DNA of 64,000 nt from Akkermansia sp. (GTDB lineage: Bacteria > Verrucomicrobiota > Verrucomicrobiia > Verrucomicrobiales > Akkermansiaceae), in NCBI GenBank assembly GCA_017399165.1, contig JAFQEF010000022.1, forward strand, positions 1-64,000. The letters are read 5' to 3'. Both the position numbers and the translations under genes were made by a program. Of this stretch, positions 1 to 64,000 are shown piece after piece. Below the pieces are notes generated by a model. The model made no database searches. It saw nothing but the letters and a program-made list of their open reading frames with translations, and had not been told where the DNA came from. Positions within the stretch are counted from its first letter, which is position 1; each line of letters starts with the position of its first letter.

Positions 1-220
1 GGTAAATACATATAATGCCTTAATTCAAAGCGCAACATTATGCCACCCCTTGCGGGGTTCTCATCTATTTTTTGCATATTTCCCGGGGTTTCCGGCTTCG
101 GCAAGCCTACGCCGTGACAAGCCGCCGCTGATGCGGCTCCACGCCCGGGCTATTCTATGACGCCCCTAGGGCTCAAAAAGTCGGCTCGCTAAAGCTCGCG
201 GGGTCTCCCCCACAACTAAC

Positions 221-257
221 AATTTGTTTATATCGTAGGGTGGGACTTCAGTCCCAC
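221..257. repeat. REP-like palindromic repeat, copy 1
   Basis: The perfect palindrome GTGGGACTTCAGTCCCAC (240-257) is preceded by AATTTGTTTATATCGTAGG. The same unit occurs inverted at 7340-7376. In that copy both arms carry C/G where this one has T/A, so the stem is conserved by paired changes. A related shorter palindrome with arms TTGGACT/AGTCCAA follows at 286-301, giving a REP-doublet look. No associated transposase is visible. Confidence 0.7.
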
Positions 258-391
258 TTTCATGGTGGTATACCTTGATAATATATTGGACTAAAGTCCA
301 ACACTCCGATAGTATTCGCCCCCACAAATTACCATTTTATTCATTGAGCCCACTCGTAGCTTGTAGGTATCTGCTATCTCACACAGCAGGC

Positions 392-428
392 AAAAAGCCG
401 CTGTCCTGTAACAGGAACAGCGGCTTTT
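392..428 (-). terminator. Rho-independent terminator of PEP-CTERM gene
   Basis: A long near-perfect hairpin with arms AAAAGCCGCTGT and ACAGCGGCTTTT, with an inner CCTG/CAGG extension and a loop of three. It lies 24 bases beyond the stop of the minus-strand PEP-CTERM gene and has a T run on that strand. Confidence 0.85.
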
Positions 429-451
429 GAATAGAAGAATCTCTTTGTTTA

Positions 452-1270
452 TCAGCGACGGCGGCGACGTGCAGCCAACCCTGCCAATGCCAGCAGACTC
501 AGTGTAGCCGTGGTCGGCTCGGGAACTGCGTATGTTGATACAGTTGCCGAGGCACTCTTCAGAAGAACGGCATTTGAACCTAAGTTTTCACCGGTCCAAC
601 CGGGAGCTCTCATGCCAATGGAGTATTTTGCATTTTCGCTAGGAGTCGATGCATTCCATGTCACATCTGTAGATTTCAGAACCCCACTGAAAGAGGTTGT
701 TGTGAAGGCATCATTTGAACCTTCCTTGTTAATGGTGCCGGTATATCCACCATTAGCGAATGTGATGGCTACTTCGTTTAAACGATTGCCATTGTCGTTA
801 TTAACACTCACATTGACATCACCTAACTTGGTAGAACGGGTGTCGCCCAAGGTGAGGTAAACACCTCCTTTGTACAGAGCCAATCCGATTCCATTGCCCT
901 GCTGTCCAATTTGGATAAGCTGAGTTTCTGTATTGCTGCTGGTGGAACCGAAAGCAAAGCTGAAGTTCAAGGTCAATGCAGTTGCTTCTGTTTGAGTGGG
1001 AGAGATACTCGTCAATGCCGATGTTATGGCATTGTATAATGTAAAAGTACCAGTCTCATGAATGGAATAAGCACTCAGATAACCATAGTTGCCTGTTGCT
1101 GTCGTTACTTTGTTCTCGAACACAGTTCCAGCCATCACTGCGGCAGATGCTCCTACAGAAGGGCTTTCCGTGGTATCATCTCCAGCTGTTACCCAAGTGT
1201 ACGTTTTGCTGCCTACTTCTGCGGCAGCCACACCTGCCAAAGCCAGAAGTGCTATAATTGTTTTTTTCAT
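452..1270 (-). CDS. PEP-CTERM sorting domain protein
   Basis: Exported surface protein of 272 residues. Residues 1-18 form a signal peptide (MKKTIIALLALAGVAAAE). The body is Ser/Thr/Asn-rich, with beta-strand patterns like concanavalin/LamG-type or filament-associated surface proteins, but no domain can be named. The last 24 residues are a PEP-CTERM anchor: VPEP, a hydrophobic stretch, then RRRRR. In this family the tail is recognised and processed by an exosortase, so the mature protein is probably displayed at the surface or in an extracellular matrix. No exosortase gene is in the window. A strong terminator follows; upstream is an untranslated stretch of more than 100 bases rather than the very short leaders seen at many genes here. 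Confidence 0.9.
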   Translation of the reverse strand: MKKTIIALLALAGVAAAEVGSKTYTWVTAGDDTTESPSVGASAAVMAGTVFENKVTTATGNYGYLSAYSIHETGTFTLYNAITSALTSISPTQTEATALTLNFSFAFGSTSSNTETQLIQIGQQGNGIGLALYKGGVYLTLGDTRSTKLGDVNVSVNNDNGNRLNEVAITFANGGYTGTINKEGSNDAFTTTSFSGVLKSTDVTWNASTPSENAKYSIGMRAPGWTGENLGSNAVLLKSASATVSTYAVPEPTTATLSLLALAGLAARRRRR

Positions 1271-1809
1271 GTTAATATGATTTGATTTTTAATTGATAAC
1301 TCAGCTCGTGCAGGGGTACTCGTTCCCGCGCGCGTTGGGAGGCTGAGAGACCTGCCCCGGGCTGATGACGAAAATATACAGCATTTTGAATGCTGGAGAT
1401 GCGAGAAATAACCAACATTTAACGACTAAGGGTTACTTCTCGTCGGAAAGAATAGCTAAGAACCAATAACCAATTCAACAAAAATGCATTATTTTTAGTA
1501 TTTTCAGAATTTTTGATTGCATCAGCATTCAAAATACAGATAGCGAAGATGACGCCGCTTTATTTACATTCCCACAATATTGCATCGACACGAAACCCGC
1601 CCCCGTTGTCGGGGTAAAATGCAGATTTTGCACTTTTTTACCGCGAAAGCGTGAACCCCGCGCCACTACTGGAAAAGCCCCGTAAAAATAGCGGTGGCGT
1701 TTTGGTGGCATTTTTGTATGCGTTTTTACGGGTATTTTAGGCATATTTAAGGGATTTTAGGGCAAAAGAAAAGCGGCTTGCGTTTTAACGTAAACCGCTT
1801 AATTTGAGC
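1271..1809. other. Intergenic region without a gene
   Basis: This stretch holds the upstream region of the PEP-CTERM gene, including a GC-rich potentially structured part at 1300-1370, an AT-rich middle with a pair of inverted 13-base repeats (ATTTTGAATGCTG at about 1382-1395 and its complement near 1526-1538), and the tRNA-Leu terminator. A 71-codon reading frame at 1529-1744 (minus) has no start context, domain or plausible composition and I do not accept it. Confidence 0.6.
1765..1801 (-). terminator. Terminator of tRNA-Leu
   Basis: A hairpin with arms AAGCGG-TTTACG and CGCAAG-CCGCTT on the minus strand followed by TTCTTTT, just downstream of the tRNA-Leu 3' end. Confidence 0.7.
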
Positions 1810-1894
1810 TACTACAGACGGGACTCGAACCCGTACGCCTGTTGAAGGGCGGGAGATTTTAAGTCTCCTGCGTCTACCATTCCGCCACTGTAGC
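1810..1894 (-). tRNA. tRNA-Leu (UAA)
   Basis: Read on the minus strand, a complete class II tRNA of about 85 bases: acceptor arm GCTACAG pairing with CTGTAGT (one G-U pair), a D arm, anticodon stem GGAGA/TCTCC with loop CTTAAAA giving anticodon TAA, a long variable arm, and the T loop GGTTCGAGTCC. The CCA end is not encoded. A terminator follows and a promoter lies 31-59 bases upstream. Confidence 0.95.
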
Positions 1895-1924
1895 AGGGGT
1901 GGGCAGCGGATGCTGCGCAGGGGT

Positions 1925-1953
1925 ATTCAAGCACAATAAGGGAGGCTTGACAA
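1925..1953 (-). promoter_or_regulatory. Promoter of tRNA-Leu
   Basis: TTGTCA, 17-base spacer, TTGAAT on the minus strand, ending 30 bases before the tRNA 5' end. The -10 box is imperfect. Confidence 0.5.
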
Positions 1954-1988
1954 GAAAAAAATGAGACAACGGGGAAGATATGTCGCAA

Positions 1989-2417
1989 TTAGTCGGGCAG
2001 GGTGTCGCCGGCGTATACCCAAGAGATGTTTTTGGGGATGTCGGGGCGCAGGGCGTTACCGACGGGGCAGGAGCGTACGGCGGCCTCCATAAGGGCGCGA
2101 ACATTTTTTGGGGGATTCATGGGGACGGATATTCTGAGGTCGAAGGCACAAATGCCTGAGGAGTCTTCTTTGCAAGAGGCTTGCACGCTGATGCCGTCTG
2201 TGGGGAAACCCTTACGTTTACCGGTGTAGGCGAGCATGCTCATCATGCAAGAGGCGAGGGTAGCGCCGAGCATAGCGGATGGCGGCGGGTACTCGCCCCT
2301 GCCGCCCAGAGCAGTGGGAATGTCTGTAATAAACGTGGCGTTGCTGCCTTTAAAAGCGCTGTGGCAGCGTAAATCGCCTGTTAACATGGTGACGGTTGAA
2401 GTGTCTGATGTGTTCAT
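1989..2417 (-). CDS. OsmC/Ohr family protein
   Basis: A 142-residue member of the OsmC/Ohr superfamily of thiol-dependent peroxidases, small cytoplasmic enzymes that reduce organic hydroperoxides. Both conserved cysteines are visible: Cys57 in the PPSAMLGATLASC helix and Cys117 in RSCPVGNAL. The sequence lacks the features that separate Ohr from OsmC clearly, and it is closest in look to the broad YhfA/OsmC-like group whose substrates are often unknown. The gene stands alone. Its promoter leaves only seven bases before the ATG, so the message is probably leaderless. Confidence 0.85.
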   Translation of the reverse strand: MNTSDTSTVTMLTGDLRCHSAFKGSNATFITDIPTALGGRGEYPPPSAMLGATLASCMMSMLAYTGKRKGFPTDGISVQASCKEDSSGICAFDLRISVPMNPPKNVRALMEAAVRSCPVGNALRPDIPKNISWVYAGDTLPD

Positions 2418-2424
2418 GATGCGT

Positions 2425-2453
2425 ACTTTATAAGGTTAGATGCAAGGTGTCAA
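2425..2453 (-). promoter_or_regulatory. Promoter of OsmC gene, leaderless type
   Basis: TTGACA, 17-base spacer, TAAAGT on the minus strand, then seven bases to the ATG at 2417. Confidence 0.6.
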
Positions 2454-2571
2454 TCTAAATAATCCGGGGATGAGAGGGTATAAAAAACTGATTTTTCGCT
2501 TCATGTCTCATCTTATACTCGACAAATGGTTCGAATTATGTTTTATTAGGCACACGTAATTTTTCAGCACA

Positions 2572-3069
2572 ATGAAGTCTTATACCATTTTCCAGAAGTC
2601 GGATGACGAGACCGTCAACAATTTCCTTGCATGGATGCGCGACCAGGAGCGCGGTGTGTACCGTGCCGCACTGCGTGAGTTGGGTGCTCTCAAAAAGCTG
2701 CGCCCGCAGTTCTTGCAGCAGAAGCCCTTGGAGGAGCAGTTTGCCTGGATTAAGAAGACGCTTGCCTGGAAACCGGCAGAGACCATTGCTGACCACCTGC
2801 TGCAGGTATGGCTCATCCGTAAGCATGAGGGTATGCTGATTACCTTTATCGAGAAGCTGGGTATTGCTCACAACGGCCACGGTGTGGTGGATGTATTGCC
2901 CGAGACTCTTGACTCCGAGAAACTTACGGAAGCTGTGAACGAGCTGTTTGACAAGTACCCCGCCGGTGCCGTATCCGTGTATCTGCACATGTTCCAGAAC
3001 CAGACCGAGGAGGGCTGGCCTGAGTTGCAGCAGATTCTCGACACCGATGAGCGTGTCACGATTCGCTAA
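2572..3069 (+). CDS. Conserved hypothetical protein upstream of tadA
   Basis: I do not recognise this 165-residue protein. It has no signal peptide or membrane segment, is rich in charged residues and Leu, and appears mostly alpha-helical (for example the stretches around residues 10-60 and 105-130), so it is probably a soluble cytoplasmic protein. It is followed 18 bases later by tadA and ybeY on the same strand and may be co-transcribed with them, which hints at a role linked to translation, but that is only context. Codon use matches the neighbours, so it is very likely a real gene. Confidence 0.75.
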   Translation: MKSYTIFQKSDDETVNNFLAWMRDQERGVYRAALRELGALKKLRPQFLQQKPLEEQFAWIKKTLAWKPAETIADHLLQVWLIRKHEGMLITFIEKLGIAHNGHGVVDVLPETLDSEKLTEAVNELFDKYPAGAVSVYLHMFQNQTEEGWPELQQILDTDERVTIR

Positions 3070-3087
3070 TATAATACGGTTCCCCTC

Positions 3088-3603
3088 GTGACAGAGGATG
3101 AACAATATATGATGCTGGCTATGCGCGAGGCTGAAAAAGCCCGCGCTGTCGGCGAGGTTCCCTGCGGCTGTATTATCGTTAAAGACGGTCGTATTATCGG
3201 CCGCGGGTGGAACCAGGTGGAAACCCTCAAGGATGCCACCGCCCATGCGGAGATGCTGGCGCTAACCGCCGCACAAGCCGCCGTGGGTGATTGGCGGCTT
3301 GAGGGTTGCACTGTGTATGTTACCAAGGAGCCATGCCCCATGTGTGCCGGGGCCATGGTGCATTGCCGCCCGGACCGCGTGGTGTTTGGTATTAAAGACC
3401 CCAAGGGCGGTGCTTGCGGGGGGTGGATTCACTTGCTGGACTCTAACCCACCGTTAAATCATAAATGTGCCGTAGAAGGCGGGGTGCTGGGGGATGCCTG
3501 CCTGGAGCAGTTTCAGAGCTTTTTCCGTGCTGCACGCGCCGCTGCCAAATTGCGTAAACAACAACTCAGAGAACAGCAACAGGACGATGACACCGCAAAT
3601 TGA
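3088..3603 (+). CDS. tadA: tRNA-specific adenosine deaminase
   Basis: Converts A34 to inosine in the anticodon of tRNA-Arg(ACG), allowing it to read CGC and CGA codons. The 171-residue protein has the cytidine-deaminase-fold zinc site: HAE at 53-55 (His ligand and catalytic Glu) and PCPMC at 82-86 (two Cys ligands). The start is a GTG 18 bases after the preceding gene. The last 17 bases overlap the start of ybeY, so the two are translationally coupled. A Gln-rich tail (LRKQQLREQQQ) follows the catalytic core. Confidence 0.93.
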   Translation: MTEDEQYMMLAMREAEKARAVGEVPCGCIIVKDGRIIGRGWNQVETLKDATAHAEMLALTAAQAAVGDWRLEGCTVYVTKEPCPMCAGAMVHCRPDRVVFGIKDPKGGACGGWIHLLDSNPPLNHKCAVEGGVLGDACLEQFQSFFRAARAAAKLRKQQLREQQQDDDTAN

Positions 3604-4030
3604 ATTATACCTGAATACGGAGCGCGACTGGGTGACGGAAGCACTCAAAGAGCGTTTTCAGGCAAGCTTGCAAGAGCTGCTGCCCGTGCTGCTGGCAGCC
3701 CCCAAGGGGCCGGACCACGTGTTATCCGATTTGCCGGTGGTAGAAATTGCCGTGGTGGATGATGAGGCCATTGCCCGTGTGCATGCTGAGTTTTTAGATG
3801 ACCCTACAGAGACGGATGCCATCACTTTCCCGTACGGTGAGATTTTGGTGAGCTGTGATACGGCATGGCGCTATGCCCAAGAGCATGGGTTGAACCCGCA
3901 GGAGGAGCTTTTCCGCTATATGGTACACGGGCTCACGCACTTACATGGCTATTTGGACTATGAACCGGCAGACCGTGAGGCGCTTTTTGCCGTGCAAGAG
4001 CCGTTGGTAAAACAATTTTTTGTGAAATAA
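3587..4030 (+). CDS. ybeY: Endoribonuclease YbeY
   Basis: A 147-residue member of the YbeY/UPF0054 metal-dependent RNases that act in 16S rRNA 3'-end maturation and ribosome quality control. The zinc motif is HGLTHLHGYLD at 114-124. In Escherichia coli the third ligand is His; here that position is Asp124, a substitution I believe also occurs in some Planctomycetes and Verrucomicrobia. The ATG at 3587 was chosen because the reading frame further upstream is only the tadA shadow and the protein then begins where the family begins. It overlaps tadA by 17 bases. Confidence 0.9.
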   Translation: MTPQIELYLNTERDWVTEALKERFQASLQELLPVLLAAPKGPDHVLSDLPVVEIAVVDDEAIARVHAEFLDDPTETDAITFPYGEILVSCDTAWRYAQEHGLNPQEELFRYMVHGLTHLHGYLDYEPADREALFAVQEPLVKQFFVK

Positions 4031-4033
4031 AGC

Positions 4034-4062
4034 TTGCGAACTTGCCGATTTTTTGGTAAGAT
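4034..4062 (+). promoter_or_regulatory. Promoter of tRNA-Arg with GCGCGC discriminator
   Basis: TTGCGA, 17-base spacer, TAAGAT, then GCGCGCGC. The tRNA 5' end is 14 bases after the -10 box. A GC-rich discriminator at a stable-RNA promoter is classically linked to stringent control. Confidence 0.6.
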
Positions 4063-4076
4063 GCGCGCGCTTCGCT

Positions 4077-4150
4077 GCTTCGGTAGCTCAGCTGGATAGA
4101 GCACGAGCCTTCTAAGCTTGGGGTCCCGCGTTCGAGTCGCGGCCGAAGCG
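4077..4150 (+). tRNA. tRNA-Arg (UCU)
   Basis: A 74-base cloverleaf: acceptor GCTTCGG pairs with CCGAAGC, D arm with AGCTCAGCTGGATAGAGC, anticodon stem CGAGC/GCTTG with loop CTTCTAA giving anticodon TCT, T arm CGCGTTCGAGTCGCG. CCA is not encoded. It reads AGA/AGG codons and lies between ybeY and its own strong terminator. Confidence 0.95.
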
Positions 4151-4154
4151 CTGC

Positions 4155-4197
4155 AAAACGCCTCTGATTCTCCCTGTTGAGTCAGAGGCGTTTTTTT
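4155..4197 (+). terminator. Terminator of tRNA-Arg
   Basis: Arms AAAACGCCTCTGA and TCAGAGGCGTTTT, followed by a run of seven T; starts five bases after the tRNA. Confidence 0.92.
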
Positions 4198-4223
4198 ATG
4201 CAGAATACGTACTTTTATTTATC

Positions 4224-4252
4224 TTTACAGTCAGTGTGTTTTGTGCTAGATT
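4224..4252 (+). promoter_or_regulatory. Promoter of transglutaminase-like lipoprotein, leaderless type
   Basis: TTTACA, 17-base spacer, TAGATT, then GGTCGC directly before the ATG at 4259. Confidence 0.7.
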
Positions 4253-4258
4253 GGTCGC

Positions 4259-5389
4259 ATGCGTAAATTGAATCTACCATTGTACAGCGTTATCATTGCC
4301 TCCTTTGCCATGGTGAGCTGTAACACGGCTTATCAATATGCTCCGGTTGCTCATGTGCAGCCAAGTGCCGTGGCGGTGGATTCATACGCGGCAAAAGAAT
4401 CCCTTGTTCCCTTTACGGCACATAACCGGGGTGGTGCCATCAGCTTTTGCCGCGCTAAGCTCAATGCCGTGGCACCGGCTTTTGCCGTTGATTTGCAGTA
4501 TGGCAACCCTGCCGCGGAGATGTCTGCCATTGCACAGGATTTGTTGGATACCGGCCTGGCGGTTGCCATGGAGATGGAGAGCACCGGTAGTCACGTTGTT
4601 TTCACCCCGGAGTATTCTGATTGCGTGCTGATGCTGCGTGCGCACCGCAACCCCGCGTATATAGGCACACTTGCGCCCGCCACTCAAAAGGCATTAAGCA
4701 AAGCACAGCAAATCGTAGCGCAGGTGTGTGGACAATATGGGGCAGATTATGAGCGGGCCGTTGCGCTGCATGATTATATTGCCTTGAATACCCGCTATGA
4801 ATCCCGACTGGGGATTGCTGCTCAGGCAGATGCCACAACAAAACTACTAAACGAGGGCGTTGCCGTGTGCGATGGCTACGCCCACACCTACGGCTTGCTG
4901 CTTAGTATGGCCGGTATTGAAAACCAATTTGTTGTAGGTAAGGGGGATGATGTGGAGCATATTTGGAACCTGGTGAAGCTGAACGGCAGTTGGACCCATG
5001 TGGATGTAACCTATGATGACCCCAAGCCGGATAAGCCCGGGCGTATTCTGCACTCTTATTTCGGTGCATCGGATGCCCGCATAGCCACCAATCACCAATG
5101 GAAACGTGCTGATTTTCCGAAAGCCACGGTTAACTCCTTGTTTCATCCCACGCGCATGGGGCACCACTTTGCCTCTGTGCAAGAGATGCTGTATTGGGCT
5201 GCCACTCAACGTGTTGGTTATCCGTGGAGTGTTACGGTATATGTAGATGAATTGCAGCACTTGCGCTCGGAGTCTGCGGCGCACGCCAAATTGCAGAGCG
5301 CAGCCACAGCCATGGGGGTAGATAAGCTGCGCTCCGTTGCGTTGGATAAAGGCAGCCGTGGGTCGGTGTATTGTTCTTTCAGTTATTGA
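4259..5389 (+). CDS. Transglutaminase-like lipoprotein
   Basis: A 376-residue predicted lipoprotein. Residues 1-20 are a signal peptide ending in a lipobox (MVSC, Cys21). A transglutaminase/cysteine-protease-fold core spans about 160-260, with the triad Cys204 (VAVCDGYAHTYG), His234 (EHIWN) and Asp249 (HVDVTYDDP). Such extracytoplasmic transglutaminase-core proteins are usually proteases or peptide cross-linkers; the substrate is unknown. The N-terminal 130 residues and C-terminal 100 residues match nothing I recognise. The gene is monocistronic, between the tRNA-Arg terminator and the lepA promoter, and is probably transcribed without a leader. Confidence 0.8.
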   Translation: MRKLNLPLYSVIIASFAMVSCNTAYQYAPVAHVQPSAVAVDSYAAKESLVPFTAHNRGGAISFCRAKLNAVAPAFAVDLQYGNPAAEMSAIAQDLLDTGLAVAMEMESTGSHVVFTPEYSDCVLMLRAHRNPAYIGTLAPATQKALSKAQQIVAQVCGQYGADYERAVALHDYIALNTRYESRLGIAAQADATTKLLNEGVAVCDGYAHTYGLLLSMAGIENQFVVGKGDDVEHIWNLVKLNGSWTHVDVTYDDPKPDKPGRILHSYFGASDARIATNHQWKRADFPKATVNSLFHPTRMGHHFASVQEMLYWAATQRVGYPWSVTVYVDELQHLRSESAAHAKLQSAATAMGVDKLRSVALDKGSRGSVYCSFSY

Positions 5390-5396
5390 TTTTGGC

Positions 5397-5425
5397 TTGA
5401 CAAATGGTAGGAATAAGCGTATAGT
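5397..5425 (+). promoter_or_regulatory. lepA promoter, leaderless type with GCGCGC
   Basis: TTGACA, 17-base spacer, TATAGT, then GGCGCGCGC and the ATG at 5435. The clearest example of the arrangement in this window. Confidence 0.8.
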
Positions 5426-5434
5426 GGCGCGCGC

Positions 5435-7240
5435 ATGGCTACGGATATCCGCTTTAAGAGAAACTTTTCCATCATTGCTCACATTGACCACGGCAAGACA
5501 ACCTTGTCTGACCGCCTGTTGGAGTTTACCAATACCATCGGCGAGCGAGACAAGCAAGACCAGTTGCTGGATGCCATGGATTTGGAGAGAGAGAAGGGGA
5601 TTACCATCAAATCTCACCCCGTTACCATGAGCTATAAAGCTAAGGATGGCAACACGTATGACCTCAACTTGCTGGATACCCCCGGCCACGTGGATTTCTC
5701 TTACGAGGTATCCCGTTCTCTTGCCGCTTGTGATGGAGCCGTGCTTATTGTGGATGCCGCACAGGGTGTGGAAGCCCAAACCTTGGCGAACATGCACTTA
5801 GCCCTTGACCAGCAGTTGGAGATTATCCCCGTAGTCAATAAAATTGACCTGCCCAGTGCCAATTTGCCTAAAGTATACAAACAGCTGGAGGATGTTGTGT
5901 GCATACCGAGAGAAGAGGCCATCCTTTGCTCCGCCAAGGCCGGTATTGGTATTGAGGAGGTGCTGGAGGCTATCGTGCAGCGTGTGCCCGCCCCTCAAGC
6001 TGCGGAGGATGATTGCCTGCGCGCTTTGGTGTTCGACTCCGTGTACGACTCCTACCGCGGCGTTGTCTCTTACGTGCGTTTGGTCAGTGGCAGCGTTGCC
6101 CGCGGTATGAAGGTGAAGCTTTTTGCCACAGATGAAACCTACGAGGTGAAAGAGGTGGGTATCTTTACCCCCAAGATGCAGGCAACCGAGCAGTTGGAGA
6201 CCGGCGACGTGGGCTACATTATTGCCAACATGAAATCCGCCGCAGATGTTAAAATTGGTGACACCTACACCAACCTGCAAAATCCCTGTGCGGAGCCGCT
6301 GCCGGGCTTTAAGGAGATTCGCCCCATGGTGTTCTCCGGCATTTACCCTGTAGATTCATCTGATTATGAGGCTCTTAAAGCCGCCATGGCAAAACTGCAA
6401 ATTAATGATGCTGCATTCACCTACATGGGAGAAAGCTCCGTGGCACTTGGTTTCGGTTTCCGTTGCGGTTTCCTGGGGCTGCTGCACATGGAAATCATCC
6501 AGGAGCGTTTGCGCCGTGAGTTCAACATGGATGTTATCTCCACCTATCCCTCCGTTATTTATGAAGTGACCAAGACAGACGGCACGGAGCTGTTGGTAGA
6601 CAACCCCAGCATATTGCCCGACCCGCAGGAGATTCAGGAGATACGCGAGCCCATTGTCAAGGTGTTTGTGATGATACCTGCCGACTACATTGGTGATATC
6701 ATGCGTATTGTGATGGAGAAACGCGGTGAAGTGATACACACCGAGACCATTGACGACACTCGTGTGATGCTCACTTGCCGTATTCCCATGGCAGAAATCT
6801 TGGTAGACTTTAATGATAAACTCAAATCTACCACGCGTGGCTATGGGTCCATGGACTACGAGTATGACGGCTACCAAGCCGCTAAGCTTGTTAAGATGGA
6901 TATGATGATTGCCGGTGAGCCTGTGGATGCTTTCTCCATGATTGTTCACCGCGAGCGAGCAGAAGCTCAGGGCCGTGAAATTGCGCTGAAGCTCAAGGAT
7001 GTGATACCAAGACAACTTTTCACCGTTGCCATTCAGGCTTGCATTGGTGGCAAGATTATTGCCCGTGAAAGCATATCTGCCATGCGTAAGAATGTGACCG
7101 CCAAGTGTTACGGTGGCGACGTTACCCGTAAGCGCAAGCTCCTTGAAAAGCAAAAGGAGGGTAAAAAGCGCATGAAATCCATCGGCCGCGTCAACATACC
7201 GCAAGAGGCATTCATCAATGTGCTCAAGACGGGTGATTAA
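5435..7240 (+). CDS. lepA: Elongation factor 4 (LepA)
   Basis: A 601-residue translational GTPase that acts on the ribosome, favouring back-translocation or assisting initiation and assembly. The G domain has AHIDHGKTT (G1), DTPGHVD (G3) and NKID (G4). The EF-G-like domains II, III and V follow, and the LepA-specific C-terminal domain is complete, with [20 protein letters not shown] near the end. Length and order are normal for the family. The start follows a promoter by nine bases, and no Shine-Dalgarno sequence is possible in so short a leader. Confidence 0.97.
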
Positions 7241-7264
7241 TACGCGCCCCCATGTTTTTCTCCT

Positions 7265-7305
7265 CCCCCCCCCCCTGGGTAGACATTACCCGAGGGGGGC
7301 TTTAT
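7265..7305 (+). terminator. Probable lepA terminator
   Basis: A run of 11 C followed by TGGGTA, a short loop, then TACCCGAGGGGGGC and CTTTAT. The stem is strong and GC-rich; the T tail is weak. The homopolymer could also vary in length. Confidence 0.6.
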
Positions 7306-7339
7306 CTCAGGCCTACTTCTGAAAGCTACACCAATAAAA

Positions 7340-7376
7340 GGCGGGACTGAAGTCCCGCCCTACGATATAAACAAAT
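7340..7376. repeat. REP-like palindromic repeat, copy 2
   Basis: Palindrome GGCGGGACTGAAGTCCCGCC (7340-7359) followed by CTACGATATAAACAAATT. It is the inverted counterpart of 221-257 with compensating changes in the stem. It lies in the convergent gap between lepA and recF, the usual setting for REP elements. Confidence 0.7.
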
Positions 7377-7420
7377 TACTATTTGTTCCCACGCGTACGG
7401 GAAAAGGCTATGTCGTCGCT

Positions 7421-8479
7421 TTACTCCTCCGCAGAAATATGGGCGGCGTGAATATGGAGCAACGGTAAAGGGGCGGGGGTGTCCTGCAACCAATCTGTGT
7501 GCGTGGTGGTGATGAAGATTTGCGAGTCCGCCGGTAGATTGGCCAGCAGCGCACGGCGGCGTGTGGGATCCAGCTCCCCGAAAATATCATCAATGAGCAG
7601 GGTGGGAGCATGGCCCGTTTGCACTTGTAACAGCCCGGCCTGTGCTAATACAAGAGCCGTGGCAAGGGTGCGTTGCTGCCCTTCGGATGCAAACTCTGCG
7701 GCATTGCGCCCACGGATGCAAAGCTCAAAGTCATCCCGATGCGGGCCTACGGTGGTGAACCCGGCGCGGGTATCTGCTTCGGTTGCCTGCTCCAGCGCCT
7801 CTGCCAGCGGCAAGGTGGTAGAGGGGCGGTAGGAGATGCTGATATCCTCCTCACCGCCGGAGATATCGGAGTGCAGGCGACAAATGTGGGGGCGCAGCAG
7901 TTCTATCAACCTAGCACGCAAGGTGCAAAGAATTTCACCATTGCGCGCCAGAATTGCTGCATAACTGCGCAATGTGTCTTGTGTGTGGCGGGGATTACGC
8001 AGCAACAGGTTGCGTGACTTGAGTGCTTTGCGGTATTCCAGCAGAGCCGGGCGGTATGCCGGGTGCCATTGAGACCCCAAAAAATCCAAATAATCACGGC
8101 GGGCATCTGCAGAGCCCGTCACCAGTGCCATGTCTGTATTGCCCAGCCATACCACGGGGCGAGCATCGTACAAGTAGTCCGTATAATCTCGCCTGGCTGC
8201 GCCGTTTACCTGCATGCTCAGTTTTTTGTTTTGCCAAAGCAGGCGGCGGATTCCTTCATCCGTATCAAGGGAGATACCGAACTCCGCCGCGTTGTGCGAG
8301 GCTAGGCGATCCATGCGCGAGGTGCGGGGGGAGTGCAGTGTCAGTGCAAAGCAAATGGCCTCCAGCACACTGGTTTTACCCTGAGCATTGCTACCATAAA
8401 GCAAGGCACCCTCAGTGGGAATATCCCAGTTGAGGGTGGGGTAACAGCGAAAGTTGCGCAGTCTCAGGGTGAGCAGCAT
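7421..8479 (-). CDS. recF: DNA replication and repair protein RecF
   Basis: SMC-like ATPase that with RecO and RecR loads RecA at gaps in stalled forks. 352 residues, normal length. Walker A is GSNAQGKTS at about 29-37; the ABC signature AEFASEGQQRTLA and Walker B LLIDDIFGELD lie in the C-terminal third. Unlike in many bacteria it is not beside dnaA; here it is the third gene of a cmk-plsC-recF run, starting 11 bases after plsC ends. The extreme C-terminus (HIHAAHISAEE) ends close to a REP-like repeat. Confidence 0.95.
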   Translation of the reverse strand: MLLTLRLRNFRCYPTLNWDIPTEGALLYGSNAQGKTSVLEAICFALTLHSPRTSRMDRLASHNAAEFGISLDTDEGIRRLLWQNKKLSMQVNGAARRDYTDYLYDARPVVWLGNTDMALVTGSADARRDYLDFLGSQWHPAYRPALLEYRKALKSRNLLLRNPRHTQDTLRSYAAILARNGEILCTLRARLIELLRPHICRLHSDISGGEEDISISYRPSTTLPLAEALEQATEADTRAGFTTVGPHRDDFELCIRGRNAAEFASEGQQRTLATALVLAQAGLLQVQTGHAPTLLIDDIFGELDPTRRRALLANLPADSQIFITTTHTDWLQDTPAPLPLLHIHAAHISAEE

Positions 8480-8490
8480 TGTCTACTAAA

Positions 8491-9129
8491 TCAGGGCTGC
8501 GTGGGCAGGGCGCGTATGGCGTCCATTATCTTTTTGCCGAGAGCCAAGTGACCCTCGCGACCACGGGGGCGCAGCTCCTCTGCGGTAAAGGGAATGGGAT
8601 CCCCCACGCTGACGGTAAGAGGACGGAACTTGAGCTTTTTGGAGTGAATGGGCAGGGCATCGTATGCACCTTCAATGCGCAGCGGTTGAATGGGCACCCC
8701 TGACAGCTTGCTCAGGATAAGACCAATGCCGGGCATGGCATCATGAATCTCACCATCGGGGCAACGGGAGCCCTCCGGGAAAATAACAATGCTGCCGCCG
8801 GATTTGACATGGCGCAACACCTTGAGAATGCTACCCGGGTCGGGGCGCTTTTGGTCAATAGGCAAAGAGTTGCACAAGGGCATGGCCCATTTCATGAACC
8901 AGTGGTCAAACAGCGTTTTGCGAGCCAAAAAGTGAACGGGGTTTTCAAAAATGGTTGCCAACAGGGGCGGATCCAAAAAACTCTGGTGGTTGCATACATA
9001 GATGCAGGGGGTGCCATCGTCTATCAGTTTGTCGCGGTTAATCAGTTTAACGCCGAAGAATGCTCTGCTGAACCCTTTAAAAATGGTATGGGCCAGAAAG
9101 TAAACCGGATTCATGGATAATGCTGCCAT
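8491..9129 (-). CDS. plsC: 1-acyl-glycerol-3-phosphate acyltransferase family
   Basis: A 212-residue PlsC-type acyltransferase, probably making phosphatidic acid at the inner membrane. The catalytic NHQSFLDP (HX4D) is at about 47-54 and FPEGSR, which binds the glycerol phosphate, follows at about 118-123. A hydrophobic N-terminus could associate with the membrane. It sits between cmk and recF; cmk-plsC adjacency is common in bacteria. Substrate choice within the PlsC/PlsB family cannot be settled by sequence alone. Confidence 0.88.
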   Translation of the reverse strand: MAALSMNPVYFLAHTIFKGFSRAFFGVKLINRDKLIDDGTPCIYVCNHQSFLDPPLLATIFENPVHFLARKTLFDHWFMKWAMPLCNSLPIDQKRPDPGSILKVLRHVKSGGSIVIFPEGSRCPDGEIHDAMPGIGLILSKLSGVPIQPLRIEGAYDALPIHSKKLKFRPLTVSVGDPIPFTAEELRPRGREGHLALGKKIMDAIRALPTQP

Positions 9130-9165
9130 AATATGTGGGGGAGAGATGATGTTGATGTGAGAAAA

Positions 9166-9804
9166 TCAGGCCATTCTGCTGCGGATGTCTGCTGCGATGT
9201 GGGCCACCACCTGTTCGATGCTCATGTTGGAGGTGTCGACCAACTTGGCATCCTCTGCCATGGTAAGGGGGGCGCAGGCGCGGGCAGAGTCCTTGCGGTC
9301 TCGCTCGGCAATGGAGTCCGTAAGCCCTTGGGCCGCACGGCGTGCAGCACGCACCTCCTCAGAGGCGGTTACAAAATACTTATACGGAGTATTGGGGAAT
9401 ACCACGGTGCCGATGTCTCGCCCCTCCATCACCACGGGTTCTGCCGTGTTGTATTCGCGTTGTTTTTCAACCAACAGGGCGCGCACCTCGGGAATAGCGG
9501 CAATGGTGGACACATTGTCATTGGTGGATTGCAGGGTAAGCTCCTCTGACAGAACGCGACCATTGCACATAACGGTGGAAACCGCGCCATCTTTACCGAA
9601 AGAAAGGGGGATGCCGGGCAAAATTGCCTTGACGGCCTCTGTATTGGCGGGGTCTATGCCTTGTTGCAGTACATACCATGTAACGGCGCGGTACATCGCC
9701 CCGGTGTTAATGAAAGTGAAACCTAACTCTTTTGCAATCAGTTTGGCTACGGTAGATTTTCCGGAGGCTGCAGGGCCGTCTATAGCAATGGCTGGAGGAT
9801 TCAT
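9166..9804 (-). CDS. cmk: Cytidylate kinase
   Basis: Phosphorylates CMP and dCMP using ATP in pyrimidine salvage and nucleotide balance. 212 residues with the P loop GPAASGKSTVAK at about 9-20, the NMP-binding region with NTGAMYRAVTWY, and GRDIGTVVFP in the CMP-specific part. First gene of the cmk-plsC-recF run. Its promoter stops eight bases before the ATG, so the transcript begins at or next to the start codon. Confidence 0.95.
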   Translation of the reverse strand: MNPPAIAIDGPAASGKSTVAKLIAKELGFTFINTGAMYRAVTWYVLQQGIDPANTEAVKAILPGIPLSFGKDGAVSTVMCNGRVLSEELTLQSTNDNVSTIAAIPEVRALLVEKQREYNTAEPVVMEGRDIGTVVFPNTPYKYFVTASEEVRAARRAAQGLTDSIAERDRKDSARACAPLTMAEDAKLVDTSNMSIEQVVAHIAADIRSRMA

Positions 9805-9812
9805 ACACGTGT

Positions 9813-9841
9813 AGTATACTACGTGCGGCGCGCTTTGTCCA
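9813..9841 (-). promoter_or_regulatory. cmk promoter, leaderless type
   Basis: TGGACA, 17-base spacer, TATACT, then eight bases to the ATG at 9804. Confidence 0.65.
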
Positions 9842-9847
9842 GCATAA

Positions 9848-11134
9848 TCAACGCCGTTTACGCAGGGATGCCGGTAGAATTTTAAGCTGCTCGCGGTATT
9901 TTGCTATGGTGCGGCGGGCTAGGGTGATACCTTGCTCTTGCAACAGGGCCTCCAGCTTAGTGTCGCTCAATGGGTGCTGAGGGGATTCTGCCGCTATCAG
10001 CTCTCTAATTTTTTGTTTGGCCGCATCTGCAGATACGGCTTCCGTTGCTGAAATGGCGGTAGAGAAAAAGGCGCGTAGCTCAAACACGCCCCTGCTGCAT
10101 TTCAGGTATTTACCCCTTACCGCACGGGATACGGTGGATACGTGCAGCTCCGTATCAGCTGCAATCGACTCCATCTTAAGTGGAACCAAAGGTGCGTTTT
10201 TATGCAGAAAGAAGTTTTGCTGACGCTTAACAATAGCCTTTGCCACAGCAAGTAAGGTGGCTTGGCGTTCTCCCAACGCGCGCAGGAGCTCCCGCCCCTC
10301 TCTGAAACAGCGGGAGAGAAACTGCCGCACCTCCGCTTTATCCGCATGCTGTGCCATCATCTCGCGGTATTCGGCAGACAGCGCCAAACGCGGGCTTGCC
10401 TCTTTGGTGAGGGTGACAAGCAGTTTGTCACCATCCTGTTGCACCTCTATATCAGGGGAGATGGTATGAAGCTCTGCTCTGGAAAATCCGCTACCGGGGT
10501 CCGGGTTGAGTCTGGCAATGCGGCGGGCGGCCATTTCTGCAGCTGACTCATCAATATCAAGAGCTTTTGCAATATCTGCATAGCGATGGCGCACCAAGTC
10601 CTCCCAATGCATGCGCAGCAGTTGCATGGGTAATCCGCCATTTTCCCCCAAGCGTTCCAGTTGAATCATGAGGCTTTCTCTCAAATCTTCTGCCCCCACA
10701 CCGGCAGGCTCCAAATCCTGAATAGCATAGCGAGCCTGTTGAAACAGCTTGTTGCTTAAGCCCAACTCCCGTTGCACCGTAGCGGGAGATTCAGCAAAGA
10801 AACCATGTTGGTTCAGCCATGGTATCATTTGCAGGGCCGCAGCTTCAATTTTTGGGGCGAGCCCACTTTGCCGAATCTGCTCCTCCAGGTGCTCCGCCAA
10901 TGTGGGGGTGGCACTCAGGCTCTCCATGGCAAAATCTCTGCGGGCGGTATAGGCGGTATCTTGGGGCTCCGGCTCGGGGTGCAGCTCCTCCAATGCCGGG
11001 TTTTTTGCCAAGGCCTCTGCTATGAGCTCCTGCAACTCCGTTTGATTAGCCTGCAAGGCACGCATGCTCAATTGCATGGCGGGTGATGCCACCATGCCTT
11101 GCTTCATGCCCTGTATCATTTCAGCAGAACTCAC
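9848..11134 (-). CDS. rpoN: RNA polymerase sigma-54 factor
   Basis: Alternative sigma factor that recognises -24/-12 promoters and needs AAA+ activators. 428 residues. The Gln/Leu-rich region I with the typical LxxNP (ALAKNPALEE) is near the N-terminus, the core-binding and helix-turn-helix regions are in the middle (MESIAADTELHVSTVSRAVRG), and the RpoN box ARRTIAKYRE is near residue 415. The start is a GTG that comes seven bases after the -10 box of a clear sigma-70-type promoter. No enhancer-binding activator is in the window. I did not find a convincing -24/-12 site here by eye. Confidence 0.95.
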   Translation of the reverse strand: MSSAEMIQGMKQGMVASPAMQLSMRALQANQTELQELIAEALAKNPALEELHPEPEPQDTAYTARRDFAMESLSATPTLAEHLEEQIRQSGLAPKIEAAALQMIPWLNQHGFFAESPATVQRELGLSNKLFQQARYAIQDLEPAGVGAEDLRESLMIQLERLGENGGLPMQLLRMHWEDLVRHRYADIAKALDIDESAAEMAARRIARLNPDPGSGFSRAELHTISPDIEVQQDGDKLLVTLTKEASPRLALSAEYREMMAQHADKAEVRQFLSRCFREGRELLRALGERQATLLAVAKAIVKRQQNFFLHKNAPLVPLKMESIAADTELHVSTVSRAVRGKYLKCSRGVFELRAFFSTAISATEAVSADAAKQKIRELIAAESPQHPLSDTKLEALLQEQGITLARRTIAKYREQLKILPASLRKRR

Positions 11135-11141
11135 GCGCGCA

Positions 11142-11170
11142 ATTGTAGTCTATTTGAGCAGATATGGCAA
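11142..11170 (-). promoter_or_regulatory. rpoN promoter, leaderless type with GCGCGC
   Basis: TTGCCA, 17-base spacer, TACAAT, then TGCGCGC and the GTG at 11134. Confidence 0.75.
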
Positions 11171-11176
11171 ATGAAA

Positions 11177-12571
11177 TTATTCGTAAGTCACAATGACTTT
11201 GGCAACATCCGGCAACTCGGCGCGCAGTCTCTTGTTGATGGAAGAAACACGGTCATGGCTTTCTTGCACATTCAGGGAGAATTCCGTGGGAATGGTGACA
11301 ACGCACAGACGGTGATTGCCTTGGGTATACAACTTGATGTCTGTGGGCAGGGGGGCGCCCAGAGAAATCATGGCGTGGCGCACCTTGTTCTCCCAGTCAT
11401 GCGGTATGGGCGTGCGAAAATCCGGCAGCTCGCGCACATCCGGCTCAACATGCACCACCACAGAGCTTGCGTTGAGTTTGCGCTGCACCTCACTACGGAA
11501 TGCTTGGATGGCTACGTGCCAACCCTCTATCGTGGCATGTGGCGGTAGCTCCAAATCCGTAAAGATGACTAAACCTTGGTCCGCCTGCATGAGGATAAGC
11601 CCGTGTACACCGAAACGGTGGGTAAGGGCAATGCGGCGAATGAGCAGCTCGGGGGTGTCTGCCGGTATGGTGCCGGGTTGCATGTGTACAATGGTTTCTG
11701 CCTCGGTAAAGGCGGTGGCAATCAGCTCTTCAATGGCATCCGCAATTTCATGTGCCGTGTCCACGTGCAATTCGCAGGGCACGGCTACCTCAATTTCCGT
11801 GTAAACTTTTAAACCGACCTCTCGCACGCGCATGCGGGTAACGGGGTATGCGGGCATGCGGGTTTTCATTAAGTTGCGTATTTTTTCTGCGGCGTCGCCG
11901 TCTACCTTATCCATCAGGTTGTTCACGGCTTTAAGGCCCAGCTCCCAACAAATGTGCAGTATCAGCACCACTACGCCTAAGGAGGCCAGCACGTCTGCTC
12001 TCAACAACAGCCAGTGCAGGGTGCTGCCCGGCTCTGTAAACCCTACGCATGCTGCACCGGTAATACCGAGCAGTACAGCGGCACTGCTCCAAATGTCGGA
12101 TGCAAAGTGCGCGGCATCAGCCTCCAACGCGGCACTTTTGGTTTCCTTTGCCACGCGTTTGAGCATGGCAGAGCGGTTAATATCCACAGCAAGAGACACG
12201 ATAACCACCACAAACGCCCAAATGCTGGTTTCCACATGCAGGGCATCGGGGTTATCGCTCAGCAAACGCTCAACTGCCTCTTTTACAACCCAGCCCGCCG
12301 TTAAAAGCAAGAGCAGCGTCTCCACCAAGGCCATCAGATTTTCCACCTTGCCGTGTCCGTACGGGTGCTCTTCATCCGCCGGGCGTGCTGCTATTTTTAC
12401 GGCGAACAGGGACCCTAATGCCGCCAGCAAATCCAAGGCACTGTGTAAGGCCTCCGATAATATACCCAGTGAGCCCGTTATGATACCCACAATGAATTTC
12501 ATCACCGTGAGCAAAGCACTCCACAGCACCGATGATACCGCCGCTATTGTCTTTTTTGTGTCTGCTGTCAT
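11177..12571 (-). CDS. Cation diffusion facilitator with enlarged cytoplasmic tail
   Basis: Inner-membrane divalent metal/proton antiporter of the CDF family. Residues 1-210 hold the usual six membrane segments with the metal site in segments 2 and 5 (HSALD at 43-47; HFASD in segment 5) and HPYGHGKVE at 69-77. The protein is 464 residues, against roughly 300 in most CDF members. After the normal dimerisation domain (about 240-300) come two further segments of similar length and pattern, each ending in a strand such as VVVHVEPD or VAKVIVTYE. I read these as extra copies of the ferredoxin-like ZT-dimer domain. Metal specificity is unknown. It has its own promoter. Confidence 0.85.
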   Translation of the reverse strand: MTADTKKTIAAVSSVLWSALLTVMKFIVGIITGSLGILSEALHSALDLLAALGSLFAVKIAARPADEEHPYGHGKVENLMALVETLLLLLTAGWVVKEAVERLLSDNPDALHVETSIWAFVVVIVSLAVDINRSAMLKRVAKETKSAALEADAAHFASDIWSSAAVLLGITGAACVGFTEPGSTLHWLLLRADVLASLGVVVLILHICWELGLKAVNNLMDKVDGDAAEKIRNLMKTRMPAYPVTRMRVREVGLKVYTEIEVAVPCELHVDTAHEIADAIEELIATAFTEAETIVHMQPGTIPADTPELLIRRIALTHRFGVHGLILMQADQGLVIFTDLELPPHATIEGWHVAIQAFRSEVQRKLNASSVVVHVEPDVRELPDFRTPIPHDWENKVRHAMISLGAPLPTDIKLYTQGNHRLCVVTIPTEFSLNVQESHDRVSSINKRLRAELPDVAKVIVTYE

Positions 12572-12583
12572 TTTGAAAGAATC

Positions 12584-12613
12584 ATTCTAACATGACTCTC
12601 AAAATTTAGTCAA
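12584..12613 (-). promoter_or_regulatory. Promoter of CDF transporter gene
   Basis: TTGACT, 18-base spacer, TAGAAT, then 12 bases to the ATG at 12571; leader of about five bases expected. Confidence 0.55.
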
Positions 12614-12690
12614 GGCAAACACAGCCAGCAAATACGTGACTGACATAGAATATCTGCCGTACAATAGACCCGAGCCGGGATTAACCGCCC

Positions 12691-13701
12691 TCAATGGGCA
12701 GTCTCTTCGGGTGTATTTCTTTCTTTATCAAGGAATTTTGTCTCTGCTCCTGCAGCGTGCAGTATTTGCATGCAGTCTGTATGATTTCTCATGGCTGCAT
12801 AAAAATAGGGAGTGTTACCCTCTGCATCGGGCGTGTCTGCATACGCTCCGGCTTGCAGTAAGAGCTGAACGGATTCTGCCATACCGGCCTCTGCTGCAAG
12901 GTGCAGCGGGGTAACGCCTTTGGTGGCATCGGATTCCAGCAGAAAGCCCTCGCTTGTGGTGGCAAGGTTGGGTGTTGCACCTTGAGCCAAAAGGAGCTTT
13001 ACCATTTTCGGTGTGCTTTCGGCGGCGGCAAAGTGTAGGGCCGTCATGCCGGAATCAGATCGGGCGTGAATGTCGGCTCCCTTTTGCAGCAGCAGCTTCG
13101 CTAACACAATATCTCCTGTTCTTGCTGCCTCCATTAACGGAGTGTGCAGCAAGAGGGTAGAAGGCAAATTGGGGGATGCCCCGGCCTGCAGCAGGGTTTT
13201 AGCTAATTCTGTTTGTCCCTCACGGAACTCGGTTTTCAAGTGGGTGCCATCGCACTCTGCATTGCTTTTATCTCCAATGGCGAGGTAGAGCGGGGATTCT
13301 ATGTCCGGTAAGGTGGCAACATTCGGGTTCACCCCGGATGCCAATAACACTTTCACTCTCTGCAAATCATTATCTTTTATCGCTTCAATCAGCTGCGTTT
13401 CCGCGACACTAGCGGGGCGGCAAGAATGGTAATATTGAAAAAGCACGGCTTCATTCACGTCAGCAAGAGGTATGTAATCGTCCCACTCTTGATTAATGCT
13501 GTTCCATCCGCCTTTATATCCGGCTTTGTGAATAAGCAACATCAGAGGCTCCTCTTCTTTCGAAGTCGTGTTGCTGTATTCTGAATACTCCACTTTACCG
13601 TTTAGTGAGTTAATAAGCCCGGGGTCTCCCTCTGCCGCAGCCACGGCAGGAATGCAGGGGACAATCAGTGCGCACATTAAGAAAAAGATAGATAATTTCA
13701 T
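12691..13701 (-). CDS. Secreted ankyrin-repeat protein, 336 aa
   Basis: An exported ankyrin-repeat protein. Residues 1-23 form a signal peptide (MKLSIFFLMCALIVPCIPAVAAA). After a 75-residue lead-in come about six ankyrin repeats (for example TALHFAAAESTPKMVKLLLAQGA and TPLHLAAEAGMAESVQLLLQAGA patterns) up to the C-terminus. Ankyrin repeats bind proteins; the partner is unknown. Its ATG overlaps the stop of the 1114-residue ankyrin gene by four bases (ATGA), so the two are co-translated and probably functionally linked. Confidence 0.85.
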   Translation of the reverse strand: MKLSIFFLMCALIVPCIPAVAAAEGDPGLINSLNGKVEYSEYSNTTSKEEEPLMLLIHKAGYKGGWNSINQEWDDYIPLADVNEAVLFQYYHSCRPASVAETQLIEAIKDNDLQRVKVLLASGVNPNVATLPDIESPLYLAIGDKSNAECDGTHLKTEFREGQTELAKTLLQAGASPNLPSTLLLHTPLMEAARTGDIVLAKLLLQKGADIHARSDSGMTALHFAAAESTPKMVKLLLAQGATPNLATTSEGFLLESDATKGVTPLHLAAEAGMAESVQLLLQAGAYADTPDAEGNTPYFYAAMRNHTDCMQILHAAGAETKFLDKERNTPEETAH

Positions 13702-16700
13702 GGTGCGGCTTGTTCTATAAGTGTTGCAGAATCCGAGAACCCTTTTTCTTTTGCATAGTCAAGGGCCGTTTTACCCGCTGCATCTTTTGTGGCCGGATTT
13801 GCCCCGGCCTCCAACAGAAGCCGTACAACCTCTGCGTTCTCTTCTTTACGGAAGCGTATGGAGTTGATGAGCGGTGTAGTGTATCTGCCGTTAACCTTGC
13901 ATTGGCGGTTTACATCTGCCCCGTGTGTAATGAGCAGGGCGATGGCCTGCGGAGAATTGACGCATACGGCAGAATGTAAAATGCTTTGGTTGAAGCGGTC
14001 CGTGTAGTCGGCTTGCGCCCCTGCCTCTATGAGTGTTTGAACCAGAGTATCCTCTTGCACGCGCAAGGCCACGCGCAAGGGCGCACCGTTGGATACACCC
14101 TGTATACCGTTAGGATTAGCCCCCAGCTCTAATAACAGCTTAACCATGGGCATGTTTTTGGCATTGATTGCCAGAGTGAGCGGGGTGTCGGAGCCCTCCC
14201 CTAAACGCACATCCACCTTCGCCCCGTATGCTGCCAATTGGCTCACAACATCCGGATTATTACCGATAACCCCGAATGCCATGCTGCTGTGGGAGAATGT
14301 ATCTACGGGGCACCCAAGTTCATGCAGCAGCCGTACCATGGCCAAGTTGCCACGCGCAGCGGCTTCATCCAGCGCTGTGCCATATCTGCAATACATGCCG
14401 AAATTGCAGTGTAAGTTATTGGAATCTTTAATGTTGGCACCGTGTTTTACCAACATGCGCACGGCTTGCTCGTTGTTATATTCAACGGCAACATTAAGCA
14501 TTTTGCGGGAGCGATTGCTAATGGCATTCAGGTTTACTCCTTGTTCCATCAATGCTGATAAGGTATCCTCATGCCCGTTGAGCACGGCTGCAAGAGCTGC
14601 TTCAAAACCAATACCCTGCGGGTTTTTCACATCTGTGCCTTGCTGTATCAGCCTCAAAACTTCTGCCGTGTTACCGGCTGCAGCTGCTTGCAATATGGCA
14701 GATTCTGAGCCGCTTGGTGCCCCATGCTTTATCAGTAAGTCAATGATGTGTTGATTACCTGAACTTTGCGCATAACTGAGGGCAGATTTGCCATTGATGT
14801 CTGTTAGTGTGGCGTTTGCACCGAGCTTGAGCATAAGCGTTACCATGCTCAAGTCTCCCTTGCCGGCGGCCAGCATCAGAGGAGTTTGCCCCATATTATT
14901 AACGGAGTCGGGTGAAATGCCGGCTTTAATAAGGAAATGCACAATCTGCACCCCGTCAAACTCTGCACCGATATTGCGGTTGATTTCAGGCGTTGTGTTG
15001 GGTGTAGGGAGCGTGTTGAGGTCTTGCGGGCACGGCGTGTCGTTATTGAACCCCTTTTGTACAATATGGTGCAGGGCGTTGTTGCCTTGGGTATCTTGAT
15101 GTTGCAGCATTTGCGGAGCGGCACGGTGCAGCATAATGGCGGGGTTTATGGTGGTTACCATCATCAGCGCGCTTTTACCTTCGGTATCTGTCATTGTGGG
15201 GTCTGCCCCCAGCTCTAATACACAAGCGGTAAGGTCTGAATTGCGCCGTGCCATGGCATGTAGTACACAGTCACCCATTATACCGCGGCGGTTTAAATCT
15301 GCACCGTGGTTTACCAGCAAGCGCAGCAGCCCTGTATGGCAGCAGAGGGTAAGTGGGTGCCAATCCTTTCTGCCGTTAACGGAGGGTTGAAAATTGGGGT
15401 CGGCACCGTGTTTGAGCAAAAGCTCTACCACTTGCAGGTTGGGGCTCATGCCATAGGTGCTGATGAGAGCCGTTTGGTTAAACGCATTCGCATAATGAAC
15501 GCTTGCCCCGGCTTGTAATGCTTGTTTTACATTTGTCAGGTTGCCGTGTTGTGCTGCGCTGAGCAGTCTTTCATCAAGTTTTAATTGGGCGGCGGCTTTT
15601 TCTCTTCGTTCAAACTCAGCTTGCTCATGGGCAAGCAGCTCGGGGTGATTCTCGTGCAACCATTGCATGATGCGCTGCCTCCCTTCTACGGAGTAGGGGT
15701 AGCTTGCACGCGCTGTCAATAGCCTTTTTTGCGCTTCATGCACGGGTTGCAAGGGGGCACCCAGCTGTAGTAAATGGAAAAATACGCGGTCGTAGCCTTT
15801 ATCGACGCAGTAACTCAGTGGCAGGTAGCCCATGGTTTGCATATCTGCCCCGCAGTCTGCCAGTATGTTGAGAATCTCAATAACCTGCTCTTGGGGGGTG
15901 TTTTTTTGTGTATGGAGCAGTAGGGTAAAGAGCGCTGACTCCCCTTTGCTGCCGGCAGGCCTTAATTTGCAGCCTATTTTCTGTAATGTTTTCAGTGCCT
16001 TTACATTTAATGAAGATACACAGGCTGATAATGCGTCTGTTTCTGCAAGGGGAAGCCCTATCTCTACCAAGAAATCAATGCATTCACAAACGGAATCTTG
16101 TCGATAATTCAGTCTGCCGGCACAAGCTTGTGCCATCTGTAAATCCCCCGGTTTGATGCTTACCCCTTGTTGAATCAGCAAGCGCATGATTTCTACGGAG
16201 TTTTGCTCCGCTGCGTTCAAAAAGGGAGTTGCTCCGATTTTATCTGTTGCGTTGATGTCTGCCCCGTGTTGCAGCAGTAATTGAACCGCCTTTGTATTGC
16301 CGAATCGTGCGGCACAGTGCAGGGGTGTTGTACCGGGTCGAAATTCCCACACACCGCCATTATCCATGTAATCATCCGAAACGGAGGCAATATCGACCAG
16401 TGCCCCTTTTTCTAACAGCAACTCTGCTATATCGTGATGATGCAACGCAGCAGCCCAGTGTAAGGCTGTAGTGCCGTTCTTTTCTCTGCTATTGACATGA
16501 GCCCCAGCATTTAACAAAAGCTCAACGGTGGCTTTGTCGCCGCTGCGGGTGGCTTCTATGATGGGGGGTATTCTATCGTAAGAGGCGCAGGTGTTCGGGT
16601 TTGCGCCTGCCTCCAAGAGTAATTGCACAAGTTCAACCTGATCTTCATAAGCTGTTACAGAAGCAGCTCTTGAAGCCCAGCCCTCGCATTCTCCGATGCG

Positions 16701-17042
16701 TTTGTTGCCTATGGCTGCATATAACGGGGTGCAGAGCTCCACGGGTGCGGAATCCGCATCAGCCCCGCCTGCTAATAGCTCTTTAATTAAATCCTTGTTG
16801 CGTTTCTGTGCTTTACAGACACAGAAGAGAGCTACATTTTTATCTGCTCCGTCTGCCACGAGCTTACGCACTTGCTCCCAATCCTCTTGGATACAGGCAT
16901 GGATAAGGCTGTTATAATGCTGCCAATTGAATGCAGTGTTGCGTACATAGGGTATGGCTTCCGGGGGCGCAGGCGGCTCTGCCGTTTGCGCAGATAACGT
17001 GCTTGAAAAGAAGGCCAGGCTGAGAAGATAGTGCGTTTTCAT
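13698..17042 (-). CDS. Giant secreted ankyrin-repeat protein, 1114 aa
   Basis: A very large exported protein made almost entirely of ankyrin repeats. Residues 1-18 are a signal peptide (MKTHYLLSLAFFSSTLSA). By eye I count about 30 repeats, interrupted near residues 475-505 by a charged helical linker (AHEQAEFERREKAAAQLKLD) that splits the solenoid into two arrays. No catalytic domain is attached. A secreted all-ankyrin scaffold suggests protein binding in the periplasm or outside the cell, but targets are unknown. Downstream it overlaps the second ankyrin gene by ATGA; upstream, 80 bases away, is a gene for a secreted beta-rich protein. Confidence 0.88.
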   Translation of the reverse strand: MKTHYLLSLAFFSSTLSAQTAEPPAPPEAIPYVRNTAFNWQHYNSLIHACIQEDWEQVRKLVADGADKNVALFCVCKAQKRNKDLIKELLAGGADADSAPVELCTPLYAAIGNKRIGECEGWASRAASVTAYEDQVELVQLLLEAGANPNTCASYDRIPPIIEATRSGDKATVELLLNAGAHVNSREKNGTTALHWAAALHHHDIAELLLEKGALVDIASVSDDYMDNGGVWEFRPGTTPLHCAARFGNTKAVQLLLQHGADINATDKIGATPFLNAAEQNSVEIMRLLIQQGVSIKPGDLQMAQACAGRLNYRQDSVCECIDFLVEIGLPLAETDALSACVSSLNVKALKTLQKIGCKLRPAGSKGESALFTLLLHTQKNTPQEQVIEILNILADCGADMQTMGYLPLSYCVDKGYDRVFFHLLQLGAPLQPVHEAQKRLLTARASYPYSVEGRQRIMQWLHENHPELLAHEQAEFERREKAAAQLKLDERLLSAAQHGNLTNVKQALQAGASVHYANAFNQTALISTYGMSPNLQVVELLLKHGADPNFQPSVNGRKDWHPLTLCCHTGLLRLLVNHGADLNRRGIMGDCVLHAMARRNSDLTACVLELGADPTMTDTEGKSALMMVTTINPAIMLHRAAPQMLQHQDTQGNNALHHIVQKGFNNDTPCPQDLNTLPTPNTTPEINRNIGAEFDGVQIVHFLIKAGISPDSVNNMGQTPLMLAAGKGDLSMVTLMLKLGANATLTDINGKSALSYAQSSGNQHIIDLLIKHGAPSGSESAILQAAAAGNTAEVLRLIQQGTDVKNPQGIGFEAALAAVLNGHEDTLSALMEQGVNLNAISNRSRKMLNVAVEYNNEQAVRMLVKHGANIKDSNNLHCNFGMYCRYGTALDEAAARGNLAMVRLLHELGCPVDTFSHSSMAFGVIGNNPDVVSQLAAYGAKVDVRLGEGSDTPLTLAINAKNMPMVKLLLELGANPNGIQGVSNGAPLRVALRVQEDTLVQTLIEAGAQADYTDRFNQSILHSAVCVNSPQAIALLITHGADVNRQCKVNGRYTTPLINSIRFRKEENAEVVRLLLEAGANPATKDAAGKTALDYAKEKGFSDSATLIEQAAP

Positions 17043-17122
17043 GGTATTTTCTCTATTATGTACGCCATTTATTCTGGGATTCTTTCAAGAAAAGTGAAAA
17101 TAATTTGCTGACGGTTCAGGTT

Positions 17123-18634
17123 TTATTTATCCTTACTGAGGTCAACAACTTGGTCAATGGTGCAGGAGCAACGTTGCCCGCCGCTCAAGAGGAGTAGCGA
17201 GACCTCAAGCTCATCGGGCAAGTGTTCATCCTGCACCTCACTGAATACACAGAATAAAATGCTGTCGGGGGCATTAAAGTCTCTGCTGACACTGTTGGTG
17301 CCGGTGACTTTGAGGTTGTGGATGCTGCTTAATTCTTCTGCGTGTGCAGCATCCACCGAGACTCGGAGGCAATCTACGTCCTCCGTGCCTTCTGATTTTT
17401 TGCTGAAGTATTCAATGGTAAACACACCGCATTGGGTTGAGCTGCCCTTGCTCACTGTCACGGGTGGCAATGCCTTTGTCTCACAGAGGGAGCATACTGT
17501 GAACTCCAGTGTGCCCTTTACATGAAGCTTTAAGCCGGAGGGTGCGGAATCTTTATTGATGAGCTCTGCTTCAAATCCGTCATCCGGGGTGTATCCTACG
17601 AATCCTGCTTTCAGAGGGATCTTGCAACCGTTTTCATCCGTCACCGCGCCATCGAAACGAGCCTCCGTAATCTTGAAGCCTTTTCCTTGTTCCTCCCAAA
17701 GCATGCGGGTTTCCTGCAGAAGCGATGAGTGGCATTGCTGCCAGCTCATGCGCAAGGCGTTTTCTGTATCGGCGTGAGGGGTGGGGGAGATTTCTGTTTC
17801 AATGTGGCTCAGTTGCACCTGCTGAACTTTTGCTTTGGGGGTGGGCGGAGGTGTTGATGGTATGAGATTGACGGATTGATTAACCGCAGTGGTATAAGTT
17901 TTAGCTTTGCCGCAGAGCACAATTTGCAAGCTGCCGTGATCTACCTCAATCTTTTCCTCAGAGCAAAAACAGACGGAATCAGGTGTATACCAAACCTCTT
18001 CTTTGGCGAGAGAATCATTACTTCTGCTCCATACCTTGCCGTTTTTATCCGTAAAGATAATATCGACAATAGCTTTAGATGATTCTTTCGTGCGATCCGG
18101 TGGCATCACCATAAAGGTGTGTTTTTTTGTGCCTTCTCCGGCATCGGGCAGGTAATGGATAATGTAGCCTGCGGTTTTGTATTCGCCGCGTCCTTTAATG
18201 GCAACGGTGGGTGTTTTCTCGGTTTCTGCCCCGGTGCGAATCTCATAACTGAGCGTTCCTTTGAGGCGGAGCTTGCCGGATTTGGGGATTGTTGGAGATT
18301 GGAAAGAAAGGCCGATACTATTGCCGTTGTTGTAAATGGTAGGGGAGGAGGCGCTGAACTGCGCTCCATCCGTCAGGCTGCCTTTGAACCGGATATTACA
18401 AAGGGTGTATTCTGTAACGGGTGGAAAATCCGGGTTGTTAAGGTTGCTGTTGTCAATGGATGCCGATAGCTCGATACTGCATGGTGCAAGCGGGGCTCCT
18501 TCGTCATCCGTAACAGGTGGCGCCCATTGCGGTGCTTGCGGTGCTATGGTAACTTGGGTGGTGTAGAAGCTTGCTTCCTCTTGCCCGCAGCAAAGAGTGC
18601 TTAACAGCAATAAGGTAATCAAGGGGCGTTTCAT
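17123..18634 (-). CDS. Secreted protein with duplicated unknown module
   Basis: A 503-residue exported protein of unknown function. The ATG at 18634 was chosen because it begins a signal peptide (MKRPLITLLLLSTLCCGQEE) and lies five bases after the upstream gene; a longer reading frame overlaps that gene. STLCC may act as a lipobox. The mature part has two matching halves: KGTLSYEIRTGAETEKTP in the first (about 125-145) corresponds to KGTLEFTVCSLCETKALP in the second (about 375-395), and both are followed by a strand-rich block ending in a DSILFC/DSVCFC-like segment. The same module seems to occur once in the neighbouring 320-residue protein. Confidence 0.75.
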   Translation of the reverse strand: MKRPLITLLLLSTLCCGQEEASFYTTQVTIAPQAPQWAPPVTDDEGAPLAPCSIELSASIDNSNLNNPDFPPVTEYTLCNIRFKGSLTDGAQFSASSPTIYNNGNSIGLSFQSPTIPKSGKLRLKGTLSYEIRTGAETEKTPTVAIKGRGEYKTAGYIIHYLPDAGEGTKKHTFMVMPPDRTKESSKAIVDIIFTDKNGKVWSRSNDSLAKEEVWYTPDSVCFCSEEKIEVDHGSLQIVLCGKAKTYTTAVNQSVNLIPSTPPPTPKAKVQQVQLSHIETEISPTPHADTENALRMSWQQCHSSLLQETRMLWEEQGKGFKITEARFDGAVTDENGCKIPLKAGFVGYTPDDGFEAELINKDSAPSGLKLHVKGTLEFTVCSLCETKALPPVTVSKGSSTQCGVFTIEYFSKKSEGTEDVDCLRVSVDAAHAEELSSIHNLKVTGTNSVSRDFNAPDSILFCVFSEVQDEHLPDELEVSLLLLSGGQRCSCTIDQVVDLSKDK

Positions 18635-18639
18635 GGCAA

Positions 18640-19602
18640 TTATTTGCTGTTCAGAATCTGAATCTTTTGGTTGAATTGATAGGATCGTGCCCATGCTTTA
18701 CGGCGCAGGCGCAGACTGATTTTCCCTTGTTGGGGCAGGGGCGGCTCCTGTGCATGGTAGGTGTAGGAGAAGAAGGTGATATCCCCGTTGCCGAAGGTGC
18801 CCCATTGCTCAAGTTCACCGTCCATATCCTCATAGATGATGATGTTGGTGATAAGTTTATCAAGCTCGTTGTTGCCATTGCACGGGGTGATTTCGATGCA
18901 GGATTGTTTTATCTTTTTGGCATCCTCTTTCTCCTCTGCATAGAAACTGCTGTCATACCCATCGTCTTCTTCTTCAAGTTCTTCATCAACGTCTACCATA
19001 TCTTCTTCCTCCTCTTCTATACTTCTCTCAATCTCTTTTTCTGATAACGTGAGGTCAAACTCGCCGATGGACAATTTACCGGGGATTGTGTAATTGACGG
19101 GTTGTGTTAACTCTGAGTCATGGTTGTAGTGGGCTTTGTATTGCAGACTGCCGATGATGAACCATGTGCCGAGATTCGGCAGTGTTTGCGTAGAGTTAAA
19201 CTCCATGGTAACAAGCAGCACGCCGTTTTCCTCCTGCACTTCGGTGTGTGTAGGGGTTAACACGGTGCCCGTGGCATCCGTCAGCTTCAGGTCTGTTTTT
19301 ACAGAGGTTACACAACTGCGCCCCACCAATACATAGCCGTCGTCTTCCTCTGCCCATATCTTTTCTTCTTCATAGCGATTGGGGTCTTCCTCAAAGTTCT
19401 CCGGCGGGCACTCAATATCTTTGAGACACCGCTCATGCAAGGCTTTGTCGGTCAATGCCGCAAGCTTAAGTACCAGGCAGGGTTCATTCTCTTTGGGTGA
19501 GGGCGGGTAAAAATCCACACTACGCACATGCAATTGCGGTGCCGTGTCCGCTGCGGCGCAGATGCCTAATGCTGTCGGTATGAAAAAGAACAGGTGTTTC
19601 AT
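18640..19602 (-). CDS. Secreted acidic protein of unknown function
   Basis: A 320-residue exported protein with signal peptide MKHLFFFIPTALGICAAA. About residues 150-190 contain IIGSLQYKAHYNHDSEL, similar to the module repeated in the following gene. A strongly acidic low-complexity stretch with runs of E and D lies at about 205-240 and separates two strand-rich parts; the acid run could bind calcium or cations. First gene of a probable four-gene unit with the 503-residue and two ankyrin proteins. It has its own promoter with a very short leader. Confidence 0.72.
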   Translation of the reverse strand: MKHLFFFIPTALGICAAADTAPQLHVRSVDFYPPSPKENEPCLVLKLAALTDKALHERCLKDIECPPENFEEDPNRYEEEKIWAEEDDGYVLVGRSCVTSVKTDLKLTDATGTVLTPTHTEVQEENGVLLVTMEFNSTQTLPNLGTWFIIGSLQYKAHYNHDSELTQPVNYTIPGKLSIGEFDLTLSEKEIERSIEEEEEDMVDVDEELEEEDDGYDSSFYAEEKEDAKKIKQSCIEITPCNGNNELDKLITNIIIYEDMDGELEQWGTFGNGDITFFSYTYHAQEPPLPQQGKISLRLRRKAWARSYQFNQKIQILNSK

Positions 19603-19613
19603 GGATGCATGGC

Positions 19614-19641
19614 ATTATAACAACCCCTTTTTCTGAGTCAA
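19614..19641 (-). promoter_or_regulatory. Promoter of secreted module/ankyrin cluster
   Basis: TTGACT, 16-base spacer, TATAAT, then 11 bases to the ATG at 19602. Confidence 0.65.
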
Positions 19642-19713
19642 GGAAAATAGGAGCCATGAGGATGAAGCTGTTTCTTGTTCTCAAAAAATTATATTTTATT
19701 GCAAAGTTTGCGC

Positions 19714-19742
19714 TTGCTATATGGGAGAGATTTTGGCAGAAT
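19714..19742 (+). promoter_or_regulatory. amidase-recG promoter, leaderless type with GCGCGC
   Basis: TTGCTA, 17-base spacer, CAGAAT, then AGCGCGC and the ATG at 19750. Confidence 0.65.
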
Positions 19743-19749
19743 AGCGCGC

Positions 19750-20436
19750 ATGGCGTATCGTACAATAGTGGCTTTTTTTATCCTTGCACTGGCATGCATG
19801 CTCGGTTGCCAGCAGCAGGGTATTAACAGATACCGCAGGCCACCCGTTTACAAGTTTAAGCAGGACCGCACCCCGTTGGTGCAGCGTTCTATTACCCGTT
19901 TAGCTAAAGAAGCTAACATTAAGATCCGCATGATGCCCTCTAACTCACGCCAGCGGCGTGGTGCCAAGCGCATGCGCCCGTCTTTCATTACCATTCACAG
20001 CACGGCCAATCACTCCCCGACCTCTACGGCCATGCAGCACTCCCGCGCTCTTTGTCGCGGTGCATTCACCAACAGAAGCTGGCACTTTACCGTGGATCAA
20101 TTCATGGTGGTGCAGAATCTGCCCTTGCATGAAACCGGGTGGCATGCGGGTAATAATGCCGGTAATCAGCATTCCATCGGTATCGAGATGTGTGAGTGTG
20201 AGAGCCGCGGGCATAACCACTTCCGCACATGGGATCGCGCTGCCAAGCTCACCGCCGTGTTGATGAAACGCTATAATATACGCCTGCGCTTTGTTGTGCC
20301 ACACTACCACTGGACGCACAAGAATTGTCCGGCCCCGCTCATGAATAATGGGCGCCCCGGGCCTAAGTGGATGTGGTTCCTCTCTCGCATTGACTACTAT
20401 TTCCGCTGCATCAATCAAGGTATGTCCAACCGCTGA
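19750..20436 (+). CDS. N-acetylmuramoyl-L-alanine amidase lipoprotein
   Basis: A 228-residue amidase_2/PGRP-type enzyme that cleaves the amide between muramic acid and L-Ala of peptidoglycan. It has a signal peptide with lipobox (CMLGC, Cys23 or close to it), a basic linker, and a catalytic domain with the first zinc His in ITIHSTAN, a Tyr/His-containing WHFTVDQ segment, the HETGWHAG motif and HYHWTHKNCP with the second His and Cys/Lys region. It probably acts in wall turnover at a membrane. Start chosen from the promoter and the signal peptide; recG starts on the last base of its stop codon. Confidence 0.88.
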   Translation: MAYRTIVAFFILALACMLGCQQQGINRYRRPPVYKFKQDRTPLVQRSITRLAKEANIKIRMMPSNSRQRRGAKRMRPSFITIHSTANHSPTSTAMQHSRALCRGAFTNRSWHFTVDQFMVVQNLPLHETGWHAGNNAGNQHSIGIEMCECESRGHNHFRTWDRAAKLTAVLMKRYNIRLRFVVPHYHWTHKNCPAPLMNNGRPGPKWMWFLSRIDYYFRCINQGMSNR

Positions 20437-22571
20437 TGCCTACCCACGGTACACTCCGCTTGGCGGATCCTCTCTGTCGTCTGCCGTTTCTTTCTACCAA
20501 AGAGCTGAAAGCCTTGCAGGCGTCGTCCCTCACCACGGTGGAGGATATCTTGCTGCGTGTACCGCGCCGCTATGAGGATCGCCGCAGCACCAAGCCCATT
20601 GCCTCCCTTATCAACGGGGAGACGGTCAGCCTTTTAGTGCATGTGTACAGTGCAGGGTGGAGATTCTCCTACAAACGCTATTTTGAAATCAGCGCCGGGG
20701 CTGCGGATGAGCCGCAGGGGGCTCGCATTTATTTACGCTGGTTCAATATGCCGTATGTGGCTAAACTTTTAGCCATGGGCATGAATATCTCCGTGTACGG
20801 CAAAGTTAAGGAATATGCCGGCAAACTCACCATGACTAACCCGGATTTCGAGATTATGGAGGATGAGGATGCCGGGCACCGCTTGGTGGAGGCCGCCATG
20901 GGCGGAATCCCTGTTCCTGCGGAAGAGATGCCGGAGGCGGAGTTGATACACACCGCACGCATTGTGCCTATCTACCGTGGAATATCCGGCATGGCAGCAC
21001 GCAGCTTGCGTACCTTAGTATGGCGTATTTTGCAGGACTTACCGGCAGACACCCGTCAACCCGGCTACGATGTTGCCCCTGCCTATCCGTTCCGTGAAGC
21101 ATTGCAGGATATTCATTTCCCGGCCTCCCCGGAGGCTGCGCATAAAGCTCGCATGCGTTTTGCGTTGGCAGAGTGTTTCCAACAGCAATTTACCGTTGCT
21201 TGGAAACGCCGCCGCACGCAGGGCAAAGCCGGGCAAATAACGGCTGCAACGGATGGTTACTTAACGGAGCTGCTGCAATCTTTACCGTTTCAACTTACTC
21301 AAGCGCAGCAACGGTGCGTGGCTGAAATTCGTGCGGATATGGAGCGCCCACAGCAAATGAACCGCCTTTTGCAGGGGGATGTTGGCAGCGGTAAAACATT
21401 GGTTGCCCTGTGTGCTATGCTTTTGGCTGTAGAGAGCGGTAAAACTGCCGCCATGATTGCCCCTACACAGATTCTGGCAGAGCAACATTACAACAACTTC
21501 CGGCGCTTGCTGAAAGATATGGATGTGCGGTTGTCTTTGCGTACCTCCGACCGCGCGGATGATTCTGACATTATACCCGAAGCGGCAGGCTATGCGGATG
21601 CTTCTCCGCGAATTATCGTGGGTACACATGCGCTGTTGTACAAAAAGAATCGCCCTTTGAATTTGGGGCTTGCCGTGATAGATGAGCAGCATAAATTCGG
21701 TGTGGCTCAGCGAGAAAAGTTCATTAACAGCGGGGAGAATCCGGATGTGTTGGTCATGACAGCCACACCGATTCCTCGCACGTTGACGCTCACTTTGTAC
21801 GGTGATTTGGATGTTTCCGTTATCGATGAATTACCCGCAAACCGTGGGGAGATTGTCACCGCCTTGCGTACTCCTGCGCAGTTGAAAAAGATTATAGCCT
21901 TCATGCGCACCGAGCTGGATGCAGGGCGGCAGATTTACATTGTTTCTCCACTAATTGAGGAGAGCGAAACCCGCCGACAAGCTGCGGCTGTCAATGAGTT
22001 GGAAAAATGGCGCGGTATTTTCCCCGATATTAATATAGGGCTACTGCACGGCCGCCTTTCTGCCGAGGAGAAAGATGCCGTGATGGCGGAGTTTAGGGCT
22101 GCAAACACCAAGCTATTGATAGCGACCACAGTGGTGGAAGTGGGGGTGGATGTACCCAATGCCACCATTATGATGATTAATGATGCGGACTCCTTTGGCC
22201 TTTCTCAGCTGCACCAGTTGCGTGGGCGTATTGGGCGTGGGAAATATAAGAGCTACTGCATTTTGATATCCAACGCAAAAGCAGGTGAGCCCGGGCGGGA
22301 TAAATTGGAGGTTTTGTGCCGTACCCTCAATGGGTTTGAAATTGCGGAAGAAGATTTCCTGCTGCGTGGCCCCGGGGATGTGCTGGGAACGGCGCAAAGC
22401 GGACTGGGCTCCGTACGCTTTGCCGAGTGGCTCAGTGATATGCGGCTCATTCACCGTGCCAACCGAGATGCCGCTGCCATTCTTGATGCCGACCCCGAGC
22501 TCCGCCGCCCCGAGCATGCTCCCTTGCGAGAGTTGATTCAGTTTGAGGAAGAACAGGGTACTGTAGGTTGA
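20436..22571 (+). CDS. recG: ATP-dependent DNA helicase RecG
   Basis: Branch-migrates and reverses stalled forks and Holliday junctions. 711 residues: an N-terminal wedge/OB domain (about 60-160), then a superfamily 2 helicase core with Walker A GDVGSGKT at about 314-321, DEQHKFGV in place of the usual DEQHRFGV, TATPIPRTL (motif III), and ATTVVEVGVDVPNA with QLRGRIGRG (motifs V and VI). The ATG overlaps the amidase stop (TGATG), so the two are translationally coupled. Confidence 0.96.
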   Translation: MPTHGTLRLADPLCRLPFLSTKELKALQASSLTTVEDILLRVPRRYEDRRSTKPIASLINGETVSLLVHVYSAGWRFSYKRYFEISAGAADEPQGARIYLRWFNMPYVAKLLAMGMNISVYGKVKEYAGKLTMTNPDFEIMEDEDAGHRLVEAAMGGIPVPAEEMPEAELIHTARIVPIYRGISGMAARSLRTLVWRILQDLPADTRQPGYDVAPAYPFREALQDIHFPASPEAAHKARMRFALAECFQQQFTVAWKRRRTQGKAGQITAATDGYLTELLQSLPFQLTQAQQRCVAEIRADMERPQQMNRLLQGDVGSGKTLVALCAMLLAVESGKTAAMIAPTQILAEQHYNNFRRLLKDMDVRLSLRTSDRADDSDIIPEAAGYADASPRIIVGTHALLYKKNRPLNLGLAVIDEQHKFGVAQREKFINSGENPDVLVMTATPIPRTLTLTLYGDLDVSVIDELPANRGEIVTALRTPAQLKKIIAFMRTELDAGRQIYIVSPLIEESETRRQAAAVNELEKWRGIFPDINIGLLHGRLSAEEKDAVMAEFRAANTKLLIATTVVEVGVDVPNATIMMINDADSFGLSQLHQLRGRIGRGKYKSYCILISNAKAGEPGRDKLEVLCRTLNGFEIAEEDFLLRGPGDVLGTAQSGLGSVRFAEWLSDMRLIHRANRDAAAILDADPELRRPEHAPLRELIQFEEEQGTVG

Positions 22572-22625
22572 GGTAAAGAATGAGCCATAAAACGATTTTT
22601 TCGTTTATCAAGACGTGCCAAAAAC

Positions 22626-22654
22626 TTGTCAAGGGGAGAATGATGTGGTATAAT
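22626..22654 (+). promoter_or_regulatory. aroK-hemB promoter with GCGCGC discriminator
   Basis: TTGTCA, 17-base spacer, TATAAT followed by ACGCGCGC. Unlike most examples here, the ATG is 41 bases downstream, so GCGCGC belongs to the promoter and not to the start region. Confidence 0.75.
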
Positions 22655-22695
22655 ACGCGCGCTGACTGAAAATCAATTAACTGTAAAAGTGACCG

Positions 22696-23268
22696 ATGCC
22701 GCTTTGTCGCCCCATAGATACGCATGGACACCCCATATTCCTGATTGGTATGATGGGGAGTGGTAAAACGACTGTCGGCAAAGAGCTCAGCAGATTGACC
22801 GGTTTGCCGCTTCTGGATATGGACTCGATTATTGAGGAGCAGATTGGCAAAAGTATACCGGAGATTTTCAGAGATTCGGGAGAGGCGCATTTTCGCGCGT
22901 TGGAAACGGCGTTGTTGCGCTATATAGAGAAAAATCCCGCATCGCCTGCGGGGCCTGCCATTATATCCACGGGGGGCGGTGTGGTGCTGAGCCCCATAAA
23001 CCGTGAGATTATGAAGCGCGTGGGGTTTGTTGTATGGCTGGATGTTGATACGGAAGCCGTTATCGAGCGAACTTCTCGCGCCTCTAACAGACCTTTGCTT
23101 AATACGGAAAATCGCCAAGCCGTTATAGATAATTTAATAGCTCAACGCGCCCCTTTGTATGAAGATGCCGCTCACCTGCGCATTGAGACTGCTCAGTTAG
23201 AGGTATTAGCGGTGGTGGATGTTGTGCATGATGCCGCTGTAGAATTCTTTTCACATTCAGAATCTTGA
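22696..23268 (+). CDS. aroK: Shikimate kinase
   Basis: ATP-dependent phosphorylation of shikimate, fifth step of the chorismate pathway. 190 residues with P loop GMMGSGKT at 18-25, the shikimate-binding DMDSIIEEQ region (DxD at about 41-43), FRDSGEAHFR, and the GGG of STGGGVVLS. The short N-terminal extension before the P loop is not conserved in the family. It is followed four bases later by hemB, an unrelated pathway; aroA of the same pathway is also in this window. Confidence 0.94.
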   Translation: MPLCRPIDTHGHPIFLIGMMGSGKTTVGKELSRLTGLPLLDMDSIIEEQIGKSIPEIFRDSGEAHFRALETALLRYIEKNPASPAGPAIISTGGGVVLSPINREIMKRVGFVVWLDVDTEAVIERTSRASNRPLLNTENRQAVIDNLIAQRAPLYEDAAHLRIETAQLEVLAVVDVVHDAAVEFFSHSES

Positions 23269-23272
23269 AATC

Positions 23273-24274
23273 ATGAATTTATCGAATCGTCCTCGTCGCA
23301 ATCGCAAAAGTGCAGCCGTGCGCAACCTGATGCGTGAAACAAACCTAACGGCCTCACACCTCATTTACCCCATGTTTGTGCAGGAGGGTACGCAAAACAC
23401 ACCCATTGAATCTTTGCCGGGGTGCACGCGTTGGTGTGTGGCTGATATTGCAGCAGAGTGTGAGCGTTTGTATGCCATGGGAATTCCATGCGTTGACCTT
23501 TTCGCCGTTGTGCCGGAGACTAAGAAAGACCCCGCCGGAACGGAGGCTTGGAACCCCGAGGGCGTGGTGCCGCGTGCCATTGCGGCCATTAAAGTCGCTG
23601 TGCCTCAAATGTGTGTGATGACGGATGTTGCGCTCGACCCGTTTAACACCTACGGGCAAGATGGCATTGTGCGTGAGTATGACAACGGTAACTACGAAAT
23701 TTTAAATGACGAAACGGTGGATGCCCTGTGCCGCCAAGCCCTTTGCCATGCAAGAGCAGGGGCAGATATCATATCCCCCAGCGATATGATGGACGGCCGC
23801 GTGGCTGCCATACGCGCAGCGTTGGATTCCGAAGGCTTTACCAAGGTGTCCATCCTTAGTTATACGGCTAAATATGCCTCTGCGTTTTACGGGCCGTTCC
23901 GTGGGGCGTTGGGCAGTGCCCCCAAGTTTGGTGATAAAAAGACATACCAGATGGACCCAGCCAACAAGCGAGAGGCCTTGCGTGAGGCCGCTTTGGATGC
24001 AGCGGAGGGCGCAGACATGCTCATGGTGAAACCCGCTACCCTGTATCTGGATGTAATTGCTGAACTGAAGCATGCTACGCATTTGCCGATAGCGGCATAC
24101 CATGTAAGCGGCGAGTATTTGATGATTAAGGCAGCAGCTGCCTCCGGTTGGTTGGATGAGCGCAGCTGCATGTTGGAATCATTGCTGAGCATTCGCCGCG
24201 CCGGGGCAGATATGATATTAACGTATGCTGCACCTCAGGTGGCGGAGTGGCTTGCGGAAAACCCGCTGAATTAA
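23273..24274 (+). CDS. hemB: Delta-aminolevulinic acid dehydratase
   Basis: Condenses two 5-aminolevulinate molecules to porphobilinogen for haem and other tetrapyrroles. 333 residues. The two active-site lysines are in SYTAKYASAFYGPFRGA and MVKPATLYLDVI. The metal region reads TDVALDPFNTYGQDGIV without the Cys triad of zinc enzymes, so this is the Mg2+ and monovalent-cation type. Co-transcribed with aroK. Confidence 0.96.
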   Translation: MNLSNRPRRNRKSAAVRNLMRETNLTASHLIYPMFVQEGTQNTPIESLPGCTRWCVADIAAECERLYAMGIPCVDLFAVVPETKKDPAGTEAWNPEGVVPRAIAAIKVAVPQMCVMTDVALDPFNTYGQDGIVREYDNGNYEILNDETVDALCRQALCHARAGADIISPSDMMDGRVAAIRAALDSEGFTKVSILSYTAKYASAFYGPFRGALGSAPKFGDKKTYQMDPANKREALREAALDAAEGADMLMVKPATLYLDVIAELKHATHLPIAAYHVSGEYLMIKAAAASGWLDERSCMLESLLSIRRAGADMILTYAAPQVAEWLAENPLN

Positions 24275-24275
24275 C

Positions 24276-24304
24276 TTGATATACGAGCCTTAAAGTAGTA
24301 GTAT
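24276..24304 (+). promoter_or_regulatory. cdaA promoter, leaderless type
   Basis: TTGATA, 17-base spacer, TAGTAT, then AACGCC and the ATG at 24311. Confidence 0.6.
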
Positions 24305-24310
24305 AACGCC

Positions 24311-25087
24311 ATGGATATTGCACGCGGAGCTTTTGAGATTATTGTTCTCTGGTTTGTTTTTTACCAGTTATACCGAGCATTCAGAGAATCCCGTGCGGCT
24401 GCCATCCTGGCCGGCTTGGTTACCATTGTGGCGTTGGGTGGCTTTATTTTGAGAATAACGGGTGCCACCGTGCTGCAAAGTATTGTTGGTGCCATATTGG
24501 GGCCGGGCACTTTGTTGGTGATTCTGTTTCAACCCGAGCTGCGCACGGCTTTGGCCAAGTTGGGGTCTCACCGTCTGCTCGGAAAACTCTGGAAACAAGA
24601 GGAGAACCAAGACTTGGTTGCCCGTATTTGTGACTCTGTTTCATACTTGGTCAGCAAGCGTTATGGCGCGTTGATTGCTATCTCTCGCAGCAACAAGTTA
24701 TCTGAGTTTGTTAAAACGGGTACAAAGTTGGATGCCGTGTGCTCCCGTGAGCTGCTGGGCACTATTTTTCACCCCAAGACCTTGTTGCATGATGGTGCGG
24801 TTGTCATTACCAATGAGCGCATTGTTGCCGCAGGTTGTATTTTGCCGGTAACGGCTAAAGAGCTCAAGGACCGTTCTTTGGGGTTACGCCACCGTGCCGG
24901 TATCGGCGTGGCAGAAGTGTCTGATGCCGTGGTTATTATCGTTTCAGAAGAAACCGGCACCATTTCCTTGGTGGTGGGTAATATGATGCAGAGAGATGTC
25001 TCCGTCTCCATGCTCTCCACCCGCTTAACAGAACTTATTTATCATTACGCCTCCCATGAACAGGATCAGAAATCTGATGCGGCATAA
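24311..25087 (+). CDS. cdaA: Diadenylate cyclase CdaA
   Basis: Makes the second messenger c-di-AMP from two ATP at the inner membrane. 258 residues: about three N-terminal membrane helices (1-75) followed by a DAC domain with DGA at 161-163 and RHR at 193-195, both needed for catalysis. In other bacteria c-di-AMP controls potassium and osmolyte transport and wall homeostasis. The next gene overlaps it by 32 bases and is in the place of cdaR, its regulator. First gene of a cdaA-small protein-bioD unit with a leaderless-type promoter. Confidence 0.94.
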   Translation: MDIARGAFEIIVLWFVFYQLYRAFRESRAAAILAGLVTIVALGGFILRITGATVLQSIVGAILGPGTLLVILFQPELRTALAKLGSHRLLGKLWKQEENQDLVARICDSVSYLVSKRYGALIAISRSNKLSEFVKTGTKLDAVCSRELLGTIFHPKTLLHDGAVVITNERIVAAGCILPVTAKELKDRSLGLRHRAGIGVAEVSDAVVIIVSEETGTISLVVGNMMQRDVSVSMLSTRLTELIYHYASHEQDQKSDAA

Positions 25088-25244
25088 ATTGCAACGCTAT
25101 GGCACTAAATTGGTGCGCAATTGGAAACCCAAGCTCATCACCTTGGGCTTGGCCATTGTGGTGTGGGGGCTTGTCAGCTATAGTAACTCTGATAAGCCTG
25201 ATGAGTGGGATGAGGATGATACCAGAATCGTTATACCCGAATAA
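25056..25244 (+). CDS. Short CdaR-like membrane protein lacking YbbR domains
   Basis: A 62-residue protein with a basic N-terminus, one membrane helix (about 25-43, PKLITLGLAIVVWGLVSYS) and an acidic tail. The helix and the preceding NWKPK resemble the N-terminal anchor of CdaR/YbbR proteins, which sit beside cdaA in many bacteria and modulate it, but all YbbR repeats are missing. It overlaps cdaA by 32 bases in another frame and ends two bases before bioD. I see no downstream remnant, so it is either a minimal functional form or a truncated relic. The intact frame and operon position favour function. Confidence 0.65.
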   Translation: MNRIRNLMRHKLQRYGTKLVRNWKPKLITLGLAIVVWGLVSYSNSDKPDEWDEDDTRIVIPE

Positions 25245-25246
25245 AC

Positions 25247-25882
25247 ATGAAACAACATTATTTTATTGCCGGCACGGATGCCGCCGTGGGTAAAACGTAT
25301 GTAACCTGTGCTTTGTTGCGTTCTCTGTGTGCTGCGGGTGTCAATGCTGTTGGCTTCAAACCGATTGCTTGCGGAGACCGCGCAGAAGCTCGCAACATGC
25401 GAGATGCCATTGCCGCACCGACACTGAATCTGGAATCCATAAACCCCGTTTATTTGCGTACAGGTACAGACCCGCAGATGGCGGCTTCTTTGGAGCGCAA
25501 AGAAATTGATGTTAATGAGATATGCGCCGCTTGGCAACAGTTGGCTCAGCAATATGATGTGGTGCTTACAGAGGGTGTGTACGGTTGGTTAACCCCGGTG
25601 GCAGCGGGGGTAACAATGGCAGATGTTGCCGTAAAACTTAATTTGCCCGTGATTCTTGTAACAGAGAACCGCAAGGGTGCTGCCGGTGTGGTGGCTTTAA
25701 CGGCCAAGTCTATAGAGCAAAGCGGCCTTAAATGTGTGGGTGTTATTTTGAATCACCCCGGTGAAGAGTGGGACACCGCCGCCGTAACCAATGCAGATTT
25801 GATTGAACGCACTACCGGATTGCCCGTTTTGGCGTCTCTGATACACGGGGACGAACCGGAGTGGGATATGTTAGCCCTTTAA
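25247..25882 (+). CDS. bioD: Dethiobiotin synthetase
   Basis: ATP-dependent closure of the ureido ring of dethiobiotin from diaminopelargonic acid and CO2, the penultimate biotin step. 211 residues with the P loop GTDAAVGKTYV at about 8-18, GFKPIACG (the substrate Lys), and TEGVYGWLTPV, where family members usually read EGAGG. No other biotin gene is in the window. It ends in a hairpin region shared with the convergent dnaG. Confidence 0.92.
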   Translation: MKQHYFIAGTDAAVGKTYVTCALLRSLCAAGVNAVGFKPIACGDRAEARNMRDAIAAPTLNLESINPVYLRTGTDPQMAASLERKEIDVNEICAAWQQLAQQYDVVLTEGVYGWLTPVAAGVTMADVAVKLNLPVILVTENRKGAAGVVALTAKSIEQSGLKCVGVILNHPGEEWDTAAVTNADLIERTTGLPVLASLIHGDEPEWDMLAL

Positions 25883-25915
25883 CGCCTGCCTTTTATTGCC
25901 CGTTGAGCAGGCGTT
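25881..25915. terminator. Possible shared hairpin between bioD and dnaG
   Basis: Arms AACGCCTGC and GCAGGCGTT separated by 17 bases, overlapping the last dnaG codons. No clear T run on either strand, so function as a terminator is uncertain. Confidence 0.35.
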
Positions 25916-27731
25916 GAAGCTCCGTCATTTCACGGAAAAGCTCAGCAATGGCATCCTGCGTCAGGTTGCCGTTGCGGATAGCTGTCTTGATGGTGTCCAT
26001 GCGGGCACTCACGGCGTCTCTTGCGGCGTGGGCGCAGGCTTGCTCCATGAAGGCATCTGCATCTTGCAGCTCTATCTCTGTGTTATCGATATGGCGAAGG
26101 GCTGCAGCTTGCTCCGCAGGCAGCTGTGCAACAAAGCCCTGCCAAGCTTGCTCATCACCCGGCACGGGCAGAGCCTCCAGCAAGCGTTGTAGAATTAGCC
26201 CTCCGGCTAAGGTGTTGATGGGGCCCTGCAGCTCTTCAATTCTCTCTACCAGAGCTTGCTGTGCTGCCTTGTTCTGGGCGGAGTAGCAAATGAGGTTGCG
26301 AATGGTCGGGTGCAGACGTACTGCCGTTACACGGGCAGGTGCGAGCTCGTGCGGGGCGGTATCCGTTTCCTGTTCATCCTCGGTGTAATCCTCTTCATAA
26401 TCCGGGGCAGGTGGGGTATCTTTACGGTTGCGGATGATGTCATTCACCGTGCTGCGCAAGTCCTCCAAACCGGTGTTGAGTCGTACCGCCAAATCCGCAA
26501 TCAGGATATCGCGGCGTATGGGGGCTGTGATTTCGGCGGCAAGGTCTGCCATGCGGGGCACGAGGGCAGCGCGGGCATTGGCATCTTGCCCGGCAGCGCG
26601 TTGCTCAATTTCACAACGCACTTCCAGATACGGGCGCGCATTGTCAACGGCGGCCCTCAGCGCGTCTGCACCTTGGGTGCGGATGAGGGAGTCCGGGTCC
26701 TCCCCGCCGGGCAGGGTAGCCATGGCCACCTCCATACCCACGGCAGCCAGTTTACGGAACGTTTTTTCACTGGCTTTAATACCTGCGTTGTCGCCATCGT
26801 AACACAGAATAGCCTTTTTGGCATATTTTCGCAGGGTTGCTGCGTGGTCATCGGTAAACGCCGTACCCAAGCCGGCAACGGCATTGCGAATATCTGCCTT
26901 TTCATGGCAGGCTATCACATCCAACTGCCCCTCACAAATAACAACACACATGCCGGCGCGTGCTATGTGAGATGTTGCTTTGAACAGACCGAAAAGCAGC
27001 TCGCCCTTATGGAAGGCAACGGTATCCCCCGTGTTGACATATTTGCGCGGGTCTTGCCCCTCTGCCATAATTCGCCCCGAGAACCCCACAATCTCCCCGC
27101 GCACGTTGTGAATGGGGAACATGAGGCGATCCCTGAATACGGGGTAAGAGCCCCTGCTGTTATTTTGCAACAGGTAGGCATCTGTCAGCAATCGGGTATC
27201 CATGCGTTGCTCTGCAGCCAGTTGGCGCAGTTGTCGAAAATCCGGCGGGGCCCACCCCAGCATCCAGGATTTGGCAACCTCTATATTAAACTCTCGCTGC
27301 TTGAGGTAGGCACGCACATGGTCTGCCTCTTTGTTGCGGCATAATTGACGGTGGAAATACTCTGCTGCCAGTTGGTTGGCCTCCACAATACGCCCTCGCA
27401 GGCGGCGGCGTTGTAACAGCTCGGGGTTTTCATCCTCCTCTACCACGGCAATGCCGTTTTTATCTGCTACGCGGCGTAAGGCCGTGGGGTAGTCCAAGTT
27501 CTCAAACATCATGAGAAACTTAATGGCATCCCCACCCACGCCACAGCCGAAACAATGGAACGTTTGGCGTGCCGGGTTCACATGAAAAGAGGGGGTCTTT
27601 TCATTATGAAAGGGGCAGCAGGCTTTCCAGGAATTACCGGCGCGGCGCAGCTGAATGCAGCCCCCCACGATATCTACAATATCGGCAGAGTCTTTAATGC
27701 GGGCTACGCACTCTTCGGTAATTCTTGCCAT
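25893..27731 (-). CDS. dnaG: DNA primase
   Basis: Makes RNA primers for lagging-strand synthesis. 612 residues: the CHC2 zinc-binding domain (CPFHNEKTPSFHVNP...FHCFGCG at about 39-64), the TOPRIM catalytic core with EGQLDV and DGDNAG, and a C-terminal helicase-binding part. A Gly/Pro- and acid-rich linker (YEEDYTEDEQETD) at about 445-460 separates core and tail. Third gene after the PPIase and aroA; it starts six bases after aroA. rpoD, often next to dnaG, is not here. Confidence 0.96.
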   Translation of the reverse strand: MARITEECVARIKDSADIVDIVGGCIQLRRAGNSWKACCPFHNEKTPSFHVNPARQTFHCFGCGVGGDAIKFLMMFENLDYPTALRRVADKNGIAVVEEDENPELLQRRRLRGRIVEANQLAAEYFHRQLCRNKEADHVRAYLKQREFNIEVAKSWMLGWAPPDFRQLRQLAAEQRMDTRLLTDAYLLQNNSRGSYPVFRDRLMFPIHNVRGEIVGFSGRIMAEGQDPRKYVNTGDTVAFHKGELLFGLFKATSHIARAGMCVVICEGQLDVIACHEKADIRNAVAGLGTAFTDDHAATLRKYAKKAILCYDGDNAGIKASEKTFRKLAAVGMEVAMATLPGGEDPDSLIRTQGADALRAAVDNARPYLEVRCEIEQRAAGQDANARAALVPRMADLAAEITAPIRRDILIADLAVRLNTGLEDLRSTVNDIIRNRKDTPPAPDYEEDYTEDEQETDTAPHELAPARVTAVRLHPTIRNLICYSAQNKAAQQALVERIEELQGPINTLAGGLILQRLLEALPVPGDEQAWQGFVAQLPAEQAAALRHIDNTEIELQDADAFMEQACAHAARDAVSARMDTIKTAIRNGNLTQDAIAELFREMTELQRLLNGQ

Positions 27732-27737
27732 GGTGAG

Positions 27738-29045
27738 TTAAGCCTGAATCAATTGGTTCAAGTGGGCCTCAAAACCGGGGTATGAGGTGTTTATGTTCTC
27801 GCAATGCAGCAGGGTGGTGGTGCCTTCTGCCCGCAAGCCCGCCATGAGGAATCCCATGGCAATGCGGTGGTCTCCAAAACTGTCAAGCACTGCACCATGC
27901 AGCGGGGTGCCACCCGTTATCTCCATACCGTCCTCAAACTCCTGAACATTGGCACCCATGGCTCGTAAATTACCCACGGTTGTGGCAATGCGGTCGCTCT
28001 CCTTAACGCGCAGTTCCGCAGCGTTGCGTATACTTGTAGTACCTTGTGCATAGGCGGCGGCTACGGCTAATACGGGTATTTCGTCAATAAGGTTCGGGAT
28101 TTCTTGCGGGTAAACCTCCGTACCATGTAAGTGCGGGGTATAGCGCACGGTGATGTCCCCGTAAGGCTCCCCTTCGGTAGAGATGTTGTTTATTTCAATA
28201 TCTGCCCCCATGCGTTTGAGTACGGTGATGATGGCATCTCGGGTGGGGTTGAGCCCAACTGCGGGCAAGGTAATTTCACTGCCGGGCACAATGGTGGCTG
28301 CTACCAACCAGAAAGCTGCGGAGGATATATCCCCGGGCACGGTAATATCTTTAGCAACAATGTTAACGGGACCTGTAACGCTGATATCCAAACCATTTGC
28401 CGACACTGTGCAGGGAATGCCGAAATGGGCAAAAAGTCTTTCCGTGTGGTCTCTGGTAATGGCAGGTTGGTGTACGGATGTTGTGCCCTTAGCCAGCATG
28501 CCGGCCAGCAGCACTGCGCTTTTTACTTGTGCGCTGGCCATGGGTAAATCATAATGAATGGGGTGCAAGGTGCCACCTTGAATGGCAAGCGGAGCACAGC
28601 CTGGCTTATGACCGCACGCTTTGATGCGTGCCCCCATGCGCTCCAGCGGTTGCATGATTCTGCCCATGGGGCGTTTACTCAGGGATTCATCCCCGAACAT
28701 GCGGGAGGTGAACGGCAAAGCTGCCAACACGCCGGCCATAAGGCGCATGCCGGTGCCGGAGTTGCCGCAATCTATATCATGCGCCGGGGCTTTGGGGTGC
28801 ATGGCTGTTCCGGTCAGCGTAAAGTCCGTTGCAGATTCTCCCTCTGTTACTTGCGCCCCCAGTTGTTGCATGGCACGCAGAGTATTGAGGCAATCCTCGC
28901 TGCACAGATAATTGCGCACCCGTGTATTACCATGGGCAAGGGCCCCCAATATCGCCACACGGTGGGATATGCTTTTATCCCCCGGCACGGTGATGGTGCC
29001 TTTTAAGCCCTGTGTTTGTTGATGAACGGAGATTCTGCTACTCAT
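27738..29045 (-). CDS. aroA: 3-phosphoshikimate 1-carboxyvinyltransferase (EPSP synthase)
   Basis: Joins shikimate-3-phosphate and PEP, sixth step of the chorismate pathway. 435 residues from the ATG at 29045. A longer open frame continues upstream to 29585, but that part is only a shadow of the preceding PPIase gene: its composition is not protein-like and the EPSP fold begins at PGDKSISHRVAILG. Other motifs: NSGTGMRLMAG, SLSKRPMGRI, DEIPVLAVAAA and GDHRIAMGF. The ATG overlaps the PPIase stop by eight bases. Confidence 0.95.
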   Translation of the reverse strand: MSSRISVHQQTQGLKGTITVPGDKSISHRVAILGALAHGNTRVRNYLCSEDCLNTLRAMQQLGAQVTEGESATDFTLTGTAMHPKAPAHDIDCGNSGTGMRLMAGVLAALPFTSRMFGDESLSKRPMGRIMQPLERMGARIKACGHKPGCAPLAIQGGTLHPIHYDLPMASAQVKSAVLLAGMLAKGTTSVHQPAITRDHTERLFAHFGIPCTVSANGLDISVTGPVNIVAKDITVPGDISSAAFWLVAATIVPGSEITLPAVGLNPTRDAIITVLKRMGADIEINNISTEGEPYGDITVRYTPHLHGTEVYPQEIPNLIDEIPVLAVAAAYAQGTTSIRNAAELRVKESDRIATTVGNLRAMGANVQEFEDGMEITGGTPLHGAVLDSFGDHRIAMGFLMAGLRAEGTTTLLHCENINTSYPGFEAHLNQLIQA

Positions 29046-30060
29046 TGTATGTTTTAATTCTGTTTTTTTTGTTAGCCTCGTTAACATTAGCCTCAATCCA
29101 GCTATTAATGGCTGCACCACGCTTGTAGTTACTGATGGCCGTGCGGATGCTTTCTTTATATTCCTCCGGCGCCAGGGGGCGTGGCTCTTGTATGGGCCCT
29201 GCGAGTATAATGTGCCAGCCCCATTTGCTGTGTACCAAGGTGGGGGTGTCGGCAGGTATGGCGTCCGGACCGAACAGGGGAAGCTCTGCGAGCGGGTGCG
29301 GCGGGTAGGCGTACAGGGTGCCCAAATCTCCGCCATGGCGAGCCGTGCGGGCATCTGCACTGTGTTGCGCGGCCAACGCATCAAAGGTTGCCGTGTGGTT
29401 GAGTAATTGTTGTAATACTTGTTCTGCCTGTGCTTTAACGGCATCCTTGTTTTTATATAAGGTGGGGAAAAAGATATGGCGTACTTGGCGTTTTTCCGGC
29501 ATGACCAAATACTCACCCAATTGCCCGGCCATGGATTCCACCTCGGCATCAGATGTTTCCGTGTGTTCGCGGAGCAGGTTTTCAAGGTAATATTGCTCCC
29601 TCATGACAGCAGCCAGCTTTGCGGTGAAAGATTCCTTGGTATACCCGTGATTGTTCAGCCACTCTTCTGCTTGGTCCTCATTGGCAGCACGGGTGAGCAA
29701 TGCTGCGGTTTCTGCTTTGGCTTCTTCAATGAAATCCGGTATGCGGGTGTCATTGTACTTTGCTCGTATGCGGAGCAGGGCGTTGGTGATAAGGTCTTGC
29801 TCCGTCAAGGCGTTAATGTCCTCTTTGCCGCTGATGGCGCGTAACTCCGCAGCTCTGCGGTTGAATTGAACTGTGCTGATTCTGTCACCATAAACACTGA
29901 TTGCCGTTGGTGCTTTTTCTGCGGCTCTTTTCTGCTCTCTCTCATACAGCATGCCCCACAACGGCCCATGCCATGCAAATAGATCAATAGCCAAATAAAG
30001 CAGGCCACCCGAGTAGAGGGCCAGTTTCAGTGCAAATATTTTGAGACGACTCAGCTTCAC
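29038..30060 (-). CDS. Parvulin-type peptidyl-prolyl isomerase, membrane anchored
   Basis: A 340-residue SurA/PpiC-like folding factor. A membrane anchor is near the N-terminus (ALKLALYSGGLLYLAIDLF), followed by a helical SurA-N-like chaperone region (about 55-190) and one parvulin domain (about 195-300) with VRHIFF, HGGDLGTL and HSKWGWHIILAG. It probably acts on secreted or outer-membrane proteins at the periplasmic face. The GTG at 30060 is preferred over the ATG at 30096 because a strong promoter occupies 30068-30096 and ends seven bases before it. Co-transcribed with aroA. Confidence 0.85.
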   Translation of the reverse strand: MKLSRLKIFALKLALYSGGLLYLAIDLFAWHGPLWGMLYEREQKRAAEKAPTAISVYGDRISTVQFNRRAAELRAISGKEDINALTEQDLITNALLRIRAKYNDTRIPDFIEEAKAETAALLTRAANEDQAEEWLNNHGYTKESFTAKLAAVMREQYYLENLLREHTETSDAEVESMAGQLGEYLVMPEKRQVRHIFFPTLYKNKDAVKAQAEQVLQQLLNHTATFDALAAQHSADARTARHGGDLGTLYAYPPHPLAELPLFGPDAIPADTPTLVHSKWGWHIILAGPIQEPRPLAPEEYKESIRTAISNYKRGAAINSWIEANVNEANKKNRIKTYNE

Positions 30061-30067
30061 GCGCGCT

Positions 30068-30096
30068 ATTATACGCTTTAAGGGTACATTTTGCAA
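30068..30096 (-). promoter_or_regulatory. PPIase-aroA-dnaG promoter, leaderless type with GCGCGC
   Basis: TTGCAA, 17-base spacer, perfect TATAAT, then AGCGCGC and the GTG at 30060. Confidence 0.78.
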
Positions 30097-30108
30097 TCAA
30101 AATTTTGC

Positions 30109-30138
30109 TTGCCATGGGGGCGGTTTAAGTGGTATCAT
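30109..30138 (+). promoter_or_regulatory. tatA promoter, leaderless type
   Basis: TTGCCA, 18-base spacer, TATCAT, then ACACGC and the ATG at 30145. It is divergent from the PPIase promoter, with the -35 boxes 12 bases apart. Confidence 0.65.
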
Positions 30139-30144
30139 ACACGC

Positions 30145-30363
30145 ATGACACCGTTATTGGCAAATTTGGGTTCTCCCACGCATTGGTTTATTCTGTTTGT
30201 GTTGGTGCTGATTGTGTTCGGTGCTAAAAGACTGCCGGATATCGCGAGAAATCTCGGCAAGGGGCTTGCTGAGTTCAAAAAAGCCCGCAAGGAGTTTGAA
30301 AAAGAGCTCAATAAAGTAGATGCTGAGGACAAGTCTCAGGATTCTGACTCTCAACAGAAGTAG
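30145..30363 (+). CDS. tatA: Twin-arginine translocase subunit TatA/TatE
   Basis: Pore-forming component of the Tat system that exports folded proteins. 72 residues: a periplasmic N-terminus, one membrane helix (about 11-27), the FGAKRLPDIARNLGKGLAEFKKA amphipathic helix with the conserved FG hinge, then a charged tail. tatB and tatC are not nearby. The start at 30145 follows the promoter and family length; the frame extends further upstream without similarity. Confidence 0.93.
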   Translation: MTPLLANLGSPTHWFILFVLVLIVFGAKRLPDIARNLGKGLAEFKKARKEFEKELNKVDAEDKSQDSDSQQK

Positions 30364-30384
30364 TTGCGGCTCTCTCATTTAAGC

Positions 30385-30414
30385 AAAACGGCGCACGATT
30401 CTGTGCGCCGTTTC
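30385..30414. terminator. Bidirectional terminator between tatA and Rrf2 gene
   Basis: Arms AAACGGCGCAC and GTGCGCCGTTT with a six-base loop and A/T ends on both sides; it serves the two convergent genes. Confidence 0.82.
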
Positions 30415-30437
30415 TGTATAACAAGAGAGGGGTAAAT

Positions 30438-30875
30438 TTAATTGTCGCAAACATGGGTGTGTAACACATCCCCCCGGTGCAGCATATCCAGTGTATATCC
30501 TTTGAGGTAATCTGTTACCAGGGTGTTGAGACCCTCCCACATGGGCAGAGTAGGACATGTGGTCTGCAAGGGACAATCATTGACTGCGGAGGCCAAGCAT
30601 TGTACCGGGGCTAAATTGCCCTCAGCAGCATGCAGAATCTCATACACAGTGTAGTCTTTGGGGGAACGGGTCAGTTTATACCCGCCGGATTTTCCACGGG
30701 TGCTGATAACCAGCTCTTCTCTTAACAGAAGAGACATGATGCTCTCCATGTACTTAAGGGTAACTTGTTGGCGTTCGGCCACGGCGCGAAGAGAAACAGG
30801 CCCGGACTCAACATGATGAGCCAAGTCTATCATTAAACGAAGCGCGTATCGGCCTTTGGTTGATATCTTTAACAT
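30438..30875 (-). CDS. Rrf2-family regulator, IscR-like
   Basis: A 145-residue transcription factor with an N-terminal winged helix (MLKISTKGRYALRLMIDLA; SLRAVAERQQVTLKYMESIM) and three cysteines, Cys93, Cys101 and Cys107, in the arrangement that holds a [2Fe-2S] cluster in IscR. It may sense Fe-S status, oxygen or NO. No isc or suf gene is adjacent, so targets cannot be inferred from context. It could also be a CymR-like regulator, but those lack these cysteines. Confidence 0.88.
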   Translation of the reverse strand: MLKISTKGRYALRLMIDLAHHVESGPVSLRAVAERQQVTLKYMESIMSLLLREELVISTRGKSGGYKLTRSPKDYTVYEILHAAEGNLAPVQCLASAVNDCPLQTTCPTLPMWEGLNTLVTDYLKGYTLDMLHRGDVLHTHVCDN

Positions 30876-30887
30876 AGGCGTGATACA

Positions 30888-30916
30888 TATATAACATAAT
30901 TTTTGTTGGTGGTCAA
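30888..30916 (-). promoter_or_regulatory. Promoter of Rrf2 regulator
   Basis: TTGACC, 17-base spacer, TATATA, 12 bases to the ATG at 30875. The -35 region lies in GTTGACCACCAAC, an imperfect dyad that could be an operator for autoregulation. Confidence 0.5.
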
Positions 30917-30920
30917 CAAA

Positions 30921-30956
30921 AAAATACCAGTTTTCTTGTAGGAAAAACTGGTATTT
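30921..30956 (-). terminator. dnaA terminator
   Basis: Arms AAATACCAG and CTGGTATTT with AAAA/TTTT extension, and a T run on the minus strand, 31 bases after the dnaA stop. Confidence 0.85.
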
Positions 30957-30986
30957 GAGTGAAAAACGAACGTTTTTTGCAATAAA

Positions 30987-32396
30987 TCAGGCGAATTGAG
31001 CAGAAAGTCGGTTGATTACTTCAGTAAGCTCAGAGTCGTAGCCCATTTTTTCTTCAATGGTCTTAGCTGCGTGGATGACGGTTCCGTGGTCTCGTCCACC
31101 AAAGGCAGCACCGATATCCTGCAGAGAGTTGCCGGTGTGCTTACGAGCCAGATACATGGCAATCTGACGAGGATGCGCAATATTGGCAGTTCTGCGGCGC
31201 CCGTTGATATCTGCAACGCGAATCTTGAACTCTTGGGCAACGAGGCTCTGAATATCCGAGATGGAGATATCTACCACGTTCTTTTCCTCCTGCAGCATGT
31301 CGCGCAGCTGCATGCGGGCATCAATAATGCCGGGCTTCTTTTGAGAGAAAGAGGCAAAGGTTGCCAAGCGGATAAGAGCCCCCTCGAGTCTGCGAACAGA
31401 CTTGGTGATGTTCTTGGCTAAGTATTCCAGCACCTCATCACTGATGAGGTCGCCCTTCCAAAGACGGCGCTTTTTGCGGAGAATGGCAATACGTGTCTCT
31501 AAATCCGGTACAGTGAGAGCTACGGTAAGCCCTTGTTCAAAGCGGGAGGTGAGGCGGTCATCCAAGCGAGAGATATCTGCTGCGGGGCAGTCGGATGCCA
31601 ACACTATCTGTTTGCCGCTGGCAAAAAGTGCATTGAAAGTGTGGAAGAACTCCTCCTGAGTCTTATCTTTTTGAGAGAGGAACTGGATGTCATCAATGAG
31701 CAGAACATCCGCCTTGCGGTATTTGCTGCGGAAATTGCTCAGAGCATCGCCCTTACGAGAGATGGCATCTATATATGTATTAGTGAAATCCTCGCTGGTA
31801 ACATATTGCACGCGGATGGAGGGATCCTTTTCCCTCATAGCGTTACCAATGGCGCAGAGCAGGTGCGTTTTGCCTAAGCCCGATGCCCCATGAATGAAGA
31901 GAGGGTTATACATGGAGCTGGGGGTGTTAACAACGGCTTTTGCTGCTGCCACGGCGAATTCACTGTTGGAGCCCACTACAAAGCTGTCGAATGTTAAATC
32001 CTCATTCAGACCGCTATCGTATTTGGCTTTGCTTTGTGTTTTGTTACGCGTCGCGTTTTTCTTCGCTGCAACGGGAGATGAGACCGGCTGTACAGCCGTG
32101 GGGGCAGGGGTAAGTAAAGATTCCGTTTCCTCGTTTGTTGCCTGTACATACTCAAGCTCTCTGGCGGCTTGCAGTACTCGTGAGGCAGACATGGTAATCT
32201 CTGCACTGTAATATGCCTCTACCCATTCTATCAACATACCGGCGGGATACTCCAATATCAGTTTGGTGCCGGTGTCTTTCTTAAGTGTAAGTTGAGAGAT
32301 ATAAGTCTCGAACCCATACGTTGCCACATTGCCCTGCACACGGAGATCCTCCATGATCTCCTCCCAAAGGGCCTTTTCCTTTTCCTGTTGGTTCAT
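30987..32396 (-). CDS. dnaA: Chromosomal replication initiator DnaA
   Basis: Binds DnaA boxes and melts the origin. 469 residues from the ATG at 32396, where the typical domain I begins (NQQEKEKALWEEIMEDLR). The AAA+ domain has Walker A GASGLGKT at 170-177 and Walker B LLIDDIQFL; domain IV ends with the signature GGRDHGTVIHAAKTI. An upstream ATG at 32579 would add 61 residues with low-complexity composition (KNFFFFDGV) that no family member needs; those bases are more likely leader or origin DNA. dnaN and recF are not adjacent. Confidence 0.95.
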   Translation of the reverse strand: MNQQEKEKALWEEIMEDLRVQGNVATYGFETYISQLTLKKDTGTKLILEYPAGMLIEWVEAYYSAEITMSASRVLQAARELEYVQATNEETESLLTPAPTAVQPVSSPVAAKKNATRNKTQSKAKYDSGLNEDLTFDSFVVGSNSEFAVAAAKAVVNTPSSMYNPLFIHGASGLGKTHLLCAIGNAMREKDPSIRVQYVTSEDFTNTYIDAISRKGDALSNFRSKYRKADVLLIDDIQFLSQKDKTQEEFFHTFNALFASGKQIVLASDCPAADISRLDDRLTSRFEQGLTVALTVPDLETRIAILRKKRRLWKGDLISDEVLEYLAKNITKSVRRLEGALIRLATFASFSQKKPGIIDARMQLRDMLQEEKNVVDISISDIQSLVAQEFKIRVADINGRRRTANIAHPRQIAMYLARKHTGNSLQDIGAAFGGRDHGTVIHAAKTIEEKMGYDSELTEVINRLSAQFA

Positions 32397-32539
32397 TGCT
32401 TGTATCTCGTTCGTTTTTCCTTTTTCGTTGGCCTCGGTTTTTTGACCGGGGCGCGTTGCGGACGGTAATATGCCACGCACCCCATCAAAAAAAAAGAAAT
32501 TTTTATTTTCATGCTCGTTAGAGTAGGGGCTTTTCTGTT

Positions 32540-32769
32540 GTTCCATGGGCGTTCCACAGCTCTTGAAATTTTTTGACATAAATTAATCGATAGTTAGGAT
32601 TTCTTGATAATTATATTTACTGCGTGAGAAAGATGGTCCGCCCTTGTGGAACAAATTTTAAAAATAATACAACTAATTAAGCATAAACAAGCTAACTAAT
32701 TTCTAAATGAGGATAAAAAGATGCAAAATGTTAGATAGGTAAATTAATAGATGCTTAATAAAAAGGGGG
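32540..32769. other. Possible replication origin upstream of dnaA
   Basis: The gap between dnaA and thiL is strikingly AT-rich (32580-32769) and has no gene. Near-matches to the DnaA box TTATCCACA include TTATCCTCA (32708-32716, minus), TGTTCCACA (32645-32653, minus) and CGTTCCACA (32550-32558, plus). None is perfect; two share the 8-mer GTTCCACA in opposite orientations. AT-rich repeats such as AACTAATTAAGC and CTAACTAATTTC could be an unwinding element. Confidence 0.4.
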
Positions 32770-33654
32770 TTATGCAGAGAAGTGTTGCCACCCACCGCAG
32801 AGGGTGTTTCTCAGGGAAGCAGTAAGTTTACCGATGGGGTATAAAGAGAAATCTACCGCATGGTTGAGGGTAGCTGCATCTTGCGGGGAATAGGTGAGTA
32901 AAAGCTCATAATCCTCACCATCGTTGAGGGCTTGTTCAAGAGAACAACCGGGGTTACAGGGTATGTCGGGAAGGGATAATTCGAACCCGCAGCGAGAGGC
33001 TGCCGCCAGTCTGGGCAGGTCTGCCGCAATGCCGTCGGATAGGTCCATCATGGCTGAGGGGCGTGGCCCCTGCTGCATAAGGGCGCGCGCTAAGGAAACA
33101 CGCGGTATAAAATCAAGGTGGTGCCCGGTGGGAAACGAGCCCCCCAGCGGGCCACTTACAAAGATGATGTCTCCGGCTTGGCCGCCGCTGCGTAAAATGG
33201 CCTGCCCGCGCTCTACCTTGCCGGTGAGGGCTACGTTAATGACAAGTCCATCATACGGTATGGAGGACGTCTCCCCCCCGGCTACGGAGATGCCGAAGCG
33301 AGCAGCCATTTCATCAATGCCGTCATAAATGCCCTCCAGAAGCTCTACAGGGCGCGTTTTATGGGTCAGTATGGTAATGAGTGCATGCTCGGGCAAACCG
33401 CCCATAGCGGCGATATCAGAGATGGCGCGCGCCAGGGCTTTTCTGCCGATGCGGCGGGGCTCGGTCTCACGGGTAAAGTGAACACCCTCCACCACAACAT
33501 CTGTTTTCAGCAAAGTATCCCACTCGTCATTGCGAGCTACCACGGCACAGTCATCCCCCGGCCCCACTGCCATGGGGGCTCCGGCATGCAGGTGAGAAAG
33601 CAAGCGTTGTAACACCGCATTTTCACCCAGACTGTTGAGTGGCGTTTGAGACAT
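32770..33654 (-). CDS. thiL: Thiamine-monophosphate kinase
   Basis: ATP-dependent phosphorylation of thiamine monophosphate to the cofactor thiamine diphosphate. 294 residues of the PurM/ThiL fold, with GPGDDCAVV at about 32-40, TDVVVEGVHF (Mg and substrate), ISDIAAMGG, and MDLSDGIAADLPRLA. Last gene of the long operon that starts with the GTPase at 40932; its ATG lies on the base after the stop of the CPBP gene. Confidence 0.94.
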   Translation of the reverse strand: MSQTPLNSLGENAVLQRLLSHLHAGAPMAVGPGDDCAVVARNDEWDTLLKTDVVVEGVHFTRETEPRRIGRKALARAISDIAAMGGLPEHALITILTHKTRPVELLEGIYDGIDEMAARFGISVAGGETSSIPYDGLVINVALTGKVERGQAILRSGGQAGDIIFVSGPLGGSFPTGHHLDFIPRVSLARALMQQGPRPSAMMDLSDGIAADLPRLAAASRCGFELSLPDIPCNPGCSLEQALNDGEDYELLLTYSPQDAATLNHAVDFSLYPIGKLTASLRNTLCGGWQHFSA

Positions 33655-34572
33655 TTATAGAGATAAGGAAATGAAAATGGCAGCCATGCTTAATCCGTTG
33701 AAAAGAGCATGCATCAACATGGGGTAGATGATGGAGCGGCTCTTAACGTATAAGTAACATTGTATAATACCGAAAATGGAGAGCAGCAGGGTTTGTGCAA
33801 GAGACACGTGAACAGCCCCGAAGAAAACGCCCGAAATAATCGCAGCAGTAGCTATACCTACCTTGTTGCTCAGAACTCTGAAAATGAAGCCACGGAAGAA
33901 TATCTCCTCAACAAAGGGAGCAACGATGACGGTAGCAACGATATTGGGAATTAAAAATGAGGGTGGTGCAGTTTGAATGGATTCTACGGCTTGTTGTGTT
34001 TCCGGGGTGCCGCTGGTATAGATAAGCCATTCATAATAACCTGATACGCTCAATACAACATTGATGATATGAACCAGAAAAACGCAACCCAATGCTGCCC
34101 AAAGGTATTTTTTGTTGAACTTGAAGTGTGCAGGCGTGCTATAAAAATAACTAATAATAAGGGGCATGTAGATGATAACCGGTGCCAGAGCGTTTATCCA
34201 TATCGCAAGCCGGGTTACAGGCTCTTCTTCCACCGGTTCCGGGTAAAATTGAGAGGAATAATACCCTATATAGAACAAAAGGGTAGAAGCCGCTATATAA
34301 AACAGGGTGAGCAATGTGTCCGGCAGCGTGGGCTTGGCAATGCCCTGAATCGTTGGTACGCTTGGCAGCTCATATACTTGATCCGCATTTTTAATGTAGG
34401 TTTTACGCCTGCCGGGTACACAGCCCAATATAAAACACAGTGCCCCACTACCGAGCAGTAGTAGGATATTCAAATACACATACGGGGCGGGCTCTGTCGA
34501 TGCCGCGTGAGATGTGCTACTACCGAGCAGCGGTAGGATATTCAAGTGTTCATACAGCGGTACGGATATCAT
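33655..34572 (-). CDS. CPBP intramembrane metalloprotease
   Basis: A 305-residue membrane protein of the CPBP (CAAX protease and bacteriocin-processing) family. Six to eight helices. The Abi/CPBP motifs are EEIFFRGFIF (catalytic EExxxR) at about 225-234, FGAVHV at about 256-261, and HALFNG near 289. In bacteria such proteins range from prenyl-protein processing to bacteriocin immunity; substrate unknown. The first 45 residues contain an in-frame 24-residue tandem duplication (EHLNILPLLGS and VYLNILLLLGS). It starts 12 bases after the phosphopantetheinyl transferase. Confidence 0.88.
   Translation of the reverse strand: MISVPLYEHLNILPLLGSSTSHAASTEPAPYVYLNILLLLGSGALCFILGCVPGRRKTYIKNADQVYELPSVPTIQGIAKPTLPDTLLTLFYIAASTLLFYIGYYSSQFYPEPVEEEPVTRLAIWINALAPVIIYMPLIISYFYSTPAHFKFNKKYLWAALGCVFLVHIINVVLSVSGYYEWLIYTSGTPETQQAVESIQTAPPSFLIPNIVATVIVAPFVEEIFFRGFIFRVLSNKVGIATAAIISGVFFGAVHVSLAQTLLLSIFGIIQCYLYVKSRSIIYPMLMHALFNGLSMAAIFISLSL
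34448..34555. repeat. 72-base tandem duplication inside CPBP gene
   Basis: A 36-base segment starting CTACCGAGCAG at 34448 recurs at 34520 with six mismatches and a 72-base offset, in frame. It lengthens the N-terminus before the first well-formed membrane helix. Confidence 0.75.
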
Positions 34573-34584
34573 AAGCCTGGGGAA

Positions 34585-35181
34585 TTATAGCATTGCCGAG
34601 TGTTGATAGCAAGACGGTTTTCTGTAGGCAACCGCGCCGTAGTATCCGGGGCGAGGGGTGAATAGTTCTATCTCTGTTTGCGCGGAGTCCGGTAATTCTA
34701 CTCGATTGGAGTGTAAGATAAAAGGATAATTTGTTGCTTGCCAAATAGTGCTGCCGTGCAGTTTGACCAGTGCCTCTGCAATGCTCCAGCAGATAAAAAA
34801 CTCTGCTGCGTTTTCGCCGTTTTTGCGGAAATGTTCCAGCTGTTGTTCACACATAATGCGGGGGGCAAGGTGGTGCAAGGAGCGGAGTGGGCGCTCTTGC
34901 TGAATATCCACCCCAATATCCGCATGGTGAAATGCCAGGCACAAGAGGTCTGCGGAGTGGCTAAGGTTGAAACAAATGCCATTTACCAGCGGTTTGCCGT
35001 GCTCGTTGAGGGTGATAATGATTTTATCCGCCGGTAAATTTAAACGGCGCGCCAGTTCGGCGCGTAACAATGCCCTGGTCATACGCCGCTGCGGGGGAAA
35101 AGCTTTTTCCTCTTCCGTCAGCACGGATTCATCTATGCCCGAATGTATGAGCTCTGAAATGCTGTAGCACAGGTAATCCAT
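34585..35181 (-). CDS. Sfp-type 4'-phosphopantetheinyl transferase
   Basis: Transfers phosphopantetheine from CoA to a carrier protein. 198 residues from the ATG at 35181, one base after the stop of the phosphodiesterase gene; longer frames overlap that gene. Visible motifs are FNLSHSADL (74-76), GVD at 90-92 (metal ligand) and WSIAEALVK at 132-140. The usual WxxKE reads WSIAE: the Glu ligand is kept but the preceding Lys is Ala135. The protein is short on the N-terminal half of full Sfp enzymes. No polyketide or NRPS gene is nearby, so it could serve fatty-acid ACP or a distant pathway. Confidence 0.85.
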   Translation of the reverse strand: MDYLCYSISELIHSGIDESVLTEEEKAFPPQRRMTRALLRAELARRLNLPADKIIITLNEHGKPLVNGICFNLSHSADLLCLAFHHADIGVDIQQERPLRSLHHLAPRIMCEQQLEHFRKNGENAAEFFICWSIAEALVKLHGSTIWQATNYPFILHSNRVELPDSAQTEIELFTPRPGYYGAVAYRKPSCYQHSAML

Positions 35182-35182
35182 G

Positions 35183-35674
35183 TTAAAGGTAATAGAAGAT
35201 GACATCATTGTCTGCCGTATTATAGACCGCGAAAGAGGGCGGCCGGCGCACGCCTGCAACTTCTCCGGGGTTGGCTACCAGTGTGTGCCCGTGCAGATAT
35301 TGCTCTGCAACGTGCGTATGCCCGTAAAAAACGGCATGGTGTGAGGCCGCACATGCTTTGTCCATGGCGCGCCTCGGCATGTGGGTGAAAAAGATGCGGC
35401 GCCCCTCCACCTCTATATCTGCCTCATATCCGTGGTGTGCAACATTGGGGTATTGGGCAGCAATTCGTTGGTGAGTGTCAAGCTCGTATTCATTGTTGCC
35501 GAATACGATGTCTGCGGGGCGTGCCCATTCCTCCAGTAAAAGGTGCAGGGTGCGGGTCTCCACAATGTCGCCCATATAGAAGAGGCGGCTGCAGCCCATC
35601 TCTGTCGCTTGTTGTAAGACAAGAAGCAGGTTGTCTGTGTTGTCATGCACGTCTGATAGCAGGGCGATTCTCAT
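35183..35674 (-). CDS. YfcE/MJ0936-type metallophosphodiesterase
   Basis: A 163-residue calcineurin-like phosphoesterase. Metal-binding motifs in order: DVHDN at 8-12, MGDIVE at about 34-39, GNNEYE at about 59-64, THMPRR near 96 and GHTHV near 118. YfcE-like enzymes cleave simple phosphodiesters; the natural substrate is often unknown. Its ATG shares one base with the stop of the 704-residue coiled-coil gene (TAATG), so it is translationally coupled to the GTPase cassette upstream and to the phosphopantetheinyl transferase downstream. Confidence 0.9.
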   Translation of the reverse strand: MRIALLSDVHDNTDNLLLVLQQATEMGCSRLFYMGDIVETRTLHLLLEEWARPADIVFGNNEYELDTHQRIAAQYPNVAHHGYEADIEVEGRRIFFTHMPRRAMDKACAASHHAVFYGHTHVAEQYLHGHTLVANPGEVAGVRRPPSFAVYNTADNDVIFYYL

Positions 35675-37788
35675 TATTGGGCGTTTTTATCCGTAAAAAT
35701 GGGGGATAGAGGCAGGGCTTGTGTCTCATCCTGTGTTAGCCCCGCTGCGCTTACATACAACACAGCAGCTCCCTTTTTGGGCGTTTTAAAGAGTACGGGG
35801 CGATGGCTTTCATTGATATAACCACAGAATACGGCAGATGCGGAATAAGTTTTACGGAAGTTTTCTGCCATTTCAGCAGCATAGTCATGCCCGCGGTTCG
35901 TGCGGAACCAGTCTGCAAAAGCTTGTTCAGCACGGGCAACCGCAGCATCCGTGCTCAGCCAGCAGCCGGGGCGCAGGTTGATTTTGCTGCGGCGCAACAG
36001 CTCAATAAAGGAAGCGGAGTGTGCTTTTAAGGTGGGGGAAAAGCGCACTCCGCTCAGCAGCGGGTAGGGGTGCGCATCCGTAATTTTCAGCAGGCAAAGG
36101 TAAATATATGCCTGCGCCAGTGCCGGGTGCTTGCCCTCCTGGTAATTCAGCACTCGCGTTAATAATTGCGGGATATTTTGATGAATGAAAAAGGAGTTGT
36201 GCTCCAGCTTTAAATCTCTCAGCAGGTTCGTGGCATCAATTTCCGTTAATCGGTAGGTGTCGTCGTTCTGAAACTCCTTGTAGTTATTTTCCGGGGAAAA
36301 GCGTGGGTCTACAGAGCTGCGATGGTAGGTGATAAAGTTAGTTTTATCAATCTCAGGTCGAATGGTGCTGTACCACGTCTCCGTGTCCGATACGTTTAAC
36401 ACATACACTTTTTCATTGTAAGACGGTGCAGTGAAAAGATCCACCGGTAGTTGTAAGACGGTTTGGTTTGCCGGGAATTTTTGCGAAAAACTTGGCGCAC
36501 CGTGAACCAATACCTGCTCGGCAGCCACTAACAAATCTGCGGATATATCTCCCGCGGGGGCAGAAAAGTGGTAGGTTACGCTTTCCAACGTAGGCAGCAG
36601 TTCTTGCACTTGTAATAAAGTGTTTGCTTGCGGATAATGATCACAGTTGAGTTGCTTGATGGCACGGCAATAGGCCGCATAGCTGCGGCATTCGGGGAGC
36701 CTGCGCAGCTGATAACTCAATTGTTTAATGGATTGGAGTATACGGTTAGTTTTACCTATTTCAGCTTCAATAGGGTCACATATGTGGGTGGAAATGTCGT
36801 ATAGGCTTATGACCGCCTTCATCTCTTTTAACCTGTGGCTCAATGATTCTTCATGAGCCTTCAAGTTGTCGGTATCTGACTGAAAATCTCCGCTGAGCTC
36901 AGGAGGCAAGGGGAGAGGTTGCTCCAATTGTTGTAAGATGGCAGCTTTGTGTGCCCTGAGCTCAACGTACTCTCGTTTGCAGACGCTTTGCCAGCGTTTC
37001 AGCAGGTTATCTCTGCCCCGTTGGGATTGGTCTATTCCGTTTTCCAGCTCCAGAATCTCCGCCGGGCTTAAAGAGGTAAGCGTTTTTTTGCGAGATTCTA
37101 ATTGAGATAAAGTAGCATCAAGCTTCTTATACTGTTTTTCCTGTTGTTGAAGCCATTGTTCCGCTAGGTCTATGGTTGCGGAGAGTTCGCTGCAAAAGAA
37201 TCGGTTGATGTTGCTTTCTGCGGCGCGCATGCTTTCCAAGACGTTATCGTATATAGGGATGGCCAGTGCCTCTTTTAAATCTCTGTACCGCGCATGAGCT
37301 CGGTAATCCATGCTGTACCAAATAGCACTGATTGCTGTTATTGCGCTTATGCCTACGATAATACGTTTCGCGATTTTGCGGGAGGCTCTGCCATGCAAGG
37401 CTCCTATGCGGGATTTGAGGGTGCTTTTGTATTGCTTGGCAGATTCCGGCAATGGTTCACCTGCTTTCTTTAATGTTTGTTGATGGAGCTCTAACTCATT
37501 CAGTAACTGCTCCAACTCGTCTTTATTACACAGTTTAAGGGATGATTGAGGGTGGTCATCCATCATCCATTCCAGCGCATTAAGTGCATCCTCTGCGTTG
37601 GCTTTTCTTCTTTCTGCCGCCGGAAGCATTAAACGCATGGTTTGCCCGTTTTTCAAACGCTGCATTTCAGCTTTAGCCTCGATATCTTGGGGGTTATTTT
37701 CAATATATTCTGCTAAAAGAGAGCGCAGCTCATCCCAACGCCCGGCAAGTGCCACACGTTTCAGATATCGCTGGATCTGCTCGTCCAT
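35674..37788 (-). CDS. Coiled-coil membrane protein of GTPase cassette
   Basis: A 704-residue protein I do not recognise. The N-terminal 140 residues are soluble and helical, one membrane helix is at about 142-160 (RIIVGISAITAISAIWYSM), a long coiled-coil part spans about 195-350, and a mixed globular domain takes the C-terminal 300 residues. It starts three bases after the preceding gene and is coupled to the phosphodiesterase behind it. With the GTPase and the GAP1-N-like protein it forms a three-gene set. A plausible role is membrane output or effector, but this is inference from architecture only. Confidence 0.72.
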   Translation of the reverse strand: MDEQIQRYLKRVALAGRWDELRSLLAEYIENNPQDIEAKAEMQRLKNGQTMRLMLPAAERRKANAEDALNALEWMMDDHPQSSLKLCNKDELEQLLNELELHQQTLKKAGEPLPESAKQYKSTLKSRIGALHGRASRKIAKRIIVGISAITAISAIWYSMDYRAHARYRDLKEALAIPIYDNVLESMRAAESNINRFFCSELSATIDLAEQWLQQQEKQYKKLDATLSQLESRKKTLTSLSPAEILELENGIDQSQRGRDNLLKRWQSVCKREYVELRAHKAAILQQLEQPLPLPPELSGDFQSDTDNLKAHEESLSHRLKEMKAVISLYDISTHICDPIEAEIGKTNRILQSIKQLSYQLRRLPECRSYAAYCRAIKQLNCDHYPQANTLLQVQELLPTLESVTYHFSAPAGDISADLLVAAEQVLVHGAPSFSQKFPANQTVLQLPVDLFTAPSYNEKVYVLNVSDTETWYSTIRPEIDKTNFITYHRSSVDPRFSPENNYKEFQNDDTYRLTEIDATNLLRDLKLEHNSFFIHQNIPQLLTRVLNYQEGKHPALAQAYIYLCLLKITDAHPYPLLSGVRFSPTLKAHSASFIELLRRSKINLRPGCWLSTDAAVARAEQAFADWFRTNRGHDYAAEMAENFRKTYSASAVFCGYINESHRPVLFKTPKKGAAVLYVSAAGLTQDETQALPLSPIFTDKNAQ

Positions 37789-37791
37789 TGC

Positions 37792-39204
37792 TTAGTGCAA
37801 TTGTTGAATAATAGGGGTTAAATGCTGTTGAAGCTCGGCATCCTTTTTTAATTCTGCCTTGAGTTCAGGAAATTTTCTGAATAAAACTTGCCACCTGCGT
37901 AATGCCGCAGCGGTTGTATTGTGCGCAACCCATTCATCATGCGGATAGCTCTGAGTAGCCAACATGAGGTAGTATTTGCATAGCTCCGTCTCAGAGAGTG
38001 TCAACTCTTGTGCATGGGTGAGCAGATACAGTAGATTATCTGCGTGCCCCTCGGCTTCATTGATATCTCCGGTTAACACGCCAATGCTTTCGAAAAGGAT
38101 TTTGTGAGCCTCGCTTTCATCCGGGTTAATCATTTTTTGCAGGCGGCACAGTTGCTCATCTGCGGGTTTGCCCTTGTGTACAATAGCGGCAAATTCCTGA
38201 ATCTGCAGATGTGATTTCGTGTTCATGACCTCCTCATCATTGACGGGATCTGCTGCTATGTCCACAAAGTTACTCACAAAGCCATATACAACAAATGTCA
38301 GTAATAACAAGCCCGCTATATAACGTAAGGAACGTATCCGCCTGCTGAGCGGAGGCCGTATGTCAAATGTCTCGTAATCCGGGGCTTCGGTGTATTTATA
38401 GGGCTCTGCAGAAAAGGGCGGAGCCTGTACAGATGGAGAGCTCTCAGGCTCGGGCTGTGGGGTGACCGAGCCGGGACTTACAATGGAGCTTTGGGGTGAA
38501 GCCGGCACGGCGGGGGCTCTCATATCGCTTTTAATCGTGAGCACCGGGAGGAGGGTATCCGATTCTGTGCTGCCGATAGGTGCCACCGTAATATCTGCTG
38601 CCTCGGGCTCGTTTTTTGTTGCGGAGAATGTACGGAACGTTCGCCCCCAACCACGGGAGGCAGACAACCAAGTGCTTTCATTTAATAGAAGCAAGAACCG
38701 ATCAACGGAAATGTGTTGAGGTAGTGCAATGATGCAGGCACTGTTATATGGCGGTGTAAGCAATAGAGTGGCATTACTTTTATGCCCGGTAAGTTCTTTC
38801 CAAGCCTGTTGTGTGGTGGCATCCGGTAGCTGTGATGCCGTCATGCGAGGCTCCCCCGGGACTATATCGTTGCTGCTTTCTGCACTGTGCTGCCAAAAAC
38901 GTATGTTGTTCAGTGCTACAATAATGCCGGCAGGTGTGGGGCGTGTGCTGTTTTTTTGTAGCGCTTCTACTTCTTCCGGTGTCAGTATTAGGTGGTGTAT
39001 CTTGATGCTTAATGCTGTGAGTACGTGGTAGCAACCTACTATGTGGTAGCAGAAATGAACAGCAGCGGAGCCGTTTGTAAGGCCACAGAGCTTGTTACTC
39101 AGACTCGTGACGGCAGAAAGGATTTCCGGCTCCACCCCGGGAGACACGGCAAGCGTTTTTGCTTGCCCGTTTTCTCCACATTCGCTGATGAATTGATATG
39201 ACAT
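37792..39204 (-). CDS. GAP1-N-like single-pass membrane protein
   Basis: 470 residues. The N-terminal 190 residues resemble, by eye, the N-terminal domain of GTPase-associated proteins predicted by comparative genomics (GAP1-N type): a start like YQFISECGENGQAKTLAVS, PGVEPEILSAVTSLS, then YHVLTALS and HHLILTPEEV, where family members have YHVLSRI and HHLVL. A Pro-rich linker (about 225-270), one membrane helix (about 292-312, YIAGLLLLTFVVYGFVSNFV) and a helical C-terminal 140 residues follow. It begins 12 bases after the GTPase gene. The domain call needs a profile search; the membrane helix and operon position are seen directly. Confidence 0.6.
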   Translation of the reverse strand: MSYQFISECGENGQAKTLAVSPGVEPEILSAVTSLSNKLCGLTNGSAAVHFCYHIVGCYHVLTALSIKIHHLILTPEEVEALQKNSTRPTPAGIIVALNNIRFWQHSAESSNDIVPGEPRMTASQLPDATTQQAWKELTGHKSNATLLLTPPYNSACIIALPQHISVDRFLLLLNESTWLSASRGWGRTFRTFSATKNEPEAADITVAPIGSTESDTLLPVLTIKSDMRAPAVPASPQSSIVSPGSVTPQPEPESSPSVQAPPFSAEPYKYTEAPDYETFDIRPPLSRRIRSLRYIAGLLLLTFVVYGFVSNFVDIAADPVNDEEVMNTKSHLQIQEFAAIVHKGKPADEQLCRLQKMINPDESEAHKILFESIGVLTGDINEAEGHADNLLYLLTHAQELTLSETELCKYYLMLATQSYPHDEWVAHNTTAAALRRWQVLFRKFPELKAELKKDAELQQHLTPIIQQLH

Positions 39205-39216
39205 AACTCTATATAA

Positions 39217-40932
39217 TTACGCATCCGCAAATAGTGAGGGGTCAGCATGTGACAATGCCCAAAGTACAGGGTCGGTCACATGTGCAGGGGTTAATTTTCC
39301 GCCGGCAGGGGCAATGAAGTGTTCTCCGGTCAGTACGTCTTCTATCTCCTCGGGCATGGTGCCGAATGATGAAACGGCAAAATAACTTACATTGTCTGAA
39401 ATAGCTTCAACATTGGAGCATAATTCCGGAGTAAGACGGAACAATAAGTCCCTTAAACGGGCGGAGTTTGCGCGAATGTTGTTGACTTTAAGCGTGCTGT
39501 TTCTGACACCGGGCAGCAGAGGTTCCGGCCCCAGCAAATCGCTCCACAAATCACTCTTGGTGATGATGAAGGCTATGGGAATATCCGTTTTAGTACCCGG
39601 TGGTAAATTCAGGGTCTTACGCAGATATAACTCGATATTCGTCAATAAAAGAGATTGTTTACAGATACTGCGGTTACGGAATCTGTGTGCCTCCGCATGA
39701 TAATCTTTAATAACGTCCAAGAAGGAGGGGTCTTGCGAGGGGTCAAACAAAAAGAAAATGGTTTCTGCGTGCTTCAGAATCTCTTGATTTTCTTTTTCAT
39801 CAACGGAAAGTGTGGTGTGGTAAAATACGGGAGAGTGAGAGGCGTTATCCTTGTTGAGTGTATAGGTAAAAGGACGCGGCAAATCTGCATATTCGCCATT
39901 TTTCCAAACTTTACTGCGTATTCTTTCCGTGAGAAACCCACGTCCCTCGCGGAATTCTTCTGCCGTATCTGAATAAAAGACGCGTATGCGCATATTGTTG
40001 AGCGCTGCGTTCTGCTCGGGGTCTGCATCCCTGAACGGGATGCCGAAATGACGGGGCAAATCACGCTCCAACTGGTGCACCAATGCTGCCATAAAGTAGG
40101 CTTTGCCGGCAGATTCCGGGCCTACAATGGCGATGCGGTGATGCTGTGTTTTTTCGTAAAAAGGCGGTAATTTATGGTGACACGCAGGGCAGGCATATTC
40201 GTGGCATACGGAGCCCATTTCGTCCAAGGGAAGTTTGTCTGCCGAGTATTGAGTCGGCGAAAAACGTTTCATGCAGCGTTCCCCCAATATCGTATCACCC
40301 AGCAAATCCGGATGCGTGGCGATGGCTTTTGCTTGCTCCGGTGCAAATGTGTGATAACAATAAGTGCAGCAGAAAGAGTTTTTTTTGCGTTTCTCCGTAT
40401 AGGGAGCAATAATGTTATCCCCATCTTTTTTACGCATGAACTCGGCTACTTCCTTCAGGTCTTTTAAGCGGTAGGCGTTGTGGTCCAGCCCATAAAAGGT
40501 GGCCAGCACGCAGTCATCATATTGCTCTATTGTTTTGAGCAGGGTGCAAAAGTCAATTTCTGCACTCCAAGCATCCGATTCCGGATTATAAGTATACCAA
40601 CAATCTGCATCAAAATTGCCGAAGTCGGGGCGGGAGTCATCATTGCCGTACCAAGCGATAAAGCAGCCACCGCTTAACACGAACAGGTAAAAGCGCTCGG
40701 GCTTAATATGTGCCGTGCCGGCACTGCGGTTGCCGTTAATGGAATAGCTGGTGATTTTGTTGTGCGGAAAAAATCTGCATGTGCCGTTTCTTTGGGCAAA
40801 TACCCCCGCGCTTTCCGCTTGTGTGCGAATGCGGAAAGTGTTCTGCTTGCCTGCACCAACAGCCATAAAATCACCATTGGAAACACGCAATTTGCCGGTC
40901 AGACAATCGTATACATACAGCTGGTCTTTCAT
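39217..40932 (-). CDS. FHA-like/zinc-ribbon/GTPase protein (DO-GTPase2-like)
   Basis: 571 residues with three parts. (1) About 1-85: a strand-rich region with the spacing of an FHA domain (VGAGKQNTFRI, then YSINGNRSAGTAHI). (2) About 185-260: two zinc knuckles, CCTYC at 188-192 with GERC, and CHEYACPACHHKLPP. (3) About 265-480: a P-loop GTPase-like domain with GPESAGKA at 271-278 and TKSD at 458-461. This zinc-ribbon-then-GTPase order matches the predicted DO-GTPase2 family as I remember it. The Walker A Ser/Thr is Ala278, so nucleotide hydrolysis may be weak or lost. First gene of a seven-gene operon with its own promoter. Confidence 0.68.
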   Translation of the reverse strand: MKDQLYVYDCLTGKLRVSNGDFMAVGAGKQNTFRIRTQAESAGVFAQRNGTCRFFPHNKITSYSINGNRSAGTAHIKPERFYLFVLSGGCFIAWYGNDDSRPDFGNFDADCWYTYNPESDAWSAEIDFCTLLKTIEQYDDCVLATFYGLDHNAYRLKDLKEVAEFMRKKDGDNIIAPYTEKRKKNSFCCTYCYHTFAPEQAKAIATHPDLLGDTILGERCMKRFSPTQYSADKLPLDEMGSVCHEYACPACHHKLPPFYEKTQHHRIAIVGPESAGKAYFMAALVHQLERDLPRHFGIPFRDADPEQNAALNNMRIRVFYSDTAEEFREGRGFLTERIRSKVWKNGEYADLPRPFTYTLNKDNASHSPVFYHTTLSVDEKENQEILKHAETIFFLFDPSQDPSFLDVIKDYHAEAHRFRNRSICKQSLLLTNIELYLRKTLNLPPGTKTDIPIAFIITKSDLWSDLLGPEPLLPGVRNSTLKVNNIRANSARLRDLLFRLTPELCSNVEAISDNVSYFAVSSFGTMPEEIEDVLTGEHFIAPAGGKLTPAHVTDPVLWALSHADPSLFADA

Positions 40933-40952
40933 ATAACGGCGTAATTGCCACT

Positions 40953-40981
40953 CTTATACCACATGGTTGGGGTGGCGTCAA
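40953..40981 (-). promoter_or_regulatory. Promoter of GTPase cassette operon
   Basis: TTGACG, 17-base spacer, TATAAG on the minus strand, 20 bases before the ATG at 40932. It shows that the cassette is transcribed apart from the RND operon that ends upstream. Confidence 0.65.
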
Positions 40982-40997
40982 GCTTGCAGGTTGCCAT

Positions 40998-41036
40998 AAA
41001 AACGGCTTCTCCTCCGCCGGGGGAAGAGAAGCCGCA
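40998..41036 (-). terminator. Terminator of RND efflux operon
   Basis: Arms GCGGCTTCTC and GAGAAGCCGT around a GC-rich loop, followed by TTTTTA on the minus strand, 22 bases beyond the RND stop. Confidence 0.85.
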
Positions 41037-41057
41037 TTTAAGTTAATTTATGGTGCT

Positions 41058-44000
41058 TCAGTTATGCTCTGATGCCTCTAACTTGGCATAAGCACTCACC
41101 TCATCGGGGTCGGCACCATGCTCCGCCTTTTCAATCTTACTGCGGAAGAGTTTCATCACAAAGACGAAGGAGCAGGGGATGAAGAATACGCCGATAAGGG
41201 ATGCCACGCTCATACCCACAACTACCACCACGCCAATGGCGTTTCTCGCCAAGGCACCGGCACCTTCTGCCGTGAGCAAGGGTACGCAACCCAAAATGAA
41301 GGCAAAGGAGGTCATCAAGATGGGGCGGAGTCGCATGCGGGCTGCGGTTACGGCTGCGTCAATCAGCGATTGCCCACGCTCCATCTGCAAAACGGCAAAC
41401 TCCACAATCAGAATGGCGTTCTTTGCTGCAAGCCCCACCAACATCACCAAACCAATCTGGGCGTAAATGTCCAAGGTAAGACCGAACATCCACAACCCGA
41501 CAAATGCCCCTAATACCGCAATGGGTACGGAGAGGAAAATAGCGATGGGTAGAGTCCATTTCTCATACAATGCCGCCATGATGAGGAAGGCGAATACACC
41601 GGAGAGCGTGAAGATGGTGCCGAGGCCGAGACCGTCTTGCACTTTTTTCTCCTGGAAGCTCATATCCACGTATTCCATGGCAAACTTTGTAACGTCCATG
41701 GATTCGGCAAACACCTCTTCAATGGCAGCCATTGCTTGAGCAGAGGAATAGCCTGCTGCGGGTTTTACGGTGATTCTGCCGGCGTTGTAGTTGCTGTTGT
41801 GGAGCACGAACTCCGTATCTGCAATATCGGAGATAGCTACCAGCGTATCCAACGGCACCTGCTCGCCCTTGGCGTTGGTGATGTAGAAATTGGCAATTTG
41901 GTCCGTATTGACGCGGTGTACGCCGTCTGCCTGCATGTACACTTGCCATTGCTGGCCGAACTGTGTGTAGTAGTTCACGAACCGTGAGCCGTTGAAGCAT
42001 TGCAGCAAGGCATTGGCAGAAGCATAGTTGACACCCTGAGCCAAGCATTTTTCTTTGTCAATGGCAATGCTCTTTTGCGGTACTGCCGGCAGCATCATGT
42101 CGCTGGCAAGCTCAATGGCGGGGTGTGCGTTGAGGGCAGCCTCCAGTTTCTTTACCTCTTTATACAGGGTGGCCACACCCTGGCCTTCCAGGTCTTCCAG
42201 CACAAAGGAGATATCATTACCCGTACCTACACCGGGAATAGCGGGCGGAGTTGTCATGAACACCATGCCGTCCACACCGCATGCGGCCAAAGCGGCGTTC
42301 ATGCGCTTTTGCAGATCGTTAGCTGTGGGCTTTTCGCCGTTTTCCATTTCGGGGCGGTCCTCAAAGTCCTTGAGCTTCACGAAGTAGGTCATGGCATTGG
42401 TTGTCTGCACGCCGATAACCAAGTTCATGCCGATGATGGATACCACGGTATCCGTAGCGGGATCCGCCAGCAAGGTCTTTTCAACAATGGGGCTTTGCTC
42501 CACGAGGCGCTGCAGGGATACACCGGGATTCATGATAACACCGGCAATGAGGAATCCCTGGTCTTCCGCAGGTAAGAACCCGCCGGGAACCTGTTTGGCC
42601 GTGGGGATAATCAGTACACCTAAGCCTACAAGGGCTGTCATGGCAATGGTGAGATTGCGGCAAAGGAAACCGCAGCTGGAGGCAAACACACCTGCCACCT
42701 TATCATATACCTTGTTAAAGCCGTTATAGAATGGTGTGAGCAGGGATTTGTGCTCTTTCTTGGGCTTAAGCATCAAGGCAGAGAGCGCCGGAGAAAGCGT
42801 CAATGCGTTGAAGGCCGATATCAACATGGAGATGGCAATGGTAACTGCAAATTGCTGGAACAAGGTACCAGTGATACCCGGCAACAGCACGGAGGGCAGG
42901 AACACGGCTGCCAGCACCAAGGCAATGGCGACCACGGGGCCACTCACCTCTTTCATGGCGGCAAAGGTGGCTTCTCGGGCATTCATGCCGTTCTCCATGT
43001 GGGCCTCCACGGCTTCCACCACCACAATGGCGTCGTCCACCACCAAACCGATGGCCAGCACCATGCCCAAAAGACAGATGGTGTTGAGGGAGAAACCCAA
43101 AATCGGGAAGAAGCAGAAGGTGGTGACCAGTGATACCGGCACGGCGATAAGCGGAATCAACGTGGCGCGCCAGCCCTGCAAGAATAAGAACACCACAAAG
43201 GCTACCAGTACAAGGGCCTCGAACAGGGTGTGGATAATTTCATCAATTGAGTCACTTACGGATGTTGTGGTATCCAAGGCTACGAAACCGCGCATGCCCT
43301 CCGGCATAATGGCCTCTTTTTGTTTGAACAGCTCTCTGAGGCGGGCAACGGTTTCAAGAGCGTTGGCATCTGCCGCCTGATAAATGGCTAACACCGTACC
43401 GGGGCGGCTGTGGCCTACATCCGACTGGCCGATTCGACCTGCCAGAGAGTAGCTCTGCGAACCAAGCTCAATTTTGGCAACATCCTTAAGGCGTACGGAT
43501 TGTGTGCCGCTTTGATGCACAATGATATCCTTGAACTCATCTATGCTCTCCATGCGCCCTTTATTACGGATGGTATAGGTGAACTCCTGGCCATCGGGCA
43601 TGGGCTCTGCACCCACAGCACCACCGGGGTTAATGGCATTCTGAGAGTTGACGGCGTTGTACACCTGGTCTACGGAGATGTTCTTTTGGGCCATTTTTTC
43701 GGAGTCCAGCCAAATACGCACGGCATAGCGGCCACCGAACACCATCACGTCACCCACACCTTCTACACGCTTGGTGGGATCCACCAGGTTCAGGTAGGCA
43801 TAGCCGGTAAGGTCAATGGGGTTAAAGAACCCTTCGGGCGAGTCGATGGCGTAAAGCATCATCGGCAAACCGGAGGACTGCTTAATGGTGATACCCATTT
43901 GAGACACAACGTTCGGCAGCTGGGATGTTGCCTGGCTGTATTTCATGTAGGTGAGCTGCTGGTTGGTGTTAGCATCCGTACCGGGCTCAAAGATCACATT

Positions 44001-44270
44001 GAGCGAGCAGCTGCCGTTGTTGGAGGACGTGGAGTTGATGTAGTCCATGCCCTGAATACCGGAGAGTTGCAACTCAATGGGGGTTGCAACGGAGTCTGCC
44101 ACCTCTTGGGCGTTAGCACCAGGGTAAGAGGCACTCAGGTTAATCGTTACCGGAGCAATGTCGGGGTATTGTGAAATCGGCAAGCCGAGCATGCAGATGA
44201 TGCCCAGCATGGTCGTCACAATGGAGATAACGCCGGCGATAATCGGGTGTTTAATAAAGAATGGGGACAT
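41058..44270 (-). CDS. RND efflux pump permease, HAE-1/AcrB family
   Basis: Proton-driven inner-membrane pump for drugs, dyes or other amphiphiles. 1070 residues in the usual two-fold layout: 12 membrane helices and two large periplasmic loops. Helix 1 starts FFIKHPIIAGVISIV; helix 4 has the proton-relay GLVVDDAIVVVEAVEAHM; GIQGMDYINSTSSNNG is the conserved porter-domain segment. It starts 13 bases after the adaptor gene. No outer-membrane TolC-like factor is in the operon or the window, so it must borrow one. Confidence 0.94.
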   Translation of the reverse strand: MSPFFIKHPIIAGVISIVTTMLGIICMLGLPISQYPDIAPVTINLSASYPGANAQEVADSVATPIELQLSGIQGMDYINSTSSNNGSCSLNVIFEPGTDANTNQQLTYMKYSQATSQLPNVVSQMGITIKQSSGLPMMLYAIDSPEGFFNPIDLTGYAYLNLVDPTKRVEGVGDVMVFGGRYAVRIWLDSEKMAQKNISVDQVYNAVNSQNAINPGGAVGAEPMPDGQEFTYTIRNKGRMESIDEFKDIIVHQSGTQSVRLKDVAKIELGSQSYSLAGRIGQSDVGHSRPGTVLAIYQAADANALETVARLRELFKQKEAIMPEGMRGFVALDTTTSVSDSIDEIIHTLFEALVLVAFVVFLFLQGWRATLIPLIAVPVSLVTTFCFFPILGFSLNTICLLGMVLAIGLVVDDAIVVVEAVEAHMENGMNAREATFAAMKEVSGPVVAIALVLAAVFLPSVLLPGITGTLFQQFAVTIAISMLISAFNALTLSPALSALMLKPKKEHKSLLTPFYNGFNKVYDKVAGVFASSCGFLCRNLTIAMTALVGLGVLIIPTAKQVPGGFLPAEDQGFLIAGVIMNPGVSLQRLVEQSPIVEKTLLADPATDTVVSIIGMNLVIGVQTTNAMTYFVKLKDFEDRPEMENGEKPTANDLQKRMNAALAACGVDGMVFMTTPPAIPGVGTGNDISFVLEDLEGQGVATLYKEVKKLEAALNAHPAIELASDMMLPAVPQKSIAIDKEKCLAQGVNYASANALLQCFNGSRFVNYYTQFGQQWQVYMQADGVHRVNTDQIANFYITNAKGEQVPLDTLVAISDIADTEFVLHNSNYNAGRITVKPAAGYSSAQAMAAIEEVFAESMDVTKFAMEYVDMSFQEKKVQDGLGLGTIFTLSGVFAFLIMAALYEKWTLPIAIFLSVPIAVLGAFVGLWMFGLTLDIYAQIGLVMLVGLAAKNAILIVEFAVLQMERGQSLIDAAVTAARMRLRPILMTSFAFILGCVPLLTAEGAGALARNAIGVVVVVGMSVASLIGVFFIPCSFVFVMKLFRSKIEKAEHGADPDEVSAYAKLEASEHN

Positions 44271-44283
44271 AATGGCTCAGGTG

Positions 44284-46995
44284 TCAGAATTTGTTAAGAG
44301 TGGGTACGGGAGACTTATCGGCCGTGACGGAGGGTTCTACCGTTTTGGGTGCAGAGTATATGAAATCCCGCGGTGCAAGCTTGTTGCCACGCCCGTTGAC
44401 TTGCATGTTCTTCTGCATAGCCATGGCTGCCGGTATAGTGCCTTCCACCACAACTTGCACTTGTGTGGGGTCTGTGTAGCCCATTTGTTGCAGGATTGCG
44501 GGATTAAACTCCACAATTTGCATGGGTTGTATCACTTCCTTGCCATCAGCACCTGTTACGGGCAGGGCTACCAAGGGGCCTCGTTTAATCGGCAGGGCAC
44601 TGGGGGCACCATCCAAGCCGACCAAAAGGATAATATCCATCCCCTGTGCGTTCATCGGGGCACGGGCCGGAACCAAGAATGCACCCTTGCGCTCATCTAG
44701 CCCGGCGCGCACCGTTACCGGCATACCACTGCGCAGTCCGTTGGTTACGTTGGCAACCTCGCCGATAATGCCGAAGGTGCCGGTGCTCTTCTTCACGACG
44801 TTGTCGGGGGATACAATCTTGCCCTTAGCGGGGAATACGGAGCCGTCCTCCAGCAGGATATCAAACTCCATACCACCGTTAGGATTGTTCTTGCCTACCT
44901 TATCACTGATTTTGAGGGCATCTCTGCCGCTTACCTGGAAATCCACTCGAATGGGGTCCACAGAGGAAAGCGTGACCAGCGCCTCAGCGTTTGTGGGGCT
45001 TACCAAAGAGCCGATGGATGGCTTGCTGATGCCGGCTCTACCCTTAAACGGGGCTTTAATGGTGGTGTATCCCAGGTTAATTTCTGCCGTTTGAACAGCG
45101 GCCTTCATCTGCTCAACGGTGGCATCTGCCTTGCGTAATGCTGCTGTTTTTGTTTGTACGGCACTGCGGGCATCCGTAATATCTTTTTCAGCTACGGCAC
45201 CGTGGGTGGTTTCGTTGGCCTTGGTGTAGCGCTCTAAGTCGCTTTGTGCTTTACTCAGCTCTACGGTTGCCGCCTCTTTTTGTGCAATGGCGGCATCCAG
45301 GTTTGCTTTTGCCTGTGCAAGTGCCGCCTCATACGGGGCAGGGTCTATGGTAAAGAGCACATCATCCTTGTTTACAATGGTGCCGTTGCGGAAATGCTGC
45401 TTGAGGAGGAACCCGCTGATTTGCGGGCGAATCTCCGTCTCTTCCTTGCCTCGCAAGGTGCCATACCAGTCCATCGGCACGCTTATATCCCTTTGTACCA
45501 GCTTTGTTACCTTGACGGGCACAGGAGGTTGCGTAGCCTTAATGCTCATATCCGGCTTTTTATGCAGGGTTGCCGGGTCAACCTCTGCCGGCTTAAAGGT
45601 GAGAGCCTCCGTTTTGATGGTGGCGGGCTTTACAGTGTCGGGAGAAGGCAGTTTATCCTCAAGCCCCACACTGATGAGAATGGAGCTCAGCAGGCTATCT
45701 TCCTGTTCCTTCAGGGCTGCCTCCATTTCTTTCTTCGTTTGAGAGAGGCGAGAGTTTGCGGAGGAGATATTCATAGCCAGCACGCCGTTATCGGCATCTG
45801 CCACTACGGGTACTTGGGTTGCATCCTCATAACCGAAAGATTTGAAGGCTTCTGTAAGAGATTTACCGTTATAATCTGTTACCGCAATAAGCTTTTGGGT
45901 GGATTTGTAGCCGTTGCTTTCTTCCACCTCAACCTCATAGCTGCCCTCAATGGTTACGGGCAGAGAGTGCGGCACATTCTGCTTATCTACCACTAAGATG
46001 AAGTTGTTACGCATGACGCTGCGGATGGCGCTTTCCGGCACCAATAAGGCTTCTCTTTCTTCAAGCGGAATGCGTACATTAATTTTCATACCACCACGCA
46101 ATTTGCGTTCAGTGTTGTCAACCTCACCCACAATGTCGATAAGGCCCGTGGTATCCACCTTGCTGTTCATGGAAAGCAATTTACCCTTGTGCTCGTAGAC
46201 CGTGCCGTCTTCCAAAAGCAAATCAAACTCCGGGGAGGCGTTTTGTAGATTCGGGTCTTTCTTGTCGGACTCCACGTGCCCGTATTTCTTAAAGGAATCC
46301 AGCAAAGCATCACTGTTGATGGAGAAGTCTACTCTCAGCGGACCATTGGAGGTAATGTTGCCCAGCTTGGTAGCAGGGCTGACCAACGCGCCTACAGAGA
46401 TGTTGGAGGTGCCGACAAAACCTGCATACGGAGCTTTTACCGCAGCGTAATCCAAGTTAATTTCTGCGGACATAACGGCAGCTTCCTGCTGTTTGATATC
46501 TGCGAGGCAGGCATCCACCTTGGCTTTTGCTGCACTTAAATTGTGCTGGGCATCTGTTAATTGCTTGTCAGATACAGCCCCGGTTTTTGAAAGCTGCTCA
46601 TAGCGTTCAACATCCAATTGGATTTGTTCTTTAGTTACTGTAGCCTGCTCTAAGGAGGCCTTGGCTGCTTCCAGATTAGCCTGTGCACGTGCCAAGTCTG
46701 CTTCAAAAGGTTTGGGGTCTATCTGGTAAATGACCTCACCTTCCTCCACATATTGGCCTTCTTTGTATGAAACGATAAAGCCCGTGACTCTCGGATAAAG
46801 ATCTGTATCTTGCACGCCGCGAAGGTACCCCATCCATACACCGGTATCTGTAACGGTTTTCTTTTGGATGGGAAATACCTTAACGATGCGTTCCTGCGCT
46901 GTTGCACCGTTCTTTTCTGCGTCTGAGCAGGAGGTTAATACCAATCCTGCGGCGCAAAGACTGAGAGCCAGTGCTGTTATGGTGTTTCGGGTCAT
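44284..46995 (-). CDS. Tandem-fused RND membrane fusion protein
   Basis: A 903-residue lipoprotein (MTRNTITALALSLCAAGLVLTSC, lipobox LTSC) containing two complete AcrA-type adaptors end to end. Copy 1 (about 30-420) and copy 2 (about 510-890) each have a lipoyl half (YPRVTGFIVSYKEGQYVEEGEVIYQIDP; RPQISGFLLKQHFRNGTIVNKDDVLFTIDP in pieces), an alpha hairpin, YAAVKAPYAGFVG or YTTIKAPFKGRAG, and a beta barrel. Both also end in a related lineage-specific tail (FGYEDATQVPVVAD and MGYTDPTQVQVVVE). The start at 46995 fits the signal peptide; the frame upstream does not. AcrA works as a hexamer of three dimers, so a covalent dimer is mechanically sensible. Confidence 0.9.
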   Translation of the reverse strand: MTRNTITALALSLCAAGLVLTSCSDAEKNGATAQERIVKVFPIQKKTVTDTGVWMGYLRGVQDTDLYPRVTGFIVSYKEGQYVEEGEVIYQIDPKPFEADLARAQANLEAAKASLEQATVTKEQIQLDVERYEQLSKTGAVSDKQLTDAQHNLSAAKAKVDACLADIKQQEAAVMSAEINLDYAAVKAPYAGFVGTSNISVGALVSPATKLGNITSNGPLRVDFSINSDALLDSFKKYGHVESDKKDPNLQNASPEFDLLLEDGTVYEHKGKLLSMNSKVDTTGLIDIVGEVDNTERKLRGGMKINVRIPLEEREALLVPESAIRSVMRNNFILVVDKQNVPHSLPVTIEGSYEVEVEESNGYKSTQKLIAVTDYNGKSLTEAFKSFGYEDATQVPVVADADNGVLAMNISSANSRLSQTKKEMEAALKEQEDSLLSSILISVGLEDKLPSPDTVKPATIKTEALTFKPAEVDPATLHKKPDMSIKATQPPVPVKVTKLVQRDISVPMDWYGTLRGKEETEIRPQISGFLLKQHFRNGTIVNKDDVLFTIDPAPYEAALAQAKANLDAAIAQKEAATVELSKAQSDLERYTKANETTHGAVAEKDITDARSAVQTKTAALRKADATVEQMKAAVQTAEINLGYTTIKAPFKGRAGISKPSIGSLVSPTNAEALVTLSSVDPIRVDFQVSGRDALKISDKVGKNNPNGGMEFDILLEDGSVFPAKGKIVSPDNVVKKSTGTFGIIGEVANVTNGLRSGMPVTVRAGLDERKGAFLVPARAPMNAQGMDIILLVGLDGAPSALPIKRGPLVALPVTGADGKEVIQPMQIVEFNPAILQQMGYTDPTQVQVVVEGTIPAAMAMQKNMQVNGRGNKLAPRDFIYSAPKTVEPSVTADKSPVPTLNKF

Positions 46996-47017
46996 ATAAC
47001 GAATGGTGTGTGTAAAA

Positions 47018-47497
47018 TTATGAGCATCCTCTGGACATGAGAATGAAAACAATAAAGATAATGGTGATGATGGTGCCTACGCCTACACCTTCCTCTTCCT
47101 TTTTCTTTCTGCCGCCGATAACCGTTGGCGTTTTCTTGCGGGGGGCGGGGGATGCAGACGGAACGGGGGGTAAATAGGTATCCGTATAGGAGGAGGCAGG
47201 CGTTTGTATTGTCTGCGTGTAGGTGGGTGGGGTATATGTAGGTGGCTGCGGAGGGGCCGTGTGCTTGTGATAATGCTTTTGTTTAGGCTTATGATAAGTA
47301 GTAGTGGGCGCAACAGGGGGCGTTTGTACCGGTAATGAGGACAAAGAATGCTGGTGGGCCGCAAATTCTCTGGCCCGGGCCTCTTGCTCCGCTACCATGC
47401 AGTTGAGCTTTTTAACTAAATCCTGAGACATGGCTTCCAGCGCCAAGCGCTGAGGCTCTGTCGTTACTTGTTCTGTGGGGGGAGCTTGTCGTTTCAT
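47018..47497 (-). CDS. Pro-rich tail-anchored protein
   Basis: A 159-residue protein I do not recognise. Residues 1-50 are helical and soluble, 55-130 are rich in Pro, Thr, Tyr and His, a basic patch (APRKKTPTVIGGRKKKEEE) follows, and a single membrane helix at about 138-155 (GTIITIIFIVFILM) is next to the C-terminus. This is a tail-anchored layout with the bulk in the cytoplasm. It stands second in the efflux operon, 22 bases before the adaptor gene; a link to the pump is contextual only. Confidence 0.65.
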   Translation of the reverse strand: MKRQAPPTEQVTTEPQRLALEAMSQDLVKKLNCMVAEQEARAREFAAHQHSLSSLPVQTPPVAPTTTYHKPKQKHYHKHTAPPQPPTYTPPTYTQTIQTPASSYTDTYLPPVPSASPAPRKKTPTVIGGRKKKEEEGVGVGTIITIIFIVFILMSRGCS

Positions 47498-47515
47498 GGG
47501 TGGATGGGGTAAAAA

Positions 47516-48112
47516 TCAGTCTAACGGCAATTCTTTTTGTACAGCTCTGGGTACCTCCGGCATTTTTTTGCTCGGGTTCTTTTTGCGTGCTGCGTTAATG
47601 GCATTGATAACTGTTGTAATAATGCGTTGACGGTCACCATGTGCTGCCCAAGTAAGGTGCAGAAAATCCGCAGGGTGTATATCGCCGTGTGTTCTCAAAA
47701 ACTCACGGTCTTTCGCACAGTAGAACATTAAATCATCCCCGAGGGTGCCATGCAATTTTGCCTCCGCCTTGCGCATGATTCGCGGTAGATATTTAATCTC
47801 CTGAAAATCCTCCTCCTCCGAGGGTAAATCTGCCTCTGTTATGGGTTGGGCATTGCCGAATATCCCGCGTTGAGAGGTTACAAAGAAACACCGCCGCGTT
47901 GCAGCTATTAACAGGATGGTGGAGGGGGATGGGTCCCCCAGCGTGGCGTAGTCTCTCACGTAGGCATACATCTCAGCAGGTTTGTAGCCAATCTCTGCAA
48001 GAAACTCACATTCAGCAGGAAGGAAAAACGCGGCTGCCGGAGTGTTCGGTTGCTCGTGAAAACGAGCCACTGAATCTCTCAGCAGAGCCATAAAAGTGTT
48101 ATCCCATTCCAT
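47516..48112 (-). CDS. Hypothetical protein, first gene of efflux operon
   Basis: A 198-residue soluble protein of unknown function, with no signal peptide or membrane segment. The ATG at 48112 comes seven bases after a perfect TATAAT, so the eight extra upstream codons of the open frame would lie inside the promoter and are rejected. The C-terminus is basic (NAARKKNPSKKMPEVPR). It starts the four-gene unit with the tail-anchored protein, the adaptor and the pump. It is not a TetR- or MarR-like regulator by sequence. Confidence 0.68.
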   Translation of the reverse strand: MEWDNTFMALLRDSVARFHEQPNTPAAAFFLPAECEFLAEIGYKPAEMYAYVRDYATLGDPSPSTILLIAATRRCFFVTSQRGIFGNAQPITEADLPSEEEDFQEIKYLPRIMRKAEAKLHGTLGDDLMFYCAKDREFLRTHGDIHPADFLHLTWAAHGDRQRIITTVINAINAARKKNPSKKMPEVPRAVQKELPLD

Positions 48113-48119
48113 GCGCGCG

Positions 48120-48149
48120 ATTATATAGCATGCCACTATGATATGGCAA
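48120..48149 (-). promoter_or_regulatory. Efflux operon promoter, leaderless type with GCGCGC
   Basis: TTGCCA, 18-base spacer, TATAAT, then CGCGCGC and the ATG at 48112. Confidence 0.75.
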
Positions 48150-48299
48150 GTATAAATCGTGACTTTATTGTGTTATTAATATCTCGGAGTCTCCGCTGGA
48201 TAGGTGGCGGAATAAATAACTAGAGAATGACAGCCTATAAGCTTGCCAAAGCGGAGAGTAGCAGGCACACTGTACGAGTTGAGTGCAATTGAACAGAAA

Positions 48300-49118
48300 A
48301 TGATTAAACCGTGGTGGATGCTCCCCTATTTGTGGGGGGTGGATGTTGCGGTGGTTGCACTTTGCTGGGGTGTCATGATAGCGGCACTGTTCGGTATATC
48401 ATTATTGACATTTGGCCCACTGCTTCTGTTGTTCGGTATGGTGTGGTGTTATACGTTGACAACACGGGTGCTGAGGGCTTTGTTGGGAAGAGAGGATGTG
48501 ACATATGCAGAATATTACAGAGGACACGTGTTCCCGATGTTGTTGGTTGCCTTGTGTGTATTGTTGACTACGCTTTGGTTGCTGTTTTTCAATGTAGGGC
48601 AGTATTTAATTGCGTTTTTCACCATCCCGATGGTGGTGATTATAATGAAGCATGTCATCATCTTGAAAAAGATACCGTATTTCAGGGAGTTGGTTACGGC
48701 TGCTGCTTTTGTCTTTGCCTGTGCCGTGCCTGCATATTTCTACGGCTTTGTGTACGCACCGTTGCAGATGTTGGCAAACTCTCATCTGTGGTGTTTAATT
48801 TGTTTGTTTTTGTTATTTAATGTGGAGCGTTATAAACCATTGAGCGGAGAATCCGGGGAAAAAGCTGTCCATTATGTGCAAGCAGGCTTAGTGGTATTGT
48901 TTATTCCCTGTGCCTATATGGTGTTGTCACCGCATGTCAGCATTTACGAGCATCATTTTTACGGGGCAATATGTTTAGCCGCAGCATGTTTACATATTCT
49001 GAGCAAATTGCGTTTCAAGTTGAAAGAAAACGTATGGCAAGCTGTAAGCTGGCCGTCTTTGGCTATTCCTGCTTTGTTGGGAGTGCTGCTTTATGCACCC
49101 GAGACTTGGTTTAATTGA
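48300..49118 (+). CDS. Multi-pass membrane protein, UbiA-like topology
   Basis: About 272 residues with eight or nine hydrophobic helices. It converges on menC, whose stop it overlaps. Position next to the menaquinone genes and overall topology suggest a relative of UbiA/MenA prenyltransferases, but the Asp-rich motifs needed for prenyl diphosphate binding are absent, so I would not call it MenA. The start is uncertain: ATG at 48300 is used; a TTG at 48279 (seven bases after a weak CACACT that pairs with TTGCCA at 48243-48248) or a TTG at 48243 is possible. Confidence 0.6.
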   Translation: MIKPWWMLPYLWGVDVAVVALCWGVMIAALFGISLLTFGPLLLLFGMVWCYTLTTRVLRALLGREDVTYAEYYRGHVFPMLLVALCVLLTTLWLLFFNVGQYLIAFFTIPMVVIIMKHVIILKKIPYFRELVTAAAFVFACAVPAYFYGFVYAPLQMLANSHLWCLICLFLLFNVERYKPLSGESGEKAVHYVQAGLVVLFIPCAYMVLSPHVSIYEHHFYGAICLAAACLHILSKLRFKLKENVWQAVSWPSLAIPALLGVLLYAPETWFN

Positions 49119-50134
49119 AACCGGAGCTCGCTACCTACTAATTGAACGGCTGAGGGCGTATCATTGCAGAATAATTTACCCGTGCCCAACCCTTGCAAGG
49201 TGCGTGGGGCTGCGTAACCACACCATTCTGCCAATGCTGTAAGGCCTACATGGCTTTCCAGTGCGGAGTTGGCCCACCATGCGATGCTGCGCTCTGCCGC
49301 TGCCTTTGCCCAGGTTTCTGCGGCTAAAAGCCCACCGTGCAGAGACGGTTTAATGACAATGGCTTGCGGTTGAAGGGTGCTGAGCGTTTGCTCTGCATTG
49401 TCGGTGTGAATCAACTCCTCATCCAACGCAATGGGCAGGGGGCTTTGCTTGCACAGGTCTGCCATGTGGTGCCATTGTTGAGGGGGGATGGGTTGCTCAA
49501 TACTGCTGATACCTAAATTAGCCAGAGCTTCCAGCTTGGGTAAAGCATTTTCTGCGGTAAAAGCACCGTTGGCATCCACGCGAATCTCTGCGAGAGGGAA
49601 AGCTCTGCGCGCTTCATTCAGCATTTGCAATTCTTGCTCAAAAGGGTGTGCGCCCACTTTCATTTTAAGGCACGTAAATCCTTGCCGAATGGCATCGTGC
49701 ATCTTGCGGAGCATGGTGTCGATATCTGCCATCCAAATGAGACCATGAATGGGTATGCCCTCCTCACCTCGGGAAAAGGGGGTGTTCCATCTCCGCATCC
49801 CTCCGTTTAAAGCAGCTATAACAGCGGTTTCCAGCCCGAAACGAATGGGGGACGGAGCCTTTGACAAGCAGCGGAGCGATTGTTGCCGTTTTACCTGCTC
49901 ACACCAATATTGTAATTGAGCCTCCGTAAGTTCCGGCAGCAGCCCGGGCATGACACAGCATTCTCCATACCCTGAGCCATTTGTGCATGCTGCCTCAATA
50001 ATGAAGGTGCTGCGTTGTGATAACGCACCGCGGGATGTTGTTGCAGGGGTGTGAAAATGCAGCACCCGTTGCTGCCACTGTAACGCAATGCGTAACGGGA
50101 ACTCAAACAGCGGAGCTGTGTCGATGAGCTGCAT
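49091..50134 (-). CDS. menC: o-Succinylbenzoate synthase
   Basis: Dehydrates SHCHC to o-succinylbenzoate in classical menaquinone synthesis. 347 residues, enolase superfamily. Catalytic features: KMKVG (the KxK motif) near 158-162, the metal ligands in RVDANGAF, a Glu in IEQP, and IALDEE, with the second Lys in AIVIKPSLHGG. The ATG shares a base with the menB stop. The 3' end overlaps the convergent membrane-protein gene by 28 bases. Confidence 0.92.
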   Translation of the reverse strand: MQLIDTAPLFEFPLRIALQWQQRVLHFHTPATTSRGALSQRSTFIIEAACTNGSGYGECCVMPGLLPELTEAQLQYWCEQVKRQQSLRCLSKAPSPIRFGLETAVIAALNGGMRRWNTPFSRGEEGIPIHGLIWMADIDTMLRKMHDAIRQGFTCLKMKVGAHPFEQELQMLNEARRAFPLAEIRVDANGAFTAENALPKLEALANLGISSIEQPIPPQQWHHMADLCKQSPLPIALDEELIHTDNAEQTLSTLQPQAIVIKPSLHGGLLAAETWAKAAAERSIAWWANSALESHVGLTALAEWCGYAAPRTLQGLGTGKLFCNDTPSAVQLVGSELRFQLNQVSGA

Positions 50135-50958
50135 CAGGGCATCTTGGGATATTTCGAGAAGTCCGGCTTGCGTTTCTCCAAGAATGCGCGTGAGCCTTCG
50201 TGTGCTTCATCGCACATGTAAAAGAGCATGGTGGCATCCCCGGCCAATTCTTGGATACCGGCTTGCCCGTCGAGCTCGGCATTAAGTCCGGCCTTTATCA
50301 TGCGCAAGGCAATGGGGGAGTGCTGCATCATTTCCTCTGCCCATTGCACATATTCATCCTCCAGTTGTTCCAAGGGTACTACTTTGTTGACCAAGCCCAT
50401 CTCTAAAGCCTCCTGCGCGTTGTATTTGCGGCACAGGAACCAGATTTCACGCGTCTTTTTTTGTCCGATGCATCGGGCCATGTATGAGGAGCCGAACCCC
50501 GCATCAAAGCTGCCGACACGGGGGCCGGTTTGCCCGAATATGGCGTTTTGAGAGGCGATGGAGAGGTCACACACCACATGCAGCACGTGTCCGCCACCTA
50601 TAGCAAAGCCGTTAACCGCCGCGATAACCGGTTTGGGCAGAGAGCGAATTTGTTTTTGAACATCCAATACGGAGAGTCGGGGGATACCCTGTTGGTCTAC
50701 ATAGCCGCCGTATCCTTTCACATTCATGTCTCCACCGGCACAGAAAGCAACCTCGCCGGCTCCGGTAAGCACAACAACACAAACATCTTGCATTTCTCTG
50801 CACAGGCGCAGGGCATCGCTCATTTCCGCCGTGGTAAGCGGCGTAAAGGCGTTGCGATATCTCTCTCGGTTGATGGTAATGCGGGCTATGCCGCCGTATT
50901 GCTCAAAAAGAATCTCCTCGTATTGTTTGATAGTTTTCCACTCTCTTTTCATAATCAA
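50134..50958 (-). CDS. menB: 1,4-Dihydroxy-2-naphthoyl-CoA synthase
   Basis: Crotonase-fold enzyme that closes the naphthoquinone ring from o-succinylbenzoyl-CoA. 274 residues with the oxyanion-hole Gly residues in [34 protein letters not shown], and the MenB signature [21 protein letters not shown]. Length and motifs separate it from ordinary enoyl-CoA hydratases. The ATG overlaps the menD stop by four bases; menC follows with a one-base overlap. Confidence 0.95.
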
Positions 50959-52568
50959 TGTTCTTTGTAAAAGTTTTTTAAGATTTGCGCATCTTTTTCA
51001 CTGTCGGTAAAGGCCTCCACCAACACGGGGCGTTTGTGGTGATTCAAGAGGGCATCCAGCGCAGTAGCCCAATCCTCTGCATTGCTGACGCTGTGGTACT
51101 CAAACCCGCGGTCTGTTGCCCATGCCTCTGCCGTGGCTTCATGCGGGCCGTTAACGCAATCACAATTCGGTGCGCCTATGGTTGAGAAGATACCGCCGCA
51201 GCCGTTGTTGAGTAGCAGTATGCGCATATTGGCAGTGATGCCGTTTAGCCATAAGGCATTCATGTCGTAAAAGAAGCTCAGATCCCCGATGATGAGGAAC
51301 TGCGGGCGAGAATCCCCCATGGCATAGCTCAAGGCGGTGGATAAAGAGCCTTCTATACCGTTTACTCCGCGATTACACTCTACCTGCACGCCCTGCGGTA
51401 TGGGGAAGAGTCGCGCATAGCGCACGGCGGAGCTGTTACCCAGGTGCAACACGCTTTGCTCGGGCAGGGCGGTTAATACATCTCCCACCAAGCTCATGCC
51501 GCAATACGGAGCTTTAAACTCTGCGGGGGCGGTAAGCCATAAACGGCGGTAGCTTTCATCACCTTCCTCTGCAAATGCACCCAACAGCTCCAGCAATTCA
51601 CTGATATCTCCCTCAATAATACGGGTAAGACAGCAAAATGTATCACACACCTTGCCGTCTGCACTCAAATGCCAATGCTCGGTGGGCGGGTTTTGTCGCA
51701 ACATGCGTTTCAGGCGTTTGGAGATAATATCCCCGCCCATGGTAATCAATAAATCTGGCGATGGAATATCCGGAAACTCGCTGTCAGGGCCAATCAGGGT
51801 GTCAGGTCGTGTGCAATCTGCCGTGGGGCAATTGCTGAGGTGCTCCCCAACCAAAGCAAAACTGTGATCTTCCGTCAATTCTATCGGAAAATTCGGGGCT
51901 TTGTCCATTTGCCCCATCAAAATCATGCGACGGGGTAATACAGCCGTAATTTCCAGCAGCTCTTGTTCTTCATCTGCTGTCATGTGTGCCAGCTCGGTAC
52001 GGCGGATAACGCGTGGCATGGGCAGGGGGGCATCCGTTGTGTCAAACAAGGGCTCACAAAGCGGTACGTTGATATGAACGGGGCCGCCGCCACGGTGGGT
52101 GAGCTCCAGCAGTGCCTCATTAATTAATCTGTTTGTGTACCATCCCTCAGGGTCATATTCCGGCAGCGCGGCACTCATGCGAATCAGCGGCCCGAACACA
52201 TTCGGCTGAGGTATCGTTTGTCCATCCTGCTGCCCAATCCATTCTGCAGGTCTGTCTGCGGAGATGACCAGCAGCGGAATGTTACGGTAGGAGGCCTCCG
52301 CTACAGCAGGGTGTAGATTTAATACGGCAGAGCCGGAGGTAACACAAACAGCAACAGCTGCCTGTGTTTGCATAGCCCAGCCGCAGGCTACGAACCCGGC
52401 ACTGCGTTCATCCGTTACCAGTCTGCATTCTATATTGTCGCAAGCCTCCAAGGTAGCACAGATGGGGGCGTTTCTGCTACCCGGACACAACACACAGCGG
52501 GTTACACCATGAGCGATCATCAAGGCCACCAGTTCGCGCACTACCTCTTTGCTACTTGTCTTTGCCAT
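50955..52568 (-). CDS. menD: SEPHCHC synthase MenD
   Basis: Thiamine-diphosphate-dependent addition of 2-oxoglutarate to isochorismate, the first committed menaquinone step. 537 residues with the three ThDP-enzyme domains; CPGSRNAPI at about 26-34, [13 protein letters not shown] with the cofactor-activating Glu, and the C-terminal [13 protein letters not shown] (GDxxF...N) diphosphate motif. First gene of menD-menB-menC with a leaderless-type promoter. menF, menE and menH are not in the window. Confidence 0.95.
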
Positions 52569-52574
52569 GGCTGT

Positions 52575-52603
52575 ATTCTACCACACAGTGCCAAGCGTGG
52601 CAA
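52575..52603 (-). promoter_or_regulatory. menDBC promoter, leaderless type
   Basis: TTGCCA, 17-base spacer, TAGAAT, then ACAGCC and the ATG at 52568. Confidence 0.72.
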
Positions 52604-52637
52604 GGGCTTTAGCACACAAAATCCGCCTGTATTTTGA

Positions 52638-52665
52638 TTGACTTTTTACAATAATATGGCAGAAT
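52638..52665 (+). promoter_or_regulatory. nadE promoter
   Basis: TTGACT, 16-base spacer, CAGAAT, then ten bases to the ATG at 52676. Confidence 0.55.
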
Positions 52666-52675
52666 AGGCGGTGAA

Positions 52676-54598
52676 ATGAGCACATACGGTTATCATAGAC
52701 TGGCTGCGGCGGTTCCGCGCGTGCGCGTGGCGGACGTAGAATTTAACACAACAGAGCTTATCTCAGCAACGGAACAAGCGGCAGCGCAGGGGGGGGCCGT
52801 AGTGTGTTTTCCCGAGCTGTGTATTACCTCCGCTTCTTGTGCGGATTTGTTTTTTCAGCCCGCTTTGTTAAAGGCTGCGGAGGCCGGGTTAACCCGTTTT
52901 GCCAACGAAACGGCACAATTACCCATTGTGTCGATTGTAGGTTTGCCGTTGTTGTTGGATGATAAGCTGTTTAATGTGGCTGCCGTGGTGCAGGGCGGTT
53001 TTGTGCGTGGTTTTGTCCCCAAGAGCATTATACCTAATAAAAGAGAGAGCTACGAGCGCCGTCAGTTTTCTCCCGCCGCCATGCTTACTCGTACCGAGGT
53101 AGCGTTGTTCGGAGACTGTTTCCGCATACCTGTTGGTACCGATTTGATTTTTGAGGTGGATGATGAGCTCAAGTTCGGCATTGAAATTGGCGATGATGCT
53201 GGCGCCCTGTTGCCACCCTCCACCCGTTTAGCCATGCAGGGGGCTCGCGTTATACTGAATCCGTCTGCGGCAATATCCATAGCCGGACGTGGTGAGTATA
53301 ACCGTAATCTCATTGCGGCACGTAGTGGCAGCTGTATTGCTGCGTATGTGCATGTGGGTGCCGGGGTTCACGAAAGTACGCAAGACGGCGTGTGCGGTGG
53401 CTATGCCCTGATTGCGGAGAACGGACGCCTTGCCGCACAAAATGAACCGTATGCACGAGAGCTCAGCATGGTATATGCAGATGTTGACATGCAGCGTTTG
53501 GGTGCAGCCCGCCTGAGTGAGAGCAATTTCTGTGATAATTTATTGCAGGCGGAGTGGCCACAGCCTCGCTGCGTGCAGTGCCATATAGATGCCCAGAGCT
53601 GCGATTTGAAATATGCGTATTTGCCGCCGCGCCCCTTTGTGCCGGATCCGGAAATTGCTGCAAGCCGTTGTGAAGAAATCCTCAATATACAGGCCGCAGC
53701 GTTAGCAAAGCGTATAGAGTGTGCCTATGCAAAAACGCTGGTAATAGGCGTATCCGGCGGGTTGGACAGCACCTTGGCCTTGCTGGTGTGTGACCGTGCT
53801 TGTAAATTGCTCGGGCGTAGCAATGACTGCATTTTAGCCATTACCATGCCCGGGTTCGGCACCACCGGGCGCACCTACAACAATGCTGTAAAGATGATTA
53901 AGCTTTTGGGGTGTAACTTTAAGGAGGTTAATATCAAAGAAGCCTGCCTGCTGCACTTTAAGGATTTGGACTTTGACCCCGCCTTGCGCACCAATACCTA
54001 CGAGAATGTACAGGCTCGTGAGAGAACCAAATTGCTCATGAACTTGGCCAACAAAACAGGTGGTATGGTAGTGGGTACGGGCGACCTCTCCGAGATTGCC
54101 CTCGGCTGGGCCACCTACAATGGCGACCATATGAGTATGTACGGGGTCAACTGCTCTATCCCCAAATCCCTCATACGTTGTCTGATAGAATATACCGCTA
54201 CTATATCAGCCCCCGCATTGGCAGAGGTGTTGAGGGATGTTAATGCAACCCCGGTGAGCCCGGAGCTGTTACCGCCCTCTGACGATGGTAAGATTGATCA
54301 AAAGACGGAGGAAATCCTCGGGCCGTATGATTTGCATGATTTCTTCCTTTATCATTTCATTAAATATGGGGCAGAACCTGCTAAGTTGAAAGCATTAGCC
54401 TTGCATGCCTTTGCCGGTGAATATGAGGAGCCTTTGATTGAGAGCACGCTGCGCATGTTCCTGCGGCGCTTCTTTACGCAGCAATTTAAGCGCACCTGCG
54501 TGCCGGATGGCCCCAAGGTGGGCACTATTGCGCTCTCTCCGCGTGGGGATTGGCGCATGCCTACCGATGTAAACGGAGCCATTTGGCAACGCTCATAA
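52676..54598 (+). CDS. nadE: NAD+ synthetase, glutaminase-type length but Cys lost
   Basis: Final step of NAD synthesis: amidation of deamido-NAD. 640 residues with an N-terminal nitrilase-fold glutaminase domain (about 1-290) and a C-terminal synthetase domain with the PP-loop SGGLDSTLAL at 360-369. Of the glutaminase triad, the Glu (FPELCITS, Glu47) and the Lys region (KSIIPNKRESYERR) are present, but the nucleophile position in FGIEIGDD is Gly172, where the family has Cys (FGxEICED). The enzyme therefore probably cannot use glutamine and would need free ammonia. The synthetase half looks intact, with GTGDLSEIALGW. Confidence 0.92.
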   Translation: MSTYGYHRLAAAVPRVRVADVEFNTTELISATEQAAAQGGAVVCFPELCITSASCADLFFQPALLKAAEAGLTRFANETAQLPIVSIVGLPLLLDDKLFNVAAVVQGGFVRGFVPKSIIPNKRESYERRQFSPAAMLTRTEVALFGDCFRIPVGTDLIFEVDDELKFGIEIGDDAGALLPPSTRLAMQGARVILNPSAAISIAGRGEYNRNLIAARSGSCIAAYVHVGAGVHESTQDGVCGGYALIAENGRLAAQNEPYARELSMVYADVDMQRLGAARLSESNFCDNLLQAEWPQPRCVQCHIDAQSCDLKYAYLPPRPFVPDPEIAASRCEEILNIQAAALAKRIECAYAKTLVIGVSGGLDSTLALLVCDRACKLLGRSNDCILAITMPGFGTTGRTYNNAVKMIKLLGCNFKEVNIKEACLLHFKDLDFDPALRTNTYENVQARERTKLLMNLANKTGGMVVGTGDLSEIALGWATYNGDHMSMYGVNCSIPKSLIRCLIEYTATISAPALAEVLRDVNATPVSPELLPPSDDGKIDQKTEEILGPYDLHDFFLYHFIKYGAEPAKLKALALHAFAGEYEEPLIESTLRMFLRRFFTQQFKRTCVPDGPKVGTIALSPRGDWRMPTDVNGAIWQRS

Positions 54599-54615
54599 GG
54601 TGCTTTGGCTAAACA

Positions 54616-55086
54616 TCAATGCCCACCGGCCCTACCAATAACGCCGGAGGTATCACTGTGCCCTTTTTCCTCTGCCTTTTGCAGGGCTGTTTCTCCTTTT
54701 CTGTCTCGAATGTCGGGGTCTGCATTAGCATCCAACAAAAGGGATACGATTTCTGTTGCCCCTGACTCTGCTGCAATCATAAGGGCGGTTTCGCCCTGCT
54801 CGTTCTGCATGTCTACATTAGCACCGTTGTTTACCAACACGCGTACAATATCTTCCTTATTACGCTCTGCAGCCTCCATTAAGGCCGTGCTGCCACTTTC
54901 ATCTATGGAGTTGATGCTGATGCCTTCTGCCAGAATACTACGCAATTTGTCACCGCCGCCGCGTGCTGCATGGTATACCTCTTCCTTTTGGGAGGCATAA
55001 GAGTTTGTTGAGGCGGCGGCCAATGGTATTAGTACGGCAGCAGCCAGTGTAGCTGCAATGATGTTGTATATGATAATCTCTTTCAT
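54616..55086 (-). CDS. Small secreted ankyrin protein, 156 aa
   Basis: Signal peptide or membrane anchor (about 8-25), then three to four ankyrin repeats with consensus ETALMIAAESGATEIVSLLLDANAD. The ATG at 55086 is chosen; a TTG 12 bases upstream is possible. The last repeat ends abruptly in GHSDTSGVIGRAGGH. It is a paralogue of the next gene, with strongest similarity in the first two repeats. Partners unknown. Confidence 0.82.
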   Translation of the reverse strand: MKEIIIYNIIAATLAAAVLIPLAAASTNSYASQKEEVYHAARGGGDKLRSILAEGISINSIDESGSTALMEAAERNKEDIVRVLVNNGANVDMQNEQGETALMIAAESGATEIVSLLLDANADPDIRDRKGETALQKAEEKGHSDTSGVIGRAGGH

Positions 55087-55175
55087 TTTTTTACTCAAGG
55101 GGTGTTCTATTAGCGGCCTTACTTATACCCCCTCATGTGCATTCCGTCAAATCTAATTTTCAAATTGTTAGGCAG

Positions 55176-55202
55176 CAAAACAGCCCGACATTTTTGTCGG
55201 GC
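55176..55202 (-). terminator. Possible terminator of second ankyrin gene
   Basis: Arms GCCCGACA and TGTCGGGC around a four-base loop, followed on the minus strand by CTGTTTTGC; 26 bases after the stop. Confidence 0.6.
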
Positions 55203-55228
55203 CGTGGGGAATCATGGAGTTGCATCTA

Positions 55229-55678
55229 TCAGCGGGCTCCGGCAGCGCGCAGCAGTTCCACTACTTGGTGGTTGCGTTCATCGAGCGCTTTGTCCAATGC
55301 TGTTTCGCCGTCTTCATCTCGGGCGTTGAGGTTGGCTCCCGCCTCAATAAGTATACGCACGGCTTCTACGTTGCCTTCATCTGCGGCAATCATGAGGGCT
55401 GTTTCGCCATCCTCATCTGCTGCGTTGACATTGGCGCCATTGGCTATCAATACGCGTACAGCCTCCGCATTGCGACTGTCTGCCGCCTCCATCAATGCCG
55501 TCTCTCCATCGTTGTCGGTTGCATTGATGTTTACCCCTTGTTTCAGTAGGGCTTTAAGTGCGGCATCTCCACTACGGGCTGCTCTCAATACTTGCCTTTG
55601 CGGGTGATTGTACGGCTCGTCGGCATGAAGCACAGGGGCTAATACTGCAATTAAGGTGATATAGAGTGCTTTTTTCAT
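55229..55678 (-). CDS. Small secreted ankyrin protein, 149 aa
   Basis: Signal peptide MKKALYITLIAVLAPVLHA followed by four highly regular ankyrin repeats (GETALMEAADSRNAEAVRVL and relatives) in which every repeat carries the DGETAL turn. It is a paralogue of the 156-residue protein downstream. It is one of few genes here with both a normal leader (about 28 bases) and a purine-rich ribosome-binding sequence (AAAGGA) before the ATG. Confidence 0.85.
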   Translation of the reverse strand: MKKALYITLIAVLAPVLHADEPYNHPQRQVLRAARSGDAALKALLKQGVNINATDNDGETALMEAADSRNAEAVRVLIANGANVNAADEDGETALMIAADEGNVEAVRILIEAGANLNARDEDGETALDKALDERNHQVVELLRAAGAR

Positions 55679-55706
55679 ATCTGTTATCCTTTCGGTTGTT
55701 GGTTTA

Positions 55707-55734
55707 TTTATATCATTTTAATAGGAATTGTCAA
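55707..55734 (-). promoter_or_regulatory. Promoter of 149-aa ankyrin gene
   Basis: TTGACA, 16-base spacer, TATAAA, 28 bases before the ATG at 55678; an AAAGGA sequence lies in the leader. Confidence 0.6.
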
Positions 55735-55825
55735 TATCTTTAAGTAAAAAATGACAAAAATGCGTTTATTTACACTTGTAAAGATGTTGAGTTTTGTGTA
55801 TATTTATCAAAAACATATAGATTCT

Positions 55826-56557
55826 ATGAATAAAACAATCGGAATAATGGTTGGGATGCTGGGTGGTGTAGTAGGCGCAACGGAGGCGCCGCAGGCGGAG
55901 CCCGTATACCCCGAGCAGATAACGATGCAGACATATAATGATGAGCGGAGTGTGCATCAACTTGCTGTAAATGTAGGCGGTGGTATCAGCACGGAAGGCG
56001 AAAAAGAGCTGTACGATACAAACATGATACTATTTGATGTGGAGTACGCATATTACTTAAATAACTACAACGCATTAACAATCGGGCTCACCATAGGCAG
56101 CGGCGGTGATGATGTGGAGCAATGGTTGCCGGGACGGCATCACCCGCATTATTTTGCGTATGAGTATGACCGCTCCACCTTTGCATTGATGGTGGGATAC
56201 CGTTTGCAAGTACCCGTTACGGAGAGATTATCTTTCGCATTAGGCGTTAAAGCCGGGCTTGATTTTCAGACCTTGGCATTGGATTATTACCCACAAGATG
56301 TTCGCTATGACCCGTATGACGATGAATACTACAGTGAGCCGGAGCAAGAGGAAAATGATTTAGGCTTTAAATATGCAGCTTATGCCGGGTTAAATTACCA
56401 ATTGACGGACCACACCAGTTTGGAGATTGGGTACCAGTTCAGCAATTCAACGGCTCAGCCTGCCGTACACCATGAATGGGAACGCCATTGCCCGAAGGTG
56501 ACCGCCCCGAAATACGGATTGCATGAGATACGGGCCGGGTTAAGATTCGATTTTTGA
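55826..56557 (+). CDS. Outer-membrane beta-barrel protein
   Basis: A 243-residue predicted eight-stranded OmpA/OmpW-like barrel: signal peptide (MNKTIGIMVGMLGGVVGA), alternating aromatic strands (NNYNALTIGLTIGSG, FALMVGYRLQVP, LSFALGVKAGLDF, YAAYAGLNYQL, HTSLEIGYQFS) and a C-terminal strand ending in Phe (IRAGLRFDF), the signal for BAM insertion. One loop is very acidic and Tyr-rich (DPYDDEYYSEPEQEE). The ATG at 55826 begins the signal peptide. Its 3' end overlaps the convergent rnr gene by 18 bases. Confidence 0.82.
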   Translation: MNKTIGIMVGMLGGVVGATEAPQAEPVYPEQITMQTYNDERSVHQLAVNVGGGISTEGEKELYDTNMILFDVEYAYYLNNYNALTIGLTIGSGGDDVEQWLPGRHHPHYFAYEYDRSTFALMVGYRLQVPVTERLSFALGVKAGLDFQTLALDYYPQDVRYDPYDDEYYSEPEQEENDLGFKYAAYAGLNYQLTDHTSLEIGYQFSNSTAQPAVHHEWERHCPKVTAPKYGLHEIRAGLRFDF

Positions 56558-58786
56558 TGCCGCCGCAGGTCGAAAATCAACAAAGCGGGAAACGATATCC
56601 ACATTGCAGGGGATGAGTTGTAGCTCGCTGCCCGGTAATAGGTATTGACCATCCGTAGAGGACCATCGGCGGGTATGGCGTTCAAAATACCAACGGCTGC
56701 CATATGCATTCTCCAGCTCTTCCCCTCCTACAAATCCTTTCATTTGCAGGGCGGGTATTTCTACAGATACTCCCTGCGGGTAGGCATCGGTAATAAAGCC
56801 GGTCCAAACGCGGGGGGAGTCTTTGTCACATTCGTTAGCTAGGTATTGAGCCAGTTTTGTCTGTTTTGCTTCGTTTTCTGCAGCGGCAGAGTTGCGCTCC
56901 GTTTCAGAAATATGCTCTGCCGTAGCAATGAGTTGCCCCATAGAAGGCAAGTGCACACTCGCATTTTTACCGAACACCAAGCGGTCAAACCCGCGGTGTA
57001 CCAATAGGTCTGCATAGCGGCGTATGGGGCTGGTAAAATGGCAGTAGTCCGATTTAGCCAAACCAAAGTGCCCCATGGGCTGTGTGGCATAGCGGGCGCG
57101 CATCATGGAGCGGAGCAAGGCGGTAGTCAGTATCTGCTCATCCTCATGCCCGCGAATTTGCAAAGCTACGCGGCAGAGCTCCTCTCGAGAGTTGAGGCTA
57201 CCTACTTTTATGCCGTAACTGCGAGCCAGTTCTGCAAAATTTTGAAGTTTAGCGGGATCCGGCTCTTCATGCACGCGGTATACAGCCGGTGTCAGCGTGG
57301 CGGTGAGCTTATGGGCTACAGCCTCATTGGCTGCCAGCATAAACTCCTCAATCATTTGGTGAGCGGCATCACTGCGTTCTGTAACGATATCCGTGACCTC
57401 TCCCCGGTTATTCAGCATTAAATTGAGCTCCGGTACCTCTAAATCGAGCGCTCCTTGAGCCATGCGGCGTTTACGTAATATGCATGCCAGTTTATGAGCC
57501 TCTAACAGGGCGGCATCCGTTGTTTCAGACCCGCTGCTACCGCGCCCTTCAATAACCGCCAAAGCGGTGCCGTAATCCAGCCTGCATGCAGAGCGTATAA
57601 CGGCGTTGCGGAATTCTGCGCGGAACACCTCGCCCTTGCGGTTGATGCGCATGAGGCACAGTTTGGTTAATCTGTCCTCCCCGGCGCGTAAAGAGCAAAG
57701 GTCATCGCACAGGCGGGGTGGTAACATGGGTAATACGCGGTCCGGCAAATAGGTGGAATTGCCCCGTAGGCGCGCCTCTGCATCCAACGCACTGCCCGGC
57801 TTTACGTAATAGCTGACATCCGCAATATGGACGGCCAGCTCCCAGCTGTCTTTGCTGAGGTTTTTTACACTAATGGCATCATCATAATCACGAGCCGTAG
57901 CCGGGTCTATGGTGAAAACATGCTGCTGTCTCCAATCGTCTCTTCGGGTGTATTCCTCTGCCGGTATTGCTTGCGGAAGCTGCTCAGACTCGTTCAGCAC
58001 CTCCGGCGGAAAAGTATCCTTGAGCGAATAGCGGTGCATGATGGTGGTAATATCTACCCCCGTGTCATCCGGCCAGCCCAGTACGCTTTGCACAGTGCCG
58101 GTGGCATCCATCTTGCCGATGGGGTAACTCTCAATGTTGACCGTTATGGCCATGCCGGAGAGCAGGTTAGGTGGAGCAGGGGCTGTAATGCGTACTCTTT
58201 GAGGTGCTGTTTTGCCATCCCCCTCCATATAACCGTATCTGCCGCCGGTACGATAAATGCCAACCCAAGTGTCGCGGCGACGCTCCAGAATTTCATCCAC
58301 CCTTACCTCCAGCGTTAAATCCGTTTGTTGAGGATTCCCCCTGCGCCGCCCGAACGCGCGTGGTGCATTGCGTCTCAACGTCACACGCACGGTATCACCA
58401 TCCATAGCACCGCCATCCCTATGCGCTTGTACAGGTAATTCAATGAGGGCACCGGAGGCGTCATCCGACAAACGTTTTAACTCTTGTTGTCCCTCCGTAT
58501 TGGCGATAAACAATAATTTACCTTTGGGTAATTGCTTGATTTTACCAATGAGCGGGGACTCTGCCGCGGCACGCAACACTAATCGCGCTTGCCTCAGCCG
58601 TACAAGTTTACCGTTTTGCTGCCATTCTTTTAATAAAGCTCGTAGAGCAGTGCGCTCTTGGGTGCATATACCCATGCCACGGGCTATGGCCGAGGCATCC
58701 TGCGCCTCATAGCCGGGGGCACGAAGATACGCCATAAGGCGTTGTTCTAACGGTATGACTTCAGGATTCAATGGCTTCCCACGCAT
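56540..58786 (-). CDS. rnr: Ribonuclease R
   Basis: 3'-to-5' exoribonuclease of the RNB family that degrades structured RNA. 748 residues: an N-terminal winged-helix region, cold-shock-like domains, the RNB domain with the metal-binding DPATARDYDDAI, ADVSYYVKPGSALD and the RR/YA segment PIRRYADLLVHR, and a C-terminal S1 domain. It lacks the long basic tail of the E. coli enzyme and ends soon after S1. The ATG at 58786 overlaps the preceding lipoprotein gene by 26 bases. Confidence 0.93.
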   Translation of the reverse strand: MRGKPLNPEVIPLEQRLMAYLRAPGYEAQDASAIARGMGICTQERTALRALLKEWQQNGKLVRLRQARLVLRAAAESPLIGKIKQLPKGKLLFIANTEGQQELKRLSDDASGALIELPVQAHRDGGAMDGDTVRVTLRRNAPRAFGRRRGNPQQTDLTLEVRVDEILERRRDTWVGIYRTGGRYGYMEGDGKTAPQRVRITAPAPPNLLSGMAITVNIESYPIGKMDATGTVQSVLGWPDDTGVDITTIMHRYSLKDTFPPEVLNESEQLPQAIPAEEYTRRDDWRQQHVFTIDPATARDYDDAISVKNLSKDSWELAVHIADVSYYVKPGSALDAEARLRGNSTYLPDRVLPMLPPRLCDDLCSLRAGEDRLTKLCLMRINRKGEVFRAEFRNAVIRSACRLDYGTALAVIEGRGSSGSETTDAALLEAHKLACILRKRRMAQGALDLEVPELNLMLNNRGEVTDIVTERSDAAHQMIEEFMLAANEAVAHKLTATLTPAVYRVHEEPDPAKLQNFAELARSYGIKVGSLNSREELCRVALQIRGHEDEQILTTALLRSMMRARYATQPMGHFGLAKSDYCHFTSPIRRYADLLVHRGFDRLVFGKNASVHLPSMGQLIATAEHISETERNSAAAENEAKQTKLAQYLANECDKDSPRVWTGFITDAYPQGVSVEIPALQMKGFVGGEELENAYGSRWYFERHTRRWSSTDGQYLLPGSELQLIPCNVDIVSRFVDFRPAAASKIES

Positions 58787-59570
58787 TTATTTCCTCCAAA
58801 TCCGGTATCTCTCGGTAAGCTCTTTGGGAGAAGGCATCCCAGTAGCTTTTCTCCTCAATTTGTTTTTGAAAGGTGGAGTTGTGCAATTTATCATGGGCAG
58901 AGGCACGTATCACCCTTGCTAATACTGCGGCCCATTCTTTAAGGTTGGCATCCGCATTGCCGGTGTAGGTGTAGGCGTGTTTGCTGTACAAACGTATTTT
59001 TTTGCGGTTAGCATCTTTGAACGCCATCAGGAGCTGCCCGGTGCGGGTGTCTCTCATGGTGCATTCTATGGAGACGTTGCCATTCGCCACGTACCCTATG
59101 ACATTTGATACACCGGGTATATCAACCAAAGGACCACCCACGGCATTGATTGCTTTTAATGCCGGACGCTGACGCCGAAAATCTACCAGTGCCGTGTGAA
59201 TGCAAACATCTGACTCCGCAGGATTCGCGGTGAGTCTCCAATCTGTGCCGTTTACCTTGTTTGATTCTTGAAGTGCAGCAGCAATGGCTTGTGTTAAGTA
59301 GTCCTGCATTTGAATGGCCATGATGGGTGCTGCTTCAGGGTCTGATTTGCTGATTTTTGAAATATCCATGGGGTGTATGTAGATACGCCCCGATTGGTGA
59401 GATGCATAAGGATTCCCTTTACCCCAAGTCCAATATCCTTTTACCGGCACTTTGATGTTGTGCTGTAACTCTACATTATACAGCCCGCTTTCCGATTGTA
59501 ACCTGTTTTGACAAGATACAAACAAGAGGGAGCAAAGTCCGAGCAGGGAAAGGGTGGATAAACGTCTCAT
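58761..59570 (-). CDS. Lipoprotein, possibly DUF3313-like
   Basis: A 269-residue lipoprotein (lipobox FVSC, Cys20). The middle contains ADxxIHTALVDFRR and SIECTMRDTRTGQLLMAFKDANR, a pattern seen in DUF3313-type lipoproteins, which are of unknown function. This assignment is by memory and moderate. Upstream gene of rnr, overlapping it by 26 bases. Leaderless-type promoter. Confidence 0.7.
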   Translation of the reverse strand: MRRLSTLSLLGLCSLLFVSCQNRLQSESGLYNVELQHNIKVPVKGYWTWGKGNPYASHQSGRIYIHPMDISKISKSDPEAAPIMAIQMQDYLTQAIAAALQESNKVNGTDWRLTANPAESDVCIHTALVDFRRQRPALKAINAVGGPLVDIPGVSNVIGYVANGNVSIECTMRDTRTGQLLMAFKDANRKKIRLYSKHAYTYTGNADANLKEWAAVLARVIRASAHDKLHNSTFQKQIEEKSYWDAFSQRAYREIPDLEEINAWEAIES

Positions 59571-59579
59571 GCTGCCGTT

Positions 59580-59607
59580 AATCTATCAGTTTTTTATGAA
59601 AAATCAA
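59580..59607 (-). promoter_or_regulatory. Promoter of lipoprotein-rnr, leaderless type
   Basis: TTGATT, 16-base spacer, TAGATT, then nine bases to the ATG at 59570. Confidence 0.55.
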
Positions 59608-59637
59608 TGCTTTTTTTTGATTGCTATGAAATTTCGC

Positions 59638-59666
59638 TTGACATTTCTTAACAAAAATGGCATTCT
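59638..59666 (+). promoter_or_regulatory. rplY promoter
   Basis: TTGACA, 17-base spacer, CATTCT. The ATG is 112 bases further on, so this gene has a long leader in contrast to many neighbours. Confidence 0.5.
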
Positions 59667-59673
59667 TTGCGCC

Positions 59674-59778
59674 CACCTTGCCTTGTGGTAGGGTGAGACC
59701 AGCCCGGCGGGTGACATACCGCGCACCGACGTCGGAAGAACTCCAATAAACACAATTTCAAAACATCGTTTCATCATT
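59674..59778 (+). promoter_or_regulatory. Long, possibly structured rplY leader
   Basis: About 105 bases of untranslated RNA. The first 75 bases are GC-rich and contain self-complementary segments such as CCACCTTGCC with GGTAGGGTG and CGACGTCG. Ribosomal-protein leaders often mediate feedback by the protein; L25 leaders are known in other phyla. I cannot match this to a known class. Confidence 0.35.
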
Positions 59779-60333
59779 ATGACAACTCTTACACTTAATG
59801 TAACGAAGCGCGAGGTTACCGGCACCGGTAAGCTCAATGCACTGCGCGCTCAGGGCTTTGTACCCGGCGTGATTTACGGACCTGCCGTTGAGGGCAACAT
59901 CAATGTTCAGGCTAAGCTTTCTGATGTTCGTGCTTTCCTCAACGCTGCCGATTCCGACAGTGTTCTCGTTAAGCTCAACCTCGATGGCTCCGAGGTATTG
60001 GCCATGGTTAAGGATGTACAGCGCTGCTTCCTGACCGACGCTACTACGCACCTGGATTTTGAGGCCGTAACCCCCGACACCGTGGTTAAGACCAAGGTTG
60101 CCGTTAAGCTTACGGGTACTCCCGTGGGTGTGGGCATGGGTGGTGTTGTACACCAGATTGTGCATGAGATGCCTGTTAAGTGCGCCGTTAAGAATATCCC
60201 CTGCTGCATTTCCGGCGACATCAGCGCCGTTAAGCTGGGTGAGTCCTTCCGCTTGGCTCAGGTTGAGCTCCCTGCCGATGTAACGACTCCGTTCAACGGC
60301 ACGGTGGTGCTTGCTTCCGTTGTGAAGCCCTAA
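59779..60333 (+). CDS. rplY: Ribosomal protein L25/CTC family
   Basis: Binds 5S rRNA in the large subunit. 184 residues in the long CTC form: the L25 domain (about 1-95, with GTGKLNALRAQGFVPGVIYG) plus the C-terminal beta domain. The C-terminal extension typical of this form is complete (LPADVTTPFNG). pth, the common neighbour, is not present. A strong terminator follows. Confidence 0.93.
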   Translation: MTTLTLNVTKREVTGTGKLNALRAQGFVPGVIYGPAVEGNINVQAKLSDVRAFLNAADSDSVLVKLNLDGSEVLAMVKDVQRCFLTDATTHLDFEAVTPDTVVKTKVAVKLTGTPVGVGMGGVVHQIVHEMPVKCAVKNIPCCISGDISAVKLGESFRLAQVELPADVTTPFNGTVVLASVVKP

Positions 60334-60352
60334 TCCCTGCAAAATATTTAAG

Positions 60353-60393
60353 AAAAACCCTTTCCGTGTGATACGCGGAAAGGGTTTTTCTTT
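60353..60393 (+). terminator. rplY terminator
   Basis: Arms AAAAACCCTTTCCG and CGGAAAGGGTTTTT with a nine-base loop and T-rich tail. Confidence 0.92.
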
Positions 60394-60397
60394 TAGA

Positions 60398-60426
60398 TTG
60401 ACAAAGGAAGTGCAGCAGGATAATCT
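60398..60426 (+). promoter_or_regulatory. Promoter of 43-aa lipoprotein, leaderless type
   Basis: TTGACA, 17-base spacer, TAATCT, then eight bases to the ATG at 60435. Starts five bases after the rplY terminator. Confidence 0.7.
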
Positions 60427-60434
60427 GTGTGCCT

Positions 60435-60566
60435 ATGACTACTCTTAAATTAATAATCATTACAGCAGTGGCCTTGAGCTGCGTAAGTTGCAGGGCTTCA
60501 TTCGATGCCGGCATGGCTCATACGGATTGGGTGTACGATACGCAGAACCCAATGCATCGGCCGTGA
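60435..60566 (+). CDS. Small lipoprotein, 43 aa
   Basis: A short gene that usual length cut-offs miss. The product has a basic start (MTTLKL), a hydrophobic segment and a lipobox (LSCVSC, Cys19 or Cys16), then a polar remainder of about 25 residues with DWVYDTQNP. It fits an entericidin-like or other small lipoprotein, but no homologue is recognised. It has a near-consensus promoter in the leaderless arrangement, and the whole gene fits exactly between the rplY terminator and the convergent NlpC/P60 gene, ending 10 bases before it. Confidence 0.65.
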   Translation: MTTLKLIIITAVALSCVSCRASFDAGMAHTDWVYDTQNPMHRP

Positions 60567-60576
60567 AGGGGAAACC

Positions 60577-61302
60577 TCAGCGGATGTTTTTGTAACGCTG
60601 CGGGGTATAGCCAAGCCTTTTGAGGGTGTTAAGGCTGATTCTGTAGCGGTAGCATTTCCAGTGAGGCACGCCACCCGCCTCTATGGCGTAAAATGAGGCG
60701 TGCTCTGCATCTGCCCACTCGACAAACAGTATCACATGTACACCGGGTTTTAAGGCTATATCACCCGGTTGCAGTGCTGAAAAATCGGGCAAGGGGGTGC
60801 AGAGTGCGCCTAATTCTCTTGTGGAATACGGGCGAGGCAAACGCCAGCAACGTGAAACCAAGCCGGAGCAGTCAATACCGGCTGCATATTGGCTTACAGC
60901 ATCGTCGCCTCCGGCTACTTTTGCGGTAGAAGCATAATCTCCGGCGTATACAACGGTATCTTGATGAAGACGTTGTACGAATTGTTGAGGGGTATCAAAG
61001 CCGCCCCATTTATACGGCATGCCTGTGTTATACCCGTGTTTCCACCACATGGAAGATCCTAAGGAGGCGGCTGCAGCGGCATCCGGGGTATCAACCCATT
61101 GCCCGTCGGGGGCCTCCCCATGCATACGGTGACGAGCAGAGGCATACCACTGCAACCCGATATAGGCATTGGCCGTTTGAATGGCTTGCTCTCTTGTTAC
61201 ATACTCGGAGGGAGCGGGAATGGCCGGTGCCTCGATATTCGGGCTCTGCCAAGTACACGCACTTGTCAAAATTAAGGCTATGGCTGATAAAATAAGGCGC
61301 AT
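60577..61302 (-). CDS. NlpC/P60-like lipoprotein
   Basis: A 241-residue predicted cell-wall peptidase. Lipobox LTSAC near the N-terminus (Cys17 or close). Catalytic Cys in GIDCSGLVSRCW and His in HVILFVEW; a region before the Cys (MPYKWGGFDTP) matches the YxWGG of the family. Most NlpC/P60 enzymes cut gamma-D-Glu-meso-DAP bonds in stem peptides. The ATG at 61302 follows the LptF/G stop by one base, so the two are coupled. Confidence 0.85.
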   Translation of the reverse strand: MRLILSAIALILTSACTWQSPNIEAPAIPAPSEYVTREQAIQTANAYIGLQWYASARHRMHGEAPDGQWVDTPDAAAAASLGSSMWWKHGYNTGMPYKWGGFDTPQQFVQRLHQDTVVYAGDYASTAKVAGGDDAVSQYAAGIDCSGLVSRCWRLPRPYSTRELGALCTPLPDFSALQPGDIALKPGVHVILFVEWADAEHASFYAIEAGGVPHWKCYRYRISLNTLKRLGYTPQRYKNIR

Positions 61303-61303
61303 G

Positions 61304-62548
61304 TCAACCTCTGTATTTAGCTTTGGCATGTTGCCAAATAGCAAATGCTATACCTAAAACATTGGGAAGCCACAGTACAATGTAGGGTGTAATGCCACCG
61401 GATTTGCGGGATGTTTCGCAGAACACCAGGGCGACAAAGTACAATGCCGCCACCATAATACCTATGGCGAATCCCGTGGAGGTATCACGGCGACGTGCAG
61501 TAATGGCCAAGGGTACACCAATAAGAGAGAACACTATGCAGGCACAGGCAAAGGATGCTCGTTGTACACCCTCCGTACGGAACTCGCGTTCATTCTTTTT
61601 AGTCATGCTGCCATGATAAAATTTGCTTTCGGCCACGGCGGCATCCCACAAGTTTGAGGCACAGGGGAAAGGTGCTTTTTGAGAGGCCAATTTAGAGAAC
61701 TTCTCCATCACCTCCGGTTTTGTGTGGCGCACTATCTCCCAATGTTCTAACAGCTCCGCAATCTCAGCGTTGGTAAAACGGTTGGATTTCATCTTTCGGT
61801 GCGTGCGAATGGGGACATGCACCTGTAAAGGCAGCTCTGCCGTTGTCAGTCTGTTAATAATTTCACCACCATCTTCCTTTTGCTCAATGGTAACATTGTA
61901 AAGCGTAAGATTTAAAATGCGGGAATTCAGATCGAACTCGCCGATAGTAGCAGACTCTGCGTGCGCTGCCGAGAATCCGCCCATGCCCATGGAATTGGCT
62001 TTGCCGCTTTTTTCGATAGGGTAAAGGTGTACGCCCAACAGTTTATCCGGTGTTTTACCCTCTGTATACAAATAAACACCATCTAATCTGGTAGCTCCTT
62101 GACCGGCATTCAACAAGTTTTTAGGATTATCCATGGCAGCCTTGAGCACAAGCTCAGTCATGGCGTTTTTTCCTTGAGGCGCAACCTCAATGTTAATGTA
62201 GTAACACAGAGCAGACAACGCGACGCCCAGCCCGATGGCCGGGGCACTTAAGCGCCACAGACTTAATCCGGCCATGCGCATGGAGGTAAGCTCATTATCT
62301 GCGGCCAAACGCCCATACACCAGCAATACGGCTGTTAAAAAGCCCCAAGGCACCGTAAAGGTAAGGGAGAAGGGGATAACCTGCAAAATGAAATCTATAA
62401 CGATGGTGGGTGGCGCGCCGCTTTCTACCAAAAGGCTATGCAGTTCCTTAAATAATTGCCCCAGCAACATTAAGAGAGTGAGAGACATTACCCCCAAAAA
62501 GGTAACAGCCATCAATTGTTTGAGAATGTAGCGATCGAGAGTTTTCAC
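61304..62548 (-). CDS. LptF/LptG family permease (YjgP/YjgQ)
   Basis: Membrane subunit of the LptB2FG lipopolysaccharide extractor. 414 residues: three N-terminal helices (about 15-120), a periplasmic beta-jellyroll domain (about 130-300) and three C-terminal helices. The start MKTLDRYILKQLM is characteristic. Only one of the pair is present here; which of F or G it is cannot be decided. It lies six bases after hisH and is followed by an NlpC/P60 gene. Confidence 0.9.
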   Translation of the reverse strand: MKTLDRYILKQLMAVTFLGVMSLTLLMLLGQLFKELHSLLVESGAPPTIVIDFILQVIPFSLTFTVPWGFLTAVLLVYGRLAADNELTSMRMAGLSLWRLSAPAIGLGVALSALCYYINIEVAPQGKNAMTELVLKAAMDNPKNLLNAGQGATRLDGVYLYTEGKTPDKLLGVHLYPIEKSGKANSMGMGGFSAAHAESATIGEFDLNSRILNLTLYNVTIEQKEDGGEIINRLTTAELPLQVHVPIRTHRKMKSNRFTNAEIAELLEHWEIVRHTKPEVMEKFSKLASQKAPFPCASNLWDAAVAESKFYHGSMTKKNEREFRTEGVQRASFACACIVFSLIGVPLAITARRRDTSTGFAIGIMVAALYFVALVFCETSRKSGGITPYIVLWLPNVLGIAFAIWQHAKAKYRG

Positions 62549-62554
62549 GGTGTG

Positions 62555-63166
62555 TTATAAGGTAAGAAAGTTTTTAAGTAATCGCAGCCCCTGAACTTGG
62601 CTTTTCTCGGGGTGAAATTGCGTTGCAATGACGCGCCCCTTGATAACAGCTGCAGCAAAGGTATCCCCGTATGAGCTGGTGGCTGCTATGAGGCCTTTAT
62701 CCTGCGGAACGGGATAATAAGAGTGAACATAGTAGAAATAGGGGGATTCTCCCATGTCTGTCCATATGGGGGCTTCTGCACGCAATGGGGTAACGGCATT
62801 CCACCCCATGTGCGGAATTTTCAGTCCGTTATCGGCAAATCTACGAACATGACCTTTAAAAACACCTAGTCCTTGAGCCCCGGGGGTCTCATCGCTGCTT
62901 TCGAAGAGGATTTGATACCCGATGCAAATACCGAGGAACGGCTTATCCTGAGATATCCATTGACAAATGCTCTCTGCCAGATTCTGTTTGCGGAGTGCTG
63001 CTGCACAATCACCAAATGCGCCGACCCCCGGCAATACGAGGTGGGTAATGTCTGTTAAATCTGCAGGAGTACGAACAAGCTTCCCTTCCACACCAATGGC
63101 ACGAAAAGAATTGCATACACTGGCCAGATTACCTGCGCCGTAGTCTATAATGCCTAGCTTATTCAT
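62555..63166 (-). CDS. hisH: Imidazole glycerol phosphate synthase glutaminase subunit
   Basis: Supplies ammonia to HisF for imidazole ring formation in histidine synthesis. 203 residues, class I glutamine amidotransferase with nucleophile Cys81 (FLGICIGYQILF) and the His-Glu pair in TQFHPEKSQ. The ATG at 63166 is where the family begins (NKLGIIDYGAGNL). hisB is 13 bases upstream; hisF and hisA are not seen. Confidence 0.94.
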   Translation of the reverse strand: MNKLGIIDYGAGNLASVCNSFRAIGVEGKLVRTPADLTDITHLVLPGVGAFGDCAAALRKQNLAESICQWISQDKPFLGICIGYQILFESSDETPGAQGLGVFKGHVRRFADNGLKIPHMGWNAVTPLRAEAPIWTDMGESPYFYYVHSYYPVPQDKGLIAATSSYGDTFAAAVIKGRVIATQFHPEKSQVQGLRLLKNFLTL

Positions 63167-63179
63167 GATATGTATAGGT

Positions 63180-63767
63180 TTAAAGGGCACCTTTGGTGGA
63201 GGGAATCAGGCCGGCTGTGCGGGGATCCTGCTCTATGGCCTGACGCAATGCATGAGCCAAGCTCTTAAATACAGCCTCCGCAATGTGGTGACCATCCATC
63301 CCGTAAAATACTTCTATGTGTAGGTTGCAACGCAAATTGTTGGTAATGGCGCGGCAGAACTCCACCGTGAGGGAAAGCGGCATATTAGGGGCATCTGCAG
63401 CACCCTGCGGTGCGCGGAACTCTAAATACGGTCTGTTAGAGATATCGATGACACAGCGGCAAAGGGTTTCATCCATAGGTACATAAGCGCAGCCGTAGCG
63501 GTGTATTCCCTTTTTGTCTCCCAAGGCACGTAAAATGGTATCACCTATAACGATTCCGGTATCTTCAATAGTGTGGTGAGCATCCACCTCTAAATCGCCT
63601 ACTGCGTTTAATTCCATGTCTATAAGACTGTGACGAGCCAGCAAATGCAACATGTGGTCAAAAAAAGCATGCCCGGTCCGGATGCCTGCTTGACCTGTGC
63701 CATCCAGATTAAGTTTTAAAGATATGTCTGTTTCACCCGTGGTTCTTTTGCAATCTGCGGTTCTCAT
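63180..63767 (-). CDS. hisB: Imidazoleglycerol-phosphate dehydratase
   Basis: Sixth step of histidine synthesis. A monofunctional 195-residue IGPD with the duplicated Mn-binding motifs: FFDHMLHLLARH with DAHHTIED in the first half and DGHHIAEAVFKSLAHALR in the second. Not fused to histidinol phosphatase. First gene of hisB-hisH-lptF/G-NlpC/P60, with a leaderless-type promoter. Confidence 0.95.
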   Translation of the reverse strand: MRTADCKRTTGETDISLKLNLDGTGQAGIRTGHAFFDHMLHLLARHSLIDMELNAVGDLEVDAHHTIEDTGIVIGDTILRALGDKKGIHRYGCAYVPMDETLCRCVIDISNRPYLEFRAPQGAADAPNMPLSLTVEFCRAITNNLRCNLHIEVFYGMDGHHIAEAVFKSLAHALRQAIEQDPRTAGLIPSTKGAL

Positions 63768-63775
63768 GCAGGCTG

Positions 63776-63805
63776 ATTATAGCATATTTGAATAATGATT
63801 GCCAA
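63776..63805 (-). promoter_or_regulatory. hisB promoter, leaderless type
   Basis: TTGGCA, 18-base spacer, TATAAT, then eight bases to the ATG at 63767. Confidence 0.72.
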
Positions 63806-63838
63806 GAGAAAAGACAAGAATTGTTAATTAAATCTCCA

Positions 63839-64000
63839 TTAACCAGAGCGGCAAATGCGTCTTAATCGCCATGCTGCAACCAATATGGGGCATAATCCCA
63901 TTATGAAAAGGTAAAATGTGTTTCTGGCTAAGGTGGATACAGAACCTTCCTCCGTTCTGTGGTCCATGCCGCTGAAGGTTCTTGCCTGACGCGGGGCAAG
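63839..64000 (-). CDS. C-terminus of a membrane protein (partial)
   Basis: The last 53 codons of a minus-strand gene cut by the window edge, ending in TAA at 63839-63841. The visible part has a polar segment (RTFSGMDHRTEEGSVSTLA), one membrane helix (FYLFIMGLCPILVAAW) and a basic tail (RLRRICRSG). The helix-plus-RR ending resembles the C-terminus of GldG-type or other membrane-anchored proteins, but too little is seen to name it. Confidence 0.6.
   Translation of the reverse strand, partial: LAPRQARTFSGMDHRTEEGSVSTLARNTFYLFIMGLCPILVAAWRLRRICRSG

Follow-up and report, generated by a model that had tools for sequence, protein, structure and literature searches.

A glutaminase domain without its nucleophile cysteine in the NAD synthetase of gut Akkermansia suggests free ammonia as nitrogen donor

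In both classes of NAD synthetase (NadE) NaAD is adenylated and the resulting intermediate then reacts with ammonia. By hydrolysing glutamine on site, amidotransferases can do without abundant free ammonia. In yeast Qns1 the Cys is reportedly essential in vivo; ammonia alone is therefore not sufficient everywhere. Human NadE shows about equal kcat/Km for glutamine and ammonia, and free ammonia is accepted by two-domain NadEs (PMC6946656). The NadE of M. tuberculosis carries a Cys/Glu/Lys triad and forms an octamer with ammonia tunnels that run between the subunits (PMC6946656), and its C176A protein folds and binds substrates (structures 3sez, 3seq and 3szg). A precedent for a retained dead glutaminase domain is provided by vertebrate carbamoyl phosphate synthetase I (CPS1), which has lost the glutaminase Cys (Ser294 in the human enzyme) but keeps the domain and uses free ammonia (PMC4655335).

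The nadE gene described here (Table 1) was found in the window, by which we mean the whole stretch of 64,000 nucleotides analysed; the genome to which it belongs is referred to as G000. Its product matches NF002730/PRK02628 over the whole length with 751 bits (cut-off 473), identifying it as a family member by descent, and contains both PF00795 (CN_hydrolase) and PF02540 (NAD_synthase). The best Foldseek match of its AF2 model (mean pLDDT 85) was the C176A mutant of M. tuberculosis NadE (3sez; TM 0.90, 36-37 % identity), and the M. tuberculosis enzyme is also the closest solved relative, aligning through 3dla with 397 bits. Inspection by eye places menD, a menB-like and a menC-like gene on one side of nadE and ankyrin-repeat genes on the other, two small ankyrin-repeat-like proteins (54616-55098 and 55229-55678, both on the minus strand) adjoining it.

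Table 1 Features of the window nadE gene and of carA in the same genome (tb, M. tuberculosis numbering)
Feature	Position	Strand	Sequence or basis
nadE, two-domain NAD synthetase, PRK02628 type, 640 aa	52676..54598	+	LKFGIEIGDDAGALLPPSTR
Nitrilase-fold glutaminase domain, residues 3-286, predicted catalytically dead	52682..53533	+	relaxed invariant columns
Glu47, acid/base Glu (Glu52 tb), kept	52814..52816	+	31/31 of Cys-less group
Lys116, catalytic Lys (Lys121 tb), kept	53021..53023	+	3dla alignment
YRE loop, residues 122-127, KRESYE vs YREFYE	53039..53056	+	loop roles from PMC6946656
Codon GGC, Gly172, opposite nucleophile Cys176 of M. tuberculosis NadE	53189..53191	+	3dla alignment
Residues 173-176, DDAG vs canonical EDLW; gate Glu and glutamine-pocket Trp/Phe gone	53192..53203	+	
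Synthetase domain, residues 322-640, intact	53639..54595	+	121/125 invariant columns kept
SGGLDS pyrophosphate-binding loop, residues 360-365, intact	53753..53770	+	invariant in alignment
carA of G000, glutaminase Cys lost	G000:C90:21426-22565 (L274:1417-2559:-)	-	

The original prediction held that a Gly occupies the glutaminase nucleophile position while Glu47, the Lys segment and the synthetase half are kept. This observation proved correct, because Gly172 aligns with Cys176, Glu47 with Glu52 and Lys116 with Lys121 of the M. tuberculosis enzyme; the synthetase half retains SGGLDS and nearly all invariant columns. The extent of change is larger than had been supposed, with the glutamine pocket altered beyond the nucleophile: Glu177 has become Asp173, Phe/Trp180 Gly176, Tyr127 Lys122, Phe130 Ser125 and Tyr58 Ala (M. 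tuberculosis residue first), the second Glu of the YRE loop (Glu127, Glu132 in M. tuberculosis) being kept. The Cys-Glu-Lys triad, by which glutamine-dependent NAD synthetases are catalytically defined, is incomplete, the pocket residues Tyr127, Phe130, Glu177 and Phe180 are likewise missing, and the synthetase active site expected of the ammonia-dependent class (SGGxDS and the invariant columns) is intact. The window NadE shares with that of M. tuberculosis whole-length homology, the two-domain fold, the catalytic Glu and Lys and an intact synthetase domain, but differs in its Gly in place of Cys176 and its eroded pocket; it resembles the laboratory C176A mutant. With the single-domain NadEs (TIGR00552) it would share free ammonia as the expected donor; it is however not of that type, having 640 aa and two domains instead of a single synthetase domain of ~260 aa, and appears to retain a full-length non-catalytic glutaminase domain.

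We consider it probable (roughly 0.86) that the window NadE is an active NAD synthetase amidating NaAD with free ammonia, and that its N-terminal nitrilase-fold domain is a pseudo-glutaminase. The synthetase domain would adenylate NaAD and ammonia from solution would then attack the intermediate, with glutamine presumably neither bound nor hydrolysed. The same reading, a domain kept for structure in an enzyme making NAD with ammonia, had been put forward originally, and from the sequence data it appears the best supported, the pocket being lost, the synthetase domain constrained and the glutaminase domain still purified.

The alignment across relatives that had been proposed as a check covered 76 Akkermansia species-level genomes, in which 71 NadE sequences span the nucleophile position. 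Forty have Cys and 31 do not (26 Gly, 5 Ala), while Cys was present in 72/72 NadEs sampled outside Akkermansia. We found neither a natural Cys-less NadE nor any NadE of Akkermansia described in the openly licensed literature searched. Each of the four Gly codons is represented in the Cys-less group, as are three Ala codons, and the loss is therefore old. An assembly or sequencing error, or a decaying gene, might also produce the Gly of the window, as a single base separates TGC from GGC and the assembly (completeness 99.96 %) is in 134 contigs; its presence as Gly or Ala in 31 species-level genomes, with every Gly codon in use, refutes the error, and a frame open over 640 aa together with a synthetase-domain dN/dS of 0.015 (G000 vs G017) argues against decay, so that the chance of either is virtually nil.

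In a tree built from all columns the 31 Cys-less NadEs form one group (SH-aLRT 90). Without the active-site columns, two losses are required by the best trees, the AU test does not reject one clade (p = 0.37), and 90 % of bootstrap trees call for one to three losses. The Cys was thus lost one to three times in Akkermansia NadE, with the G021/G027/G041 branch, where the YRE loop is nearly normal, as a candidate second loss event. Asp or Ala replaces the gate Glu177 in 29/31 Cys-less NadEs, and the pocket aromatics (Tyr127, Phe130, Trp/Phe180 and Tyr58) are gone in most. Complete Cys-less copies are all 635-643 aa in length, the two short ones being contig-end fragments.

Several features count against the pseudo-glutaminase reading. 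Most Cys-less copies still have Glu47, Lys116 and the second Glu, Glu127, which full decay of the domain would not call for (the Lys116 position is Ala in G014, G022 and G029), and 65 % of Cys-less NadEs carry a new Cys240 that is found in none (0 %) of the Cys-bearing Akkermansia NadEs. Such a distribution raises the question of whether another Cys now serves as nucleophile and glutaminase activity persists, Cys240 being the sole candidate; a rough mapping by eye from sequence puts it seemingly close to the tunnel-constriction residues of PMC6946656. We regard this as highly unlikely, since the Ala-bearing enzymes lack Cys240, as do those of G025, G021, G027 and G041, while G014, G022 and G029 carry it despite the replacement of the catalytic Lys by Ala, the glutamine pocket is likewise gone, and the remaining conserved Cys residues, 55 and 220, are common to normal NadEs.

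Constraint on the synthetase domain is very strict, and the glutaminase domain is relaxed yet purified. Of the columns ≥ 95 % identical in Cys-bearing NadEs, which we defined as invariant, 21/62 in the glutaminase domain and 4/125 in the synthetase domain are relaxed in the Cys-less group (Fisher p = 2.5e-8, a test to be read with the columns not being fully independent). The ratio of glutaminase to synthetase branch lengths is 2.59 in lineages without the Cys, compared with 1.22 in those that have it (p = 0.0001 by branch permutation), the glutaminase domain thus evolving, relative to the synthetase domain, at about twice the rate seen in Cys-bearing relatives. Between G000 and G017 dN/dS is 0.127 for the glutaminase domain (0.015 for the synthetase domain, as above), and among close Cys-less pairs glutaminase-domain values are mostly 0.11-0.17, such that purifying selection persists. 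Given these values and the full length of complete copies, the domain is retained under selection; a valueless domain would not stay at dN/dS ~0.12, and we therefore infer a structural role. The pseudo-glutaminase domain may persist because it keeps the oligomer and the path of the ammonia intact.

A search for a second NadE, likewise proposed at the outset, identified no other full NadE in G000 with the window protein as query and no competent second NAD synthetase, PF02540 returning only weaker relatives. Matches on C77 and C72 were read by eye as MnmA-like and QueC-like, and that on C34 falls within a 517-aa frame which also carries a GuaA-type GATase. A NadE-like paralogue of 495 aa and PRK13981 type (paralogue B; L209:674-2161:+ on G000:C106) was rejected as a second NAD synthetase, its SGGxDS loop being gone; its glutaminase residues also appear by eye to be gone. 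SGGxDS is lost in 29/30 copies of paralogue B examined, the exception being G002, which keeps SGGVDS and in which no window-type NadE was found. Paralogue B is kept at ~500 aa in at least 29 genomes (relatives L211-L240).

A separate protein could in principle feed glutamine-derived ammonia to NadE in trans, leaving the enzyme glutamine-driven in the cell, as Thermus thermophilus has an NADS of two subunits, one of them a separate glutaminase (PMC3376133), and the doubly dead paralogue B has been kept across the genus. However paralogue B itself appears by eye to be without glutaminase residues, and by eye no partner gene adjoins nadE in the window, where men genes and ankyrin-repeat genes flank it; we judge supply in trans to be unlikely.

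Direct use of ammonia by NadE would not stand alone in these genomes. In the one CarA found in G000, GMGIGHQ stands in place of GICLGHQ and QYQAAD in place of QGHPEA, both the Cys and the His-Pro-Glu being lost; the reference motifs are those of E. coli CarA, and intact Akkermansia CarA copies show the same. CarB of G000 is full length (1067 aa), and as in CPS1 the GATase Cys is gone and the small subunit kept. The first CarA (CarA1) lacks the Cys in 30/30 Cys-less-NadE genomes with CarA found and in 4/34 Cys-bearing ones (G050, G052, G053 and G056), counts that are phylogenetically non-independent. The chromosomal PurF beside purM begins MSAAIRLLKP versus MSDPLHHECGVAAIRLLKP, the N-terminal nucleophile Cys being lost, and this holds in 9/9 Cys-less genomes in which it was located (G016, G018, G025, G030, G032, G037, G038, G054 and G055; loci L373-L378, L386, L388 and L390), all within the subclade of G000. 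The PurF N-terminal Cys is intact in G048, G001 and G056. PurF of G000 was looked for near carA on C90 and not found there; when class II GATases were sought with PF13522, nothing exceeded the cut-off in seven genomes, though at least three of these have PurF, so that the scan has no bearing on presence or absence.

The Cys is retained in PyrG, GuaA and HisH of G000, and glutaminase loss is therefore selective, with glutamine still used; together with a glutamine synthetase-like gene in G000 this too counts against the ammonia reading, as does the Cys requirement of yeast Qns1. Since CarA of G000 and PurF of nine relatives have lost their Cys, NadE probably belongs to a wider change of nitrogen donor from glutamine to ammonia. 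The annotations "glutamine-dependent NAD synthase" and "glutamine-hydrolysing carbamoyl-phosphate synthase" probably misstate the donor that these genomes use. The combined losses suggest a coordinated shift, of which we found no description in the literature searched.

We identified a single-domain NadE2 (261 aa, ~259 aa) in 10/76 genomes, each of which has a two-domain NadE without the Cys (Fisher p = 1e-4, phylogeny ignored) and none of which is G000. NadE2 is expected to catalyse the same reaction and is found in the same clade as the window NadE, but consists of a single domain and lies beside carA2 and carB2. In the ten genomes the order is carA2-nadE2-carB2, flanked by purF2 and glnA to one side and by dapF/dapL to the other, and gltB lies beyond glnA, divergent, where the contig extends that far, the operon not being wholly spanned by every contig (loci L276-L283, L368 and L369). 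PurF2 (HECAV) and CarA2 (GICLGHQ, HPEA) retain their active-site residues in the copies read. A version without nadE2 is present in G056 (G056:C2, L370). The deep splits of nadE2 and carA2 agree with those of the two-domain NadE, and the operon is therefore old in the group or has moved only within subclades. In a nucleotide-level search, dapL DNA of the operon genome G017 gave matches in G001, G048, G049 and G056 and none in eight Cys-less genomes without the operon, G000 among them, a hint that lysine/diaminopimelate synthesis may be altered.

The second copies in the operon are of exactly the three enzymes found decayed, NadE, CarA and PurF, which bears on why the glutaminases were lost. 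An ancestral operon gltB-glnA-purF2-carA2-nadE2-carB2 may have covered for the chromosomal enzymes, whose glutaminases then decayed, and have been lost later in lineages such as G000; this account is compatible with ammonia dependence today, and its likelihood is not exclusive of that of the main reading. Its presence in ten Cys-less genomes spread over three subclades, where its deep branches match those of NadE, fits such redundancy, as does G056, where an operon without nadE goes with a dead CarA1 and an intact NadE. However the single-domain NadE2 should be ammonia-dependent, and therefore cannot restore glutamine use for NAD or substitute for the glutaminase function; the CarA Cys is lost in G050, G052 and G053 without any second carA; the chromosomal NadE synthetase domain is still under strict selection; and G021, G027 and G041, possibly the earliest Cys-less branch, are without the operon nadE2 and carA2. 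We therefore hold redundancy only as a tentative, somewhat doubtful origin; the operon may have caused the decay or may instead compensate for it.

Synthesis of NAD from free ammonia, the reading we prefer, calls for a supply. Gut ammonium is of the order of 40 mM (cited in PMC5902328), and A. muciniphila, which has no glutamine-dependent GlmS, can grow on GlcNAc, from which NagB liberates ammonium by deamination (PMC5902328). By extension from A. muciniphila, the ammonia would come from the gut lumen and from intracellular deamination of mucin amino sugars, a plausible supply for the uncultured species; the AmtB ammonium transporter (PF00909) was not detected in any of the 76 Akkermansia genomes.

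Taking the three enzymes together, we lean slightly towards a broader picture in which at least NadE, CarA and PurF of some 31 gut Akkermansia species have come to use free ammonia, so that the synthesis of NAD, carbamoyl phosphate and purines depends directly on ammonia and, in some members, the operon restores glutamine-dependent PurF and CarA. The enzymes belong to mutually unrelated amidotransferase classes (NadE nitrilase-type, CarA class I and PurF class II), and the loss of three unrelated glutaminases in one clade is a more interesting result than that of NadE alone. Vertebrate CPS1 is a single enzyme with a class I GATase fold, whereas in Akkermansia NadE, CarA and, in relatives, PurF are affected; if true, this would be a bacterial counterpart of CPS1 spread over several pathways. 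It would offer a testable case of ambient ammonia, from the gut lumen and mucin amino-sugar breakdown, reshaping core metabolism, and predicts ammonia-dependent growth of the uncultured Akkermansia.
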